From Deltaproteobacteria bacterium (lineage in GTDB: Bacteria > Desulfobacterota > Desulfobaccia > Desulfobaccales > Desulfobaccaceae): a stretch of DNA of 54,811 bases. Location: contig JAFDGA010000014.1 of assembly GCA_019309545.1 (NCBI GenBank), positions 1 through 54,811 of the forward strand, in the 5' to 3' direction. Shown piece after piece: positions 1 through 54,811 of the stretch; position 1 is the stretch's first letter; the number at the start of each line of letters is the position of its first letter. A program made the position numbers and the translations under genes. Under the pieces are notes generated by a model. It did no database searches. It saw nothing but the letters and a program-made list of their open reading frames with translations, and was not told the DNA's origin.

Positions 1-1
1 G

Positions 2-1195
2 TTATTCAATAATCTGGCTGACCACGCCGGCGCCCACGGTGCGGCCCCCTTCCCGGATGGCAAAGCGCAGCTCCTTCTCCAGGGCAATGGGGGTGATCAG
101 GCTGACCTCCAGGGAAACATTGTCCCCCGGCATCACCATCTCCACCCCTTCCGGCAGGGTCACCACCCCGGTGACGTCGGTGGTGCGAAAGTAAAACTGC
201 GGCCGATAACCATTGAAAAACGGCGTATGCCGCCCGCCTTCCTCCTTGGTCAGAATATAGACCTCGCACTTGAACTTGGTGTGCGGCGTGATCGACCCCG
301 GCTTGGCCACTACCTGGCCCCGCTCCACCTCATCCTTCTTGGTGCCCCGGAGCAGCACGCCAATATTGTCCCCCGCCTGACCCTGGTCCAGGGTCTTGCG
401 GAACATCTCCACCCCAGTGCACACCGTCTTGAAGGTGGGCCGAAAACCGACAATCTCAATCTCTTCCCCCACCCGGATGATGCCCCGCTCCACCCGACCG
501 GTGACCACCGTGCCCCGACCGGAAATCGAAAACACATCCTCAATGGGCATCAAAAAGGGCTTGTCAATGTCCCGCACCGGCTCCGGAATATAGCTGTCCA
601 CCGCCTCCATCAACTCAAAAACACAGCGGGCCTCCGGCGAATCCGGATCATCGCTCTCCAAAGCCTTCAGGGCCGAACCCTTGATGATCGGAATCTCATC
701 CCCCGGAAAATCATACTTGGACAACAACTCCCGCAACTCCAACTCCACCAGCTCAATCAGCTCCGGGTCATCCACCATGTCGGTCTTGTTCAAAAACACC
801 ACAATGCTGGGCACACCCACCTGCCGGGCCAACAAGATGTGCTCCCGGGTCTGCGGCATGGGGCCGTCATCCGCCCCCACCACCAAAATGGCCCCGTCCA
901 TCTGGGCCGCCCCGGTGATCATGTTCTTGATATAGTCCGCATGCCCCGGACAGTCCACATGCGCATAATGCCGCTTGTCGGTCTCATACTCCACATGCGC
1001 CGTGGCAATGGTAATCCCCCGCTCCTTCTCCTCCGGCGCCTTGTCAATCTGGTCAAAGGGAATATACTCCGCCATCCCCTTGCGGGCCAAATGCTTGGTG
1101 ATCGCCGAGGTCAAGGTCGTCTTGCCATGATCAATATGTCCAATGGTCCCCACATTCACATGCGGCTTCTTGCGCTCAAACTTCTTCTTGGCCAT
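2..1195 (-). CDS. tuf: Elongation factor Tu
   Basis: Translation GTPase that delivers aminoacyl-tRNA to the ribosome. The 397-residue length is full for the family. The P-loop GHIDHGKT lies near residues 19-26. The switch II DCPGH motif, the NKTD guanine-specificity motif and the GSAL motif all follow in order, then the two beta-barrel domains. It is the last gene of a minus-strand unit that begins with four tRNA genes (Thr, Tyr, Gly, Thr), an arrangement known from many bacteria as the tufB cluster. The ATG at 1195 gives the standard MAKKKF start. A second tuf copy elsewhere would be usual but cannot be seen here. Confidence 0.98.
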
Positions 1196-1224
1196 CCGGG
1201 ATTAACTATCTCACCATATCGCTC

Positions 1225-1301
1225 TGGAGCCCACGACCGGGATCGAACCGGTGAACCTCTTCCTTACCAAGGAAGTGCTCTACCTACTGAGCTACGTGGG
1301 C
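1225..1301 (-). tRNA. tRNA-Thr (GGT)
   Basis: Full cloverleaf on the minus strand: acceptor arms GCCCACG/CGTGGGC, D-arm GCTC/GAGC, anticodon stem CTTCC/GGAAG around loop TTGGTAA (anticodon GGT), T-arm ACCGG/CCGGT with TTCGATC. The 3' CCA is encoded (1225-1227). It is the last tRNA before tuf in the cluster. Confidence 0.96.
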
Positions 1302-1307
1302 CCTACC

Positions 1308-1384
1308 TGGAGCGGGAAACGGGACTCGAACCCGCAACCCTCAGCTTGGAAGGCTGATGCTCTGGCCAATTGAGCTATTCCCGC
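1308..1384 (-). tRNA. tRNA-Gly (TCC)
   Basis: Minus-strand cloverleaf with acceptor GCGGGAA/TTCCCGC, anticodon stem TCAGC/GCTGA enclosing anticodon TCC, and a T-loop TTCGAGT. The CCA end is encoded at 1308-1310. Only 6 bases separate it from the downstream tRNA-Thr. Confidence 0.96.
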
Positions 1385-1484
1385 CCTAATGCCAAGGATT
1401 GGAAGGGGCCAGATTGATTTCAGGCATCGTTGAAGATGTTTTCCCCCTGTCTCGAAACCCCAATCTCCCTGCTGTAAAATTTTA

Positions 1485-1569
1485 TGGTGGAGAGGGGAGG
1501 ATTCGAACCTCCGAAGGCATCGCCGACAGATTTACAGTCTGTTCCCTTTGGCCGCTCGGGAACCTCTCC
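1485..1569 (-). tRNA. tRNA-Tyr (GTA)
   Basis: 85-nucleotide minus-strand tRNA with acceptor GGAGAGG/CCTCTCC, anticodon GTA in loop CTGTAAA, and the long variable arm expected of a bacterial class II tRNA-Tyr. CCA is encoded at 1485-1487. Confidence 0.96.
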
Positions 1570-1634
1570 ACTGTATATGGCCTGGGCGCCCCAGACCGTC
1601 TCCACCTGGTTTGTTCAAATTCTCGGAGTTGCTA

Positions 1635-1709
1635 TGGAGCTGGCGATGGGATTCGAACCCGCAACCTGCTGATTACAAATCAGCTGCTCTACCATTGAGC
1701 TACGCCAGC
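1635..1709 (-). tRNA. tRNA-Thr (TGT)
   Basis: Minus-strand cloverleaf with acceptor GCTGGCG/CGCCAGC, anticodon stem GCTGA/TCAGC around loop TTTGTAA (anticodon TGT), T-loop TTCGAAT, and an encoded CCA at 1635-1637. It is the first gene of the Thr-Tyr-Gly-Thr-tuf unit. Confidence 0.96.
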
Positions 1710-1759
1710 CCGGAACCCCATCGTGCCCAATAATCCAGGCACTAAAATGTATCTTTATA

Positions 1760-1788
1760 TATTTAAATAAGATTAGCAAATCTGTCAA
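1760..1788 (-). promoter_or_regulatory. Sigma-70 promoter of the tRNA-tuf operon
   Basis: On the minus strand a perfect TTGACA (1783-1788) is followed after 17 bases by TAAATA (1760-1765). It lies about 50 bases upstream of the first tRNA, which suits a strong stable-RNA promoter. Confidence 0.75.
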
Positions 1789-1963
1789 GATTTTTTTAGC
1801 AGGATTATTATATCCCAACTTGCCCTCCGCCAGCTGCGGGCAAAATAATCCGCAGATCTCCGGCAGCACCGGTTAGATGCACATTTTCAGCTTCCGTTTC
1901 CACGGTTATTCATTGTATAATCCATCCTCAGGCAGCAGCCCAGATAGCTAAGGGAGTAGTTAA

Positions 1964-2812
1964 ATGTGGGTAGCCCTCGTGCAGATGCACAGCACCACCG
2001 ACATAGAGCACAATCGGCTTCGGGCTCGCCAACTGATCCAGGAAGCCGCCCGCCGAGGGGCCCGGCTGGTGGCTCTGCCGGAGCACTTTGCCTATTTAGG
2101 ACCAAGAGAGGAAGAAAACCTGCCCACGGCCCAACCCCTGGACGGCCCTTTAGTGCAGGAATTCCGACAACTGGCGGCGGAACTGGGGATTTATCTGTTG
2201 CTGGGCACCTTTCCAGAGATAGCGGCGCCAGGGCCTAAACCTTACAATACTTCAGTGTTGCTCGGTCCTCAGGGAAATCTGCTGGCCTATTATCGAAAAA
2301 TCCATCTCTTTGATATTACCCTGCCGGGCCGGACGACTTATCAGGAATCCCGTTATGTTCAGTCCGGCCAGAAGGTGGTCACCGCGTCCCTCTCCGAAGA
2401 AGCTTTTACCATCGGGTTGGCCATTTGCTATGATTTAAGATTCCCGGAGCTATTCCGCTTCCTGGTAGACCAAGGGGCTGAGGTTATCATCCTGCCTGCG
2501 GCCTTTACCTTACACACCGGCAAGGATCACTGGGAGGTCCTGCTTAGGGCCCGAGCCATTGAAAATCAGGTATATATCCTGGCCCCGGCCCAGTTTGGCC
2601 AGCATGGGCCCCAACGGGAAAGCTATGGTCGCTCCATGGTGGTCGATCCCTGGGGTCTGATGTTAGCCCAGGCCCCGGATGGGGAAGGGGTGATTTACGC
2701 CTGGTTAGAGCGGGAACGATTACAGCGGGTGCGGGCTCACCTCCCCTCCCTGCAACATCGGCGGTTACCAGTCGCCGGTCTGGAGGCCAGTACCGTTAAA
2801 CCCCGGCCTTAA
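1964..2812 (+). CDS. Nitrilase-superfamily amidohydrolase (Nit/omega-amidase type)
   Basis: Cytoplasmic carbon-nitrogen hydrolase, 282 residues. The catalytic triad is visible: Glu40 in LPEHF, Lys112 in YRKIHLF, and Cys155 in ICYDLRFPE. The last motif is typical of the Nit1/Nit2 branch, whose members cleave deaminated glutathione or 2-oxo-omega-amides; the substrate here is inferred only. The start is ATG 1964 with an AGGGAG ribosome site. A TATAAT hexamer at 1916-1921 may be the -10 element, though no good -35 is seen. It is divergent from the tRNA-tuf unit and appears monocistronic. Confidence 0.88.
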   Translation: MWVALVQMHSTTDIEHNRLRARQLIQEAARRGARLVALPEHFAYLGPREEENLPTAQPLDGPLVQEFRQLAAELGIYLLLGTFPEIAAPGPKPYNTSVLLGPQGNLLAYYRKIHLFDITLPGRTTYQESRYVQSGQKVVTASLSEEAFTIGLAICYDLRFPELFRFLVDQGAEVIILPAAFTLHTGKDHWEVLLRARAIENQVYILAPAQFGQHGPQRESYGRSMVVDPWGLMLAQAPDGEGVIYAWLERERLQRVRAHLPSLQHRRLPVAGLEASTVKPRP

Positions 2813-2893
2813 TATCCTTTAATTTTCGGCCGACTCCTAAAAATATTTGATGCTTATCGATTCGGGCCGCATTGCCTTCTACTCGGGATAGGG

Positions 2894-3280
2894 TCAGCGC
2901 CCCCCGGCCTTGGCAATCTTTTCCCGCTGCGACTGACACTCCCGACACAAGGAAGTCTGGGGCATGATTTCCAGCCGCCGGGGTTCAATGGGTGCGCCAC
3001 AGTCTTCGCAGAAACCATAGGTGCCATTATCCATCCGAATTAAGGCTTCTTCGATGGCCATAAGTTCCTGGCGTTTGGGTTCGATAAGGGAAAATTGGGT
3101 CTCTTCCAGGAGGTTGGCCAAGGCCTGATCTTCGTTATCCCGGACAGTAGACAGGAGATCCTGGTAGCTTTCTCCTAAACCAGTCTTGATCTGGGTCTTG
3201 ACCTCTTGCCATAATTTGCGTTTGCGCTCCAGCAGACGCTCCCGCAATTCCGTCAGCTTCTGGGGGTCCCTAACTGTCAT
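2894..3280 (-). CDS. DksA/TraR-family C4 zinc-finger protein
   Basis: About 128 residues: an N-terminal helical coiled-coil region followed by a C4 zinc finger (CEDC near residue 95, then CREC about 20 residues later). Family members bind the RNA polymerase secondary channel and modulate initiation with (p)ppGpp. Two ATGs are possible, at 3286 and 3280. The GGAG at 3289-3292 is 2 bases from the first and 8 from the second, so 3280 is preferred. The gene lies just downstream of an rpoD-like sigma gene on the same strand (54-base gap). Whether it is the true DksA cannot be told, because several paralogues are usual. Confidence 0.85.
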   Translation of the reverse strand: MTVRDPQKLTELRERLLERKRKLWQEVKTQIKTGLGESYQDLLSTVRDNEDQALANLLEETQFSLIEPKRQELMAIEEALIRMDNGTYGFCEDCGAPIEPRRLEIMPQTSLCRECQSQREKIAKAGGR

Positions 3281-3334
3281 GATCATTTCTCCAATAAGCG
3301 GATAAATCAGGCAGTTTAAGTTCTGTTCCCGCGG

Positions 3335-4639
3335 TTATTCCAGAAAGTCCTCCAGCGTTGACTTGCGGGTAGGATGCTTTAGCCGTTTCAGAGCCTTTTT
3401 TTCAATCTGGCGAATACGTTCCCGAGAAACCTTAAACTCCCGACCGATTTCCTCCAGGGTATGTTCCACCTCGGCCCCGATGCCGAACCGCATCTTCATG
3501 ATCTTCTCTTCGCGGGGAGTTAAAGTAGCAAGAATGGCATCGGTCTTTTCGCCCAGCTCGGAGCTGACTATGGCTTCATGAGGAGAAATGGCCTGATCAT
3601 TGCGGATGAAATCCCCCAGCCGATCCCCTTCATCGCCCACCGGGGTTTCCAAGGAAATAGGTTCGTCGGAGAGATTGGTGACTACCAGAATTTTGTCCTC
3701 CGGCACCCCGGAACGCTCGGAAATCTCCTTGAGCAAAGGTTCTCGTCCCAACTCCTTAAGCAGATCATAGAAAGCTCGATAGCAGCGGTTGCGGATTTCC
3801 TGTAGGTGGACCGGAATCCGGATAGTACGGGTCTTGTCATAGATCGCCCGGGTAATAGTCTGCCGGATCCACCAGGAGGCAAAGGTGCTCAAGCGGTAGC
3901 CAGTGGTATAATCATATCGGGTGACGGCCTTCATCAACCCCAGATTCCCTTCCTGGATCAGATCTGAAAAGCTCAATCCCCGGTGTAAATATTTTTTGGC
4001 AATGCTCACCACCAGCCGCAGGTTGGCCTTGATCATCTCATCCCTGGCTTTGGTGACCTCTTTTTCCTTTTCTTTAATCTCCTTGGCCAGTTGCTTAACT
4101 TCCCCCGCCTCCGGATGGCGGCGTTGGACCTGTTTTAGGGTCTGATGGATAAAACGGAATAATTTCTCCTTGGCCTGGGCCGTCTTCTCTCCATTCTGAA
4201 ACCACTCCTCTACCTTTTGTCGCAGGTATTGCATCTCCTCCAGGTCAGACTTGCTGGCATAAACCATCTTCAGAATGCTCTCCTGGCCATTCTTGATGAT
4301 TTTCCCTAATTTTTTCTCTTCCTCGGGAGTCAAGACCGAATAGCGCAGCATCTCCCGAAAATAAGCCGCAACAATGCCCTCTTGTTCGGGAACCTCTTCG
4401 GATTCCGCAGGCTCCTCGGCCTCGGCAGCCTCTTCGGGCAGTTCTACTTCGCCGTAGCCGACTTCTTCTAAACTATCAACCACCTCGATTTCTTCTTCCT
4501 GCAAAGTATCAAATACTTCCTTGATTTGAATGGGATCAACCATTTCCGCCGGTAAAATCTCATTAAGGTGGTCATAGGTCACATAACCACCTTTTTCTTT
4601 ACCCAAATTGATAAGTTTGTTGATATAATCACTCTCCAT
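3335..4639 (-). CDS. rpoD: RpoD-type sigma-70 factor with a short region 1.1
   Basis: 434 residues. Residues 1-60 resemble sigma region 1.1, followed by an acidic stretch (60-87) and region 1.2 near 88-118. A shortened non-conserved region follows (120-195). Region 2 (about 199-273) carries the core-binding and -10-recognition helices. Region 3 spans roughly 283-355 and region 4 roughly 370-425, with a helix-turn-helix for the -35 element. Presence of 1.1 points to a primary-type sigma. The protein is shorter than most proteobacterial RpoD (about 570-620), and region 1.2 reads YFREML rather than the usual YLREMG, so it could be a second RpoD-like factor. The gene stands alone, not beside dnaG. 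Confidence 0.85.
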
Positions 4640-4706
4640 AGGAGATTCCCCTTGATGCGGTAAACATTTCCGCCCTTAGGTAAATGCAAAAATTACCAAT
4701 CTATAA

Positions 4707-4735
4707 ATATTAACATAGAGAATTTTATTTAGCAA
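4707..4735 (-). promoter_or_regulatory. Sigma-70 promoter of the rpoD-like gene
   Basis: Minus-strand TTGCTA (4730-4735), a 17-base spacer, then TAATAT (4707-4712), 68 bases upstream of the sigma gene start, in an AT-rich stretch. Confidence 0.6.
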
Positions 4736-4739
4736 GTCC

Positions 4740-5161
4740 TTGGGGCTTTTTTAAATTTTTTCCTAAGGCTTCCCTTTTATTTTTTGTTTTGCGCTTATTC
4801 TCCTCAGCCTTCTGCTCCGGGGTCTGGGTCGATCCACCAGCCCCATCCCTTGAGGATCACTCAGATATGATTCAACCCCTTATTTTAATGGAGAAAGATT
4901 ATTTACGGGTTGTTATAAAAACCGCCTGGCATAGTCCTATAATAAAAATATCGGTTCATAATGTTTAAAAACTAATTATCTCCGGTAAAGTTGTCAAGCT
5001 AAGCTAATTCCTTATTATTAAAAATAATTCCCCTTGCTGAGTCGAGGCTTTTGGCTTAAAATCAACTAGCTCTGGGGGGCAACTAGACCCCGCCAAGGAA
5101 ATTTTTCCCCATAGCCCCAAGAATTAGGCCCGGCGTAAGGTAATATAAGGGAGACTATTCG
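4740..5161. other. AT-rich intergenic region, no gene seen
   Basis: Divergent intergenic space between the sigma gene and the YhaM-type gene. No ORF with a ribosome site and no RNA gene is recognisable. A TTGTCA at about 4989 with AT-rich sequence 17 bases downstream might serve the plus-strand gene, but the match is weak. Confidence 0.5.
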
Positions 5162-6172
5162 ATGTCGCACCAGTTGATTAAAGACCTCCGGGAGGGAGAT
5201 CTGGTCCAGCAATTTTTTATCCTGCGGCAGGTCGAATCACGCCTGACCCGGAACGGGGAGCCTTATCTGGCCCTCCTGTTGGGTGACCGCAGTGGCTTTT
5301 TGAAAGGCAAGGTCTGGTCGGATGTATTGGAAAGGTATGCCGAGCCTTTTACCCAGGGGGATTATGTGGCCGTCAAGGGGCGAGTCAATTCTTTCAATAA
5401 TGAACTGCAGCTAACCGTGCAAGCCATTATGACCGTAGACCGCCTCCGCCAGCTCAAAAAGGAGGTCAAAGACTTTGATCCTACCTTACTGATTCTATCT
5501 AGCCCCTATGATCTGGACCAGATGTGGCAGGAGTTGTTGAATCTGGCCGCCGAGCATTTGGAATCTCCGCTGAAGGAACTGGTGCTGGGTCTGCTCAAGA
5601 AGCACGCCGAGACTTTTAAGGTCTGCCCGGCGGCCCGACTCTATCACCATGCCTATTTGGGGGGATTGTTGGAACACACCTGGTTCCTGGCCCGCATGGC
5701 TTTGCAAGCCACCGCGATTTATGCGCACCTCAACCGCAATCTGGTGCTGGCCGGAATCATCCTGCACGATATTGGTAAAGTTAAAGAAATCACCACCCCC
5801 CATGCGCCGGAATATTCTATTTCCGGGCAATTATTAGGGCATATTATCCTGGGCCTGGAAATGGTGCGGGAGGAAGCCGCGGCCCAGGACTTTCCAGACC
5901 CCCACCTGCTGCTGCAATTAGAGCATATTATCGTCTCCCATCACGGCTACCATGAGTTTGGCTCCCCGGTGCTACCCAAGACCCGGGAAGCGCTGCTGGT
6001 ATATTATCTGGACGATCTGGATGCCAAATTGAAAATGATGGACCAGCACCTTGAAGTCGACAGCGGGGACCGTGATTTTACCAGTTATAACCGTCTATTG
6101 CAGCGCCAGCTATATAAGGCCCTGGAATATCCCGAAACCGCCCCCGCAGACCCTGGCCTCGCCGAGGATTAG
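5162..6172 (+). CDS. YhaM-family 3'-5' exoribonuclease (OB-fold plus HD domain)
   Basis: 336 residues. Residues ~12-90 form an OB-fold nucleic-acid-binding domain (EPYLALLLGDRSG, with FNNELQL later). From ~155 to 285 follows an HD phosphohydrolase domain, with metal-binding signatures HHAYLGGLLEHT, HDIGKVKE and IIVSHHG. This order is that of Bacillus YhaM and CBF1, which trim RNA or ssDNA from the 3' end; the activity here is by homology. ATG 5162 is preceded by AAGGGAG. It appears to be a single gene. Confidence 0.85.
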   Translation: MSHQLIKDLREGDLVQQFFILRQVESRLTRNGEPYLALLLGDRSGFLKGKVWSDVLERYAEPFTQGDYVAVKGRVNSFNNELQLTVQAIMTVDRLRQLKKEVKDFDPTLLILSSPYDLDQMWQELLNLAAEHLESPLKELVLGLLKKHAETFKVCPAARLYHHAYLGGLLEHTWFLARMALQATAIYAHLNRNLVLAGIILHDIGKVKEITTPHAPEYSISGQLLGHIILGLEMVREEAAAQDFPDPHLLLQLEHIIVSHHGYHEFGSPVLPKTREALLVYYLDDLDAKLKMMDQHLEVDSGDRDFTSYNRLLQRQLYKALEYPETAPADPGLAED

Positions 6173-6182
6173 TTTTAAATCT

Positions 6183-6225
6183 TGGCAATTTTGCCATTGA
6201 CAGAAGCATAAATAGTTATTAATTT
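6183..6225 (+). promoter_or_regulatory. Promoter with abutting palindrome upstream of a stress-protein gene
   Basis: TTGACA (6197-6202), 17-base spacer, TAATTT (6220-6225). Directly 5' of the -35 lies a 14-base palindrome TGGCAA-TT-TTGCCA (6183-6196). It could be a regulator site, or part of the transcript end of the preceding gene, although no T-run follows it. The leader to the next ATG is about 180 bases. Confidence 0.5.
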
Positions 6226-6412
6226 AACAAAAATAGAATTGAAAGGAAATCAGTCCAAAAATACCGATGTTGGCTAGCGGAGTTGAGGTAAAGAGTCTCT
6301 TTCATCATCAGGCGAGGTCAGCGTCAGGGAATCCAACCTGGTGCTTTTGTTAGTTGAAAATGCGCAACCGATAATTTCAGAAATCACTAACTATTAAAGT
6401 CAGGAGGATTTC

Positions 6413-6892
6413 ATGTTTAAGAAGATCTTGGTTCCACTGGACGGTTCGGAATTGGCGGCAAAGATCTTGCCTCAAGTGGAGGAGTTGGCCAAAACCTGTC
6501 AAGCCCAGGTCACTTTATTGACGGTGGGCAGTACCGGAGTTTTGGGTGTGGAAGGAATGCCCAGCCCCGAGGTGTTTAAGGATGCTGCCGCCCAAGAAAA
6601 GCGGGTCTCGGAAAGGTACCTCGAAAAGATGGCCAATGATATGAAGGGCAAAGGTCTGGAGGTCAACTGGGCCTATGTTGAAGGCATGCCGGCCCAACAG
6701 ATCATTGCTTATGCCAAGGATAACAATATGGACCTGATCGCCCTGGCCACCCACGGCCGCGGCGAAGTCGCCTGGGTGATTGGTAGCGTGGCCGAAAAGG
6801 TGGTCAGCCACGCCACTGTGCCGGTGTTGTTGCTACGGGTAATCGAATTTAAGCCACCGGCCCTGAAAGAGGCATATTTCCTGGGTGCCTAA
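6413..6892 (+). CDS. Universal stress protein (UspA family)
   Basis: 159 residues, single Usp domain with the alpha/beta nucleotide-binding fold. The C-terminal motif THGRG followed by GSVAEKVV is the GxxG-x9-G(S/T) ATP-binding signature of the ATP-binding subgroup. The N-terminus KKILVPLDGSE is typical. ATG 6413 is preceded by CAGGAGG. It stands alone behind a long leader, with a palindromic repeat about 100 bases after its stop. A second paralogue is at 45707. Confidence 0.93.
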   Translation: MFKKILVPLDGSELAAKILPQVEELAKTCQAQVTLLTVGSTGVLGVEGMPSPEVFKDAAAQEKRVSERYLEKMANDMKGKGLEVNWAYVEGMPAQQIIAYAKDNNMDLIALATHGRGEVAWVIGSVAEKVVSHATVPVLLLRVIEFKPPALKEAYFLGA

Positions 6893-6996
6893 GGTAGGAG
6901 CGGTTAATCTCTGGGCTGGCCACCTAAGATTTAGGCCCAGAACTGAGAATTGAAGAGTACATAACAGTTAGTAATCAGCCGGAAATCTTGAAGATT

Positions 6997-7019
6997 AGGG
7001 GCGCAATTTATTGCGCCCT
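6997..7019. repeat. Palindromic repeat, GGGCGCAAT hairpin (possible terminator)
   Basis: Perfect 9-bp stem GGGCGCAAT (6999-7007), loop TT, ATTGCGCCC (7010-7018), followed by an AATTTTTTC tract, so it may terminate the stress-protein transcript. The same stem is found at 31330-31349 within a larger element, which indicates a dispersed repeat family. Confidence 0.7.
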
Positions 7020-7155
7020 GAATTTTTTCTGTAAAACCAATCGCTTCCCTGGTCTGCCAGTAAGCGTAAATTGCCCCGCCAAGCAGACAGCCTGGCTTTC
7101 CTCAAATCAGCCCCTTGAGGCTGGGATAGGGTTCTAAGGTTTTATTTCTTGGCAG

Positions 7156-9057
7156 TTAGTGGCCGTGCCTTTTCTGATATTCTTCCCGGGTCCGGTTGAG
7201 CAACCCCCCAGCCGCCACAATCTGCCGGTGACGGTCAGAAAGCTTGACCCGCACCCAGATAGTCTCATCATTGACCTCGACCGGCAGGCGCTCCTCTCCA
7301 GCCAGCAACCGACGCCGGACGTCCGGGAGTCGCATGCGAGCCCCAGCGGTTAGCTGATCGTAATCCTCGGGGTTTTCGAAGATCAAGGGCAGAATGCCGA
7401 AATTAATCAGATTGGCCTGATGGATGCGGGCGAAACTCTTGGCCAGTTTGACTCGCACGCCCAGGTAGCGGGGAGCCAGGGCGGCGTGTTCCCGGCTGGA
7501 ACCCTGGCCATAATTCTCCCCGCCGATGATCACCCCCTCCCCTTTCTGTCGGGCCCGCCGGGAAAAATCCGCATCCACGGCGGCAAAGACATATTCGCTG
7601 ATCCCCGGGATATTACTGCGTAACGGTAAGATCTGGCTGCCGGCCGGCATGATGTGGTCGGTGGTAATATTATCCCCGACTTTCAAAAGAATTTCGCCTT
7701 CCCAGCTTTCCGGCAAGGGGGTTAGTTCGGGGAAGGGCTTTATATTGGGCCCGCGGACGATCTCGCCCGGCGGAGCTTCGGAACTGGCGGTCTGAATATG
7801 ACTATTGTCGACCAGATAGCGACGGGGCCGCGCCACCCGAGGATAATCCCCCAAGCGGCGAGGATCAACGATCTCCCCATAAATTGCCGCAGCTACTGCG
7901 GTTTCTGGACTGGCCAGATAGACTTGGTCATCCTTGGTACCGCTGCGGCCCGGGAAATTGCGCGGGAAAGTGCGGATCGATACTGTCCCCGTGGCCGGAG
8001 CCTGGCCCATGCCAATGCAGCCCAGACACCCGGGTTGGTGAATCCGGGCCCCGGCCTGGAGCAAAGTAACCAGACCCCCCGCCAACGCGACATTTTCCAG
8101 CACCTGTCTGGAGCCTGGATTGATTTCCAGACTCACCCGGGGGTGCACCTGTCGGTCTTCCAAGGCCCGGGCCACCACCATCAGGTCCCGATAGGAAGAG
8201 TTGCTGCAGGAACCAATGATCACCTGGTGCACCGGGGTACCCTCGACTTCCCGGACTTCCTTGACATTATCCGGGGAAGAGGGGCAGGCAATCCGGGCGG
8301 AGAGGCTTTCCAGGTCCAGATCCAGGATGGTGCCGAAGCCTTTGGTGCCCCTGGCCTTGAGCGGACGGAAACTCTCGACCCGGTCCTGGAGAGCTAGAAA
8401 CCGCTTAGTTTGACTGTCGGCCGGAAACACCGAGGTGGTAGCGCCCAATTCTGCTCCCATGTTGGCAATCGTGGCCCGGTCACTGACGGTCAGATTCTTC
8501 ACTCCAGGGCCAAAATATTCCAGGATTTTCCCTACTCCGCCCTTAACGCTCAGGCGGCGCAGCAATTCCAGAATGATGTCCTTGGCGGAAACCCAGGGAG
8601 GCAGATGGCCGCTCAGGTGGATACCCACGATCTCGGGCATGATGAGATAGAACGGTTGGCCAGCCATGGCCAGGGCCACATCCAGGCCCCCGGCCCCCAG
8701 GGCCAGCATCCCCGCCCCGCCGGCCGTGGGGGTATGGCTATCCGAGCCCAACAGAGTCTGGCCCGGGACGCTAAACTGCTCCAGATGTACCTGGTGACAG
8801 ATGCCGTTGCCGGGCGGCGAAAAGTTGATCCCGTAGCAAGCTGCGATGGATTGCAAGAAGCGGTGGTCATCGGCATTCTTAAAATCAGTCTGGAGCAGGT
8901 TATGATCAACATAACTCACCGAAACCTTGGTACGCACCTGGGGCACGCCCAAGGATTCAAACTCCAGATACGCCAGGGTCCCGGTAGCATCTTGGGTCAG
9001 GGTCTGGTCGATGCTTATGGCGATCTCCTCACCGGCGGCCAGTTGGCCGGAGACCAA
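7156..9057 (-). CDS. Aconitate hydratase, about 640-residue bacterial type
   Basis: Interconverts citrate and isocitrate using a [4Fe-4S] cluster. 633 residues from a TTG start at 9057. Family landmarks include RIDQTLTQDATGT-like residues near 16-28, SYVDHN, HQVHLE and GSDSHT. The three cluster cysteines lie in GSCSNSS and in CLGCIGMG. A swivel domain with GGENYGQGSSREH and KSFARIH is at the C-terminus. The start is odd: homologues begin about 12 residues earlier with a helix ending in HLVSG. Here the HLVSG codons are present, but an in-frame TGA lies at 9061-9063, two codons before the TTG. The upstream gene on the same strand is a glycerophosphodiesterase. Confidence 0.93.
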   Translation of the reverse strand: MVSGQLAAGEEIAISIDQTLTQDATGTLAYLEFESLGVPQVRTKVSVSYVDHNLLQTDFKNADDHRFLQSIAACYGINFSPPGNGICHQVHLEQFSVPGQTLLGSDSHTPTAGGAGMLALGAGGLDVALAMAGQPFYLIMPEIVGIHLSGHLPPWVSAKDIILELLRRLSVKGGVGKILEYFGPGVKNLTVSDRATIANMGAELGATTSVFPADSQTKRFLALQDRVESFRPLKARGTKGFGTILDLDLESLSARIACPSSPDNVKEVREVEGTPVHQVIIGSCSNSSYRDLMVVARALEDRQVHPRVSLEINPGSRQVLENVALAGGLVTLLQAGARIHQPGCLGCIGMGQAPATGTVSIRTFPRNFPGRSGTKDDQVYLASPETAVAAAIYGEIVDPRRLGDYPRVARPRRYLVDNSHIQTASSEAPPGEIVRGPNIKPFPELTPLPESWEGEILLKVGDNITTDHIMPAGSQILPLRSNIPGISEYVFAAVDADFSRRARQKGEGVIIGGENYGQGSSREHAALAPRYLGVRVKLAKSFARIHQANLINFGILPLIFENPEDYDQLTAGARMRLPDVRRRLLAGEERLPVEVNDETIWVRVKLSDRHRQIVAAGGLLNRTREEYQKRHGH

Positions 9058-9199
9058 ATGTCAACCGCCAGTTACCCTCTGGTCCATATTCAGGCCGCCC
9101 AAAACTTGGCTCAAATCCATAACTGGAATCGGCGGTTTTTATTATCCGGAAGAAAGCCGGAAGTCTCCATTTGCCAGTTGCGGGAGTCGAAAAATCACC

Positions 9200-9892
9200 T
9201 CAACCCCGATGGGTTTTTAAATACTCGATTAAGACATCGGGGCGATTACTGCCGATGCCGTCAAGTTCCAGGTCTAAAAAGGGCTTTAATAATTCAATGG
9301 TATCGATATTCCAGATAAAGACCATAAGACCGGCGCGCTTGGCGGTCTGCACCAGGTCTTGGCTGACAAAAGCATAATTGAGGACTAGAGCCTCGGCCCC
9401 GGCGCCGCGGGCCATGGCCACCGGATCAACCGGATGGCCGACCAACAGGACTCCGGTTCTGATCTTTGGCTCAAGCTCTCGCAAAGCCTTGACCGCAGGG
9501 TGCCAGAAAGAGATGGCATGGGCGTCGTCGAACAGATTATGCACCTGGAAAAATTTCGCCAGCGGAGCCACCGCGTCCGGCTGCTTCAACTCCACCACTA
9601 AATGGGCTCGGCTCCGCACCAGGTCAACGACTTCTTCAAGGGCTGGAATGCGCTCTCCCTGCCCGGCATCCAGGCGCTGCAGTTCGTCCCAGGTTAAATC
9701 CTTGACCCGGCCGCGGCCATTGGTAGTGCGATCCACGGTCTCGTCGTGGATCACCGCCAGACGGCCATCCCGGCTCAGTTGAACATCAATCTCCACCGCT
9801 TCCACACCCATTTCCAGGGCCCTGCGGATTGACCGTAAGGTATTTTCCGGTTCATAGGCCGGTGCGCCCCGATGCCCCATAATGCGAACCAT
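9200..9892 (-). CDS. ugpQ: Glycerophosphodiester phosphodiesterase
   Basis: 230 residues, GDPD TIM-barrel. Motifs: HRGAPAYEPENT at the N-terminus (catalytic His, and Arg/Glu for the metal), EIDVQLSRDGRLAVIHDE (metal-binding Glu/Asp and the second catalytic His), then VELKQ and the C-terminal ELDGIGSNRPD. It hydrolyses glycerophosphodiesters to glycerol-3-phosphate and an alcohol. No signal peptide is seen, so it is cytoplasmic (UgpQ-like rather than periplasmic GlpQ). The start at 9892 is chosen because AGGAGG sits 5 bases upstream; a longer reading frame to 9949 lacks such a site. Confidence 0.9.
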   Translation of the reverse strand: MVRIMGHRGAPAYEPENTLRSIRRALEMGVEAVEIDVQLSRDGRLAVIHDETVDRTTNGRGRVKDLTWDELQRLDAGQGERIPALEEVVDLVRSRAHLVVELKQPDAVAPLAKFFQVHNLFDDAHAISFWHPAVKALRELEPKIRTGVLLVGHPVDPVAMARGAGAEALVLNYAFVSQDLVQTAKRAGLMVFIWNIDTIELLKPFLDLELDGIGSNRPDVLIEYLKTHRG

Positions 9893-9919
9893 CTTCACCT
9901 CCTCAAGTTTATGCCTGGA

Positions 9920-9949
9920 ATTTTCTCCATGTCCGGATTGTCCTGTCAA
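9920..9949 (-). promoter_or_regulatory. Probable promoter of the ugpQ-like gene
   Basis: Minus-strand TTGACA (9944-9949), 18-base spacer, GAAAAT (9920-9925), ending about 27 bases upstream of the preferred start at 9892. Its position also argues against the longer reading frame to 9949. Confidence 0.5.
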
Positions 9950-10057
9950 GCTTTTTATGAGTCTGGAGTAGATAATGGAATTTTGATTCCCTTGAGATGA
10001 CGATTATGATTAAATTCTGGAAGGCGGCCCCAAACCCAAGCGGCCCGCAAATCCGGC

Positions 10058-10086
10058 TTGACAAAACCTGGACAGAGACATAAAAT
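10058..10086 (+). promoter_or_regulatory. Strong sigma-70 promoter of the tol-pal operon
   Basis: Consensus TTGACA (10058-10063), exactly 17 bases, then TAAAAT (10081-10086). The expected transcription start near 10093 leaves a leader of only about 9 bases before the tolQ ATG at 10102, with no recognisable Shine-Dalgarno sequence. Confidence 0.75.
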
Positions 10087-10101
10087 TAGGCGATAAAATA
10101 T

Positions 10102-10914
10102 ATGGATATCTCTATATTTTTCCCTTTGATCAGCTCTACCCTAACGAGCGCGGTGGCTGCCGCCAGTACCTCGGATTTGGATATTCTGCCCATTGTTCAG
10201 GCAGCTGGCCCCATGGTCAAGGGGGTTATGTTGGTCCTGCTGTTTTTTTCCATAGTCTGCTGGGCCATTATTTTTGCCAAACTGGTCCTGTTGACCCGGG
10301 CCAAAAAGCAGACCATGGAGTTTCTAGAGATTTTCTGGAGCGCCAAAAATCTGTCCACGGCTTACCATGATACCCGGCATTTGCGGGCTTCGCCGGTGGC
10401 CGAAATCTATCGTTTGGGTTATATTGAACTGGGCAAATTACGGCAGACCAAGACTACCTTGGATAATCCGGGCCACGAGACTCAGGCCTCGGTCTCCCTG
10501 CGGGCCGGCTTAGACAATGTCAGCCGAGCCTTGCGACGGGCGATAAGTGCCGAGACCACCCGGCTGTCGCGGGCCCTGACCTTTTTGGCTACTACTGGCA
10601 ACACCGCCCCCTTTATCGGGCTGTTCGGCACTGTCTGGGGAATTATGAACGCCTTCCGGGGCATCAGCCTTAAAGGCAGCGCCACCCTGAGCATGGTTGC
10701 CCCGGGGATTGCCGAAGCCCTGATTGCCACCGCGGCGGGGTTGGCGGCAGCCATCCCGGCGGTAATTGCCTATAACTATTTCCTTAGCAAAGTCAGGGTC
10801 TTGGAAGCCGAAATGGGCAACTTTGCCGCTGATTTACTCAATATTATTGAGCGGGATCTACTGCGTCGGGTCCAGCCCCGGGAAGCACAGGGTCATGGCC
10901 GCAGCGAGCTTTAA
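10102..10914 (+). CDS. tolQ: TolQ proton-channel subunit
   Basis: Inner-membrane MotA/TolQ/ExbB protein, 270 residues. A first membrane segment lies at ~38-62, then a cytoplasmic loop. Two further segments (~165-190 and ~205-230) carry the conserved NTAPFIGLFGTVWGIM motif. With TolR it uses the proton-motive force to energise TolA. TolQ rather than ExbB is supported by the following tolR-tolA-tolB-pal order. It overlaps tolR by 20 bases. The N-terminus is about 25 residues longer than usual. The ATG at 10102 has no ribosome site, so a later start cannot be excluded. Confidence 0.92.
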   Translation: MDISIFFPLISSTLTSAVAAASTSDLDILPIVQAAGPMVKGVMLVLLFFSIVCWAIIFAKLVLLTRAKKQTMEFLEIFWSAKNLSTAYHDTRHLRASPVAEIYRLGYIELGKLRQTKTTLDNPGHETQASVSLRAGLDNVSRALRRAISAETTRLSRALTFLATTGNTAPFIGLFGTVWGIMNAFRGISLKGSATLSMVAPGIAEALIATAAGLAAAIPAVIAYNYFLSKVRVLEAEMGNFAADLLNIIERDLLRRVQPREAQGHGRSEL

Positions 10915-11317
10915 TAACAATAAAGAGCCCATGGCCGATATCAATGTCACCCCTTTGGTGGACGTGATGTTGGTATTATTGATTATTTTTATGGTCACCG
11001 CACCGATGATGACCCAAGGGGTGGATGTCAATCTGCCCCAGACTACGGCCGGACCGCTGGAGGCCAAAAAGCCGCCGGTAATCGTTTCTATCACCCCCGG
11101 CGGGGAAATCTATATCAATGAACAGCGGGGAGAACTCGCTACCCTGGGTGCCGCCATTGCCCAGGAGGAAAAGCTTCATGGCCCGGGGCCAGTTTACCTG
11201 AAGGCGGATCGCACCGTGCCATACGGCCTGGTAGTTCAGGTGATGGGCCGCCTTAAAGCCGCGGGAGTGGAAAAACTGGGCATGGTAACCGAATCACCGG
11301 TAGAAAAGTCGGAATGA
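10895..11317 (+). CDS. tolR: TolR proton-channel subunit
   Basis: ExbD/TolR family, 140 residues. A short cytoplasmic N-terminus precedes a single membrane helix at ~19-40 that starts with the PLVDVMLVLL motif. Asp23 is the family's proton-path aspartate. A periplasmic domain follows. The ATG at 10895 lies inside the end of tolQ and gives the MADINVTPL context expected of the family; a longer upstream extension in this frame would run across tolQ and is not credible. Its TGA overlaps the ATG of the next gene (ATGA), indicating translational coupling. Confidence 0.93.
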   Translation: MAAASFNNNKEPMADINVTPLVDVMLVLLIIFMVTAPMMTQGVDVNLPQTTAGPLEAKKPPVIVSITPGGEIYINEQRGELATLGAAIAQEEKLHGPGPVYLKADRTVPYGLVVQVMGRLKAAGVEKLGMVTESPVEKSE

Positions 11318-12756
11318 TGGACATTAAGTGGAAAAGAGGGGCCATCGAACCCCAGACCCCCAAAGAACGTTTGGGAGTGATGCTGTTAGTGTCCCTGGTC
11401 TGTCATCTGGCCCTGTTTGCGGTGGTGCTATACCTAAAGCCGTTTGCCAGACACTGGCCGGAAGTAACTCCCACATATACCGTAGATCTGGTGAATCTGC
11501 CTCTGCCGGGCCCACCCAACCCCGAGGCAGAAACAGTCCCGGCATTGCCCCTCGGTCCCAGTGCAATTAAAGCCCCGAAACCAGTACCTCAGGAGCAGGG
11601 GCCAGCACCGGAAACCAAGTCTATAAAAAAGCTTGCCCCGTCAGCCCCTGAACTCCCGGCGAAGTCAGCCCCAAAATCGGCAGTGGAAAGCCCTCGGCCC
11701 ACTTTAACCAAACCGGATCGACCCGCGCCTCAGGTACCTTTAGCGGAAGCCAAAAAAACGCCGGCAGTAAAACCTACTCCGGCCCCCAGCCCGCCCGCGG
11801 TCCAAAAGTCCGAGGCCAAAAAGACGGCTCCGGTGGCCCAGATCCGGCCCGAAGTGAAGCCCTCGCATGCTGAAAATCAGAAACCAACGGCTAGTGCTAA
11901 GTCCAAAAGCGTGCCAGTACAACCGCCCGGGCCATCCCCTGCAGCCGAGGCAGTTAAACCCAAACCCCTGTCATTTCCGGAAGTTGCCAAGATCAAATCC
12001 GAAGCGCCCCAAAAAACAGTTCCAGACAAAACAGTTTCAGATACGAAGGCTAAAACCAAGAGTGCTGGTCCTTCCCCAAGCCAGGTGCGGCAGCCATCGC
12101 CTTCGGCCGCCAAGCCTGGCCCCGAGGCGGCTGGAACCGGGAATGCCGCTAAATCGGAGAGTCGGCCGCCGGCTCCCCCATCTGCAGCCGCCGCCAAGAC
12201 TGGGGATAAAACCCAGGGCCAGGCCGAACCCACAGCTCCGGCTCAGGTCAAACGGAACCAGAGCATCCAAGAAGCCGTGCAAGGGGTTGAAAAAGGTCTG
12301 GCCGCTAAAGCCCGGGACCAGGCCTATCGGGATGCAGTGTCCCAGGTGGCAGCTAAACTAGAAGCCGGAAAAGTCAGGGCCCGATGGGCACTTCAGGGGA
12401 CGAAACCCGGCCGCGGGGCAGGTTCAGGTCCAACCGCGGCAGGTGGGCAGGCCGGTTCCACCGCAGTGGCCCAAGCCTATACGCAGCGGGTAGCCGACCT
12501 GATCCGATCGCACTGGCAACCCCATAGTTTGCAACGCAGTAATCTCAAAGCCCTCAAGACCGTAATTGTGGTGCGGGTGATGGCGAATGGGACGGTTGCG
12601 GCTTCCTGGTTTGAACAAGAATCCGGGGACCGCCTCTATGATCAGTCGGCGATGACGGCCATTAGTCGCAGCAATCCCTTACCGGCTCTGCCCTTTGGGG
12701 TGGAACAATTGGAAATCGGCGTCACCTTTACCCCAGAATGGAAAGCCAGCTCTTGA
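11314..12756 (+). CDS. tolA: TolA-like protein with TonB-type C-terminal domain
   Basis: 480 residues. A cytoplasmic N-terminus is followed by one membrane helix (~21-42). Next comes a very long Pro/Ala/Lys-rich periplasmic linker (~60-330), and then a helical stretch. The C-terminal TonB/TolA domain (~390-475) includes RSHWQP, VVRVMANGTV and SNPLPALP. It should span the periplasm to reach Pal or the outer membrane, driven by TolQR. The linker is extended proline-rich as in TonB, not the long alpha-helix of E. coli TolA; operon position supports TolA. It overlaps tolR by 4 bases and tolB by 19. Two ATGs stand in tandem at 11314 and 11317. Confidence 0.88.
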   Translation: MMDIKWKRGAIEPQTPKERLGVMLLVSLVCHLALFAVVLYLKPFARHWPEVTPTYTVDLVNLPLPGPPNPEAETVPALPLGPSAIKAPKPVPQEQGPAPETKSIKKLAPSAPELPAKSAPKSAVESPRPTLTKPDRPAPQVPLAEAKKTPAVKPTPAPSPPAVQKSEAKKTAPVAQIRPEVKPSHAENQKPTASAKSKSVPVQPPGPSPAAEAVKPKPLSFPEVAKIKSEAPQKTVPDKTVSDTKAKTKSAGPSPSQVRQPSPSAAKPGPEAAGTGNAAKSESRPPAPPSAAAAKTGDKTQGQAEPTAPAQVKRNQSIQEAVQGVEKGLAAKARDQAYRDAVSQVAAKLEAGKVRARWALQGTKPGRGAGSGPTAAGGQAGSTAVAQAYTQRVADLIRSHWQPHSLQRSNLKALKTVIVVRVMANGTVAASWFEQESGDRLYDQSAMTAISRSNPLPALPFGVEQLEIGVTFTPEWKASS

Positions 12757-14078
12757 AGCGTAGAAGCAACTACCGACTTTCCTTAACCATTGGCCTGAGT
12801 GGGCTGGTTCTGCTATTGCTGATAATCGGCGTCTGGACGGCGGCGGCCCGGGAATACATTGAAATTCAGGCCCCCTTAACTAAAAAATATACTATCGCGG
12901 TCCCTCAGCCCCAGCCCCTGCGGGAGGTTGGTGGGGCGGCGCAATTGGGCACGGAAATTGTCTCCCAGGCTGATTTCTGTCTGAAGAACTCCGGGCTGTT
13001 CACCGTCCTGGAGCAGGGCAGTTATGATTCTCAGGCCCTTAAGGGACTGACGCCCGACCCGGCCCGGCTGCATTATTTTACGCAGCTTGGCTGCCACCTG
13101 GTCATCGTCAGCGGCTTTCAAACCGAGGGCCAGCAGCTCCGGTTGGAATTGCGCCTCTTTGATCCCGGCTCCGGCCAGATGCTGCTGGGTAAACGCTATC
13201 GGGGGCCGACCAATACTGCACGGCGGATGGCCACCCAGTTTATCGAAGAGGTAATTTTTTACCTTACCGGGCAACGGGGAGGGGTACCGCGGGGCCAGAT
13301 TGCCTTTATTAATGAAAACAAAAACGTCAAGGAGCTGTATGTCATTAATTTGGATAACCTTAAGTCTGAGCGCCTGACCCGGCTGCGGACCATCAGCCTG
13401 TCCCCGGCTTGGGCACCGGATGGCCAGGAGATCATCTTCTGTTCTTTTCGGCGTGGTTTCCCGGCCCTTTACGCGGTCCGGGTCGCTACCAAGGCAGTGC
13501 GCCGGCTGCAGGCCAACGGCACCTTGAACATCACCCCAGCGTGGGGGCCAGGCGGTCTGGTGGCGGCCACCCTGAATAAGGATGGCAACCAGGATATCTA
13601 CCTGCTCAATTCTCGGGGAGTGATTAAGGCAAGGTTGACTAAAAGCCCAAGCATTGACCTGTCCCCCAGCTTTGCGCCCGACAGCCGTCAGATCGCCTTT
13701 GTCTCCAATCGGGGGGGCAATCCGCAGATCTATATCATGTCCACCCAGGGCGGCCAGCCCCGGCGTTTGACTTTTTCCGGGGCTTACAATGTGTCCCCGG
13801 CCTGGTCGCCGAAGGGCGATCAAATTGCCTATGCCAGCCGCCAGGGGGGGCAATTCCAGATTTTTACCATCCCGGCCCAGGGCGGGGTGGCGAAACAATT
13901 GACCCATGAAGGGAGTAACGAAAACCCCAGTTGGTCGCCAAACGGGCAGTTTATTGCCTGTAGTTCGAACCGTGGCGGACAAACGGCCATTTATCTGATC
14001 AACGTCGCCCGGGGGACTATGACCCGGCTGACGCACCTGCCGAGGCAACAGACCCAACCGGCCTGGTCGCCTAAGTAG
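12738..14078 (+). CDS. tolB: TolB periplasmic beta-propeller protein
   Basis: 446 residues. The N-terminal hydrophobic segment (~14-36) looks like a signal sequence. An alpha/beta domain (~45-190) precedes a six-bladed propeller built of PD40-type repeats, each with a SPAWAPDG, SPSFAPDS, SPAWSPKG or NPSWSPNG-like turn. It is the periplasmic partner of Pal and TolA in outer-membrane constriction. It starts inside the end of tolA (19-base overlap), so its first 6 codons are read in two frames. Confidence 0.93.
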   Translation: MESQLLKRRSNYRLSLTIGLSGLVLLLLIIGVWTAAAREYIEIQAPLTKKYTIAVPQPQPLREVGGAAQLGTEIVSQADFCLKNSGLFTVLEQGSYDSQALKGLTPDPARLHYFTQLGCHLVIVSGFQTEGQQLRLELRLFDPGSGQMLLGKRYRGPTNTARRMATQFIEEVIFYLTGQRGGVPRGQIAFINENKNVKELYVINLDNLKSERLTRLRTISLSPAWAPDGQEIIFCSFRRGFPALYAVRVATKAVRRLQANGTLNITPAWGPGGLVAATLNKDGNQDIYLLNSRGVIKARLTKSPSIDLSPSFAPDSRQIAFVSNRGGNPQIYIMSTQGGQPRRLTFSGAYNVSPAWSPKGDQIAYASRQGGQFQIFTIPAQGGVAKQLTHEGSNENPSWSPNGQFIACSSNRGGQTAIYLINVARGTMTRLTHLPRQQTQPAWSPK

Positions 14079-14169
14079 CTTCCGGTTTTCGGTTCTCGGT
14101 TACAAATATGTTTAAGACCTGGTTCAGGGCAATAAATTAACCTCGATTATTAAAATTTAGAGAGGGACT

Positions 14170-14742
14170 ATGACCAAGCACAGATATATTTTTGGGTGGA
14201 TCCGCGTTATTCTAATAGTGGCTTTAGCATTAGCCAGCGGTTGTGCCCGAAAGACGGTAGCTCCACCCCCACCGGTGGTCGAAGATCAAGAGAGGGCTGT
14301 CATCCAGGAAGAGGAGTTGGACGCCGAAGCTGCTTGCCGGGGGCGGAGTCGCAACCAGGTAACCGCCCGGGCCCGAGCTTATGGTCCCGAAGGCATTGCA
14401 TTTGAAAGCGAAGACTTGTATTTTGAGTATGATCAATATACCCTGACTCTTGAGTCCCAGGAGCTGTTAAAGAAAAAAGCGGCTTTTCTGCGCCAACACC
14501 CGGAAGTGGTGGTGACCATTGAAGGCCATTGCGACGAACGGGGCGATAGCGATTATAATCTGGGTTTGGGAGAAAGACGGGCATATAGTGCCAAGAGCTA
14601 TTTGATTAACCTGGGCATTGCCCCTAATCGCCTGGCAACCGTCAGTTACGGCGAGGAACAACCAGTTGACCCTGGCCATGATGAAGACGCTTGGGCCAGA
14701 AACCGTCGGGTTCATCTGGTGATTGGCGGTCCGGAAGAATAA
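14170..14742 (+). CDS. pal: Pal peptidoglycan-associated lipoprotein
   Basis: 190 residues. A lipoprotein signal with lipobox LASGC puts the lipidated cysteine at position 25. The OmpA-like domain at ~80-188 contains FEYDQYTL, EGHCDERGDSDYN (the peptidoglycan-binding Asp/Arg region), LGERRA and NRRVHLVI. It anchors the outer membrane to peptidoglycan and binds TolB. ATG 14170 is preceded by GAGAGGGA. It lies 91 bases after tolB, in the usual order. Confidence 0.95.
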   Translation: MTKHRYIFGWIRVILIVALALASGCARKTVAPPPPVVEDQERAVIQEEELDAEAACRGRSRNQVTARARAYGPEGIAFESEDLYFEYDQYTLTLESQELLKKKAAFLRQHPEVVVTIEGHCDERGDSDYNLGLGERRAYSAKSYLINLGIAPNRLATVSYGEEQPVDPGHDEDAWARNRRVHLVIGGPEE

Positions 14743-14863
14743 TTTACCTCAATATGGCTCTTGGTCCCACCGGGTGAAAGGTTAGCCCGGACCGCAGCCC
14801 TAAACAATTACCAACCATTGTTTTTTAAAATACCACACACCGGATCAACATTGAGGGAATTTT

Positions 14864-15817
14864 ATGCCAAAGACTAGACAGAAGTGTAAGCATTGGTTGC
14901 TTTTGGGGTTTTTGGCCCTGAGTCTGGGCGCCTGTGATCCGTTTCTGTATGGGGGGCGATTAGGCCGGAGTACCAATACCAACAGTGGCTTAGATCCTGA
15001 GGCGGTAACCAAAACCACTGCCATGGCGGAGCCTGCTCCGCTAAGTCCGAGCGCCGAAAAGTTGGCTGATTTAAGCAGTAGGATTGATGGCTTACAAGCC
15101 AGGCTGCAGAGGCTGGAAGGCCAGGTAGAGGAAAACCGCTATCACCTGCGTCAGCTTCAGGAGGCCCAGGTTCGGAAGCCGGAGAAGCAGCCGGAATTAG
15201 TGGCTAAAGTAGATAAAGAACCGCCGGCTAAGGAAGAACCGGCCGAGGCCCAGGAAAGCCCGAGCGCGGCTCCTGTCCCAACGCCGTCCGCGGCCCCGCC
15301 GGTCGCCCCAGTGGCACCCCAAACCCCGACAGCAAAGCCCCCTGCCCTGGCAACGGCTCCCTTGCCCCCCAAAGCGGCCCAGGGTCAAGCTGCCACTGCC
15401 AGCCCTGAAGAAACCAAGGTTTTTAAAGAGGGCATGGAGCTGTTCCGGAAAAAATCCTATAAGGCGGCCCGGCAGAAATTCAACCGGTATCTTAGTGACC
15501 ACCCCAACGGCGCCAAGGCGGTGGAGGCCCGGTACTTCCTGGCTGACACCTTCTACCAGGAGCGGCAGTTGGATGAGGCGATCGTAGAATTTAACAAAGT
15601 CGTAGACCAGTATCCCAAAAGCGTGCTGGCACCCCCAGCCCTCTTAAAACAGGCCCTGGCCTTCCAGGCCCAGGGGAAGACCAAGGTTTATAACCTGATT
15701 CTGGAGAAAATAGTGGCCGACTATCCTCAGAGTGCCGCGGCCCAACAGGCCCGCAATTTAATGGGATCAGGGACTTCCCTGGCCACTTCCCCCCCTAATA
15801 CGGCTAAAGGAAATTAA
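14864..15817 (+). CDS. cpoB: CpoB/YbgF-type lipoprotein with coiled coil and TPR domain
   Basis: 317 residues. The signal peptide has lipobox LGAC (Cys24). A coiled-coil trimerisation region at ~62-100 is followed by a Pro/Ala-rich linker (~110-180). A C-terminal TPR domain (~183-305) has the YbgF-type repeats (FRKKSYKAARQKF, ERQLDEAIVEF). CpoB coordinates peptidoglycan synthesis with Tol-Pal constriction in E. coli. Two differences from E. coli: the protein is lipidated, and Asp follows the acylated Cys, which in enterobacteria means inner-membrane retention. Whether that rule holds here is unknown. It follows pal directly and is 3 bases from the next gene. Confidence 0.87.
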   Translation: MPKTRQKCKHWLLLGFLALSLGACDPFLYGGRLGRSTNTNSGLDPEAVTKTTAMAEPAPLSPSAEKLADLSSRIDGLQARLQRLEGQVEENRYHLRQLQEAQVRKPEKQPELVAKVDKEPPAKEEPAEAQESPSAAPVPTPSAAPPVAPVAPQTPTAKPPALATAPLPPKAAQGQAATASPEETKVFKEGMELFRKKSYKAARQKFNRYLSDHPNGAKAVEARYFLADTFYQERQLDEAIVEFNKVVDQYPKSVLAPPALLKQALAFQAQGKTKVYNLILEKIVADYPQSAAAQQARNLMGSGTSLATSPPNTAKGN

Positions 15818-15820
15818 ATT

Positions 15821-17710
15821 GTGCTTAGTTTAATGCGAAAATATGCCCGATCCTGGTTTATTATCCTAGCGGTGGGAATCATTGTGGTAGTATTTGTTTT
15901 TTGGGGCATCGGCGGCTTCCGGTCGGCCCGGTTTCAAAAAGTGGCTACGGTAAACGGCACCCCGATCTGGCTTCCCGCTTATATGCAGACCTATAATCAA
16001 TTATTAAAGATGTATCGCGACAGATTGGGGGAAAATGCCACCGAGGACCTCCTGAAATCGCTTAACTTACGGGAGCAGGCCCTGAGGCGCTTGGTTGAGG
16101 AACAGCTCATCGTGCAAGCCGCGGAGCGCTATGGCATCATGGTGACTAACGCGGAACTGCAGGAGCACATCAAACAATACCCGATATTTCAGGATGAACA
16201 AGGGTTCAATCAACAGCGCTATCAGACTGTTCTGGCCCGTCACCACCTGTCCCCAGCCGATTTTGAGGCCCAGGAACGTCAAAGCTTGTTGATAAAAAAG
16301 GTCATTCAGCTGATTACTTCTTTTGCTAAGGTCTCAGAGGCCGAGTTGGAAGAACTCTTTCGTCTGGAGCGGGAGGCCGTCAGGGTCGATTATCTGGTGA
16401 TTTCTCCCGGTCGCTATCTGGCGCAGCAGACGGCGGCAGAAGACGAGATGGCCGATTATTATAAGTCCCATCAGGAAGAATTCCGCCAGCCGGATCGGGC
16501 TCGGGTGCGCTATCTGTTCTTTCCGGACGACAAATATATGAGTCAGGTCAAACTTACCTCCCAGCAGATTGAGGATTATTATCAGGAACACCGAGACCAA
16601 TTTGCCCGCCCCCACACCATCCGCCTCCGCCAGTTGGTGTTATGGGAACCGCCAGGGGCCACCAAGGCGGAGCAACAACGAATTAAGCAGCAGGCTGAAG
16701 CGATTTGGGAACGGGCTCAGGCCGGAGAAGATTTTGCCAAATTAGTAGAGACTTATTCTCAGGATAAAGCCAGCCGCGACCAAGGCGGGGATCTGGGGTA
16801 TGTTACCCGGGGACAGAACCTGCCGGAATGGGAAAAAGTGGCTTTCTCGTTGCAAGAAGGTCAGGTCGGTTTAGCACACACCCCCAAAGGTTACTATATC
16901 CTCCGCCTGGAAGAAATTAAGGAAACAAAGCCCCTACCCCTGAACCAGGTCCGAGACCAGGTCGAAGAGCAGCTTAAGGAACAAGAGGCCCGGCGTCTGG
17001 CTAAGGAGAACGCCCAACAGGTAAGAGTGGAACTGGCAAGCGCGGCGATGCCCAAGGTGGCCGCCCGGCACCATCTAAACATCCAGCAAACTCCTTATAT
17101 CTCCATGAATGATCCGATCCCTGAGCTGGGAAAATATTTGCACTTCAATCAGACCGCATTGAGCTTAAAACCGCGGGAAATCAGTAAGTTAGTCTCCTTC
17201 CCCCATGGTATCGCAATTCTTCAATGTCTGGAACGTCAAGAAAGCCACATCCCGCCTTTCAACCAGATACAGGATCAGGTGCGCCAAGCCGTCTTACAGC
17301 AGAAGGCCGCGGCTCGTGCCGAGCAAGAGGCCCAGAGATTGCTGGCCTGTCTGCAAAAGGGTAAGCCTTTGGACAAGGTCGCGGCCCAGGCCGGCCTGGG
17401 TCTGCGGAGCAGTGAGTTTTTCACCCGCAGGCAGGGCTTCCCAGAACAACGGCCGTCACAAGTATTATCCCTGGCAGCCTTCCTGTTATCTGCTGAGCAA
17501 CCATATGTAAAAAAGCCCATATCCTGGGAAGGCAATTATTATGTGTTGGCTTTCAAGGCTCGCCGGACACCCAGTTCAGAGGAATTCCAGAAAGTCCGGG
17601 ATCAGGTTTATTCTTCCGTACTGGAACAAAAACGACAGTTGCTCTTCTCCCAGTGGCTGGCCGCGGAACGACAGCAGGCAGAAATCAAAATCTACGAACT
17701 GCCGTCTTAA
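15821..17710 (+). CDS. ppiD: PpiD/SurA-like membrane-anchored peptidyl-prolyl isomerase
   Basis: 629 residues. One N-terminal membrane anchor (~10-32) is followed by a SurA-N-type chaperone domain (~40-200). A parvulin (PpiC) domain at ~262-350 contains RLRQLVLW, DFAKLVETYSQD and GGDLGYV. A C-terminal helical region completes the chaperone cradle. This is the PpiD layout: a periplasmic chaperone for exported proteins. The GTG at 15821 is preceded by AAAGGA; an ATG at 15833 is an alternative. It is 3 bases from cpoB, so it is cotranscribed at the end of the tol-pal operon. Confidence 0.88.
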   Translation: MLSLMRKYARSWFIILAVGIIVVVFVFWGIGGFRSARFQKVATVNGTPIWLPAYMQTYNQLLKMYRDRLGENATEDLLKSLNLREQALRRLVEEQLIVQAAERYGIMVTNAELQEHIKQYPIFQDEQGFNQQRYQTVLARHHLSPADFEAQERQSLLIKKVIQLITSFAKVSEAELEELFRLEREAVRVDYLVISPGRYLAQQTAAEDEMADYYKSHQEEFRQPDRARVRYLFFPDDKYMSQVKLTSQQIEDYYQEHRDQFARPHTIRLRQLVLWEPPGATKAEQQRIKQQAEAIWERAQAGEDFAKLVETYSQDKASRDQGGDLGYVTRGQNLPEWEKVAFSLQEGQVGLAHTPKGYYILRLEEIKETKPLPLNQVRDQVEEQLKEQEARRLAKENAQQVRVELASAAMPKVAARHHLNIQQTPYISMNDPIPELGKYLHFNQTALSLKPREISKLVSFPHGIAILQCLERQESHIPPFNQIQDQVRQAVLQQKAAARAEQEAQRLLACLQKGKPLDKVAAQAGLGLRSSEFFTRRQGFPEQRPSQVLSLAAFLLSAEQPYVKKPISWEGNYYVLAFKARRTPSSEEFQKVRDQVYSSVLEQKRQLLFSQWLAAERQQAEIKIYELPS

Positions 17711-17804
17711 TCAGCCAGATCTGGGGGCTTTCAGCCGGGTTGGGGTTGACACCCGGTGCTAATGCCTCTAACTTTAGGATGATTAATAATGATAAAGCAA
17801 ATCA

Positions 17805-17901
17805 TTTACTCCGAGCATTCAAAAGGTTAATCTGAGGGAAGGGCCGGGGGACCGCTGGCCCCCCGCCCTCCCTCAGGCTCCCCTCCCACCCCCCTTAAGG
17901 G
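17805..17901 (+). repeat. Dispersed G/C-rich repeat, copy A
   Basis: About 97 bases beginning TTTACTCCGAGCATT and ending CCCCTTAAGGG. It contains a purine-rich half (GGGAAGGGCCGGGGGACCG) and a complementary pyrimidine-rich half (CCCTCCCACCCCCC), so it can fold. Copy B at 40490-40585 aligns nearly end to end in the same orientation. It lies between ppiD and gap. Confidence 0.8.
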
Positions 17902-18078
17902 ATTTAGGGGAGGAGTTTTTATCTGACTCCAATGCAGTTATTGTATGAACCGAGTAATAAATGATGGGGACGGTTTTGCAAGGCCAGGATTGACCGGCAA
18001 AATTGTGGTTTTCCGGGCCTTTGGCAATTAAAATTACTTACAAAATCAAAAGCTCCATACCCAGGAAGGAGGTTCAAA

Positions 18079-19083
18079 ATGGCAAAAGTAGCGATTAATG
18101 GTATGGGTAGAATTGGCCGGGCAGCTTTCAAGGTTATCCTGGAGACCCCCGAATTAGAATTAGTGGCCATCAATGATCTGATGCCGCTGGATAACCTGGT
18201 TTACCTCCTCAAATACGATACGGTTTACGGCCGCTATGATAAAAAAGTCGAAATCGAGGACAACCATTTAGTGGTCGACGGGAAAAAACATAGATTTTTT
18301 AGTGCCAAGGATCCGGCCCAGCTCCCCTGGAAAGAGCTGGGTATTGATATCGTCTTTGAATGCACCGGCGTCTTTACCGACCGCGATGGTCTGGCCAAAC
18401 ATGTGCAGGCCGGAGCCCGCTATATTATCCTGTCCGCGCCCCCTAAGGGTCCAGATGTCTGTGTCATCGTCCCCGGAGTCTGCAAACCGGCAGAGTCCGC
18501 CCATGTTATCTCCTGTGCCAGTTGCACCACTAATTGTATCTCCCCGGTAGTGGAGGTTATGGGAAGACGGATCGGCATCAAAAAGGCCATCATGACCACC
18601 ATTCATGCCTATACCGCCACCCAGTCGATTGTCGACGGTCCCAACCGGCATTGGAACCGGGGTCGGGCCGGGGCTGCCAATTTTGTGCCCACCACCACCG
18701 GCGCGGCCAAGGCCACGGGTATAACCTTGCCCCAATACCAGGGCAAATTTGACGGGGTGGCGGTGCGTGGTCCAGTGCCCTGCGGTTCGCTGGCGGATAT
18801 TGTCTTTGTTACCGAAAGAGAAACCACGGTCGATGAGGTCAATCGCATCTTTAAGGAGGAATCACAGAGCGCCCGCTATAAGGATATCCTGGGAGTAGCC
18901 GCAGATCCCATAGTTTCCTCTGATATTATCAAGGACCCGCACGCCTCCATAGTGGATCTGAACATGACCCAGGTGGTGGATGGCGATCTAGTCAAGGTCA
19001 TGAGCTGGTATGACAATGAGTGGGGTTATACCAATCAAATGATCCGAGAAGCGGTAAGGATCTCCAAGGAGTGCCTGGCTTAA
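18079..19083 (+). CDS. gap: Glyceraldehyde-3-phosphate dehydrogenase, type I
   Basis: 334 residues. Residues 1-150 form the Rossmann domain (NGMGRIGR). Asp33 closes the second strand, which indicates NAD+ preference. The catalytic motif SCASCTTN carries the nucleophilic Cys, followed by HAYTATQ. The C-terminal DNEWGYTNQM completes the family signature. It is a glycolytic and gluconeogenic enzyme. AAGGAGG precedes the ATG at 18079. It is monocistronic, with a dispersed repeat in the upstream region. It pairs functionally with the PPi-phosphofructokinase at the right end of the window. Confidence 0.96.
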   Translation: MAKVAINGMGRIGRAAFKVILETPELELVAINDLMPLDNLVYLLKYDTVYGRYDKKVEIEDNHLVVDGKKHRFFSAKDPAQLPWKELGIDIVFECTGVFTDRDGLAKHVQAGARYIILSAPPKGPDVCVIVPGVCKPAESAHVISCASCTTNCISPVVEVMGRRIGIKKAIMTTIHAYTATQSIVDGPNRHWNRGRAGAANFVPTTTGAAKATGITLPQYQGKFDGVAVRGPVPCGSLADIVFVTERETTVDEVNRIFKEESQSARYKDILGVAADPIVSSDIIKDPHASIVDLNMTQVVDGDLVKVMSWYDNEWGYTNQMIREAVRISKECLA

Positions 19084-19247
19084 TCACCCGGTCTCCTCGC
19101 AAAGCGGATAGGCTACACCAATCACCTCAGGAATGACTTTTGTAAAGTAACTCCGCATTCTTTGGATAAGAGGGAGAAGCCTTTATCAAGTTGGTGAGTT
19201 AATTAAACGTCCTTTTGCCATCCAAGAATTGGGCCAGGGTAAAGATC

Positions 19248-21755
19248 ATGAATCCCAGCACGATCAGCGCGGAAGAGGCCAGAACCATTGCAATCGATGC
19301 ATTGATGGCCAAACTAGAGGCTACCCCCGACGGACTTTCTTCGTCCGAGGCCACCAAACGGTTGCAGGAATATGGCCCCAATGAACTGGCGGAAAAAAAA
19401 GTCAGTCCCATTGCCAAGTTTTTAAGTTATTTCTGGGGGCCGATTCCCTGGATGATTGAAGTAGCGGCAATATTATCCCTGGTCGTGCGAGATTGGGATG
19501 ATTTTACTATCATCGTGCTTCTGCTGGTTTTCAATGCCTCCATCGGTTTTTGGCAGGAATTCAAGGCCTCCAACGCCCTGGAGGCATTGAAGAAACAGTT
19601 AGCCCTTAAGGCACGGGTGCACCGGGACGGCAAATGGCTGGAAGTCGCTACCCGGGAATTGGTCCCGGGCGATATCATCCGTCTGCGGTTGGGAGACGTC
19701 ATCCCTGCTGATGTGAAGTTGCTCGAAGGGGACTTCCTCAGCGTCGATCAATCAGCCCTGACCGGGGAATCGTTGCCGGTCAGCCTGAAGCCCGGCGACC
19801 TGGCTTATTCCGGCTCGGCCGTCAAGCAGGGAGAAATGCTGGCCCTGGTGGTCAGTACGGGCCTCAATACCTTTTTGGGCCGTACTGCCAGTCTGGTGCA
19901 GACAGCCGGGGCGGCCTCCCACTTTCAAAAAGCGGTCCTGCAAATCGGTGATTATCTGATTTATTTGAGCCTGGGACTAGTGGCGGTATTGATATTGGTC
20001 CAGTTGGAGCGCGGTGACCGGGTGTTGCAGTTGATAGAGTTTGCGCTCATTCTGACCGTGGCCTCCATCCCGGTCGCCATGCCGGCGGTGCTCTCGGTGA
20101 CCATGGCAGTCGGGGCCATTGCGTTATCGAAAATGAAGGCCGTGGTCTCCAAACTGGAATCCATCGAAGAAATGGCCGGTATCGATATTTTGTGCTCAGA
20201 CAAGACCGGCACCCTGACCCAGAACCGCCTGACCCTGGGCGACTCCGTCGTCTTTGGAGCCAAGGACGTGCAAGAACTGATCCTTTATGCTTCCTTGGCC
20301 TCCAAAGAGGAGGATCAGGACCCTATCGACTTGGCGATTATCGCCGGATTACCGGATAAGGCAATATTGAATAATTATACCCTAACCAAATTCGTACCCT
20401 TCGATCCGATCCATAAACGCACCGAAAGCACTATAAAAGACTCTCAGAATCAGATTTTCAAAGTAACCAAAGGTGCCCCTCAGGTGATCATGGGCCTTTG
20501 TCAAATGGTTCCGGATGATAACACCCGGGCCCAACAGGTGGTGCATGACTTGGCGGTCAAAGGTTATCGGACCCTGGGAGTAGCCTGTGCTCAGGATGAA
20601 GGTCCCTGGCAGTTTATGGGTATCCTCTCGCTGTTCGACCCGCCGCGCGAAGACTCGGCAGCAACCATTGCCAACGCCCAAAAGCATGGTATTAAGATCA
20701 AGATGGTCACCGGCGACAATGTGGCGATCGCCCAGGAGATCTCCCAGCAGTTAGGTCTGGGTACCAATATCCAGCCCGCTGACCAACTTTTCAAGGAAGG
20801 GGTGGAGGCGGCCCATCTGAGTCCGGTAGCGGAGCTGGAAATCGAGCAGGCCGACGGTTATGCTCAGGTCTTTCCAGAGCATAAATATGGCATTGTCAAG
20901 GCACTCCAGGCCGCCGGGCATATCGTCGGCATGACCGGAGACGGCGTCAATGACGCGCCGGCCATCAAACAGGCCGACGTCGGCATCGCGGTCAGCGGCG
21001 CTACGGACGCGGCCCGGGCTGCCGCCGCCCTAGTGCTGACCGCGCCCGGCCTGTCGGTAATCGTCAATGCCGTTGAAGAAGCCCGCAAGATCTTTGAGCG
21101 CATGAACAGTTACGCCATTTACCGCATCATTGAGACCATCCGCATCATGTTTTTCGTAGTGCTGGCGATGCTGGTTTATAATTTTTACCCCATCACTGCC
21201 GTTATGATCATCCTGCTGGCCTTTTTCAACGACGTCCCGATCATGACCATTGCCTCCGACAATACCATGATCGATCCCCAACCGGTAAGTTGGAAAATGC
21301 AGCGGGTGCTCACCGTGGCCACGGTCCTGGGACTCATTGGGGTGATCGAAACTTTCGGTCTGTTGATCATCGCCAAGTCCTGGCTCCACCTTAGCATTGA
21401 TCAGATTCAGACCTTTATCTTCCTGAAGCTGGCGGTGGCCGGCCACTTGACGCTGTTTGTGGCCCGCACCCCGCGTATGTTTCTGACCAGACCATATCCT
21501 TCGAGTACTCTGTTGTGGTCGGCGATTATCACCAAGCTGGCCGCCACCCTGTTCGTGGTCTATCCTTTCGGGCTGATCGCGCCCATCACCTGGAGTCAGG
21601 TAGGTCTGATCTGGGCCTACTGTATTACCTGGATTTTTATCGAGGACCTGGCCAAGTTGACAGTTTATCACCATCTGGAATTGGCCGGGCCCCGGCATCG
21701 GTATTTCCTGCAGCTAGCCAAACAAAGGGTTTTGGCCTTTTCACGTTACAGTTAG
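19248..21755 (+). CDS. P-type H+-ATPase (P3A, plasma-membrane type)
   Basis: 835 residues. An N-terminal cation-ATPase domain precedes about ten membrane segments. The actuator motif TGES (in ALTGESLPV), the phosphorylation motif CSDKTGTLT and the hinge MTGDGVNDAPAIKQADVGIAV are all present. The compact size, VARTPRMF region and overall match are of the P3A proton pump of fungi, plants and some anaerobes, without a long C-terminal autoinhibitory tail. It would export H+ at the cost of ATP, possibly for pH homeostasis. ATG 19248 (AGGG 9 bases upstream) is preferred to a TTG at 19215. Confidence 0.9.
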   Translation: MNPSTISAEEARTIAIDALMAKLEATPDGLSSSEATKRLQEYGPNELAEKKVSPIAKFLSYFWGPIPWMIEVAAILSLVVRDWDDFTIIVLLLVFNASIGFWQEFKASNALEALKKQLALKARVHRDGKWLEVATRELVPGDIIRLRLGDVIPADVKLLEGDFLSVDQSALTGESLPVSLKPGDLAYSGSAVKQGEMLALVVSTGLNTFLGRTASLVQTAGAASHFQKAVLQIGDYLIYLSLGLVAVLILVQLERGDRVLQLIEFALILTVASIPVAMPAVLSVTMAVGAIALSKMKAVVSKLESIEEMAGIDILCSDKTGTLTQNRLTLGDSVVFGAKDVQELILYASLASKEEDQDPIDLAIIAGLPDKAILNNYTLTKFVPFDPIHKRTESTIKDSQNQIFKVTKGAPQVIMGLCQMVPDDNTRAQQVVHDLAVKGYRTLGVACAQDEGPWQFMGILSLFDPPREDSAATIANAQKHGIKIKMVTGDNVAIAQEISQQLGLGTNIQPADQLFKEGVEAAHLSPVAELEIEQADGYAQVFPEHKYGIVKALQAAGHIVGMTGDGVNDAPAIKQADVGIAVSGATDAARAAAALVLTAPGLSVIVNAVEEARKIFERMNSYAIYRIIETIRIMFFVVLAMLVYNFYPITAVMIILLAFFNDVPIMTIASDNTMIDPQPVSWKMQRVLTVATVLGLIGVIETFGLLIIAKSWLHLSIDQIQTFIFLKLAVAGHLTLFVARTPRMFLTRPYPSSTLLWSAIITKLAATLFVVYPFGLIAPITWSQVGLIWAYCITWIFIEDLAKLTVYHHLELAGPRHRYFLQLAKQRVLAFSRYS

Positions 21756-21937
21756 ACAGGACAAAGCGACTTTATCTCATGAGGTCAAAAAACTCCCCGT
21801 GGGGATTAGGATTGTGGTATAAAAAAGATATTAACCGCGATGGACAATTTAAAGGGGTAAGTTATCGCGGCAGCCGCAACTAATCCTCGAGATCGCCAGG
21901 GTTATTGGCAGGTGAACCTAATCTAAAGGACAGAAAA

Positions 21938-22621
21938 ATGCTTAGTTTTATGATAAACATACTGCTCAGCGCCTATACTCAGGTTGTCTTGCTGTTCTTA
22001 CTGCTGGGTTATTTTTTTAGCCACCGTAATGATCCCCGTCTAGTTTCTTCCAAGCTTGGTTTGATCCGCACCATCGTACTGTTATTGCTGTTTATCTACT
22101 TTCTGTGGAACTGGGCCAGCGAAATCCCTCCTTCTCTGCGCCTCACCAGTGTGCTGGGGATGTTTCTTATTAACCTGTTTTTGATTAAAAACGTGGCTCT
22201 CGCCCGTCTGGAACGAAAATATCGCGATGCCCTGCAGGCCTATGTGCGGGAACCAGAGCAGGAAAAGCATCTAGATAATCTCTGGCATACCGGTAAGCGT
22301 TTTTATTATTCCCGTTATTTGATCACCTCGCTATTCAGTGGCGGCTCTCCCGGGCGCTTTCTACACGGCATCACCACGGAGCGGGTAAACGAAGATATCA
22401 AGGAAATTTTTACCCGCTCGGGAAAGGGCAAACAGTTAATCTCTTCTAAGACCTTGGCCACCTTTTTGAAAGACCGCCTGGCCAAAGACCAATTGCTGCC
22501 CCAGGAGTTAAAGGATTCGATTGCCCAGGCCATCGAGCAGCTTACCCAGCATGCCTGGGTGGAAGACCAGATCAATGAATTTCTAGACATTGCGCTCGAG
22601 GCTCCGGAAAAATTACGTTAG
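21938..22621 (+). CDS. Unknown membrane-anchored protein
   Basis: Not recognised. 227 residues. Three hydrophobic segments (~7-27, ~40-57, ~63-82) are followed by a charged, mostly helical cytoplasmic domain of about 140 residues, with no cysteine or histidine clusters. The start ATG 21938 has AAAGGA 8 bases upstream; a TTG at 21905 is less likely. It is 182 bases downstream of the proton ATPase on the same strand, so it could be cotranscribed, but nothing in the sequence assigns it a role. Confidence 0.7.
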   Translation: MLSFMINILLSAYTQVVLLFLLLGYFFSHRNDPRLVSSKLGLIRTIVLLLLFIYFLWNWASEIPPSLRLTSVLGMFLINLFLIKNVALARLERKYRDALQAYVREPEQEKHLDNLWHTGKRFYYSRYLITSLFSGGSPGRFLHGITTERVNEDIKEIFTRSGKGKQLISSKTLATFLKDRLAKDQLLPQELKDSIAQAIEQLTQHAWVEDQINEFLDIALEAPEKLR

Positions 22622-22632
22622 GCCGAATAGGC

Positions 22633-22791
22633 TTAGATTGAGGGATGCGGATTTAAGCGGCTTGGGCGGCCTGGACGCGGCCGTTCAATTAAACCCTCGA
22701 AGGCCTGTTGATCAACGCGGTTAATCCATAGGGCTAAGCTCCGGCGGATAATAATGAACAAAGCCGCTAACGGATCATGATTGATACCTAA
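22633..22791 (-). pseudogene. IS630-like transposase N-terminal remnant
   Basis: The minus-strand frame encodes a stretch resembling the helix-turn-helix region of IS630-type transposases (RRSLALWINRV, then EGLIERPRPGRPSRL), ending in a stop soon after. No catalytic DDE part is present. The upstream continuation of the frame (to 22926) is Arg/Pro-rich and does not look coding. Confidence 0.45.
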
Positions 22792-23128
22792 AAAATGAGG
22801 CTCGGATCGCCATGAGGCGAAGATGGCGGCGTTTGGACGCCGCGTCTTGGGCCGCGCCCTCCGGTTCGGCCCGGGAGCAGTTTTCGGCATGGGGCATGTT
22901 CGGCAGCCTGACCATAGCCCGGACAAAGCACAATCTTCATAATGAGAACAAGTAAAATTTGCCTTCTATAAGAAAAAAATTATGAGAATCCCTACAGGTC
23001 GAAAATCAATAAACTGAAATTCTCCCTAGTTTTTTTAACTGTTATGCCATATACCGAGTGAAGGATTAATCCCTTAAAAATGACGGATAGGTAGTAATCC
23101 GCCTTCATAAAATAGTTTCTCTACTTTT
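22792..23128. other. Intergenic region, no gene seen
   Basis: AT-rich from about 22930, with no ORF bearing a ribosome site. It contains GC-rich debris near 22820-22900 that continues the remnant frame, and only non-coding sequence downstream of tsaD. Confidence 0.4.
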
Positions 23129-24133
23129 TTACCCCCTGGCGAATACATCCCCGGTAAGGTCTAAGCGATCTCCAGCTTGCAGCAGGTGATAGCCCAGTGC
23201 GGCAACCATGGCAGCGTTATCAGTGCAGCGTCGGGGTGGGGGAATGAACAGCTCAATGCCTGCCGCCTCAATCTGGGCCTGCAGCACCCCCCGCAGACGG
23301 CGGTTGGCTGCCACCCCTCCGGCTACCACCAACCTTTGACTATGGGTTTGGTCCACGGCTAGCAAGGCCCGGCTGACCAGAGAGTCCACCACTGCCTCCT
23401 GAAAGCTGGCGGCCAGGTCGGCGGCTCCAGGCCGGTGGCCGGGATAGAGAATTTCCGGATTTTTCTTAAGCAGATAGGCCACTGCAGTCTTGAGGCCGCT
23501 GAAGCTGAAGGTCAGCGGCTCCTGTTCGATCCGTGGTCGGGGTAGGTGAAAGGCCTCAGGGTCGCCGGTCGCGGCTAGGGCTTCGATGGCCACGCCCCCC
23601 GGATAACCCAGGTTCATGAGCTTCGCCACTTTATCAAAGGCCTCGCCGGCCGCGTCGTCGCGGCTGCGGCCCAACAGGCGCATGTCCTGGAAACTTTGCA
23701 CATAATAAAGATTGCTATGACCTCCAGAAACCACCAGGGCGACATAAGGGAAGCTGGGGGGCCGCTCTTCCAGGTAGGCGGCCAGGATATGGGCCTTGAG
23801 GTGGTGTATCCCGACAATCGGCAGTTTGCGGGCATAGGCCAGGGCCTTGGCGACCGCAAAGCCGATCACCAGCGCCCCCACCAGGCCAGGGCCTTGGGTA
23901 ACGGCGAGGGCGTCGATGTCATCCAATGTCATCCCGGCCTGATCCAGGGCGGCGCGGATCACCGGCAGGATATTCTCCTGATGCCGCCGGGCCGCCAGTT
24001 CCGGGACCACCCCACCATAAGCGGCGTGCAGGTCAAACTGGGTAGCGATCACGTCCGACAGGACGACCTTACCATCGGCCACCACCGCCGCCGCGGTCTC
24101 ATCACAGGAGGTCTCAATCCCCAAAATTTTCAT
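23129..24133 (-). CDS. tsaD: tRNA A37 threonylcarbamoyltransferase TsaD
   Basis: 334 residues, Kae1/YgjD family ASKHA fold. The N-terminus has GIETSCDET. The metal-binding histidines are in HHLKAH (usually HHMEGH; both His kept, the two middle residues changed). GGHSNLY follows, and VAGGVAANRRLR lies near the C-terminus. It transfers the threonylcarbamoyl group to A37 of ANN-decoding tRNAs, with TsaB and TsaE, which are not in this window. ATG 24133 lacks a clear ribosome site. A TAATAC hexamer at 24139-24144 on the minus strand would place transcription start almost on the ATG. Confidence 0.94.
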   Translation of the reverse strand: MKILGIETSCDETAAAVVADGKVVLSDVIATQFDLHAAYGGVVPELAARRHQENILPVIRAALDQAGMTLDDIDALAVTQGPGLVGALVIGFAVAKALAYARKLPIVGIHHLKAHILAAYLEERPPSFPYVALVVSGGHSNLYYVQSFQDMRLLGRSRDDAAGEAFDKVAKLMNLGYPGGVAIEALAATGDPEAFHLPRPRIEQEPLTFSFSGLKTAVAYLLKKNPEILYPGHRPGAADLAASFQEAVVDSLVSRALLAVDQTHSQRLVVAGGVAANRRLRGVLQAQIEAAGIELFIPPPRRCTDNAAMVAALGYHLLQAGDRLDLTGDVFARG

Positions 24134-24138
24134 GACAT

Positions 24139-24167
24139 GTATTACTAATACCGATTATCTTTCAAAT
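24139..24167 (-). promoter_or_regulatory. Possible promoter giving a leaderless tsaD transcript
   Basis: Minus-strand TAATAC (24139-24144). The -35 is poor: ATTTGA at a 17-base spacing, or TTGAAA at 15. If used, the RNA would start within a few bases of the tsaD ATG, which has no Shine-Dalgarno sequence. Confidence 0.35.
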
Positions 24168-24187
24168 GAGTAATTTTATCCTTTATC

Positions 24188-24215
24188 CCCTCTCCCCCGC
24201 TGGCGGGGGAGAGGG
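24188..24215. repeat. Perfect GC-rich palindrome
   Basis: 13-bp perfect arms CCCTCTCCCCCGC (24188-24200) and GCGGGGGAGAGGG (24203-24215) around a 2-base loop, in the space between tsaD and the transposase remnant. No T-run is adjacent on either side. It resembles the palindromic repeats found in multiple copies in many genomes; only one copy is in the window. Confidence 0.65.
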
Positions 24216-24245
24216 CGAGGGTGAGGGGGCATTTTAGCTCTTTGA

Positions 24246-24933
24246 TCACAACTTGGTATCATAGGGGTGAGTGCTGGTGCCGCAGAATTCCCGGCCGTTA
24301 TCGGTTAACATGGCAGTTATTTTTATATTTTTTGTTGGTAAAAGGAAAAAAACCTCATTGTGCAGCACCGCCACGGCGGCTTCTGGAAATTTGGAAGTGT
24401 GGAGGAAACCAAAGGTAAAACTATTGAAGGTGTCCTGGCACAGCAGTTCCCCAGGCTGGGAGCTTTCCACGTGGCGTTCGTTGAAAGCAGGATTTGCCTT
24501 TTCGATGAAAGCCATCTGTTCTCCCGCCAATTCAACGGCAAGGGGCATTTTTTTCTTCCAGTTTAAGCCAGCGCTCATAGCGGGTGCCCAGGCCATGTTT
24601 AGTCAGAATGCCTTGGACGGTGGGTGAACTGACCGAAATACCTTGGAGCTTCAGGTAATTACTAAGACGCACACGGCCCCACGCCAGGTGTGCCAAGCTG
24701 AATTGGAGGATACGTTCCACCACCTCCTCAGGGGTAGTTATGGAATGGGATTTATGCACCGGCGGCAAGTCTTTCAGCCCATCCAATCCATGGGTTTGGA
24801 AGCGCCGTTTATACTCGTAAAACTGGCTGCGGTGCATGCCGCGCTGCCGACAAGCGGCAGTGATGTTTCCCAAGGCTTCGGCCAATTGCAATACACTCAA
24901 TCTTTGTCGGGCGATCTTCTCAGCAGCGTTCAC
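24246..24933 (-). pseudogene. IS481-family transposase remnant, frameshifted and truncated
   Basis: First part (24933 to ~24550): helix-turn-helix domains with NITAACRQRGMHRSQFYEYK and GLDGLKDLPP, typical of this transposase group. At a run of seven A's (24548-24554 on the minus strand) the frame changes. The second part continues with AGEQMAFIEKANP, ELLCQDTF, GFLHTSK, and LTDNGREFCG, the catalytic-core region with the second DDE Asp. About 20 residues that homologues carry after QDTF (near 24425) are missing. The protein stops before the catalytic Glu, so it is inactive. Confidence 0.85.
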
Positions 24934-24965
24934 CTCATTCCCCTTTCGCAGGCAAAATAACATGA

Positions 24966-25391
24966 AGATCGTCCAAAGAGAAGCTTAATTATTCATTTCA
25001 GATCATTAGTCCCAAAGCTCATCGCCGGGGGACCTCCCTCAGGGTCAATGAGTTAGTCAACCAAATTGACCGTTTGGTAGAAAATCATCACGGCAAATCA
25101 ACACATTTGGTGTGGACCGGCACTGCTCCAACAATGCTCGGCAAAATACCCAGACTTGTAAAAGTATATCGGGGACAGGATATTTGCCCCCCGTATTTCT
25201 TTCCTCTTACCGGCTGTTAGCTGCCCGGCGGATAGAATTTCCCGAGCGGCTCCCACCCATATTGTGCTGTAAGTAACAAACTTTTTTGCCATAGCCCCCG
25301 GTCATGGCATTTATCTAACTTTGTCTCAGTGAAGTGAATATGTTAGCTGGCCCCTGAAAAGATCTTGGTGAATATTTACTCATAATTATTA
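24966..25391. other. Region without a recognised gene; weak coding-like stretch
   Basis: On the plus strand one frame stays open from 24966 to the TAG at 25218-25220 (84 codons) but has no convincing start or ribosome site. On the minus strand a 64-codon frame begins at 25292. Neither resembles a known protein. The region lies between a dead transposase and the hdr operon, so it may be decayed sequence. Confidence 0.35.
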
Positions 25392-25421
25392 TTGACACGG
25401 CTATGGACACAATGGTAAAAA
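25392..25421 (+). promoter_or_regulatory. Probable promoter of the hdr-met operon
   Basis: TTGACA (25392-25397), 18-base spacer, TAAAAA (25416-25421). The expected transcript start is near 25428, just before a GGAG-ATG at 25436-25443 that opens the broken small ORF ahead of the HdrA gene. Confidence 0.55.
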
Positions 25422-25440
25422 TAGACCTTAATGTTGGAGA

Positions 25441-25684
25441 ATGAGAAAATTTTTACAAGAACTCAGCCCATATTTGCCGATGCTATAATACGGCAGAATA
25501 GTTTAAGAATTACCTCCCGGAAGCCTTGACTGGCCTTAATCAGGCCCAGAGACTTAAGGGTGGCTTAGCTTTTCTCAAGCAGATAACTTATTCGCCCCGG
25601 ATGATGAGAACGGCAGACGTCACGTTCCGGGAACTGACACATTACGGTGTCCAAGAATTGCTAACTGGTCTGAAATCTCTCTAA
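25441..25684 (+). pseudogene. Broken small gene heading the hdr-met operon
   Basis: ATG 25441, preceded by TTGGAGA, opens a 15-codon frame (MRKFLQELSPYLPML) ending at TAA 25486-25488. The +1 frame then runs from 25484 to TAA 25682-25684. It is interrupted by one TAG at 25499-25501. It reads as a coding-like, partly amphipathic sequence (FKNYLPEALTGLNQAQRLK and onward) and ends 15 bases before the HdrA start, at normal operon spacing. This fits a decayed gene of about 80 codons with one frameshift and one nonsense codon. A regulatory leader is an alternative. The family is not recognised. Confidence 0.4.
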
Positions 25685-25699
25685 AAGAGGAAGGAAAAG

Positions 25700-28546
25700 A
25701 TGGCGGAGCGAGGTATAGAAAAAGGTGGGTCGAATCCAGGCCAAACCGGCGGTCCCATTGGCGCTGTCCTGGTAGTCGGAGCCGGAGTAACAGGCGTCCA
25801 GGCCGCCGAAGATTTGGCTAATTCGGGTTATTATGTTTATCTATTGGAAAAAACTGATAAAGTTGGCGGGGTTACGGCAGAACTTGATAAGATGTTTCCT
25901 ACCCATGACTGCTTTCTCTGCATGGTCTGTCCCAAGCAGGACACACACGGTTTTGTGGAAGTAACCCGCCATCCCTTTATTGAATTTTTGCCCCAGGCCG
26001 ACCTCCAGACATTGGAGGGGGAGCCGGGAAACTTTAAGGCCCAAGTCAAAGTGGGCCTCCAGTCCGAGGCCCGCACCCTGGAGGTGGGCGCAGTTATTCT
26101 GGCCCCAGGTTTTGAAGTCTTTGATCCTACCATAAACGATGTTTATCATTACGCTGATCATCCTAACGTTATTAATAGCTTGGAGTTCGAACGGTTGTTG
26201 TCCGGCACCGGTCCGACCGGGGGACGGCTGCTGCGCCCTTCTGATGGTCAAGAGGCCAAAAAGATTGCCTGGTTCCAGTGTGTCGGCTCCCGGGATATCC
26301 ACCATGGCGACAATGCTTATTGTTCCTCGATCTGTTGTATGTACGCCTTGAAAGAGGCCATGATGGCCAAGGAGCTCTGTCCAGAGCCTCCCGAGACCAG
26401 CATCTTTTTTATGGATATCCGCACCTTTGGCAAGGATTTTGAGCTGTATCTCAACCGGGCTCAAAATCTGGGGGTGCGTTTGATACGATCCCGCATCCAT
26501 TCCATCGATCCGATTGCTAATAATAACATAAGCCTGAAGTACATTGATGAAACCGGCGAATCCCAGGTCGAAGACTACGACCTAGTGGTGCTTTCCGTGG
26601 GCATGCAAATAACTAAGGAAACCCAGGACTTGGCCAAGAAATTAGGGATTGAACTCAATGAACATAACTTCGCCAAGACCACCACCTTCCAGCCGGTTAA
26701 GACCAACCGGCCCGGCATCTATGTCTGCGGGGCTTTCCAGAATCCATTAAATATTCCTGAATCCGTCACCCAAGCCGCGGCCGCGGTGGCCGCGGTGTCG
26801 GCTGATCTGAACACCGCCCGGAACACAGTCGCCAAACCCAAAACCTATCCTCCGGAACGGGAGGTCAGCGGCGAAGCTCCGCGCGTCGGGGTGTTTATTG
26901 ACAGTTGCGGCATTGAATCAGGCAGCCTGGATCTTCCTGCCTTGGTCTCTTATGCCAAGACCCTGCCCAACGTAGCTCTGGCCGAAATGGGAGAGTTCTT
27001 GTGCGCCCCGGCCGGCCCGGAAAAGATGAAGGATATCATTCAAAAGAACAATCTCAACCGGGTGGTGGTGGCCGCTGGTTCGGTCCGCAATTATCGCGAA
27101 CAATATCAGGACATTGTCCAAAGCGCCGGTCTCAACAAGTATCTGCTGGAGATGGCCAACATCCGGGAGCAAGTCGCTTGGGTGCATAAAGATGAACCGG
27201 CCAAAGCTACCCAGAAGGCCAAAGGCCTGATCCGCATGGCGGTAGCCGATGCCAATCTGCGGCAAGCCATTAGCGAATCGGAAATCCCGGTCACCAGAAG
27301 CGGGCTGGTCATCGGCGGCGGCATCGGCGGCATGAATGCTGCATTGAGTCTGGCCCAACAGGGTTTTCCGGTTACTCTGATCGAAAAGAACGGGGAGCTG
27401 GGCGGGGTGGCCCGCCACCTCTACACTACCATTGAGGGCGATGATGTGCAGGCCTACCTGAAAGACCTTATTGCCGAAGTCAAGGCCCATCCCCAAATCG
27501 AGGTGCTGACCAATAGCGAAATCGTTGATTTCAAGGGGGTAAAAGGTGACTTTACCTCCAAAGTTAAGATAGGGTCGGAAACCCGGGAAATTCGCCATGG
27601 GGTGGCCATTGTCGCCAGCGGCGCCCAGCCTTATAAACCTAAGGAATATCTCTACGGCCAGCATCCCGGCGTCCTTACCCAACTGGAACTGGGGGAACGG
27701 TTGGCCACTAAACCGGAGGAGGCCAAGGGCTGGAAAAATATTGCCATGATCCAGTGCGTCGGCTCCCGGAACGAGGAAAATCCCAACTGTAGCCGCATCT
27801 GTTGCCAGGCGGCAATCAAAAACGCTCTACATATAAAAAAGCTAAATCCCGAGGCCAATGTCTTTGTGCTGTATCGGGATATGCGCACTTACGGCCTTAT
27901 GGAAGATTTTTATCAGGAGGCCCGCAAACAAGGGGTACTGTTATTCCGCTACCGGCGGCAAGAACCCCCAGTAGTCGAGGATAAGGGCGGCCGGCTGAAC
28001 ATCCGCTTTAAGGATCTGATCCTGGGCCGGGAGCTTACCCTAAGTCCTGATATTTTAGGCCTGAGCACCGGGGCAGTGCCCGGCGACAACGACACCCTGG
28101 CCAAGACCATGAAGCTGGAGCGGGATAGCCTAGGCTGGTTTCAGGAAGTTCATTTAAAACAACGGCCGATAGATTTCTTCACTGAAGGCGTCTATATGTG
28201 CGGCTTGGCCCATGCTCCCAAACTGATCACCGAGACCATCGCCCAGGCCCAGGCCGCGGCGGGTCGGGCTTTAACGGTGCTGTCAGCGGAGCGTCAGCGC
28301 ATCGGCGGCGTAGTGGCAGTGGTGGACAAGGACATCTGCGCGGCCTGCCTGATCTGTGTGCGGGCCTGTCCTTATGATGTCCCTTATATCTGTGAAGACG
28401 GCTACTCGGTAATCGATCCGGCCCGTTGCCAGGGTTGTGGCATCTGTCCGGCGGAATGTCCGGCCAAGGCGATTACCTTGCAGAGTTACACCGATGCCCA
28501 GCTTCTGGCTAAATGTGATGCCCTGTTAGCGGAAGCCGCAGGTTAA
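25700..28546 (+). CDS. Tandem HdrA-like flavoprotein with C-terminal ferredoxin
   Basis: 948 residues, two HdrA-type flavin modules in one chain. Module 1 (~20-385) has a GAGVTGVQAAEDLA FAD-binding motif and DCFLCMVC cysteines. Residues ~395-515 are an HdrA N-terminal-type domain. Module 2 (~535-870) has GGGIGGMNAALS. At ~880-940 lie two [4Fe-4S] motifs (CAACLICVRACP and CQGCGICPAECP). HdrA proteins hold FAD, the usual site of electron bifurcation. In the inserted N-domain only two of the four expected cluster cysteines remain (Cys403, Cys435); the others are Asp401 and Gly460. ATG 25700 has GAGGAAGGA upstream. The downstream genes (two MvhD-like, MetV, MetF) suggest a soluble complex. Confidence 0.88.
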   Translation: MAERGIEKGGSNPGQTGGPIGAVLVVGAGVTGVQAAEDLANSGYYVYLLEKTDKVGGVTAELDKMFPTHDCFLCMVCPKQDTHGFVEVTRHPFIEFLPQADLQTLEGEPGNFKAQVKVGLQSEARTLEVGAVILAPGFEVFDPTINDVYHYADHPNVINSLEFERLLSGTGPTGGRLLRPSDGQEAKKIAWFQCVGSRDIHHGDNAYCSSICCMYALKEAMMAKELCPEPPETSIFFMDIRTFGKDFELYLNRAQNLGVRLIRSRIHSIDPIANNNISLKYIDETGESQVEDYDLVVLSVGMQITKETQDLAKKLGIELNEHNFAKTTTFQPVKTNRPGIYVCGAFQNPLNIPESVTQAAAAVAAVSADLNTARNTVAKPKTYPPEREVSGEAPRVGVFIDSCGIESGSLDLPALVSYAKTLPNVALAEMGEFLCAPAGPEKMKDIIQKNNLNRVVVAAGSVRNYREQYQDIVQSAGLNKYLLEMANIREQVAWVHKDEPAKATQKAKGLIRMAVADANLRQAISESEIPVTRSGLVIGGGIGGMNAALSLAQQGFPVTLIEKNGELGGVARHLYTTIEGDDVQAYLKDLIAEVKAHPQIEVLTNSEIVDFKGVKGDFTSKVKIGSETREIRHGVAIVASGAQPYKPKEYLYGQHPGVLTQLELGERLATKPEEAKGWKNIAMIQCVGSRNEENPNCSRICCQAAIKNALHIKKLNPEANVFVLYRDMRTYGLMEDFYQEARKQGVLLFRYRRQEPPVVEDKGGRLNIRFKDLILGRELTLSPDILGLSTGAVPGDNDTLAKTMKLERDSLGWFQEVHLKQRPIDFFTEGVYMCGLAHAPKLITETIAQAQAAAGRALTVLSAERQRIGGVVAVVDKDICAACLICVRACPYDVPYICEDGYSVIDPARCQGCGICPAECPAKAITLQSYTDAQLLAKCDALLAEAAG

Positions 28547-28552
28547 CAACCT

Positions 28553-29092
28553 TTGAGAGGTGACAGCCACCCTCTGACCGAAATCGAGCAACCCGGGCCG
28601 GTTAGCTGGGGAAAGTTGCAAGACAAAAATTTCGAACCAATAATCCTGGCCTTCTGTTGCTATTATTGTGCCTATGCGGCGGCCGATCTGGCCGGATCGA
28701 TGCGGTTGCATTATCCGGCTAACGTCTTGATCATCCTGGTGCCCTGCTCGGGACGGATCAAGACCATCCACCTGTTACGGGCTTTTCAGCACGGCGCCGA
28801 TGGCGTCTTGGTAGCTGGCTGTCAGGAGGGAGAGTGCCATTTTTTGACCGGCAATCTCCGGGCCCGCCGCAAGGTGGAGCAGGTGAAAAAGATTCTGGAC
28901 GACCTGAAACTTGGGAGCGATCGGGTGGAAATGTATAATCTATCTGCCAGTATGGGACCAAGATTTGCTGAAATCGCCCAGGAAATGACGGCGAAAATTA
29001 AAAAATTGGGACCCAGCCCGATAAGGCGGCAGCTGGCCCGAAGCCATGTTGCGAAGTCTTTCCGGCCGGTATGTGAATCAGACCTAAGTTAG
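28553..29092 (+). CDS. MvhD-like [2Fe-2S] electron-transfer protein (first copy)
   Basis: 179 residues. The MvhD/FlpD domain starts at ~27 (FEPIILAF). Cysteines lie in CCYYC near 35-39, in CSGR, and in CQEGEC, the set that binds a [2Fe-2S] cluster. MvhD links hydrogenase or formate dehydrogenase to HdrA in methanogens, and here it probably carries electrons to or from the HdrA-like chain. The start is uncertain: TTG 28553, 6 bases after the HdrA stop, gives an N-terminal extension of 26 residues. It is followed at once by a paralogue with which it shares the GRI-IHLLRAF-GADGV core. Confidence 0.85.
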   Translation: MRGDSHPLTEIEQPGPVSWGKLQDKNFEPIILAFCCYYCAYAAADLAGSMRLHYPANVLIILVPCSGRIKTIHLLRAFQHGADGVLVAGCQEGECHFLTGNLRARRKVEQVKKILDDLKLGSDRVEMYNLSASMGPRFAEIAQEMTAKIKKLGPSPIRRQLARSHVAKSFRPVCESDLS

Positions 29093-29132
29093 CCAGATAA
29101 AAGCGGGTGACTTTTCCAGAAGGAGTATGGGG

Positions 29133-29567
29133 ATGAGTGAAACTTTTGAGCCAACCATTATTGCTTATACCTGTCATTTCTGCCCTTATGAGATGGCCGA
29201 CAAGGCAGGTGAGCAACATTTAAGTTATCCAACCAATGTGTCCATCATTGAAGTGCCCTGCACCGGACGGATCGATGTCATCCATCTGCTGCGGGCTTTT
29301 CAAGACGGGGCCGACGGCGTGTATGTGGTGGCTTGTAAGGAAGGCGAGTGTCATCACAAAACCGGTAATCTTGTGGCCAAAAAAAGGCTGCAATATGTCA
29401 AAAAGATGCTGGACGACTTGGAAATCGGCAGCGACCGGCTTGAGATGCGTTACATCATGACCGGAGAAGTGCCACATTTTGCCCGGATCGCACAAGAGAT
29501 GACCGAAAAAATCCGAGCCTTGGGGCCCAATCCGGTCAAAAACGGGGGTGCCGCCAAGACGGCCTGA
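29133..29567 (+). CDS. MvhD-like [2Fe-2S] electron-transfer protein (second copy)
   Basis: 144 residues, one MvhD/FlpD domain filling the protein. Cysteines lie in CHFC near the N-terminus, in CTGR, and in CKEGEC. The first cysteine motif is CHFCPYEMAD, against CCYYCAYAAAD in the first copy, so the pair has diverged. ATG 29133 is chosen over ATG 29127 because AGGAG at 29121-29125 is 7 bases from the former and 1 base from the latter. The order HdrA-MvhD-MvhD-MetV-MetF implies one complex or one operon-wide function. Confidence 0.88.
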   Translation: MSETFEPTIIAYTCHFCPYEMADKAGEQHLSYPTNVSIIEVPCTGRIDVIHLLRAFQDGADGVYVVACKEGECHHKTGNLVAKKRLQYVKKMLDDLEIGSDRLEMRYIMTGEVPHFARIAQEMTEKIRALGPNPVKNGGAAKTA

Positions 29568-29609
29568 GTCTGTCTTGTTAAAAGTTAACCATCTGGAAAG
29601 GGTGAAAAA

Positions 29610-30278
29610 ATGATTGTTGCCGAGCAAAAACCCCTCAAAGAGATCATCAATATGGTCTCTCCCTTTAAAAAATTGTTGATCGTCGGCTGCAATGAGTGTG
29701 TCACCGTATGCCACGCCGGCGGTCGGAAAGAGGTCGAACAACTGGCCGCGGCTCTGTCGATGGCGGCTCAGAAAGATGGCCGGCCTTTAGAGATCAAAGA
29801 GGTTACCCTGGAACGGTGCTGTGACCCAGAATACATCGAACAGGTGCGGCCCTTTATCGATCAATACGAGGCGGTCCTGTCTTGTGCCTGCAGCGTCGGG
29901 ACCCAATATTTTGCCGACACCTATCCCACCAAGTGGGCCTTGCCGGCCTTAAATACTTCCTTTATGGGCGGTTCTTTGGCCCAAGGCATCTGGGCCGAAC
30001 GTTGCGCCGGCTGTGGCAACTGCATTCTCCACGAGACCGGCGGCATCTGCCCTATTGCCCGCTGCTCCAAACGGATGCTCAATGGCCCATGTGGGGGCTC
30101 CACCGGCGGCCATTGTGAAGTAAATCCTGATATCCCCTGTGGCTGGCAACTCATCTGGGACCGTTTGGTGGCCTTGGGTCGGATCCCGGACTATGCCAAG
30201 ATAATGGCCGCTAAAGATTGGAACACTAGCCGGGACGGTGGGCCACGGAAAATTGTCAGAGAGGATTTGACCATATGA
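29610..30278 (+). CDS. metV: MetV-like zinc-finger subunit of methylenetetrahydrofolate reductase
   Basis: 222 residues, cysteine-rich. CNECVTVCHAGG lies near 29-40, CCDPEY near 72, and CSCACSVG-like cysteines near 95. The C-terminal part has CAGCGNCI, CPIARCSK, GPCGG and CEVNPDIPCGW, the signature of the MetF C-terminal domain that occurs free as MetV. In acetogens MetV is the iron-sulfur and zinc subunit that joins MetF, often beside Hdr and MvhD genes. ATG 29610 is preceded by AAAGGGTG. Its TGA overlaps the metF ATG (ATGA). Confidence 0.9.
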   Translation: MIVAEQKPLKEIINMVSPFKKLLIVGCNECVTVCHAGGRKEVEQLAAALSMAAQKDGRPLEIKEVTLERCCDPEYIEQVRPFIDQYEAVLSCACSVGTQYFADTYPTKWALPALNTSFMGGSLAQGIWAERCAGCGNCILHETGGICPIARCSKRMLNGPCGGSTGGHCEVNPDIPCGWQLIWDRLVALGRIPDYAKIMAAKDWNTSRDGGPRKIVREDLTI

Positions 30279-31201
30279 AAACCGAAAGTAAATTAGAAAA
30301 GATTCTGGAGTCGGGGCAGCTGGCCGTAACTTCGGAAGCGGGGCCGCCTCGGGGAGCGGAGCCTGAGGTCATCAGGAAAAAGGGGGAAATGTTAAAAAAA
30401 TTTGTAGACTGCTGCAATGTTACCGACAACCAAACCGCCATGGTGCGGGTCTGCAGTCTGGCTTCCTGTATCATTTTGAAAGAATTGGGGATCAGCCCGA
30501 TCTTACAAATGACCGCCCGGGACCGCAACCGGCTGGCCATCCAGGCCGACATCCTGGGAGCCTATGCCTTTGGCATCAATACCATGCTGTGTCTGACCGG
30601 CGACCACCAGAGTTTCGGCGACCATCCCACCGCGGCCAATGTCTTTGACCTCGATTCCATCCAGATGATCCAGGGGGTCCACAAGATCCGTGAAGAAGGT
30701 ACTTTCATGGGCGGGGCCAAAATGACCGTAGCCCCCAAAATGTATATTGGCGCCGCAGCCAACCCCTTTGCCGACCCCTTTGAACTGCGGGTGATGCGGC
30801 TGGCCAAAAAAGTCGCCGCGGGAGTCGATTTCATCCAGACCCAGTGCATCTTTAATCTAGATAAATTCGCCAAGTGGATGCAAATGGTTTGCGATGAGGG
30901 GCTGGATCAAAAGGTCCACATCCTGGCCGGGATCACCCCCATGAAGGGCTTGGGTATGGCCCGCTACATGAAAAACAAAGTCCCCGGTATGGATGTGCCG
31001 GATGAAGTAATCAATCGCTTAAAAGGCGTTCCCAAAGAGAAACAGGCCGATGAAGGCATTACCATGGCCGTGGAACAGATACAGCAGCTGAAAGAAATGA
31101 AGGGCGTCCATGGCTTCCACATCATGGCCATTGAGTGGGAGGAAAAAGTCCCTGAAATCGTCGAACGGGCCGGCCTCCTGCCCCGACCCCAGGTAGATTA
31201 A
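30275..31201 (+). CDS. metF: 5,10-Methylenetetrahydrofolate reductase MetF
   Basis: 308 residues, TIM-barrel FAD enzyme interconverting methylene-THF and methyl-THF. Family features: SEAGPPRG at the N-terminus, MTARDRNR, NTMLCLTGDH (substrate and flavin contacts), FIQTQCIFN, LAGITPMKG and a C-terminal MAVEQIQQL helix. It is translationally coupled to metV. No Hmd or NADH-specific feature is evident. With metV and an HdrA/MvhD set it matches the MetFV-Hdr-MvhD arrangement of acetogens. Here it would run in the Wood-Ljungdahl methyl branch, in either direction. Confidence 0.94.
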   Translation: MKTESKLEKILESGQLAVTSEAGPPRGAEPEVIRKKGEMLKKFVDCCNVTDNQTAMVRVCSLASCIILKELGISPILQMTARDRNRLAIQADILGAYAFGINTMLCLTGDHQSFGDHPTAANVFDLDSIQMIQGVHKIREEGTFMGGAKMTVAPKMYIGAAANPFADPFELRVMRLAKKVAAGVDFIQTQCIFNLDKFAKWMQMVCDEGLDQKVHILAGITPMKGLGMARYMKNKVPGMDVPDEVINRLKGVPKEKQADEGITMAVEQIQQLKEMKGVHGFHIMAIEWEEKVPEIVERAGLLPRPQVD

Positions 31202-31325
31202 TCCGCTATGTGGCGGGAGGTTATTAAGATTACCAGCAAATTGATCTGACCGGGAAGGCAACTGGCAGTCGCCTTCCCATCTAACGCATCGAAAGTTGCC
31301 TTCAAAAAACTATCTTCCCTTAACC

Positions 31326-31434
31326 GTAGGGGCGCAATCCATTGCGCCCTAAAGGGCTCGATAAATCAAGCCCCTGCAAAAAAATCCATACTTGATTAGC
31401 ATAAGAAGAAGGGGGCAATAAATTGCGCCCTTAC
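31326..31434. repeat. MITE-like nested palindromic element
   Basis: About 109 bases bounded by 13-base inverted ends: GTAGGGGCGCAAT (31326-31338) and ATTGCGCCCTTAC (31422-31434), with one mismatch. Inside are a hairpin GGGCGCAAT-CC-ATTGCGCCC (31330-31349) and an imperfect palindrome GGGCTCGAT-AA-ATCAAGCCC. It encodes no protein. Its right end supplies the TAA stop codon of the transporter gene on the minus strand. The same hairpin core occurs at 6997-7019. Confidence 0.75.
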
Positions 31435-32174
31435 CAGAACATGCGTGCAGCCAGGACGACCAGGAGGACAGCAAAAATTTTTTTAAAGGTGGGGCCAGAA
31501 ACATAGGTTAATAACCGGGCTCCAATCTGCGCCCCCAGGATGCCCCCTACCCCCCAGGCCAGGCCGACCGAATAATTGACATGGGCCAGTTTGCTGTGGG
31601 CAACCAGGGCTGAGAGGGAAATGATCAGGATAGCCAGAAAAGAAGTCCCCACCGCCTCCTGGACCGACAGGCCCAGGAAAATGGCCAGCGGCACCATCAG
31701 AAAACCACCGCCTAGGCCGGTGAAACTGGCGGCCACCCCGACTCCCACCCCCAACATTAACATGGCCAGGGCTTGCCCATAGCCGCGGCCCGGGGATCTC
31801 GCAGGCTGGGCTGGTGCCTCGGCCGTATTGGTTTTTTCTTTAGCCAGCGCCATCCGCAGCGCCAACAGCACCAGGATCAGAGCAAACAGCTTTTTAAAGG
31901 TCGCCGCGGCCACATAGGGCAGCAGACGGGCCCCAATCTGGGCCCCCAGCAACCCCCCGGAGCCTAACAGCAGGCCCATCCGGCGGTTGACATGCTGCAG
32001 GCGGCGGTGGGCGATGACCGCCGAGAGGGAAATGACCACAATGGCCATAAACGAAGTGCCCACCGCCTCGGGGACCGATAGACCCAGGAAAATGCCCAGC
32101 GGCACCATCAAAAAACCGCCGCCTAAGCCAGTGAAGCTGGCCCCCAGGCCAACGGCCACGCCAACCAGGATCAT
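31431..32174 (-). CDS. TauE/SafE-family anion permease
   Basis: About 247 residues and roughly eight membrane segments, in two closely similar halves. Each half has ASFTGLGGGFLMVPL, GLSV-EAVGTSF and GGxLGAQIGARLL, with a connecting soluble stretch of Lys/Ala/Pro near the middle. Family members export sulfite, sulfoacetate or related sulfur anions, which suits a sulfur-metabolising organism; the substrate is not determined by sequence. The start is taken at ATG 32174, 15 bases beyond the stop of the HdrA gene; a TTG at 32177 is possible. The reading frame extends upstream to 32369 but there lies inside the HdrA gene. Confidence 0.85.
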   Translation of the reverse strand: MILVGVAVGLGASFTGLGGGFLMVPLGIFLGLSVPEAVGTSFMAIVVISLSAVIAHRRLQHVNRRMGLLLGSGGLLGAQIGARLLPYVAAATFKKLFALILVLLALRMALAKEKTNTAEAPAQPARSPGRGYGQALAMLMLGVGVGVAASFTGLGGGFLMVPLAIFLGLSVQEAVGTSFLAILIISLSALVAHSKLAHVNYSVGLAWGVGGILGAQIGARLLTYVSGPTFKKIFAVLLVVLAARMFW

Positions 32175-32188
32175 CAATAAAAGATAAA

Positions 32189-33832
32189 TTATGCCCCTCC
32201 GGACCGGCTGGCTTTTTTTGCCAGAGAGCCAAACATATTGAGGACCCGGGCGGCAACGGCGCTGCCCTGGCAGACCGTGGTGGTAATATCTTGCGGCCCC
32301 TGACAGGTGCCGGCCAGGAAAACGCCGGGCCGGGTGGATTCCAAGGGGTGCAACACCGGCTGGCGACACTGGTAAAAGCCCAGCTCATCCCGGTCCGGAG
32401 CCGGGCCGACAAAGGGTAAATCTTTCTTGGGGGCTTCCAGTCCGACCGCCAAAACCACCAGATCCGCGGTAAGTTGGGCACGGACGCCGGTAAGCTGGTT
32501 TTCGTAGGAAATTACCGGCCGGCCATGATCATCTTCCTGGATGCGCCCCGGCAAACCCTTGATAAAATTAACCCCCGCCTGCCGGGCCCGTTGGTAGAGT
32601 TCTTCAAAGCCTTTGCCCGAGGTGCGAATATCATTATAAAAAATGGTCACCTCGGCCTCGGGCTGGTGTTCCAGGGCCAGCATCGCCTCTTTTATCGAGG
32701 CCGTACAGCAATAGCCCGAGCAGTAGGGTAAGAAGCGGCGGTCCCGGGAACCGACACATTGGATAAAGGCAATACGCTGCACCGCTCGTCCCTCAGGAGT
32801 AATCAACAACCCCTGGGTAGGTCCGGAGGCGCAGACGATGCGCTCGTATTCCAGGTTGGTGATCACCGTCGGGATACGGCCATAACCATATTCGCTTTTG
32901 ATAGTGGGGTCAAAGGGACGGGCCCCGGTGGCCAGGATAATGGCTCCGACGGTGAGATGTCGGGGTTGGGGCTCGTCTTCCAGATTAATGGCCTGACGCT
33001 CGCAGGCCTTGACGCACAACTGGCAGTCAATGCAGTATTCCTTGTCAATGGCGGCCCTGAGCGGCACGGCCTGAGCAAAACTGATCCGTATACATTTGCT
33101 CGGCTTCAGATCCAGATCCCAGCGGCCGGGAACGATTATCGGACAGACCTCGGTACAGGTCCCGCAGCCCACACATTTGGTCATATCCACATAACGAGGT
33201 TTCAGAGTCAGATCTACCTCAAAGGCCCCTGCCGCGCCGGTTATCCGTTCAATATTGACGTAGGTCAGCAATTCAATCTGGGGGTGGGCGGCTACTTCCA
33301 CCAGTTTCGGCCCTAAGATGCAGATTGAGCAGTCAAGGGTAGGAAAAGTCTTGTCTAACTGAGCCATGATGCCGCCGATGCTCAGCGCCGCATCGACCAG
33401 ATAGACCTTGATGCCTGCCTTGGCCAGATCCAAGGCCGCCTGGCACCCCCCTATCCCGCCCCCGACGATCAGCACCTCCCGAGACAAAGGGGGGGCGGTT
33501 GGTTCAAGTGAGTGAGGCGCCGCCTGGGCCAGGGTCAGGGCCCCTACTGCAGTCTCTAGATCATTACAGGCCAACAGATCGACAACGGCTAGCTCAGCTT
33601 TGCTGACCAGGAGTCGAAACAGTCCGGCGTATCTTTCGGGGCCACAGGCACCAATAAGCAACTTACCAACCGCGGTAGAGAGATGGTGGTGCAACTGCGC
33701 CAGGCCCTCGGGGGTGCATAGGGGCGGGAGCAGTTGCACATCCTGGCCGGACCGCTCCAGCCACTCAATCAGGGCCTGAACATCTATGGTTAAGTCAGGG
33801 CAATGGCAGATTAGAAGCTTGTCTTTCGCCAT
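32189..33832 (-). CDS. HdrA-like iron-sulfur flavoprotein
   Basis: 547 residues. N-terminal HdrA-type domain (1-115) with cysteines in ICHC (9, 11), PLCTPEG and IGACGPE. FAD-binding motif GGGIGGCQAALDLA near 124, then DCSICILGPK. Two [4Fe-4S] motifs follow near 220-295 (CVGCGTCTEVCP and CIDCQLCVKACE), then the HdrA C-terminal fold (FIQCVGSRD, PYCSGYCC). It lacks a C-terminal ferredoxin or MvhD domain. It starts 23 bases after the stop of the HdrA-MvhD gene, with AAAGGA before its ATG, so the two should be coexpressed. No HdrB or HdrC lies nearby. Confidence 0.88.
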   Translation of the reverse strand: MAKDKLLICHCPDLTIDVQALIEWLERSGQDVQLLPPLCTPEGLAQLHHHLSTAVGKLLIGACGPERYAGLFRLLVSKAELAVVDLLACNDLETAVGALTLAQAAPHSLEPTAPPLSREVLIVGGGIGGCQAALDLAKAGIKVYLVDAALSIGGIMAQLDKTFPTLDCSICILGPKLVEVAAHPQIELLTYVNIERITGAAGAFEVDLTLKPRYVDMTKCVGCGTCTEVCPIIVPGRWDLDLKPSKCIRISFAQAVPLRAAIDKEYCIDCQLCVKACERQAINLEDEPQPRHLTVGAIILATGARPFDPTIKSEYGYGRIPTVITNLEYERIVCASGPTQGLLITPEGRAVQRIAFIQCVGSRDRRFLPYCSGYCCTASIKEAMLALEHQPEAEVTIFYNDIRTSGKGFEELYQRARQAGVNFIKGLPGRIQEDDHGRPVISYENQLTGVRAQLTADLVVLAVGLEAPKKDLPFVGPAPDRDELGFYQCRQPVLHPLESTRPGVFLAGTCQGPQDITTTVCQGSAVAARVLNMFGSLAKKASRSGGA

Positions 33833-33855
33833 CGGTTCCTTTGGCTTCGGTCTGC

Positions 33856-36186
33856 TTAGGTTTTCTTTAATTCTGCAGCCAGATCCTGGATAATCTGTTG
33901 AAAAATGCGGCCTTCGGTAGCCGAAATCCAGGCCAAACGCAAGCGTTGGGGATCAATGCCTTTTTTATCCAGTTTTTTCTTAAGTTTTTCCATCCGGACC
34001 TGGGCGCGTAGGTTTCCAGAAACATAATGGCAGTCACCGGGAGGATGGCAGCCGGTAACCAGCACCCGACCGGCGCCCTGCTTCAAGGCACGCAGAATAA
34101 ATTTGGGATGCACCCGACCGGCGCACATGGTACGGATGATGCGGACCACCGGGGGGTATTGCAAGCGCGACACCCCGGCAAAATCGGCCCCGGCGTAGGA
34201 ACACCAGTTGCAGCAGAAAGCCAGGATCTTTTCCTGCGGATGATCCGCCAAGAACTCGTCGATCTGGGCCTGAATCATCTCATCGGTAAAACCATGCGCA
34301 ATCACTGCCCCGGCCGGGCAAGCCCCGGCACAGACTCCGCAACCTTTGCAGGCGGCCTCGATGACCTGGGCCTTCCGCCTTTTGCCTTCCCCCACCATTT
34401 TGATGGCCTGGAAGGGACATTCATTGTAACAGGTCTCACAGCCGATGCATTTTTCCTGATCCACTTCGCAAACAATGCCGTCCAGCGTAATAGTCTCGTG
34501 GGCGAATAACGAGAGGATTTTGGCCGCCGCGCCGCTGGCCTGGGTGATGGATTCGGAAAGATCTTTAGGTCCCTGGCAGGCTCCGGCCAGATAGATGCCA
34601 TCCAGGACGCTCTCCAGGGGGCGCAGCTTGGGATGGGCTTCCAGGAAAAAGCCATCGTCGCCCACCGGCAGCTTGAGAACTTCACGCAGCGGCGCGCCGC
34701 CGCCCGGCTCCATGCCCACGGCCAATACCGCCAGATCCACCCGGTCCTCAGTGGCAGTCTGAAACAGCTCATTATCGCCCCGGATAATTACCCGACCGTC
34801 ATCATCAGCCTGGACTTCCTTGACCTGGCCCCGGATAAACAGCAGGCCCGCTTCGCGGGCTTTAGTGTAAAGGGCTTCCCAGTCTTTCTTGGTAGTCCGC
34901 AGATCCCGATAATAAAGGCGGATGTTGGCCTGGGGAAGGCGGCTTTTCAACTCCAGAGCCTGCCGCAAGGCAGTCGGACAACAGACCCGGGAGCAATAGC
35001 GATGACCCTCTTCTTCCCGAGAACCGACGCAGAGGATAAAGGCAATCTCCTGGGGCGGGTTAGAGCCGCCAGGCGTGATCACCTGACCCGCGGTCGGTCC
35101 GTCCGGGGCCAGCAAGCGTTCCAGGGTAACCGAGGTAATCACATTGGGAAGCGCGGCCCAGGGTTCATAGCGGCTGCCTTCTGGATTAAAAGGACGAAAG
35201 CCGGTAGCCACCACCATGCTTCCGCAGCGAAGGTGGTGTTCGACCTTCTTAGGCCGGAGATTGATGGCCTGCCGCGGACAGACCGGAACACAAAGGCCAC
35301 AACGGTTACAATGTTCCTGATCTATTACATATTGGCCTGGAAAGGCCTGGGGGGCGGGGAGGTAAATGGCTTTGCGGGAGCTTAACCCTTGCTGGCGTTC
35401 ATCTGGCACTTCGACCGGACAGACCTCCAGACACTGGCCACAACGGTCGCAGTCCTCAGACACCAAGGGCAGAGATTGCCGCACCGTAACCTCAAAATCG
35501 CCGAAATGGCCGCTGACCTCGGTGACCTCACTATTGCTCAGCAACCTGATCCCCGGATGGAGCATGACTGCCGCCATCATCGGATTGATCAGGCTGAGGG
35601 CGGTCTGTCCCTGCGGAAAAGTGCGATATAGGGAATTGGTCATGCCGCCCAGCACCGGCTGGCACTCCACCAGGGTTACCGGGAATCCGGCATTGGCAAT
35701 ATCCAGGGCAGCCCGCAGACCGGCCGGGCCGCCGCCGATGACCAGGGCCTGACGGTGCAGCGGCACCACCCGATCAGTGAGCGGGCGGGCCAAACGCACC
35801 TTGGCCAGCCCCATTTTGATCAACTCCAGGGCCTTGGCCGCAGCCGCCTCCGGCTCGTGGATATGCACCCAGGAACAGTGCTCCCGGATGTTAACCATCT
35901 CCAACAGATAGGGATTGACCCCGGCCTCGATCAGCAGCCGCCGAAAAGTCGGCTCATGGAGCTTGGGAGAACAGGCAGCGATTACCAGCCGGTTCAGGCC
36001 CAATTGTTGAATATCCTCCAGGATTTCGCGCTGGCCCGCCTCAGAGCAGGTATAGAGGTGATGCCGGCAGACCGTAACCTCAGGGAAGCTTTGTGACTGG
36101 GCCACCAGAGCTTCGGGACTGATGACTCCGGCAATATTGAGACCACAATGGCAGATGTAGAGGCCGATGCGAACTTCTTCGTCCAT
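33856..36186 (-). CDS. HdrA-MvhD fusion flavoprotein
   Basis: 776 residues. Canonical HdrA N-domain with a full cysteine set (ICHCG at 12-14, YTCSE, AACSP). FAD motif GGGPAGLRAALDIA near 152. Two inserted [4Fe-4S] motifs (CDRCGQCLEVCP and CNRCGLCVPVCP). Flavoprotein C-terminal fold with CVGSREE. Then a ferredoxin pair (CIGCETCYNECP and CKGCGVCAGACP) near 560-610, and a complete MvhD-like domain (~655-776) with CCNWC, CAGR and CHPPGDC. It would combine flavin, several [4Fe-4S] centres and a [2Fe-2S] centre in one soluble chain. QmoB has a similar layout, but no aprAB or qmoC is near. Confidence 0.9.
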   Translation of the reverse strand: MDEEVRIGLYICHCGLNIAGVISPEALVAQSQSFPEVTVCRHHLYTCSEAGQREILEDIQQLGLNRLVIAACSPKLHEPTFRRLLIEAGVNPYLLEMVNIREHCSWVHIHEPEAAAAKALELIKMGLAKVRLARPLTDRVVPLHRQALVIGGGPAGLRAALDIANAGFPVTLVECQPVLGGMTNSLYRTFPQGQTALSLINPMMAAVMLHPGIRLLSNSEVTEVSGHFGDFEVTVRQSLPLVSEDCDRCGQCLEVCPVEVPDERQQGLSSRKAIYLPAPQAFPGQYVIDQEHCNRCGLCVPVCPRQAINLRPKKVEHHLRCGSMVVATGFRPFNPEGSRYEPWAALPNVITSVTLERLLAPDGPTAGQVITPGGSNPPQEIAFILCVGSREEEGHRYCSRVCCPTALRQALELKSRLPQANIRLYYRDLRTTKKDWEALYTKAREAGLLFIRGQVKEVQADDDGRVIIRGDNELFQTATEDRVDLAVLAVGMEPGGGAPLREVLKLPVGDDGFFLEAHPKLRPLESVLDGIYLAGACQGPKDLSESITQASGAAAKILSLFAHETITLDGIVCEVDQEKCIGCETCYNECPFQAIKMVGEGKRRKAQVIEAACKGCGVCAGACPAGAVIAHGFTDEMIQAQIDEFLADHPQEKILAFCCNWCSYAGADFAGVSRLQYPPVVRIIRTMCAGRVHPKFILRALKQGAGRVLVTGCHPPGDCHYVSGNLRAQVRMEKLKKKLDKKGIDPQRLRLAWISATEGRIFQQIIQDLAAELKKT

Positions 36187-36199
36187 GTGTTTTAAATGT

Positions 36200-36224
36200 T
36201 AGGGGCGGGGTGACCCCGCCCCTA
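36200..36224. repeat. Intercistronic GC-rich palindrome overlapping a stop codon
   Basis: Perfect 11-bp arms TAGGGGCGGGG (36200-36210) and CCCCGCCCCTA (36214-36224), loop TGA. On the minus strand its first three bases are the TAG stop of the polyferredoxin gene, and it ends 14 bases before the ATG of the HdrA-MvhD gene. On the plus strand GTTTTTG follows. On the minus strand no T-run follows, so it need not terminate the operon. Confidence 0.75.
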
Positions 36225-37064
36225 GTTTTTGATTAGTTTGGCCACAGCCTGTTCCCAGGCCTGGGAATATTCTCCTGGCTCCGCGACCACTTCTTCCCGG
36301 ATCAGAGTGATAGCGTCCTGGTCGCAGATATTGAGGCAGACGCCGCAGTAGGCACAATCTTCAAACCGCAGAAAGACTCGCTCGCCTTCCCGCACAATCG
36401 CCTTGGTGGGGCACAGGTTAATACACTTATTGCAATCTAACGGACACTTGCTATCATCGATAAGCAGACGCCCCAAAAATTGGGGATTGACCTCAATGGC
36501 GTCATATTCACAAGACTGCAAACACTGGGTGCACCGCAGACAGAACTCGGGTTGGGGGACCACGCTTTCCCCCTCCTGGTCCCAGATGATCGCCTGCCGC
36601 TGGCAGGTCTCAATACACACCTGGCAGTGTTTGGGGCAGTCAGTCTCGGTGTTGGGCACCAGCTTGAGCTCGCGGCGGCACCAGCGCCAGTCGCTCTCCG
36701 GATTAATTGGACAGGGCAACGGACATTTGCCGGTGTCAATATTGATCTTGGGTAAAAAAGGGGCCAACCCTTGCTGGTCGGCAAACATGGTTTTCGGTCG
36801 ATGGTTATAACTCAAGCTGATGGCCGCCACCGGGCAGAAATGGGAACAGATCTCACATAATACACAGAGCCGGGGATCAATGGTGATGTCCAGATCCTCC
36901 TCCCCCGGGATTATCTTCACTGCCTCCCGGGGGCAGACCAGGGAACAGATGTCGCACTTCAGGCAGAGCTGTTTGTCCAGCTCCAAGGTTACCTGGTCAA
37001 CATACATCTGGAGACAGAGTTCCAGGTGATTTTCCGTCTCTCGCTTTGCCACCCTGGCCTTCAT
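36222..37064 (-). CDS. Polyferredoxin with at least six [4Fe-4S] motifs
   Basis: 280 residues, almost entirely CxxCxxCxxxC modules: CLKCDICSLVCP, CVLCEICSHFCP, CPKHCQVCIETC, CLRCTQCLQSC, CPLDCNKCINLCP and CAYCGVCLNIC, plus a CPLPCP pair. No signal peptide or membrane helix is present in the preferred form. It probably wires electrons to the HdrA-MvhD and HdrA proteins encoded next on the same strand. The start is taken at ATG 37064; a further 28 residues upstream are hydrophobic and poorly supported. Two motifs are four-Cys variants with altered spacing, so the cluster number is a minimum. Confidence 0.88.
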   Translation of the reverse strand: MKARVAKRETENHLELCLQMYVDQVTLELDKQLCLKCDICSLVCPREAVKIIPGEEDLDITIDPRLCVLCEICSHFCPVAAISLSYNHRPKTMFADQQGLAPFLPKINIDTGKCPLPCPINPESDWRWCRRELKLVPNTETDCPKHCQVCIETCQRQAIIWDQEGESVVPQPEFCLRCTQCLQSCEYDAIEVNPQFLGRLLIDDSKCPLDCNKCINLCPTKAIVREGERVFLRFEDCAYCGVCLNICDQDAITLIREEVVAEPGEYSQAWEQAVAKLIKN

Positions 37065-37302
37065 GCCGAGTTTCCCAACTCCCCCATATAAATTACTAAT
37101 TTTAGCAAAAAAAAGCCTAAAGACAAGGCTAAAAATAAAATTATGCAATTATATCAATAAATTTGGTAAGTAAAGAACCCAAGCCTTGCAGGCCGGGTGA
37201 TTCGGGAATATTTTATTTGGGTTAGGGTGGGTTAGGGGCCGGAATATCGACCCAGCCCCAGAGGTGTTTAAAAAGCTGTCTGACCCTCTCTGTTAGGGGA
37301 TC

Positions 37303-37593
37303 CTACTCGTACTTGAATTGTTCACCGAATTCGCTGAACGAGAAGGTGAGGAAGATATGATGGCCATCAAAGTCTAACACCCGCAAGTCATCAGTCTGCC
37401 GGAGATCTCCCAATATTACCGGATAATGCTCCCCGTAGCGCTTCTCACATAATTCCAATGGAAGTTCATAGCCTATAAATTTTTTTATCCCCTTGGCCTT
37501 GAGTTTCTCTACAAAACCCGGATCAGTAAAGGATTTATAGGAGGTTAACACTACAATAGGTCCTGTCCCAGTAAAGATAATTCCCGCTTTCAT
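37303..37593 (-). CDS. Conserved-looking small protein of unknown function
   Basis: Not recognised. 96 residues, beginning MKAGIIFTGTGPIVVLTSY. A small mixed alpha/beta protein with no cysteine pair; acidic, with an aromatic-rich end (FLTFSFSEFGEQFKYE). ATG 37593 is preferred over ATG 37599, because GGGAGG directly abuts the first and is 6 bases from the second. It lies alone between the polyferredoxin gene and divergent hisD. The good ribosome site supports expression. Confidence 0.7.
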   Translation of the reverse strand: MKAGIIFTGTGPIVVLTSYKSFTDPGFVEKLKAKGIKKFIGYELPLELCEKRYGEHYPVILGDLRQTDDLRVLDFDGHHIFLTFSFSEFGEQFKYE

Positions 37594-37851
37594 TGTCATC
37601 CTCCCTCGGTTTTGGGTTTAAGGGTCATCTTATATTAACTTAAATTCTCTTCTGGCAAAGTCAATATTCAGTCAAAAAAAACTTTGTCAGTCTGCTTGGA
37701 AATTAGACAAAATTTATGTATCATTAGCCACTTAATTGCCTGAAGCCTCTTCACATTGCTAGCCCTCGGAAGAGGCCGGTAGCGCCCTGGCCTATTCTAA
37801 TGCTGAATCTTAACAACTTTGGAAAGGGCAGTTTATAATCAACAAAGTTGA

Positions 37852-37880
37852 TTGTGCCTTAATTTTCAATCTGCTATAAT
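37852..37880 (+). promoter_or_regulatory. Promoter of hisD
   Basis: TTGTGC (37852-37857), 17 bases, TATAAT (37875-37880) with an extended TGC just before it. It lies 60 bases upstream of the hisD ATG. Confidence 0.7.
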
Positions 37881-37940
37881 GGTCGCCATCACTAGCGGAG
37901 AGAATTTGACTTGATTGGGGAATGATCGAGGACCAGCAGG

Positions 37941-39242
37941 ATGGTTAACTTAATTGTGGAGAAACTGCGCGAGCTTAGCTTTGAACGCCGTCAGGCCATC
38001 CTGACGCGGTCTAGAGAAGATATCTCGGCGGTGCTGGACGATGTCAAGAAGATCGTCGAGGCTGTCCGCCAGCACGGGGATTCCGAAGCCTTAGAAATTT
38101 ATGGGGATTATAAGCATGATTTCTGTCCCCACGATCTAATCGTTACAGCGGAGGAAATTCAGGCAGCCTATGATTCCCTGGACCCCAAAATAATTGAAGC
38201 CCTGCAGCTGGCCGCGGCTAATATTGAGAAATTCCACCAGGCCCAGGTCGAGAGGGAAATGTGGGCTATTGAGGTCCGGCCGGGTATTATGGCCGGACGA
38301 CTATATCGCCCCCTGGAGCGGGTGGGCTGCTACATTCCCGGGGGTCTGGCCAAATACCCCTCTACGGTACTGATGACCATTATCCCCGCCCGGGTCGCCG
38401 GAGTGCGGGAAATCATTGCCTGCACCCCGCCGGATCAGGGAATGATTGTTCACCCTGCCACCTTGGCCGCGGCCCATCTGGCCGGGGCCCAGCAGATCTT
38501 CAAAATCGGGGGGCCCTGGGCCATCGCTGCCATGGCCTATGGCACTGAACTGGTCCCCAAGACCGACAAGATCGTCGGACCGGGCAATAAATATGTCACC
38601 GCCGCCAAGTTACTGGTATTTGGAGAGGTCGCGATCGATTCCCCGGCCGGTCCCAGTGAAGCCCTGATCCTGGCTGATGACACCGCCGAAGCCCGTTATG
38701 TGGTGGCCGATTTCTTATCTCAGGCCGAACACGATCCCGACGCGGCTGCAGTTTTGGTCACTACTTCGGAGAAGCTGGCCCATCGGGTAGTACAAGCAAT
38801 TATCGAGGAACTACCCGAATTACCACGCCAGGAGATTTTACAGGCCGCCATCGAGCACCACTCTGCAGTGCTGGTAGCCCACGATCTGGCCGAAGCTCTG
38901 GAGTTTGTCAACCTTTATGCCCCGGAACACTTGCAGATTATCACCCGCGAGCCTTTTGAAGTGTTGCCCCGGATTCGCCACGCCGGGTCCATTTTCCTGG
39001 GTCCTTATGCGCCTATCCCGGCCGGGGATTATGCTTCCGGCACCAATCATGTGCTTCCCACCGGCCAGTGTGCCCGCATGTTTTCCGGTCTGTCGGTGGA
39101 CGATTTTATCAAAAAACCCACTTTTCAGCATCTTTCCTTCAAAGGCTTGCAGTCCATCAAGGATGCGGTGATCATTCTGGCCGAAGCTGAGGGTCTGCCG
39201 CTCCATGCCCGAACCATTGCGGAACGTTTCCGGTATGTTTGA
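37941..39242 (+). CDS. hisD: Histidinol dehydrogenase
   Basis: 433 residues, catalysing the last two oxidations of histidine synthesis with NAD+ and zinc. Landmarks: [12 protein letters not shown], the [10 protein letters not shown] motif, SQAEHDPDA (zinc-binding Gln and His), and [10 protein letters not shown] with the catalytic Glu-His pair. [10 protein letters not shown] and a C-terminal [10 protein letters not shown] complete it. Full family length. It is not in a his operon here: the neighbours are unrelated and folE2 follows 221 bases later. GAGG precedes the ATG at 37941. Confidence 0.97.
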
Positions 39243-39463
39243 AAATGCCACCTGCTTTGCCTGCGGGTGAACAAAATCCCAGAGCTTGTAAATGAAATAA
39301 AGATAACATATAATTAAATTAACAATCGATGTTTGTAGCTGCAGGGTCTAAGGTGGCGTGGTCGGTTGCCGGACGCAAAACTTAGGCCAGGTTTAGATAC
39401 TTCTTGTTATTGCTTGCAGCTAGATCGACCATTAAACCAAAAAACTCTCCGGGAGGGGGGACA

Positions 39464-40309
39464 GTGCAAAAAGGCAAGGCGGTAGCTGCCACCATCGACC
39501 TGGCCGAGATCGAAGATGTCCAAAGCCGGCCGGACCACCGCATGATCGACATTGATAAGGTAGGAGTGAAGGACATCTCTTACCCGATTGTGGTGTTGGA
39601 CAAATATAACGGCACCCAGAACACTGTGGCGCGCATCAATGTCTATGTCAACCTGCCCTATCGTCACAAGGGCACCCATATGAGCCGGTTCATTGAAATT
39701 TTAAGTGAGTTCCGTCGCAACATCAGTATCAAGAACATCTCCAGCATCCTGGAAGAGACCCGGCGGAGGCTGCATGCGCAGTCGGCTCATCTTGAGCTAA
39801 CCTTTCCTTATTTCATTGAAAAACAGGCCCCGGTAACCGGTTCCCGCGGCCTCATGGAATATATCTGCAGCATCAAAGGGTCATTAAATTCTAACGGCCA
39901 TATTGACCTGCTGGTCGGCGTCAAGGTGCCGATCACCACTCTTTGTCCCTGTTCCAAAGAGATCAGCCGGGTTGGAGCACACAATCAGCGGGGCGAGGTC
40001 CGGGTCCAGGTGCGGTTCAAGAAGTTTTTCTGGATTGAGGATCTCATTCGCCTCATCGAAGAATCAGCCTCGTGCGAGGTTTATGCATTATTAAAACGCC
40101 CGGACGAAAAGTTCGTCACTGAACATGCTTATGCCAATCCCAGGTTTGTGGAGGATATAGTCCGCGAGATCGCCCAAAAACTCGATAAAATGGATAACTT
40201 TACCTGGTATTCGGTAGACTCGGAAAATTTCGAATCTATCCACAACCACTCCGCCTACGCCTACATCGAATCCCATAAAGGCCAGCCCAAAATAGCCAAG
40301 CGGCATTGA
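39464..40309 (+). CDS. folE2: GTP cyclohydrolase FolE2 (type IB)
   Basis: 281 residues, producing dihydroneopterin triphosphate for folate or queuosine. The core motif TTLCPCSKEIS with the active-site cysteine is followed by GAHNQRG; EHAYANPRFVEDIVRE and YAYIESHK are in the C-terminal part. Type IB enzymes can use metals other than zinc. The GTG at 39464 is chosen because a GGGAGGGGGG tract lies just upstream; the frame extends to 39404 without such a site. An anaerobe using THF for one-carbon flow needs it, which links it loosely to metVF. Confidence 0.93.
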   Translation: MQKGKAVAATIDLAEIEDVQSRPDHRMIDIDKVGVKDISYPIVVLDKYNGTQNTVARINVYVNLPYRHKGTHMSRFIEILSEFRRNISIKNISSILEETRRRLHAQSAHLELTFPYFIEKQAPVTGSRGLMEYICSIKGSLNSNGHIDLLVGVKVPITTLCPCSKEISRVGAHNQRGEVRVQVRFKKFFWIEDLIRLIEESASCEVYALLKRPDEKFVTEHAYANPRFVEDIVREIAQKLDKMDNFTWYSVDSENFESIHNHSAYAYIESHKGQPKIAKRH

Positions 40310-40489
40310 AAGGATCCCAGGACGCCAAGATTAAGGGAAAATTCCACCCGCCCTGCCGACTGGCTCCTATCGGAGCACGACAATTTCCCTTTACAGACTA
40401 TTGCAGCTTAGCGCGCTAATTATCCAATCTCAAACAACCAATTTACCCCATACCGGGTGGTCGGCAAAAGGTTTTCGGAGAGAAATTAT

Positions 40490-40585
40490 TTTACTCGGAG
40501 CATTTAAAAGGTTAACTTAAGGGGAGGGGCGGGGGACCGCCGGATGCCCACCCCCCTCAATCTCCCCTCCCACCCCCCTTAAGGG
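40490..40585 (+). repeat. Dispersed G/C-rich repeat, copy B
   Basis: Second copy of the element at 17805-17901, same orientation: TTTACTCGGAGCATTTAAAAGG, then a G-rich tract, then CTCCCCTCCCACCCCCC and TTAAGGG. It lies in the 352-base gap between folE2 and yedF. Before it, at 40363-40376, a small GCTCC-TATC-GGAGC hairpin follows folE2. Confidence 0.8.
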
Positions 40586-40661
40586 TGGGGGTGAAGGTGT
40601 GGGAGAAGGGTTAGGTGTCTACGACCTCTAACCTCTTTCCCAAGAACAGAAGGATAGTTTC

Positions 40662-41270
40662 ATGGCTGCCAGCAGACTTGATTGCCGGGGTCTGGCCTGT
40701 CCCAGTCCGGTCCTGAAAACCAAGGAATTGATTGATCAAGGAAATGTTGATCAGCTGACCGTTTTGGTGGATAATCCGGCCGCCCAGGAAAATGTCAGCC
40801 GCTTTTTAACCCGCAGCGGCTATCAGCTGCAGGTAGAGGAAAGTGACGGGGCCATTGCGATCACCGGGTTTCGGGATAAGTCGGAAACCTGCCAGCTCCC
40901 CTTGCAGCAAGCACCACAGCCGGCTTCGGAATCAAAAATCATGGTGCTCTTGGGAGTCAATTATTTGGGCCGGGGCGACGACGAGTTGGGCCGCAAACTG
41001 GTGATCAGTTTCATTAAGACTCTTAAGGAAATGGGTCGTGAATTGTGGCGCTTGGTCCTGTTAAATTCCGGGGTCAAACTGGCCACCGAAGGCTCGGAAG
41101 TGCTGGCCAGCCTACAGGAATTGGAAAACGATGGAGTCACCATCTTGGTCTGCGGCACCTGCCTGGATCATTTTCACCTGTTGGATAAGAAGCAGGTAGG
41201 CGAAACCACCAACATGCTCGACATCGTCACTTCCATGCAACTGGCCGACAAGGTTATTTCTCTAACCTGA
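40662..41270 (+). CDS. yedF: YedF-type selenium-associated protein (TusA plus DsrE-like domain)
   Basis: 202 residues. The N-terminal TusA/SirA domain (1-75) has DCRGLACPSPVLKTK, Cys13 in the CPxP motif. The C-terminal DsrE-like domain (~90-200) has NSGVKL and CGTCLDHF. This fusion is the YedF family, found in selenium-using bacteria and presumed to handle selenium or sulfur transfer. No sel genes lie in the window. The ATG at 40662 has no strong ribosome site (AGAAGGATAG upstream). It is convergent with the LonB-type protease gene. Confidence 0.88.
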   Translation: MAASRLDCRGLACPSPVLKTKELIDQGNVDQLTVLVDNPAAQENVSRFLTRSGYQLQVEESDGAIAITGFRDKSETCQLPLQQAPQPASESKIMVLLGVNYLGRGDDELGRKLVISFIKTLKEMGRELWRLVLLNSGVKLATEGSEVLASLQELENDGVTILVCGTCLDHFHLLDKKQVGETTNMLDIVTSMQLADKVISLT

Positions 41271-41308
41271 GGTATTGTCGATTTTATTACTCTAGGCATT
41301 AAAACGGA

Positions 41309-43732
41309 TTATTCTTCTGTCTCTCCTCCCAGGCTTTTCTCCTCTTTCATCATTTCCCGAGCCGTTTCCATCAGTTGCCGCAGTTTCTGGTCCACCCGGC
41401 AATTAATTGTATCGGGTTCAAAGCCGCCCTCGGGCAGCTTAGCGCCCGCCTTCATGCCAGTCAGAATCTCCAACGCCTCGTTCACATGGCCTACCGCCCA
41501 AACATGAAATTTCCCCTCCCGGACCGCGTCCACCACTTCTTTTTTCAGCATCAAATCCTGAACATTGGCCTTGGGGATAATCACTCCGTGGGTGCCGTCC
41601 AGTCCCCGGGCTTTACAGACCTTGTAGAACCCCTCGATCTTCCAATTGACCCCGCCAATGGGCTGAAACTCACCGCGCTGGCTGACCGAGCCGGTGACCG
41701 CAATATTTTGGGCCAGAGGAACCTCAGCCAGGCAGGAGATCAGGGCCAAGAGTTCGGCCCCGGAGGCGCTGTCCCCTTCCACCATGCCATAACTCTGCTC
41801 AAAACAGAGGCTGGCCGACAGGGTCAGGGGCTTGTCCTGGGCAAAACAGCTCTTGAGATAGCCGGAAAGAATCATCACCCCTTTGGTATGAATATTGCCG
41901 GAAAGTTTGGATTCCCGCTCAATGGCCACTACTCCCTCTTTGCCCAAAGAGACTGCGGCGGTGATCCGACTGGGGCGCGCAAAGGCGTGATCGCCTAACA
42001 TATAGACTGACAGCCCATTGACCTGGCCCATTATCGCGCCGCTGGTTTCGATGGTAAGCATGCCTTCCTGAATAAATTCCTGCAATTTCTCTTCGGGCAA
42101 ATCAGAGCGGTAAATCTTTTCGGCAATGGCCTTTTCCATATCCTCGGCCCGGATGACGTCATGGCCATTGGTACCGGCCCAGAAATTAGCCTCTTTCAGA
42201 ATGGCCGCCACCTCAGCCAGTTGCAGGGTAAGCTTTTCTTTATGGCCGGCCAGTTCACCCGAATATTCTACCAGGCGGGCAACCCCGGTTTTGTGGACCG
42301 CCCGGAGCTTCTCTTTCTCGCAATAACTCCTCAAGAAGGCCGAGAATTTTTGCAGATGTTCCGGGGTCCGCCGCATCTCCCAGTCAAAGTCGGCTTTGAC
42401 CTTAAACAGCTTGTGCAGATCTTCATCATAGGTATAAAGCAACTGGTAGAGCAGCGGGCTGCCGGTTAAAATGACCTTGACTTTCAAAGGGATTGGTTCA
42501 GGGTGCAGGGTCTTGGTGGTGATCAGACCCAGTTGTTCTCCCAGATCCTCAATCTTTATCTCCTGATTTTTCAAGGCCCGTTTTAGTGCTTCGTAGGAAA
42601 AATACCATTTCAATAGATCCAAGGCATTGATGATCAGATAACCGCCATTGGCCCGGTGTAAGGCCCCGGGGCGGATCAGGGTAAAATCGGTTACCAAGGC
42701 CCCGAATTGGGCCCGGCGTTCGATGCCGCCGAAAAGATTGGGATAGGTGGGGTTATTTTCCAATACCACCGGGGCCCCTTTGGTCTCCGAATGGTCAATA
42801 AAGACGTTTACCCGATATTGGATAAAACTGGGTTCAGGGACGGGAATTGGAAAGGGCGTCGGGGTGGTTCCCGGCCGCCGTTTCAGGTCGTCGATATTTT
42901 TCAGGATATCTTGCTCAACCTGGCGTAAATATTCGGTAACCTCGGTATAACCATGGTATTTTTCGATCAGCTCTTCAATCCGGTGCCCCACTACATAAAG
43001 GGCGACATTTTGGTCGAGTTGTTTTTCTTGGGACTCGAACTCCTTCTCCATCTTTCGGATTTTATGTAAAGCCTCGGTCATCTCGGCGTGCAAGGCATTG
43101 GACTTCTGACGTAATTCCTCCCGTTCGGCGTCGCTCAGAGCCTTTAGTTCCTCTTCCCCCATGGGTTTGCCATCTTTACCGGGAACAATCATCAATCCGG
43201 TCTGGGAGACATTAAGAATAAAACCCTCGGCACTGGCCTTATGGTCCAACTCCTGGAGTATGGCATTTCTCTCTTGGTTGAACTTACGCACCAGGGCCTC
43301 TCGCCGTGAGGTGTAGTCTTCGCTCTCAAAGACCTCGGGAATTTGCACCCTTAGTGTGGAAATTAACTCATCTAAATCGTTTTGCAGTCCCTTGCCCTTG
43401 CCCGTCGGCAGTTTCAGGGCCCGCGGTCTTTCAGGCTCTTTAAAATTATAGACGTAAACATAATCAGGCGGGGGCTCTTCCTGAGAAGCCAGCTCGTCCA
43501 CATAGGCTTTGATCATCTCGACTTTGCCGGTCCGGGCCAGGCCTACCACGAAAATATTGAACTCTGGGTCTTTCATCCCCAGGCCGAATTCCAGAGCGTG
43601 ACGGGCACGATATTGCGCCACCACCTTATCCACCAGGGGTTTAACCTCATTAGTGGTTTCAAATCCTAATGAGTCGGGATCACAAACCGTGCGCAGGTCG
43701 TCTGGCTTCAATTCCCAATCAGTACGTGACAT
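41309..43732 (-). CDS. LonB-like ATP-dependent protease
   Basis: 807 residues. An N-terminal region with a relaxed Walker A (GLARTGKV, ~64-71) is followed by a long inserted helical region (~170-270). An AAA part (~330-520) has the ARPSR and ANGGYLI features of this family. The Lon-type protease domain holds Ser655 in EGDSASGAE and Lys698 in GGVNWKIEG, the 43-residue spacing of the Lon catalytic dyad. It is a soluble cousin of Lon with quality-control activity assumed. AGGAGG precedes its ATG. It appears monocistronic, and a broken efflux gene lies just upstream on the same strand. Confidence 0.9.
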   Translation of the reverse strand: MSRTDWELKPDDLRTVCDPDSLGFETTNEVKPLVDKVVAQYRARHALEFGLGMKDPEFNIFVVGLARTGKVEMIKAYVDELASQEEPPPDYVYVYNFKEPERPRALKLPTGKGKGLQNDLDELISTLRVQIPEVFESEDYTSRREALVRKFNQERNAILQELDHKASAEGFILNVSQTGLMIVPGKDGKPMGEEELKALSDAEREELRQKSNALHAEMTEALHKIRKMEKEFESQEKQLDQNVALYVVGHRIEELIEKYHGYTEVTEYLRQVEQDILKNIDDLKRRPGTTPTPFPIPVPEPSFIQYRVNVFIDHSETKGAPVVLENNPTYPNLFGGIERRAQFGALVTDFTLIRPGALHRANGGYLIINALDLLKWYFSYEALKRALKNQEIKIEDLGEQLGLITTKTLHPEPIPLKVKVILTGSPLLYQLLYTYDEDLHKLFKVKADFDWEMRRTPEHLQKFSAFLRSYCEKEKLRAVHKTGVARLVEYSGELAGHKEKLTLQLAEVAAILKEANFWAGTNGHDVIRAEDMEKAIAEKIYRSDLPEEKLQEFIQEGMLTIETSGAIMGQVNGLSVYMLGDHAFARPSRITAAVSLGKEGVVAIERESKLSGNIHTKGVMILSGYLKSCFAQDKPLTLSASLCFEQSYGMVEGDSASGAELLALISCLAEVPLAQNIAVTGSVSQRGEFQPIGGVNWKIEGFYKVCKARGLDGTHGVIIPKANVQDLMLKKEVVDAVREGKFHVWAVGHVNEALEILTGMKAGAKLPEGGFEPDTINCRVDQKLRQLMETAREMMKEEKSLGGETEE

Positions 43733-43753
43733 TTGTCCTCCTGAGGATTAAAC

Positions 43754-44127
43754 CTAAATAGCTTTAGAAAGCCTGGCTGGACCAAGTTTTCTTTCCGGCT
43801 CGTGATCCTCAAAACAATGATTCAAAGATGAAACGGCCGGGCAATGGTTACTTTCCCCTTCGAGCTGGATGGTGGTATGCTCCAGACCGAACCTTTCTCG
43901 AAGCACCTCGTTGAGTTCCTTGAGAATATCATCCCGATCTCGGGAGTCTTTGACTAGCGCCTTAATACTGAGGGCATAGAATCCGCTGGTAATGGTCCAG
44001 GTATGGAGATCTTGAATCTGACAGATTCCCGGGACCTCTCGGATAGCCGATTGGACCTCAGCCAGATCAATGTGCCGCGGGTGGCCTCCATATGAATTTC
44101 GCAGGCTTCCCGAACCGTTTCGGTCAT
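43754..44127 (-). pseudogene. Cation diffusion facilitator C-terminal domain, frameshifted
   Basis: On the minus strand, ATG 44127 overlaps the Gre gene's TGA (ATGA) and encodes METVREACEIHMEAT-like sequence. Reading then needs a one-base change in a CCC run (44079-44081) to continue as PRHIDLAEVQSAIREVPG, DLHTWTITSGFYALS and ERFGLEHTTIQLE, the cytoplasmic metal-binding domain of zinc and iron efflux CDF proteins. It ends at TAG 43754-43756. The six-helix membrane domain is absent, so this is a remnant. Free-standing CDF C-terminal proteins exist, but the frameshift argues against function. Confidence 0.8.
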
Positions 44128-44603
44128 GTATTACCCATCTGAATTTCCAGAATTTGATATACTCTCAGTCCACCAGGAGTCTGAATCCGGATCTGATCGC
44201 CGACGGCCCGCCCCAACAGGGCCCGGCCAACAGGAGAAGCTATCGACAGGCGGCCTTGCTGTGCATCGGACTCCTCTTCCCCTACTAGCTGAAAGCTTAG
44301 AATCTGTCCGGTCAACAGGTTGCGAATCCGCACCTGGGAATTGAACACCGCCCGGGTTGGAGCCAGGTTGCTGCCGACCAGCACTTCTGAGTTGGCCAGC
44401 GTTTGTTGTAAATGCTGGATACGGCGCTCCACCTGGACCTGGCGAGACCGAGCCTCCAAGTATTCGGTATTTTTCTCGAGTCGGCCATCCTGAGCCGCTT
44501 CCATTACTTCCGATAGAGTTTGGGGACGCACTACCTGGCTTAGCTGCCGCAATTCCTGGAGCAGTCTCTCATACCCAGCCCGGGTTAGCAAAGCCTTAGT
44601 CAT
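44124..44603 (-). CDS. GreA/GreB-family factor lacking the catalytic acids
   Basis: 159 residues. The N-terminal coiled coil spans 1-75 and the globular C-terminal domain 80-157 (SPVGRALLGRAVGD, TPGGLRVYQI). Gre factors enter the RNA polymerase secondary channel and use two acidic tip residues (Asp41, Glu44 in E. coli GreA) to hold Mg2+ for transcript cleavage. At the same numbered positions this protein has Arg41 and Lys44 (DGRLEKNTEY against HGDLKENAEY). It could therefore be a non-cleaving antagonist or regulator of initiation. ATG 44603 follows a promoter at 44676-44704. The overlapping downstream frame is a dead efflux gene. Confidence 0.85.
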   Translation of the reverse strand: MTKALLTRAGYERLLQELRQLSQVVRPQTLSEVMEAAQDGRLEKNTEYLEARSRQVQVERRIQHLQQTLANSEVLVGSNLAPTRAVFNSQVRIRNLLTGQILSFQLVGEEESDAQQGRLSIASPVGRALLGRAVGDQIRIQTPGGLRVYQILEIQMGNT

Positions 44604-44675
44604 GGTGGTTCCCCAATATCTTGTGGCCCGATCAACCGACCAGCACCCTATCTTTTCGCTGTCTGGTTGGTTATA

Positions 44676-44704
44676 TTCATATCTAAAAAGGCAGTGACGG
44701 TCAA
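44676..44704 (-). promoter_or_regulatory. Promoter of the Gre-family gene
   Basis: Minus-strand TTGACC (44699-44704), 17 bases, TATGAA (44676-44681), about 73 bases upstream of the ATG at 44603. Confidence 0.6.
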
Positions 44705-44973
44705 GATCGACTCAGGAAATTCATACGGATTTTTTCCTCAGGAGGTGCCCGTTCTTTACCTCAAGAACTCTCGCCGGGGCTGCCTCCTCTTAAATCAACC
44801 TGTTAAAGGCTCGGCGTAATATACCTGTTGCTGACCCCCTTAAACCAAAATCCTTGACCTTACCCAATGGCTTAATTTATTCTGTTTACAAAAAAGTAAT
44901 CCTGGGAAGGCAAAGATCCCGACATTCAAGACCGGACTAATAAAATCAGCAAGCCTATTTTTAAGGAAGTGTG
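44705..44973. other. Divergent intergenic region, small hairpin only
   Basis: No ORF or RNA gene is recognisable between the Gre-family gene and the methyltransferase. A GTTCTT-TACCTC-AAGAAC inverted repeat lies near 44752 and T/A-rich sequence near 44860-44960, where the plus-strand promoter should be. Confidence 0.4.
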
Positions 44974-45591
44974 ATGTTTTACCGGCTTGCCCCCCAGTTA
45001 ATTATCCGCTCCCGATGGCGACCGTATCGGCGTCGGCCCGGCGATCGGGTTTTGGTGGTGCAAGCCCGGTCAGCCTTCCCTCCCAGCCATCCCACCACCC
45101 AGTTGTGTCTGGAACTGCTGGCCGCGGCCTTGGTGGAACAGCCAGCCGCCAGTCTGCTGGATGTTGGTTGCGGCTCCGGAATATTGGCCCTGACCGGGGC
45201 CCGATTGGACATTCCTTTTAATGTGGGTATCGATTTATCAGCACCGGCCATCCAGGTAGCCCAGGAAAATGCCCGGCACAATCAGATGACCGGCCTGGTA
45301 CACTGGCTGCAGGGTTCAACCGAAGCCCTTCGGAGCCATTTTGAGCTGATTATGGCTAACCTGCCCTGGAAGGTCCTGATGGATAAGGTTATAGAATTAC
45401 AACGCTTGTCAACCCCTGGGGGCCGGTTAATCCTGTCCGGCTTCCGGGAAACCCAGGAAGAGACCCTGTTGAACCTCTACCTGAACCAGGGCTGGCAATT
45501 ATATCGGCGAGCCACGTTGGACCGCTGGGAAATCGAGCTACCCGCGGAACGAAGTTTCACCTGGGTGGGACTTGCTCTGCGTTACCGATGA
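44974..45591 (+). CDS. SAM-dependent methyltransferase (PrmA/HemK-like)
   Basis: 205 residues, class I methyltransferase fold. SAM motif I is LLDVGCGSGILAL (~64-76), the acidic end of strand 2 is GIDLS, and motif IV is MANLPWK, an NxPx-type motif as in enzymes that modify amino groups or glutamine. The N-terminal ~60 residues are basic with many Arg. The substrate is not assignable. ATG 44974 is preferred to GTG 44971 because AAGGAAG lies 4 bases from the ATG. It is convergent with a stress-protein gene across a shared hairpin. Confidence 0.8.
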   Translation: MFYRLAPQLIIRSRWRPYRRRPGDRVLVVQARSAFPPSHPTTQLCLELLAAALVEQPAASLLDVGCGSGILALTGARLDIPFNVGIDLSAPAIQVAQENARHNQMTGLVHWLQGSTEALRSHFELIMANLPWKVLMDKVIELQRLSTPGGRLILSGFRETQEETLLNLYLNQGWQLYRRATLDRWEIELPAERSFTWVGLALRYR

Positions 45592-45649
45592 AAACCCAGC
45601 AGTTTAGCGGATGCAATAACCAGCGGCTTCCAAAGACAACTATAAAAAT

Positions 45650-45672
45650 GGCTCCTGGCCAGACCAGGAGCC
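45650..45672 (-). terminator. Intrinsic terminator of the stress-protein gene
   Basis: Perfect 9-bp stem GGCTCCTGG (45650-45658) and CCAGGAGCC (45664-45672), loop of 5. Read on the minus strand it is followed by ATTTTTATAG, a T-run expected for a rho-independent terminator. The plus-strand side has no T-run. Confidence 0.8.
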
Positions 45673-45706
45673 TAAATATGCTTTATGCCAAATAGGGGAA
45701 ACAAAA

Positions 45707-46153
45707 TCATACTGGCCGGATGGTCAGAACCGGACAAGGGGCGTGCTTGATTACCTTTTCGGCGACACTGCCAAAAATCGTCCGTTCCAGGCCGGTGCGA
45801 CCATGGCTACCCATGATGATCATATCGACCTTTTCTTGGCGGGCCACCTCCAGAATTCTTTCCTCCGCTTTGCCGGTGACTAACCTGGTCTCCACTTTGG
45901 GCAATCCTTTCAAATGGATAGCTATAAATTCCTTCAACTTTTTTTCAGCCCCGGTTTTAATCTCTTCCTGGATGCCTTTAATATTGACGTGGGGGGCATA
46001 AAAAGTAGCAAAACTCGACATATCCGGGGTAACCGAAATCAGATATACCGTGGCATCAAATTTCTTGGCAAAGGTCACCACCCATGGGACATATTTCGCG
46101 GACGACTCACTAAAATCTACCGGAAACAGAATTTTCTGCACCTGCTGCTCCAT
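45707..46153 (-). CDS. Universal stress protein (UspA family)
   Basis: 148 residues, one Usp domain. The N-terminus has KILFPVDFSE and the C-terminus GSHGRTGLERTIFGSVAEKV, the ATP-binding signature. The start is taken at ATG 46153, because the 22 residues upstream in the same frame (to 46219) are basic and do not match the family. A GGAGG lies 12 bases and a GAGG about 3 bases upstream. A hairpin terminator follows the stop. It is a paralogue of the protein at 6413. Confidence 0.92.
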   Translation of the reverse strand: MEQQVQKILFPVDFSESSAKYVPWVVTFAKKFDATVYLISVTPDMSSFATFYAPHVNIKGIQEEIKTGAEKKLKEFIAIHLKGLPKVETRLVTGKAEERILEVARQEKVDMIIMGSHGRTGLERTIFGSVAEKVIKHAPCPVLTIRPV

Positions 46154-46302
46154 AAGCCTCAGCCTCCGTCGGTAAACCGGCACATTACCCGGTGAAAATA
46201 TTTGTGATATTTTTATCAAGGGGCGGTATGGATGTCAAGGGAAAAACCAGCCTAAAGTTTATAGCTTTCAATATCCCGCGATTTTAGTGAGGCAGATGGT
46301 CG

Positions 46303-47115
46303 TCATTCATTACAGGCCAAGCCCCAAAGAAGCTCATAGGTGACCGGGATGGTCCCATTTACCCGGTAAGCCGCTTCATAACCGGACATCATTAGATTTA
46401 ATAACTTGCGGGATAGCGGGCCCGGTTGCGGCCTGGTCGCCCCCATGCCCTGGATGGCTTTAAGAAATTCCATCACTCCCGGAAAGCTCACCACCAGGCG
46501 TTGCCGATGCACCGCCACCCGTTTAAATCCAGCCTGAAGTAAAAATTGCTGCCATTCATCCCTGGCGGCAAATCCTGCTGCTGGAATCGATTGAGTACAT
46601 GGCGTCCCGCCTGCAGCGACCGAAAGTTGCCTCGCCGCCCGGTCCAGGCTGACTGCCAGTTCCTGGAAGGTTTCCGGCCCCAGAGTAGCAAAGATCAGCC
46701 AGCCCCCGGGGTGAAGATGCTCCCGGTAGCTCTGGCAACTCTGAGCCGGCTGATTAAACCACTGGAAGACCGAGTTGGAGATGATCAGGTCAAACTTGCC
46801 CCCCAGGGGTTGCTCGCCATCCGCCACCAGCAAAGTGACTCTATCGTCATTCCCCAGATGCCGCTTACATTCCTGAACCGCGGCCGTGGCTAAATCCAAG
46901 GCGGTTAGATGCGCTTTTGGGAAAGCCTGCCGCAATAAGCGGGTCAGATAGCCGGTGCCACAGCCGATCTCCAGGATGCGGGACCAGAGCCGCGGCATAT
47001 TCTGGAGATATCCCAGCAGTTGGTCAGCCATATAGCGTTGCACCTGCGAATATTGATCATAGCGGGATGCCTGACGCCCAAAGTTGCGCCCCAATCGGCG
47101 TTTATCTACGGTCAT
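46303..47115 (-). CDS. bioC: BioC-type malonyl-ACP O-methyltransferase
   Basis: 270 residues, class I methyltransferase with RILEIGCGTGYLTRLLR (~46-62), TALDLA, and SNSVFQWF in the substrate region, as in BioC. BioC caps the malonyl thioester with a methyl group so that fatty acid synthesis can build pimeloyl-ACP. It starts inside the end of the esterase gene (14-base overlap) and is the last gene of bioB-bioD-bioF-bioH-bioC. The N-terminal RNFGRQASRYDQYSQVQ block is typical of BioC. Confidence 0.9.
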   Translation of the reverse strand: MTVDKRRLGRNFGRQASRYDQYSQVQRYMADQLLGYLQNMPRLWSRILEIGCGTGYLTRLLRQAFPKAHLTALDLATAAVQECKRHLGNDDRVTLLVADGEQPLGGKFDLIISNSVFQWFNQPAQSCQSYREHLHPGGWLIFATLGPETFQELAVSLDRAARQLSVAAGGTPCTQSIPAAGFAARDEWQQFLLQAGFKRVAVHRQRLVVSFPGVMEFLKAIQGMGATRPQPGPLSRKLLNLMMSGYEAAYRVNGTIPVTYELLWGLACNE

Positions 47116-47803
47116 TGATAACTTCCATCAATAAGGCGTTAAATTTTTCCGCCTGGGTCAGAAACGGCAGATGGCCGGCATTTTGGTAAATATCCAGGCG
47201 GGCGCCGGGTATCTGCTCTTGGAGATAATATGCCTGGGCCACCGGGGTAACCCGGTCCCGGTTGCCGTGGACAATGGTTACGCTTCCCTTTACCTTCCCC
47301 AGCCAGGGACGCAAGTCTTGGTGCAACAGATAATCTAAGCCCTGAGCCAAAAATTCCGGGCTTTCCGGCTGAGGCCACAGGGAAAGCCATTCCTGATTAG
47401 GAAGCTTTTCCTCTGATGCCAGGCAGAGTTCGGCAAAGTCCTGGACGACCACTTCTGGTTCGGACCACAGGCGACGGCGCAGGGTCCGGACCACAGCGGG
47501 AGCCACCCCTAAAGGAAAATCTGGACGACGGCAGAAACAGGCAGCTACCCCCACCAACACCAAGGCCTTTGGGGCACTTCTCATCCAGGCCAGGGTCTCC
47601 AGGGCCAGCATTCCTCCCAGGGACCAACCCACCACTACTGTGTCGTCTAGTGGCAATGACGCCAGATAATCGATCATCCAGGCAGCCTCCCAGACAGGCA
47701 AGTCGAGTGGGAGTAAATCAAGGCCGGCGCTGAAATGCTCCTGTTGACGCCGCCAGATTCGGCTATCCGCAGCCCAACCATGCAATAATACCAGGGTAGT
47801 CAT
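47102..47803 (-). CDS. bioH: BioH-type pimeloyl-ACP methyl ester esterase
   Basis: 233 residues, alpha/beta hydrolase. Oxyanion HGWAADS near the N-terminus, nucleophile elbow GWSLGG, acid in HGNRDRVTP and catalytic His in NAGHLPF. Operon position between bioF and bioC supports removal of the methyl group added by BioC, rather than a general esterase. ATG 47803 overlaps the bioF TAA by one base (TAATG), so translation is coupled. A longer frame extending to 47854 lies within bioF and is rejected. Confidence 0.87.
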   Translation of the reverse strand: MTTLVLLHGWAADSRIWRRQQEHFSAGLDLLPLDLPVWEAAWMIDYLASLPLDDTVVVGWSLGGMLALETLAWMRSAPKALVLVGVAACFCRRPDFPLGVAPAVVRTLRRRLWSEPEVVVQDFAELCLASEEKLPNQEWLSLWPQPESPEFLAQGLDYLLHQDLRPWLGKVKGSVTIVHGNRDRVTPVAQAYYLQEQIPGARLDIYQNAGHLPFLTQAEKFNALLMEVINDRR

Positions 47804-48993
47804 TAACTCAGCTCCAGTTCCTGGCCGACCTGGATGATGACCTGTGCTGCCCAATCCAGGGCTTCGGGAGCATGGCTGGCTGCCAGCGAAAAGCGGATCC
47901 GGGCACCTCCCGGCGGCACTGTAGGCGGGCGGATAGCCACGGCCATGATCCCGGCCTGACGCAATCGATCGGCAAACTCCAGGGCCAGACGATTATCCCC
48001 CGCCAATACCGGGATAATCTGGGTCTCACTGTTCAAGGTGTTAAATCCGGCGGCCTGGAGCTTTTCCCGGAAACGGGCCGCCTGGCTCAGTAACCCCTGG
48101 CGACGTTCCGGTTCCTGAGTAACAATCTTAAGCGACGCCTGAATCGCTCCCAAGACCGGCGGCGGCAGCGCAGTGGAATAAATAAATGACCGGGCTCGAT
48201 TATAAAGATATTCGATCAGGCTATCCTCCCCCGCTGCATAGGCCCCGAAGCTGCCTAGGGCCTTGGAAAAAGTGCCCATGTGAATCTCCACTCCCTCCGC
48301 CACTCCCATAGCTTCGGCCAGGCCGGCCCCCTTAGCTCCCCAGATCCCAGTGGCATGGGCCTCATCAACCATCAACCAGACCCGGTAGCGATCCTTGAGC
48401 TCGACGAGTTCGCGCAGCGGGGCCAGATCGCCGTCCACCGAAAAGACCGTATCGGTGATAATCAGCCGATTTTTAGCGCCAGCCGTCTTGTGCAGCAGTT
48501 CTTCCAAATGGTTCAGGTCCCGATGCCGAAAGCGGTAAAAGGCGGCACCGGACAGCCTGATGCCATCAATAATACTGGCATGATTGAGGCGGTCCGAGAA
48601 GATAACATCGCCGCGCCCCATCAGGGCCGCAATAATGCCGACATTAGCCATGTACCCGGTATTAAACAGGGCCGCCCGGGCCGTGCCTTTGAAGGCCGCT
48701 ACCTGGGCTTCCACCTCGGCGTGGAGGGCATAATTGCCGGCAATCAGCCGTGAGGCAGTACTGCCGGTGCCCCAGCGCGCCGCGGCCTGCTGGGCCGCGG
48801 CAATCAGCCGCTCATCTTGCGACAACCCCAGGTAATCGTTGGAGGACAGGTTGAGCAACTCCCGGTCGCCTACCCGCACCCAACCGTCGGGCAGCACCGC
48901 ATCGATGACCTGTAAATGGCGCCGCAGATGCTGGCTTTCCAGAGCCTGGAGTTCCTGGACCAGCCTGGCTAAACGGGGTTGGAAGTCAATCAT
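47803..48993 (-). CDS. bioF: 8-Amino-7-oxononanoate synthase BioF
   Basis: 396 residues, PLP-dependent alpha-oxoamine synthase that joins pimeloyl-ACP and alanine. Features: NYLGLSQD, GTGSTASRLI, the VDEAHATGIWG motif (Asp that binds the pyridine nitrogen), and the GTFSKALGSFGAY motif with the PLP lysine. ATG 48993 overlaps the bioD TGA by 4 bases. It fits an operon in which all five genes overlap. Confidence 0.95.
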   Translation of the reverse strand: MIDFQPRLARLVQELQALESQHLRRHLQVIDAVLPDGWVRVGDRELLNLSSNDYLGLSQDERLIAAAQQAAARWGTGSTASRLIAGNYALHAEVEAQVAAFKGTARAALFNTGYMANVGIIAALMGRGDVIFSDRLNHASIIDGIRLSGAAFYRFRHRDLNHLEELLHKTAGAKNRLIITDTVFSVDGDLAPLRELVELKDRYRVWLMVDEAHATGIWGAKGAGLAEAMGVAEGVEIHMGTFSKALGSFGAYAAGEDSLIEYLYNRARSFIYSTALPPPVLGAIQASLKIVTQEPERRQGLLSQAARFREKLQAAGFNTLNSETQIIPVLAGDNRLALEFADRLRQAGIMAVAIRPPTVPPGGARIRFSLAASHAPEALDWAAQVIIQVGQELELS

Positions 48994-49727
48994 GGTCGGG
49001 GCCAGTAAATTCTTGATATTAAGGGAACCAAAGACTCTATCAGTCGTTTTCTCCCACTCGGGTCGTCAAAGTCAGGGATATAAGGCACCTTCCCCAGGAT
49101 CGGCCTGCCGGTGAGGGCGGCGATGATCTCCGGGTTGGTGCGTTCGGCCAGTCCCGGACGATCGGGATATTGGTTAATAATGATCCCGGCCACCTCCAAC
49201 CCGGCCTGGACCGCGGCTTTGACGGTGAGCGTCGTATGGTTGATCGTTCCCAGGCCGGGCCGGGTCACGACCACCAGGGGCAACTCCAGCCAGAGAGCCA
49301 GATCCAGGACCAGAAATTTAGTATTAATCAATGGCACATAGAGACCGCCGGCGCCTTCCACTACCAGATAATCATAGCGGCTGGCCAGCTCACCATAGGC
49401 CTGGGCAATATTCTCTAGGTCGATGCTTACCCCGGTCTGGGCCGCGGCTACCGCCGGGGCCAGGGGAAGCCGTAAAACTATGGGGGCCAGCAAGGACAAG
49501 GGTTCTTTTAAGCCGGCCAGTTCCTGAGCCAACCGGGCGTCTTCGGCTATCAGACCGCCCTCGGTTTCGGTAGCCCCGCTCTGGATGGGCTTGAAATAGA
49601 CCGCTCGGGTGCCCACGGCCCGCAGCGCCGCCGTCAGCCCCGCGGCAATGACGGTTTTGCCTACGCCAGTATCGGTACCGGTGACAAATATCCCGGCGGT
49701 GCGGGAGATTTCAGGTAAGATCGCCAT
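48990..49727 (-). CDS. bioD: Dethiobiotin synthetase BioD
   Basis: 245 residues, P-loop ATPase with GTDTGVGKTV at ~17-26. It closes the ureido ring of 7,8-diaminononanoate with CO2. It has KPIQSGAT, VEGAGGLYVPL and the NQYP adenine-site region. ATG 49727 overlaps the TAA of bioB by one base. No bioA is present between bioB and bioC, so the diamine must come from a gene elsewhere or from a different aminotransferase. Confidence 0.94.
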   Translation of the reverse strand: MAILPEISRTAGIFVTGTDTGVGKTVIAAGLTAALRAVGTRAVYFKPIQSGATETEGGLIAEDARLAQELAGLKEPLSLLAPIVLRLPLAPAVAAAQTGVSIDLENIAQAYGELASRYDYLVVEGAGGLYVPLINTKFLVLDLALWLELPLVVVTRPGLGTINHTTLTVKAAVQAGLEVAGIIINQYPDRPGLAERTNPEIIAALTGRPILGKVPYIPDFDDPSGRKRLIESLVPLISRIYWPRP

Positions 49728-50668
49728 TATTGCTCATCTCTGGTGGCCGGATACAGACCCTGATCGGCCAGCATCTGCAAATCCTCATCCGGTAATCGGC
49801 CTTTTGTGGTCAGATAATCTCCGGTCATCAAGGCATCGGCTCCGGCGGCAAACATCAGCGGTGCCAGGGAACGGAGGGTGGGGATCCGACCACCACAGAT
49901 GATCAGGCGTTTATCCGGAAAGCTGAGGCGAAAGGCCAGGATGATCTTTAAAGCCTCCAGCGGCTTAAGAAGCGGACGCGACCCCAGTGGCGTCCCCGGA
50001 ATGGGATGGAGAAAGTTCAAAGGGATGGAATCCACTTCTAATTCCTTCATCGTCTGGGCCATTTCCCAGCGTTGGGCCACGCTTTCCCCCAGGCCGAAAA
50101 TCCCCCCGACACAGACCGCCAGACCGGCGGCTTGGGCTGCCCGGATGGTCTGGAGGCGTTCCTCATAGGTGTGAGCCGTGCAGATCTGAGGGAAAAAGGA
50201 GGCCGCGGTCTCCAGATTATGATGGTAACGGTGGACCCCGGCCTGCGCCAGGGCCTTCAAAAAATTAGGCCCTACTATCCCCAGCGAAACACAAACCTTA
50301 AGACTGGTACTGCTGCGAATGGCCCCGATGGCGTTTAAAATAATCTCCTGTTCCTGCTTATTGACGATTCCACGGCCCGAGGTGACGATGGCAAAGCGTG
50401 CCGCGCCCTGGCTTGCCGCCTGTTGAGCGGCGGCGACCAGTTGCTCCGAAGCTAGCAGCGGATAACTTTTTATCTCCGCCTGGGAGACCCGGGATTGGGC
50501 ACAGAACGCGCAGTCCTGGCTACACAGCCCCGACTTGGCATTGATGATCACGCACAGACTGATGCCCTGCCCCACCCGCCGTTCCCGCAGCTGGCTGGCC
50601 GTCGCCAGCAACGGCCATAAGTCCCGCCACGGCCGCCGGAATAGTTCTTCCCAATCACTTAGATGCAT
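49727..50668 (-). CDS. bioB: Biotin synthase BioB
   Basis: 313 residues, radical-SAM enzyme inserting sulfur into dethiobiotin. The CxxxCxxC motif is at Cys49, Cys53 and Cys56 (CSQDCAFC). KSYPLL, NLETA, the GIFGLGES motif and GTPLG-containing C-terminal half follow, with the [2Fe-2S] ligand region. It is the first gene of the biotin operon. A BirA-operator-like repeat lies 57 bases upstream of its start and overlaps the likely -35 element. Confidence 0.95.
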   Translation of the reverse strand: MHLSDWEELFRRPWRDLWPLLATASQLRERRVGQGISLCVIINAKSGLCSQDCAFCAQSRVSQAEIKSYPLLASEQLVAAAQQAASQGAARFAIVTSGRGIVNKQEQEIILNAIGAIRSSTSLKVCVSLGIVGPNFLKALAQAGVHRYHHNLETAASFFPQICTAHTYEERLQTIRAAQAAGLAVCVGGIFGLGESVAQRWEMAQTMKELEVDSIPLNFLHPIPGTPLGSRPLLKPLEALKIILAFRLSFPDKRLIICGGRIPTLRSLAPLMFAAGADALMTGDYLTTKGRLPDEDLQMLADQGLYPATRDEQ

Positions 50669-50724
50669 AGACCCGCCTTCCGATTTTTAAGGCTCGCCTG
50701 GAAAGATGCTAGATTATGAGGCAA

Positions 50725-50756
50725 TTGTCAACCAAATATTTCTGTCTGGATAACAA
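50725..50756. promoter_or_regulatory. BirA-operator-like inverted repeat
   Basis: TTGTCAACC (50725-50733), 14-base spacer, GGATAACAA (50748-50756). It fits the TTGTAAACC-N14/15-GGTTTACAA pattern known for the biotin repressor BirA, with one or two differences per half. On the minus strand a TTGACA -35 sequence (50726-50731) lies within it, so a bound repressor would block bioB transcription. The -10 element is poor (CATCTT, 50703-50708). Confidence 0.7.
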
Positions 50757-50767
50757 TAGCGGCCGCC

Positions 50768-50796
50768 TTGTCAATCCATTAGACGGTGGTTAGATT
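50768..50796 (+). promoter_or_regulatory. Promoter of the Slp-like lipoprotein gene
   Basis: TTGTCA (50768-50773), 17 bases, TAGATT (50791-50796), about 49 bases upstream of the ATG at 50845, adjacent to the biotin operator but reading the other way. Confidence 0.5.
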
Positions 50797-50844
50797 ATTT
50801 AAAAACATAAACCAATTGCCCATGTGGGCATCGGAGGATCAATT

Positions 50845-51417
50845 ATGGCATCTCCATCAATCGGGCAAGCTCACCCCAACCGGAACGGACCAAAGATTTT
50901 CGGCCTAATTCTATTATTCGGGCTGGCCGCCGGCTGTGCTCCGGTATTTTCCCAGGCCATGCTGGACCAAGTCGACCGGGACCTGTCTTTCACCGCTGTT
51001 GCCGCTGATCCGGAGACTTATCTTGGCAAGACGGTACTGTGGGGCGGGGTCATTAATCAGACCCGGCCCAAAGAGGGTAAAACAGAACTGGAGATCGTGC
51101 AGAAAAACTTAGACCGCCGGCATCGACCAGAAGACGGGGACACTTCCTTGGGGAGATTCCTGGTAGAGTATGCCGGGTTTTTGGATCCAGCCATCTATAA
51201 AGCAGGCCGGGAGATAACGGTAGTCGGGGAGGTTAAGGGCAGCGAGGTCCGCAAACTAGGAGAAACCGATTATCGCTACCCCTTGATTGCCGCTCTCTCC
51301 CTGCATCTGTGGCCCCAGCCGATCCCCTATGAGCGTTATCCCTACTATTGGGGACCGCCATACCCCTACTATTATTGGGGCCCCTATTACTGGCGTCATC
51401 CCTGGTTCTGGCCCTGA
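50845..51417 (+). CDS. Slp-family outer-membrane lipoprotein with aromatic tail
   Basis: 190 residues. A lipoprotein signal has lipobox LAAGC (Cys31). The Slp/YeaY-type domain follows (~40-155; LGKTVLWGGVINQTRP, GRFLVEYAGFLDPAIYKAGREITVVGEVKG). The last ~30 residues are extremely rich in Tyr, Pro and Trp, with repeated YYWGP units. Slp lipoproteins are starvation-inducible outer-membrane proteins of unclear function. ATG 50845 is preferred for its GGAGG 7 bases upstream. It is a single gene, divergent from bioB. Confidence 0.82.
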   Translation: MASPSIGQAHPNRNGPKIFGLILLFGLAAGCAPVFSQAMLDQVDRDLSFTAVAADPETYLGKTVLWGGVINQTRPKEGKTELEIVQKNLDRRHRPEDGDTSLGRFLVEYAGFLDPAIYKAGREITVVGEVKGSEVRKLGETDYRYPLIAALSLHLWPQPIPYERYPYYWGPPYPYYYWGPYYWRHPWFWP

Positions 51418-51446
51418 GCGCGGGGATAGATAGGAGAGTGTAGGTG

Positions 51447-52877
51447 CTATTCCTGAAGTAGACGTTGGAAAAGCTGGTTAACCAGCCGGGGGTTGGCCTG
51501 GCCTTTGGTCTTTTTCATCATCTGGCCGACGAAAAAACCCATTAGCTTGGTTTTGCCGCCTTTATATTCAGCCACCTCCCGGGTATGGGCGGTCAGAATT
51601 TCCCGCGCCAGGGCTTCCAGCGCGGCTTCGTCGCTGATTTGCACCAAACCCCGGGCCTTGATTATAGCCTCTGCCTCTTGGCCAGTGGCAACCATCTCTT
51701 CAAAAACGGCTTTGGCCATCTTGCCGCTGATGGTCCCCTGCTCGACCAGGTCCAGCAGCCGGGCCAGGGCCACTGGGGTTACCTGGCAGGACTCCATGCC
51801 CCGTTCGGTCTTTTTCAATTCCCGCAAAAGTTCTGACATTATCCAGTTACTGACCTGCTTGGGCCGTCCCAACTCCCGGACACAATCCTCGAAGTACTGG
51901 GCCAGGAGCTTTTCCCCGGTTAGCACTCCGGCATCATATTCTGGCAGCCCATAGTCCGCTACAAAGCGGGCTTTCTTGGCCTCGGGCAGTTCGGGTAGGG
52001 TCAGCCTGACCGCCTCAATCCATTCGGGGGAGACTTCCACCGGCACCAAGTCTGGGTCAGGGAAATAGCGGTAATCGTGGGCTTCTTCTTTACCGCGCAT
52101 CGAAAAGGTTTTACTCTGAGCCTCATCCCAAAGGCGGGTTTCTTGGACGACAGCCTCGCCATTGAGCAGCAGCGCCCGTTGCCGACGGATCTCATAGTCC
52201 AGAGCCCGCTGCAGATGACGGAAAGAATTCATATTCTTGAGTTCGGTACGGGTGCCTAATTCCAGGGTACCCAAGGGGCGCAGAGAGATATTGGCATCGC
52301 AGCGCAGCGAGCCTTCTTCCATGTTGCCGTCACAGATTTCTAAGTAAAGCAATATATTGCGTAAATTTCGGAGATACTCCACGGCTGCTTCCGGACTATG
52401 GAGATCAGGTTCGCTAACGATCTCGATCAGGGGCACCCCGGTGCGGTTAAAATCTACATAGCTGACCGGCCGCTGCTCATCGTGGATGAGTTTGCCGGCG
52501 TCCTCCTCCATATGGATGCGGCGGATTCGAACCTGCTGGCGGGAGCCATTAACCTCAATATTGATAAACCCGTGTTCGGCCAGGGGCAGCTCATATTGGG
52601 AGATCTGGTAACCCTTGGGAAGATCGGGATAAAAGTAGTTTTTGCGGGCAAAACGGCTTAGCGGGGCAATCTGGCAGTTGGTGGCCAGAGCCATTTTAAT
52701 GGCAAACTCCACTACCTGTTTGTTCAATACCGGCAAGACCCCCGGCATCCCCAGGCAGACCGGGCAGGTATGAGTATTGGGCGGAGCACCGAAGCTGGTG
52801 CTGCAGCCACAAAAAATCTTGCTCCTGGTCAATAATTGGGCGTGAACTTCAAGGCCAATAACTGGTTCATATTCCAT
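51447..52877 (-). CDS. gatB: Aspartyl/glutamyl-tRNA(Asn/Gln) amidotransferase subunit B
   Basis: 476 residues from ATG 52877, giving the standard [12 protein letters not shown] start. The kinase domain contains EDAGKLIH, the CDANISLRP and TELKNMNS motifs, and CPVCLGMPG with the zinc-binding cysteines in the N-terminal cradle. The C-terminal helical YqeY-like tail ends in [13 protein letters not shown]. With GatA and GatC it amidates misacylated Asp-tRNA(Asn) or Glu-tRNA(Gln). gatA and gatC are not in the window. An 11-residue upstream extension to 52910 is not needed. Confidence 0.95.
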
Positions 52878-53040
52878 CTTAGTTCCACAATTTGAAATTA
52901 CACTGATCATTTAACTTTGAATTTAAATATATCAAAATCAGTTCTGTTTGGTTAATTGATCAAAAAAAGCCCGAAAACTCCTGGGAATCTGTTAGAATGG
53001 GTTAGCGGTAACCTATCAAACAGACAGGAGATTCCGGACC

Positions 53041-53276
53041 ATGGCCCATTGTAACACAATCTTTCATCACATGCTCAAATTGATTTCGAGACATCGTGTA
53101 TCTTCTTCTCTGTTAAACCAAGTTCCTCTGTAACTTGAGCGTTACTTTACAAAACTTTATGCGTATCTTGCAGCTCAAACTGTTTTGAACCTGCTCCGTG
53201 CAGGAACTTTTCGAGCCGCCCGGCCCGGTAGCGATCATATGAACATTTATAACCAGTTATGCCTTGCTCGGCCTTA
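53041..53276 (+). pseudogene. IS4-type transposase remnant
   Basis: ATG 53041 opens MAHCNTIFHHMLKLISRHRV, the N-terminal signature of a large IS4 subgroup, and then runs into stops within about 15 codons. Around 53170-53276 another frame reads LNLLRAGT and NIYNQLCLARP with a final TAA, which resembles a transposase C-terminus broken by a further frameshift. About 1 kb of the middle of the gene is gone, so it is a deletion relic. Confidence 0.65.
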
Positions 53277-53365
53277 ACCGGACAGAAATGGGAAAGGCTA
53301 TGAATTTTTTATAATACTTCGGGGACGGTCGGGTGAACAACGTACCCTCCCAATTCCAATATATC

Positions 53366-54811
53366 CTAACCCCCCAGGGCATTGAGCATCAGGGTAATGG
53401 GCTTGGCCTCGGCTCCGGCCCCATAAAACTGGATCGGCCCTGGAAATCGGTAATCATCTTCCATAGCCCACTTTTTCCGTTCCTGGGCCAGAATCTTGAA
53501 GGCCGGGGATTCGAGATCGACCTTTTGCTTCTGAATCACCAGTTCCAGACGGCCCTTGCGCTCTTCCAGGTGCATCAACGGCGCCAATGGAATCCCGATG
53601 GGCTGCCATTCTTCAATGGGCTTATGCAGGTCCTTGATCGCGGCCATATAGCCGGTAGCGCCATTGGCCAACAGGCTAAAAGCGGCATGGCCCAAATTAT
53701 AGGCGTAATCACAATCGAACTTGGTCGGGAAGGTGCCCCGGCCATCATAGCCATAGTAGTGGTTCTGGGTCCGAAAAGTGCCTTTATAGATGCCTCGGGC
53801 CCGCTGCTTGCGCAGATAGGTGGCAACCATATCCAGCAGGATTCTTTCGGTATTGACCAGGGCATACTGAAAATTGCCGTGCGCATCCCGCGGCAGGAGC
53901 AGCCCGGTTTGCAGGCGGGGCGGCAACCCTAAAAAGATGCGGCTGTCATAATCTCTCCAGATATCACTGTTATCAATCAGTTGCACCTGATCTTCGAACG
54001 GCAGTTTATGGAAGGATTCCTCCTCTGCGGCCTCGCGGTTATAGACGGCAATGATGTAACTGATCTTGATGATCAAACAATTAATCTCGTGAATAAACTC
54101 CAGGATGCCCTCGGGAATCAGGATGGTCCCGTAATTTTTACCGATTTTGGCGCGCTCCACGATGATATCGGCGATCAGGCGCACCACCTCGTGGATGGTC
54201 AATTCTTTCTCTTCGATTTCCTCGCCGATGAGGATGACATTGGGATGGGTCTGGAAGGCCACTTCCATGGCGATGTGGCTGGCGCTGCGGCCCATCAAGC
54301 GGTTGAAATGCCAGTACTTCAGATCCGATTTACAATCTGAATTGAGATTACCGACTTCGGTGGCAAAGGCCATGCAGGCGGAGTGATAACCGAAGGGAAT
54401 CTGACACAGACCAGGCACCTGCAGGTCGCCGTCGATGGTTTTGGGAATGCCGATGACCCTGGTCCCCAAATCGTACAGGTTTTCGGCCAGAAAGGCGGCA
54501 TTGGTATTGGAATCATCGCCGCCGACGATCACTAAACCGGACAGTTGCAAATCAGCGCAGGTCTGACGGCATTGTTCCATCTTCTCGGGGGTGTCGATTT
54601 TATCCCGGCCGGTGCCCAGCATGTGGAAACCCCCGGAATTTTTGTAGTGGGCCACCATGTCGCCGGTGATTTCCATATGTTTGTTGGTAATAATGCCTTT
54701 AGGACCAGCCAGAAAGCCGATCAGGCGATTGTCCGGGTGGGCCTGTTTAGCGGCCTCAAACACTCCGGCAATGACATTGTGACCACCCGGAGCCGGCCCG
54801 CCCGAGAGCAC
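53366..54811 (-). CDS. Pyrophosphate-dependent 6-phosphofructokinase, partial
   Basis: 481 residues visible; the 5' end is cut by the window edge, and the first visible codon (GTG, 54809-54811) is likely internal. LSGGPAPGGHN forms the phosphate-binding loop, GGDDSNT carries Asp in place of the Gly of ATP-dependent enzymes, and PKTIDGD carries Lys. Both exchanges mark PPi use. FNRLMGRSASHIAME is in the substrate site. The size is that of the long, plant-beta-like PFP. It makes glycolysis reversible and saves ATP, as expected in energy-limited anaerobes. Confidence 0.93.
   Translation of the reverse strand: MLSGGPAPGGHNVIAGVFEAAKQAHPDNRLIGFLAGPKGIITNKHMEITGDMVAHYKNSGGFHMLGTGRDKIDTPEKMEQCRQTCADLQLSGLVIVGGDDSNTNAAFLAENLYDLGTRVIGIPKTIDGDLQVPGLCQIPFGYHSACMAFATEVGNLNSDCKSDLKYWHFNRLMGRSASHIAMEVAFQTHPNVILIGEEIEEKELTIHEVVRLIADIIVERAKIGKNYGTILIPEGILEFIHEINCLIIKISYIIAVYNREAAEEESFHKLPFEDQVQLIDNSDIWRDYDSRIFLGLPPRLQTGLLLPRDAHGNFQYALVNTERILLDMVATYLRKQRARGIYKGTFRTQNHYYGYDGRGTFPTKFDCDYAYNLGHAAFSLLANGATGYMAAIKDLHKPIEEWQPIGIPLAPLMHLEERKGRLELVIQKQKVDLESPAFKILAQERKKWAMEDDYRFPGPIQFYGAGAEAKPITLMLNALGG

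Follow-up and report, generated by a model that had tools for sequence, protein, structure and literature searches.

The gre locus and its product

The window, as we call the whole stretch of 54,811 nucleotides analysed here, encodes a protein of the Gre family, members of which normally assist RNA polymerase (RNAP) in cutting back stalled RNA (Table 1). The gre gene is read from the minus strand, and the plus strand across 44124-44603 carries many stops. Gene order at the locus corresponds to that usual in Desulfobaccales, gre > CDF > LonB, the CDF gene being reduced here to a remnant. A full-length CDF gene (PF01545 and PF16916) is present in congener G001 (L034:1471-2458), and in genome G002 no CDF gene was found to separate gre from LonB.

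Table 1. Features of the window discussed in the text
Feature	Position	Strand	Basis
gre, 159 aa	44124..44603	-	ORF with ATG start, stop included; Pfam PF03449 and PF01272
N-terminal coiled coil, gre residues 5-74	44382..44591	-	PF03449 match; DSSP on model (helices 8-39 and 46-70)
Coiled-coil tip, gre residues 38-48, QDGRLEKNTEY	44460..44492	-	Alignment; conservation statistics
gre D41 to R	codon 44481-44483	-	Alignment
gre E43 gained	codon 44475-44477	-	Alignment
gre E44 to K	codon 44472-44474	-	Alignment
C-terminal RNAP-docking domain, gre residues 84-155	44139..44354	-	PF01272 match; residue counts
CDF cation-efflux remnant, C-terminal part	43741..44130	-	Short open stretch from an ATG, then a broken frame; sequence read
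LonB-like AAA+ protease, conserved neighbour 3' of gre in the order	41309..43732	-	Pfam; synteny
PrmA-like methyltransferase, divergent, upstream of gre in part of the order	44971..45591	+	Pfam; synteny
DksA/TraR-family protein, presumably also a secondary-channel factor	2894..3286	-	ORF; Pfam

Both Pfam Gre domains were matched far over cutoff (N-terminal, 1.3e-19; C-terminal, 5.3e-22) and stand in the order found in GreA and GreB, which the protein also resembles in length, although it falls below every NCBIfam GreA/GreB cutoff (144.6 versus 167 for the best). The AlphaFold2 model (mean pLDDT 90.7) comprises two long helices, a tip loop at residues 40-45 and a C-terminal domain, and superposes on GreA with a TM score of 0.92 at 1.3 Å; against Gfh1 the score is 0.85 for the RNAP-bound form and 0.43-0.47 for the free crystals. 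The docking motif around S121-P125-G127-L130-G132 (E. coli numbering) is intact, and its residues are conserved across the Gre genes of the order. With both domains, the motif and the predicted GreA fold in place, the earlier note was right to describe the coiled coil and C-terminal domain as intact. Identity as Rnk, which has a short coiled coil, was rejected, the coiled coil here being full-length.

The tip aligns without a gap to E. coli GreA (1grj), G40-D41-L42-K43-E44-N45 becoming G40-R41-L42-E43-K44-N45, with G40, L42, N45, E47 and Y48 kept. Counting from Met1 of the window protein gives identical numbers for R41 and K44, which bears out the initial observation that Arg and Lys stand exactly where GreA has Asp41 and Glu44. 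Since the tip is gap-free and its register unshifted by indels, a misalignment masking the acids was excluded. Position 43 is Glu in the window protein, Lys in E. coli GreA and Ser in most.

The only Gre of the genome and of the order

The genome that holds the window is 99% complete with 0.1% contamination and has one PF03449 and one PF01272 match over cutoff, both of which are the window gre. We sampled 29 Desulfobaccales genomes from 11 genera (the named records of the order being metagenome-assembled), which yielded 25 readable Gre genes. PF03449 was matched exactly once in 26 of these genomes, not at all in three and twice in none; all but one of the 22 high-quality genomes have a Gre. 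A second, canonical greA, which the earlier note had suggested looking for, was found neither in the window's own genome (both Gre domains searched) nor in the genomes of the order (N-terminal domain searched). The one candidate for a hidden copy in the window's own genome, C34, scored 15.6 bits (E = 0.04), below cutoff, and consists of a partial domain in a 537-aa frame that lacks a C-terminal Gre domain. The window gene is thus the sole Gre, and so its product is not an accessory inhibitor.

Elsewhere in the phylum, ten genomes gave no match to the Gre N-terminal domain (G037, G039, G040, G058, G065, G072, G074, G076, G077 and G094). They are mostly complete and belong to families f11, f13, f14, f32 and f39, with one from f43; the trigger loop and bridge helix of RNAP are ordinary-looking in this Gre-less group.

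Loss of the tip acids and selection on the protein

No Gre gene of the order (0/25) encodes an acid at position 41 and only one (G015, tip RVEEN) has an acid at position 44, whereas D41 and E44 are present in 47 of 47 canonical GreAs, as is N45. An assembly error or a mutation of a single strain is thereby excluded. Within the window gene's own family the RLEKN tip is fixed (6/6, both congeners included), and N45 and Y48 are retained. The conservation of Arg41 and Lys44 in relatives, which the earlier note had asked to check, accordingly holds for the family and beyond a single assembly, but not for the order, where each occurs in 17 of 25 genes and the constant feature is the loss of D41 and, in 24 of 25, of E44. 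Arg or Lys occupies both sites in 16 genes, leaving nine with no basic residue at one or both, and one subclade has none at 41 or 44. The second family of the order is made up of 12 genes with a mostly basic tip and seven with scrambled tips (GLPSPP, GFEAG, GLAEPG), the latter forming one clade.

The order has also gained acids nearby, at position 43 in 24 of 25 genes (including six of the seven with otherwise scrambled tips) and at position 39 in 23 of 25; none of 30 canonical GreAs has an acid at either. Mean net charge over residues 39-48 is -1 in the window family and -1.7 in the sister family, compared with -2.9 in canonical GreA. The two catalytic acids are indeed replaced by basic residues in the window protein, but with Glu43 and Asp/Glu39 gained and the net charge still negative, to speak of charge reversal, as the earlier note did, is an overstatement: the charge of the tip is not inverted.

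Pairwise identity across the tip (residues 38-48) is 88.8% in canonical GreA of the phylum, ranking second of 142 segments. The figure falls to 47.5% (rank 122) across the order and to 42% (rank 139) for the scrambled-tip clade, while identity over the rest of the coiled coil and over the C-terminal domain of the order stays at 58-72%. Comparison of the window gre with its two congeners gave a pN of 0.10, a pS of 0.52-0.53 and a dN/dS of about 0.12, with a pN of 0.03-0.05 in the tip. The canonical constraint on the tip is gone from the order. Conserved helices and C-terminal domain, a low dN/dS and a poorly conserved tip together indicate a protein under purifying selection outside the tip that is maintained, yet not for the canonical catalytic site.

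This pattern also speaks against a vestige, that is, a protein that has lost canonical GreA function and is drifting toward a pseudogene. The scrambled tips of one subclade (seven genomes) would fit such decay, but a gene kept in 26 of 29 genomes with open frames, together with the dN/dS and the conservation of helices and C-terminal domain given above, makes it very improbable.

Comparison with known factors

The window Gre shares with GreA and GreB the fold, both domains, the docking motif and the N45/Y48 pair of the tip, and differs from them in lacking D41 and E44. Gfh1, the anti-GreA factor of Thermus and Deinococcus, coexists with GreA, whereas no working GreA stands beside the window Gre in its own genome or in any genome of the order with a match. 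A GreA fold without cleavage has been demonstrated for Gfh1 and is proposed here for the window protein; Gfh1 keeps acidic residues at its tip (PMC4598747), whereas the acids of the window Gre are replaced, and the window Gre is closer to GreA (phmmer, 86 bits) than to Gfh1 (62). Rv3788 of Mycobacterium tuberculosis is another Gre homologue without cleavage activity, as the window Gre is proposed to be, but it keeps the two acids and lacks the Asn/Tyr pair, the reverse of what is found here (PMC3132773). In archaeal TFS4, of the TFIIS/TFS family of Sulfolobus, lysines took the place of the acids and the factor became an inhibitor (PMC5715097). TFS4 thus resembles the window Gre as a secondary-channel factor in which an acidic catalytic pair has given way to basic residues, and differs from it in its unrelated fold, its three tip lysines and its status as a paralogue beside a working TFS1.

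Probable function

On present evidence we put at about two in three the probability that the sole Gre of Desulfobaccales is a GreA-folded, cleavage-incompetent factor that modulates RNAP by occupying its secondary channel. The Gre of the order has, in other words, probably become a non-cleaving, polymerase-binding regulator; binding to RNAP, loss of cleavage and the direction of any effect are all inferred. The suggestion that the protein is a regulator and not a rescue factor therefore remains the most likely reading, with the difference that, as the sole Gre, it has no canonical GreA beside it to which it could be an accessory inhibitor. The C-terminal domain would dock on the rim helices of the RNAP beta' subunit and the coiled coil would insert into the secondary channel, presenting a tip that would have no carboxylate at the two positions holding the second Mg ion and the attacking water. 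Since the tip lacks both, the protein would act through occupancy. It would compete for the channel with factors of the DksA type and could influence the trigger loop, transcription initiation or complexes that have backtracked.

Mutants of other Gre proteins are informative here. In E. coli GreA, substitutions of D41 and E44 (E44K among the isolates) generally abolish cleavage while leaving RNAP binding intact, inhibit elongation at high concentration and affect recombination more strongly than deletion does (PMC3078854), and overexpressed D41A/E44Y GreA is deleterious (PMC7527559). In the Gre of M. tuberculosis (MtbGre), D43N, equivalent to a change at D41, abolishes cleavage, whereas E46R, equivalent to one at E44, still permits it (PMC3132773). 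Arg41 is therefore the decisive change, and only the loss of D41 carries full weight. The MtbGre equivalents of N45 and Y48 have been tied to binding of backtracked RNA (PMC3132773), and since both residues are kept in the window family, its Gre may still engage backtracked complexes. Their retention would count against a pure occupancy factor, which should need neither.

The acids gained at positions 43 and 39 keep alive an alternative in which catalysis has been relocated, the tip still stimulating cleavage through the new Glu43, with Asp/Glu39, in place of Asp41 and Glu44. Their near-universal presence in the order and absence from canonical GreAs, the survival of the acid at 43 in six of seven scrambled tips and the retained N45 and Y48 would all suit this explanation, and a carboxylate in a shifted position could partly stand in for the lost pair. 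It is nonetheless unlikely: loss of the D41 equivalent alone abolishes MtbGre activity (PMC3132773), the register is unshifted, with no indel in the tip, and the tip is among the least conserved stretches of the protein in the order, unlike a catalytic site. Alternatively, Arg41 and Lys44 could themselves be the active element, contacting the active-site acids of RNAP or the backtracked RNA and thereby switching off the polymerase in the manner of TFS4, whose action depends on its tip lysines (PMC5715097). The fixation of RLEKN in the family, basic residues at both sites in 16 of 25 genes of the order and the low tip pN within the genus agree with such an inhibitor. Against it, in nine of the 25 members position 41, position 44 or both are not basic, the net charge of the tip remains negative, and an inhibitor both potent and constitutive would, as the sole Gre, need tight control, of which we saw no sign, so that we consider active inhibition through the basic residues quite unlikely.

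RNA polymerase and DksA in Desulfobaccales

If the sole Gre is non-cleaving, as we favour, transcript cleavage in Desulfobaccales would be left to intrinsic hydrolysis by RNAP, with DksA limiting misincorporation. Cyanobacteria likewise lack a canonical cleavage factor, and changes in the trigger loop and bridge helix of their RNAP raise intrinsic hydrolysis (PMC7026648). We searched for such compensation at F773, N792, A940 and G1136 and saw none of the cyanobacterial changes (F773V, N792D, A940V, G1136Q) in Desulfobaccales, which at these four positions resemble relatives that have canonical GreA; the Thr at position 940 is common to those relatives. A separate observation concerns the Desulfobaccales rpoC genes (L099-L122), which encode a stretch with a His (EQSYHVAR or EQSVHVAR) after the N-terminal part of the trigger loop, where most relatives have EQTTLEAR or EQSTLEAR.

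The DksA-like protein of the window, aligned to DksA (1tjl; query residues 42-122 on chain residues 63-143), keeps the acidic tip D-x-x-D-x-A, its D50, D53 and A55 aligning with D71, D74 and A76 of DksA, and DksA/TraR-family zinc-finger matches occur in all 29 genomes of the order. Together with ppGpp, DksA raises fidelity by slowing misincorporation (PMC4330370), and we infer that it may substitute for cleavage in Desulfobaccales.

Origin and significance

A search across 395 genomes of the phylum revealed a Gre paralogue in four other families (f38, f71, f91 and f63; L239-L252, L255 and L259). Like the Desulfobaccales gene, it has no Asp41 and carries the motif [SC]E[IV]xVG after the coiled coil; unlike it, its tip is mostly GVKxDN (GVKxDNQQY) and its genomes contain a second Gre match, which in G064, where that gene was read, is canonical. 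A protein tree from all alignment columns joined the Desulfobaccales Gre to this paralogue (support 98/91), and once the tip and EVLVG columns were dropped the grouping was lost, yet not rejected (p-AU 0.278). Synteny gave no sign of common origin, the order having gre-CDF-LonB and nearly all readable f38, f71 and f91 loci a NUDIX hydrolase gene directly upstream of gre on the same strand. Descent of the Desulfobaccales Gre from the D41-less paralogue is possible. With rather more doubt than confidence, the argument can be carried further: Desulfobaccales may have no cleavage factor at all, their sole Gre being a dedicated non-cleaving regulator of RNAP that goes back to an ancient GreA paralogue without D41, one still present next to canonical GreA in several further families of the phylum.

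Among the matches listed in a GTDB scan (80 loci), every readable tip outside the order has both D and E. No viral homologues of the window Gre were found, nor was any description of the Desulfobaccales Gre without D41 and E44 in the open-access literature searched.

Non-cleaving factors of this kind are already known from Gfh1 and TFS4, and what is unusual here is that a probable one is the sole Gre of an order. The well-studied non-cleaving relatives TFS4, Gfh1 and Rv3788 each occur alongside a factor that does cleave, whereas Desulfobaccales possess no Gre other than the catalytically altered one. The trigger loop and bridge helix of their RNAP are ordinary-looking. The label "GreA" carried by the Desulfobaccales genes probably misstates their function. 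The order makes it testable which roles Gre has for RNAP besides cleavage, and how bacteria cope with backtracking with neither a cleavage factor nor RNAP changes of the cyanobacterial type.
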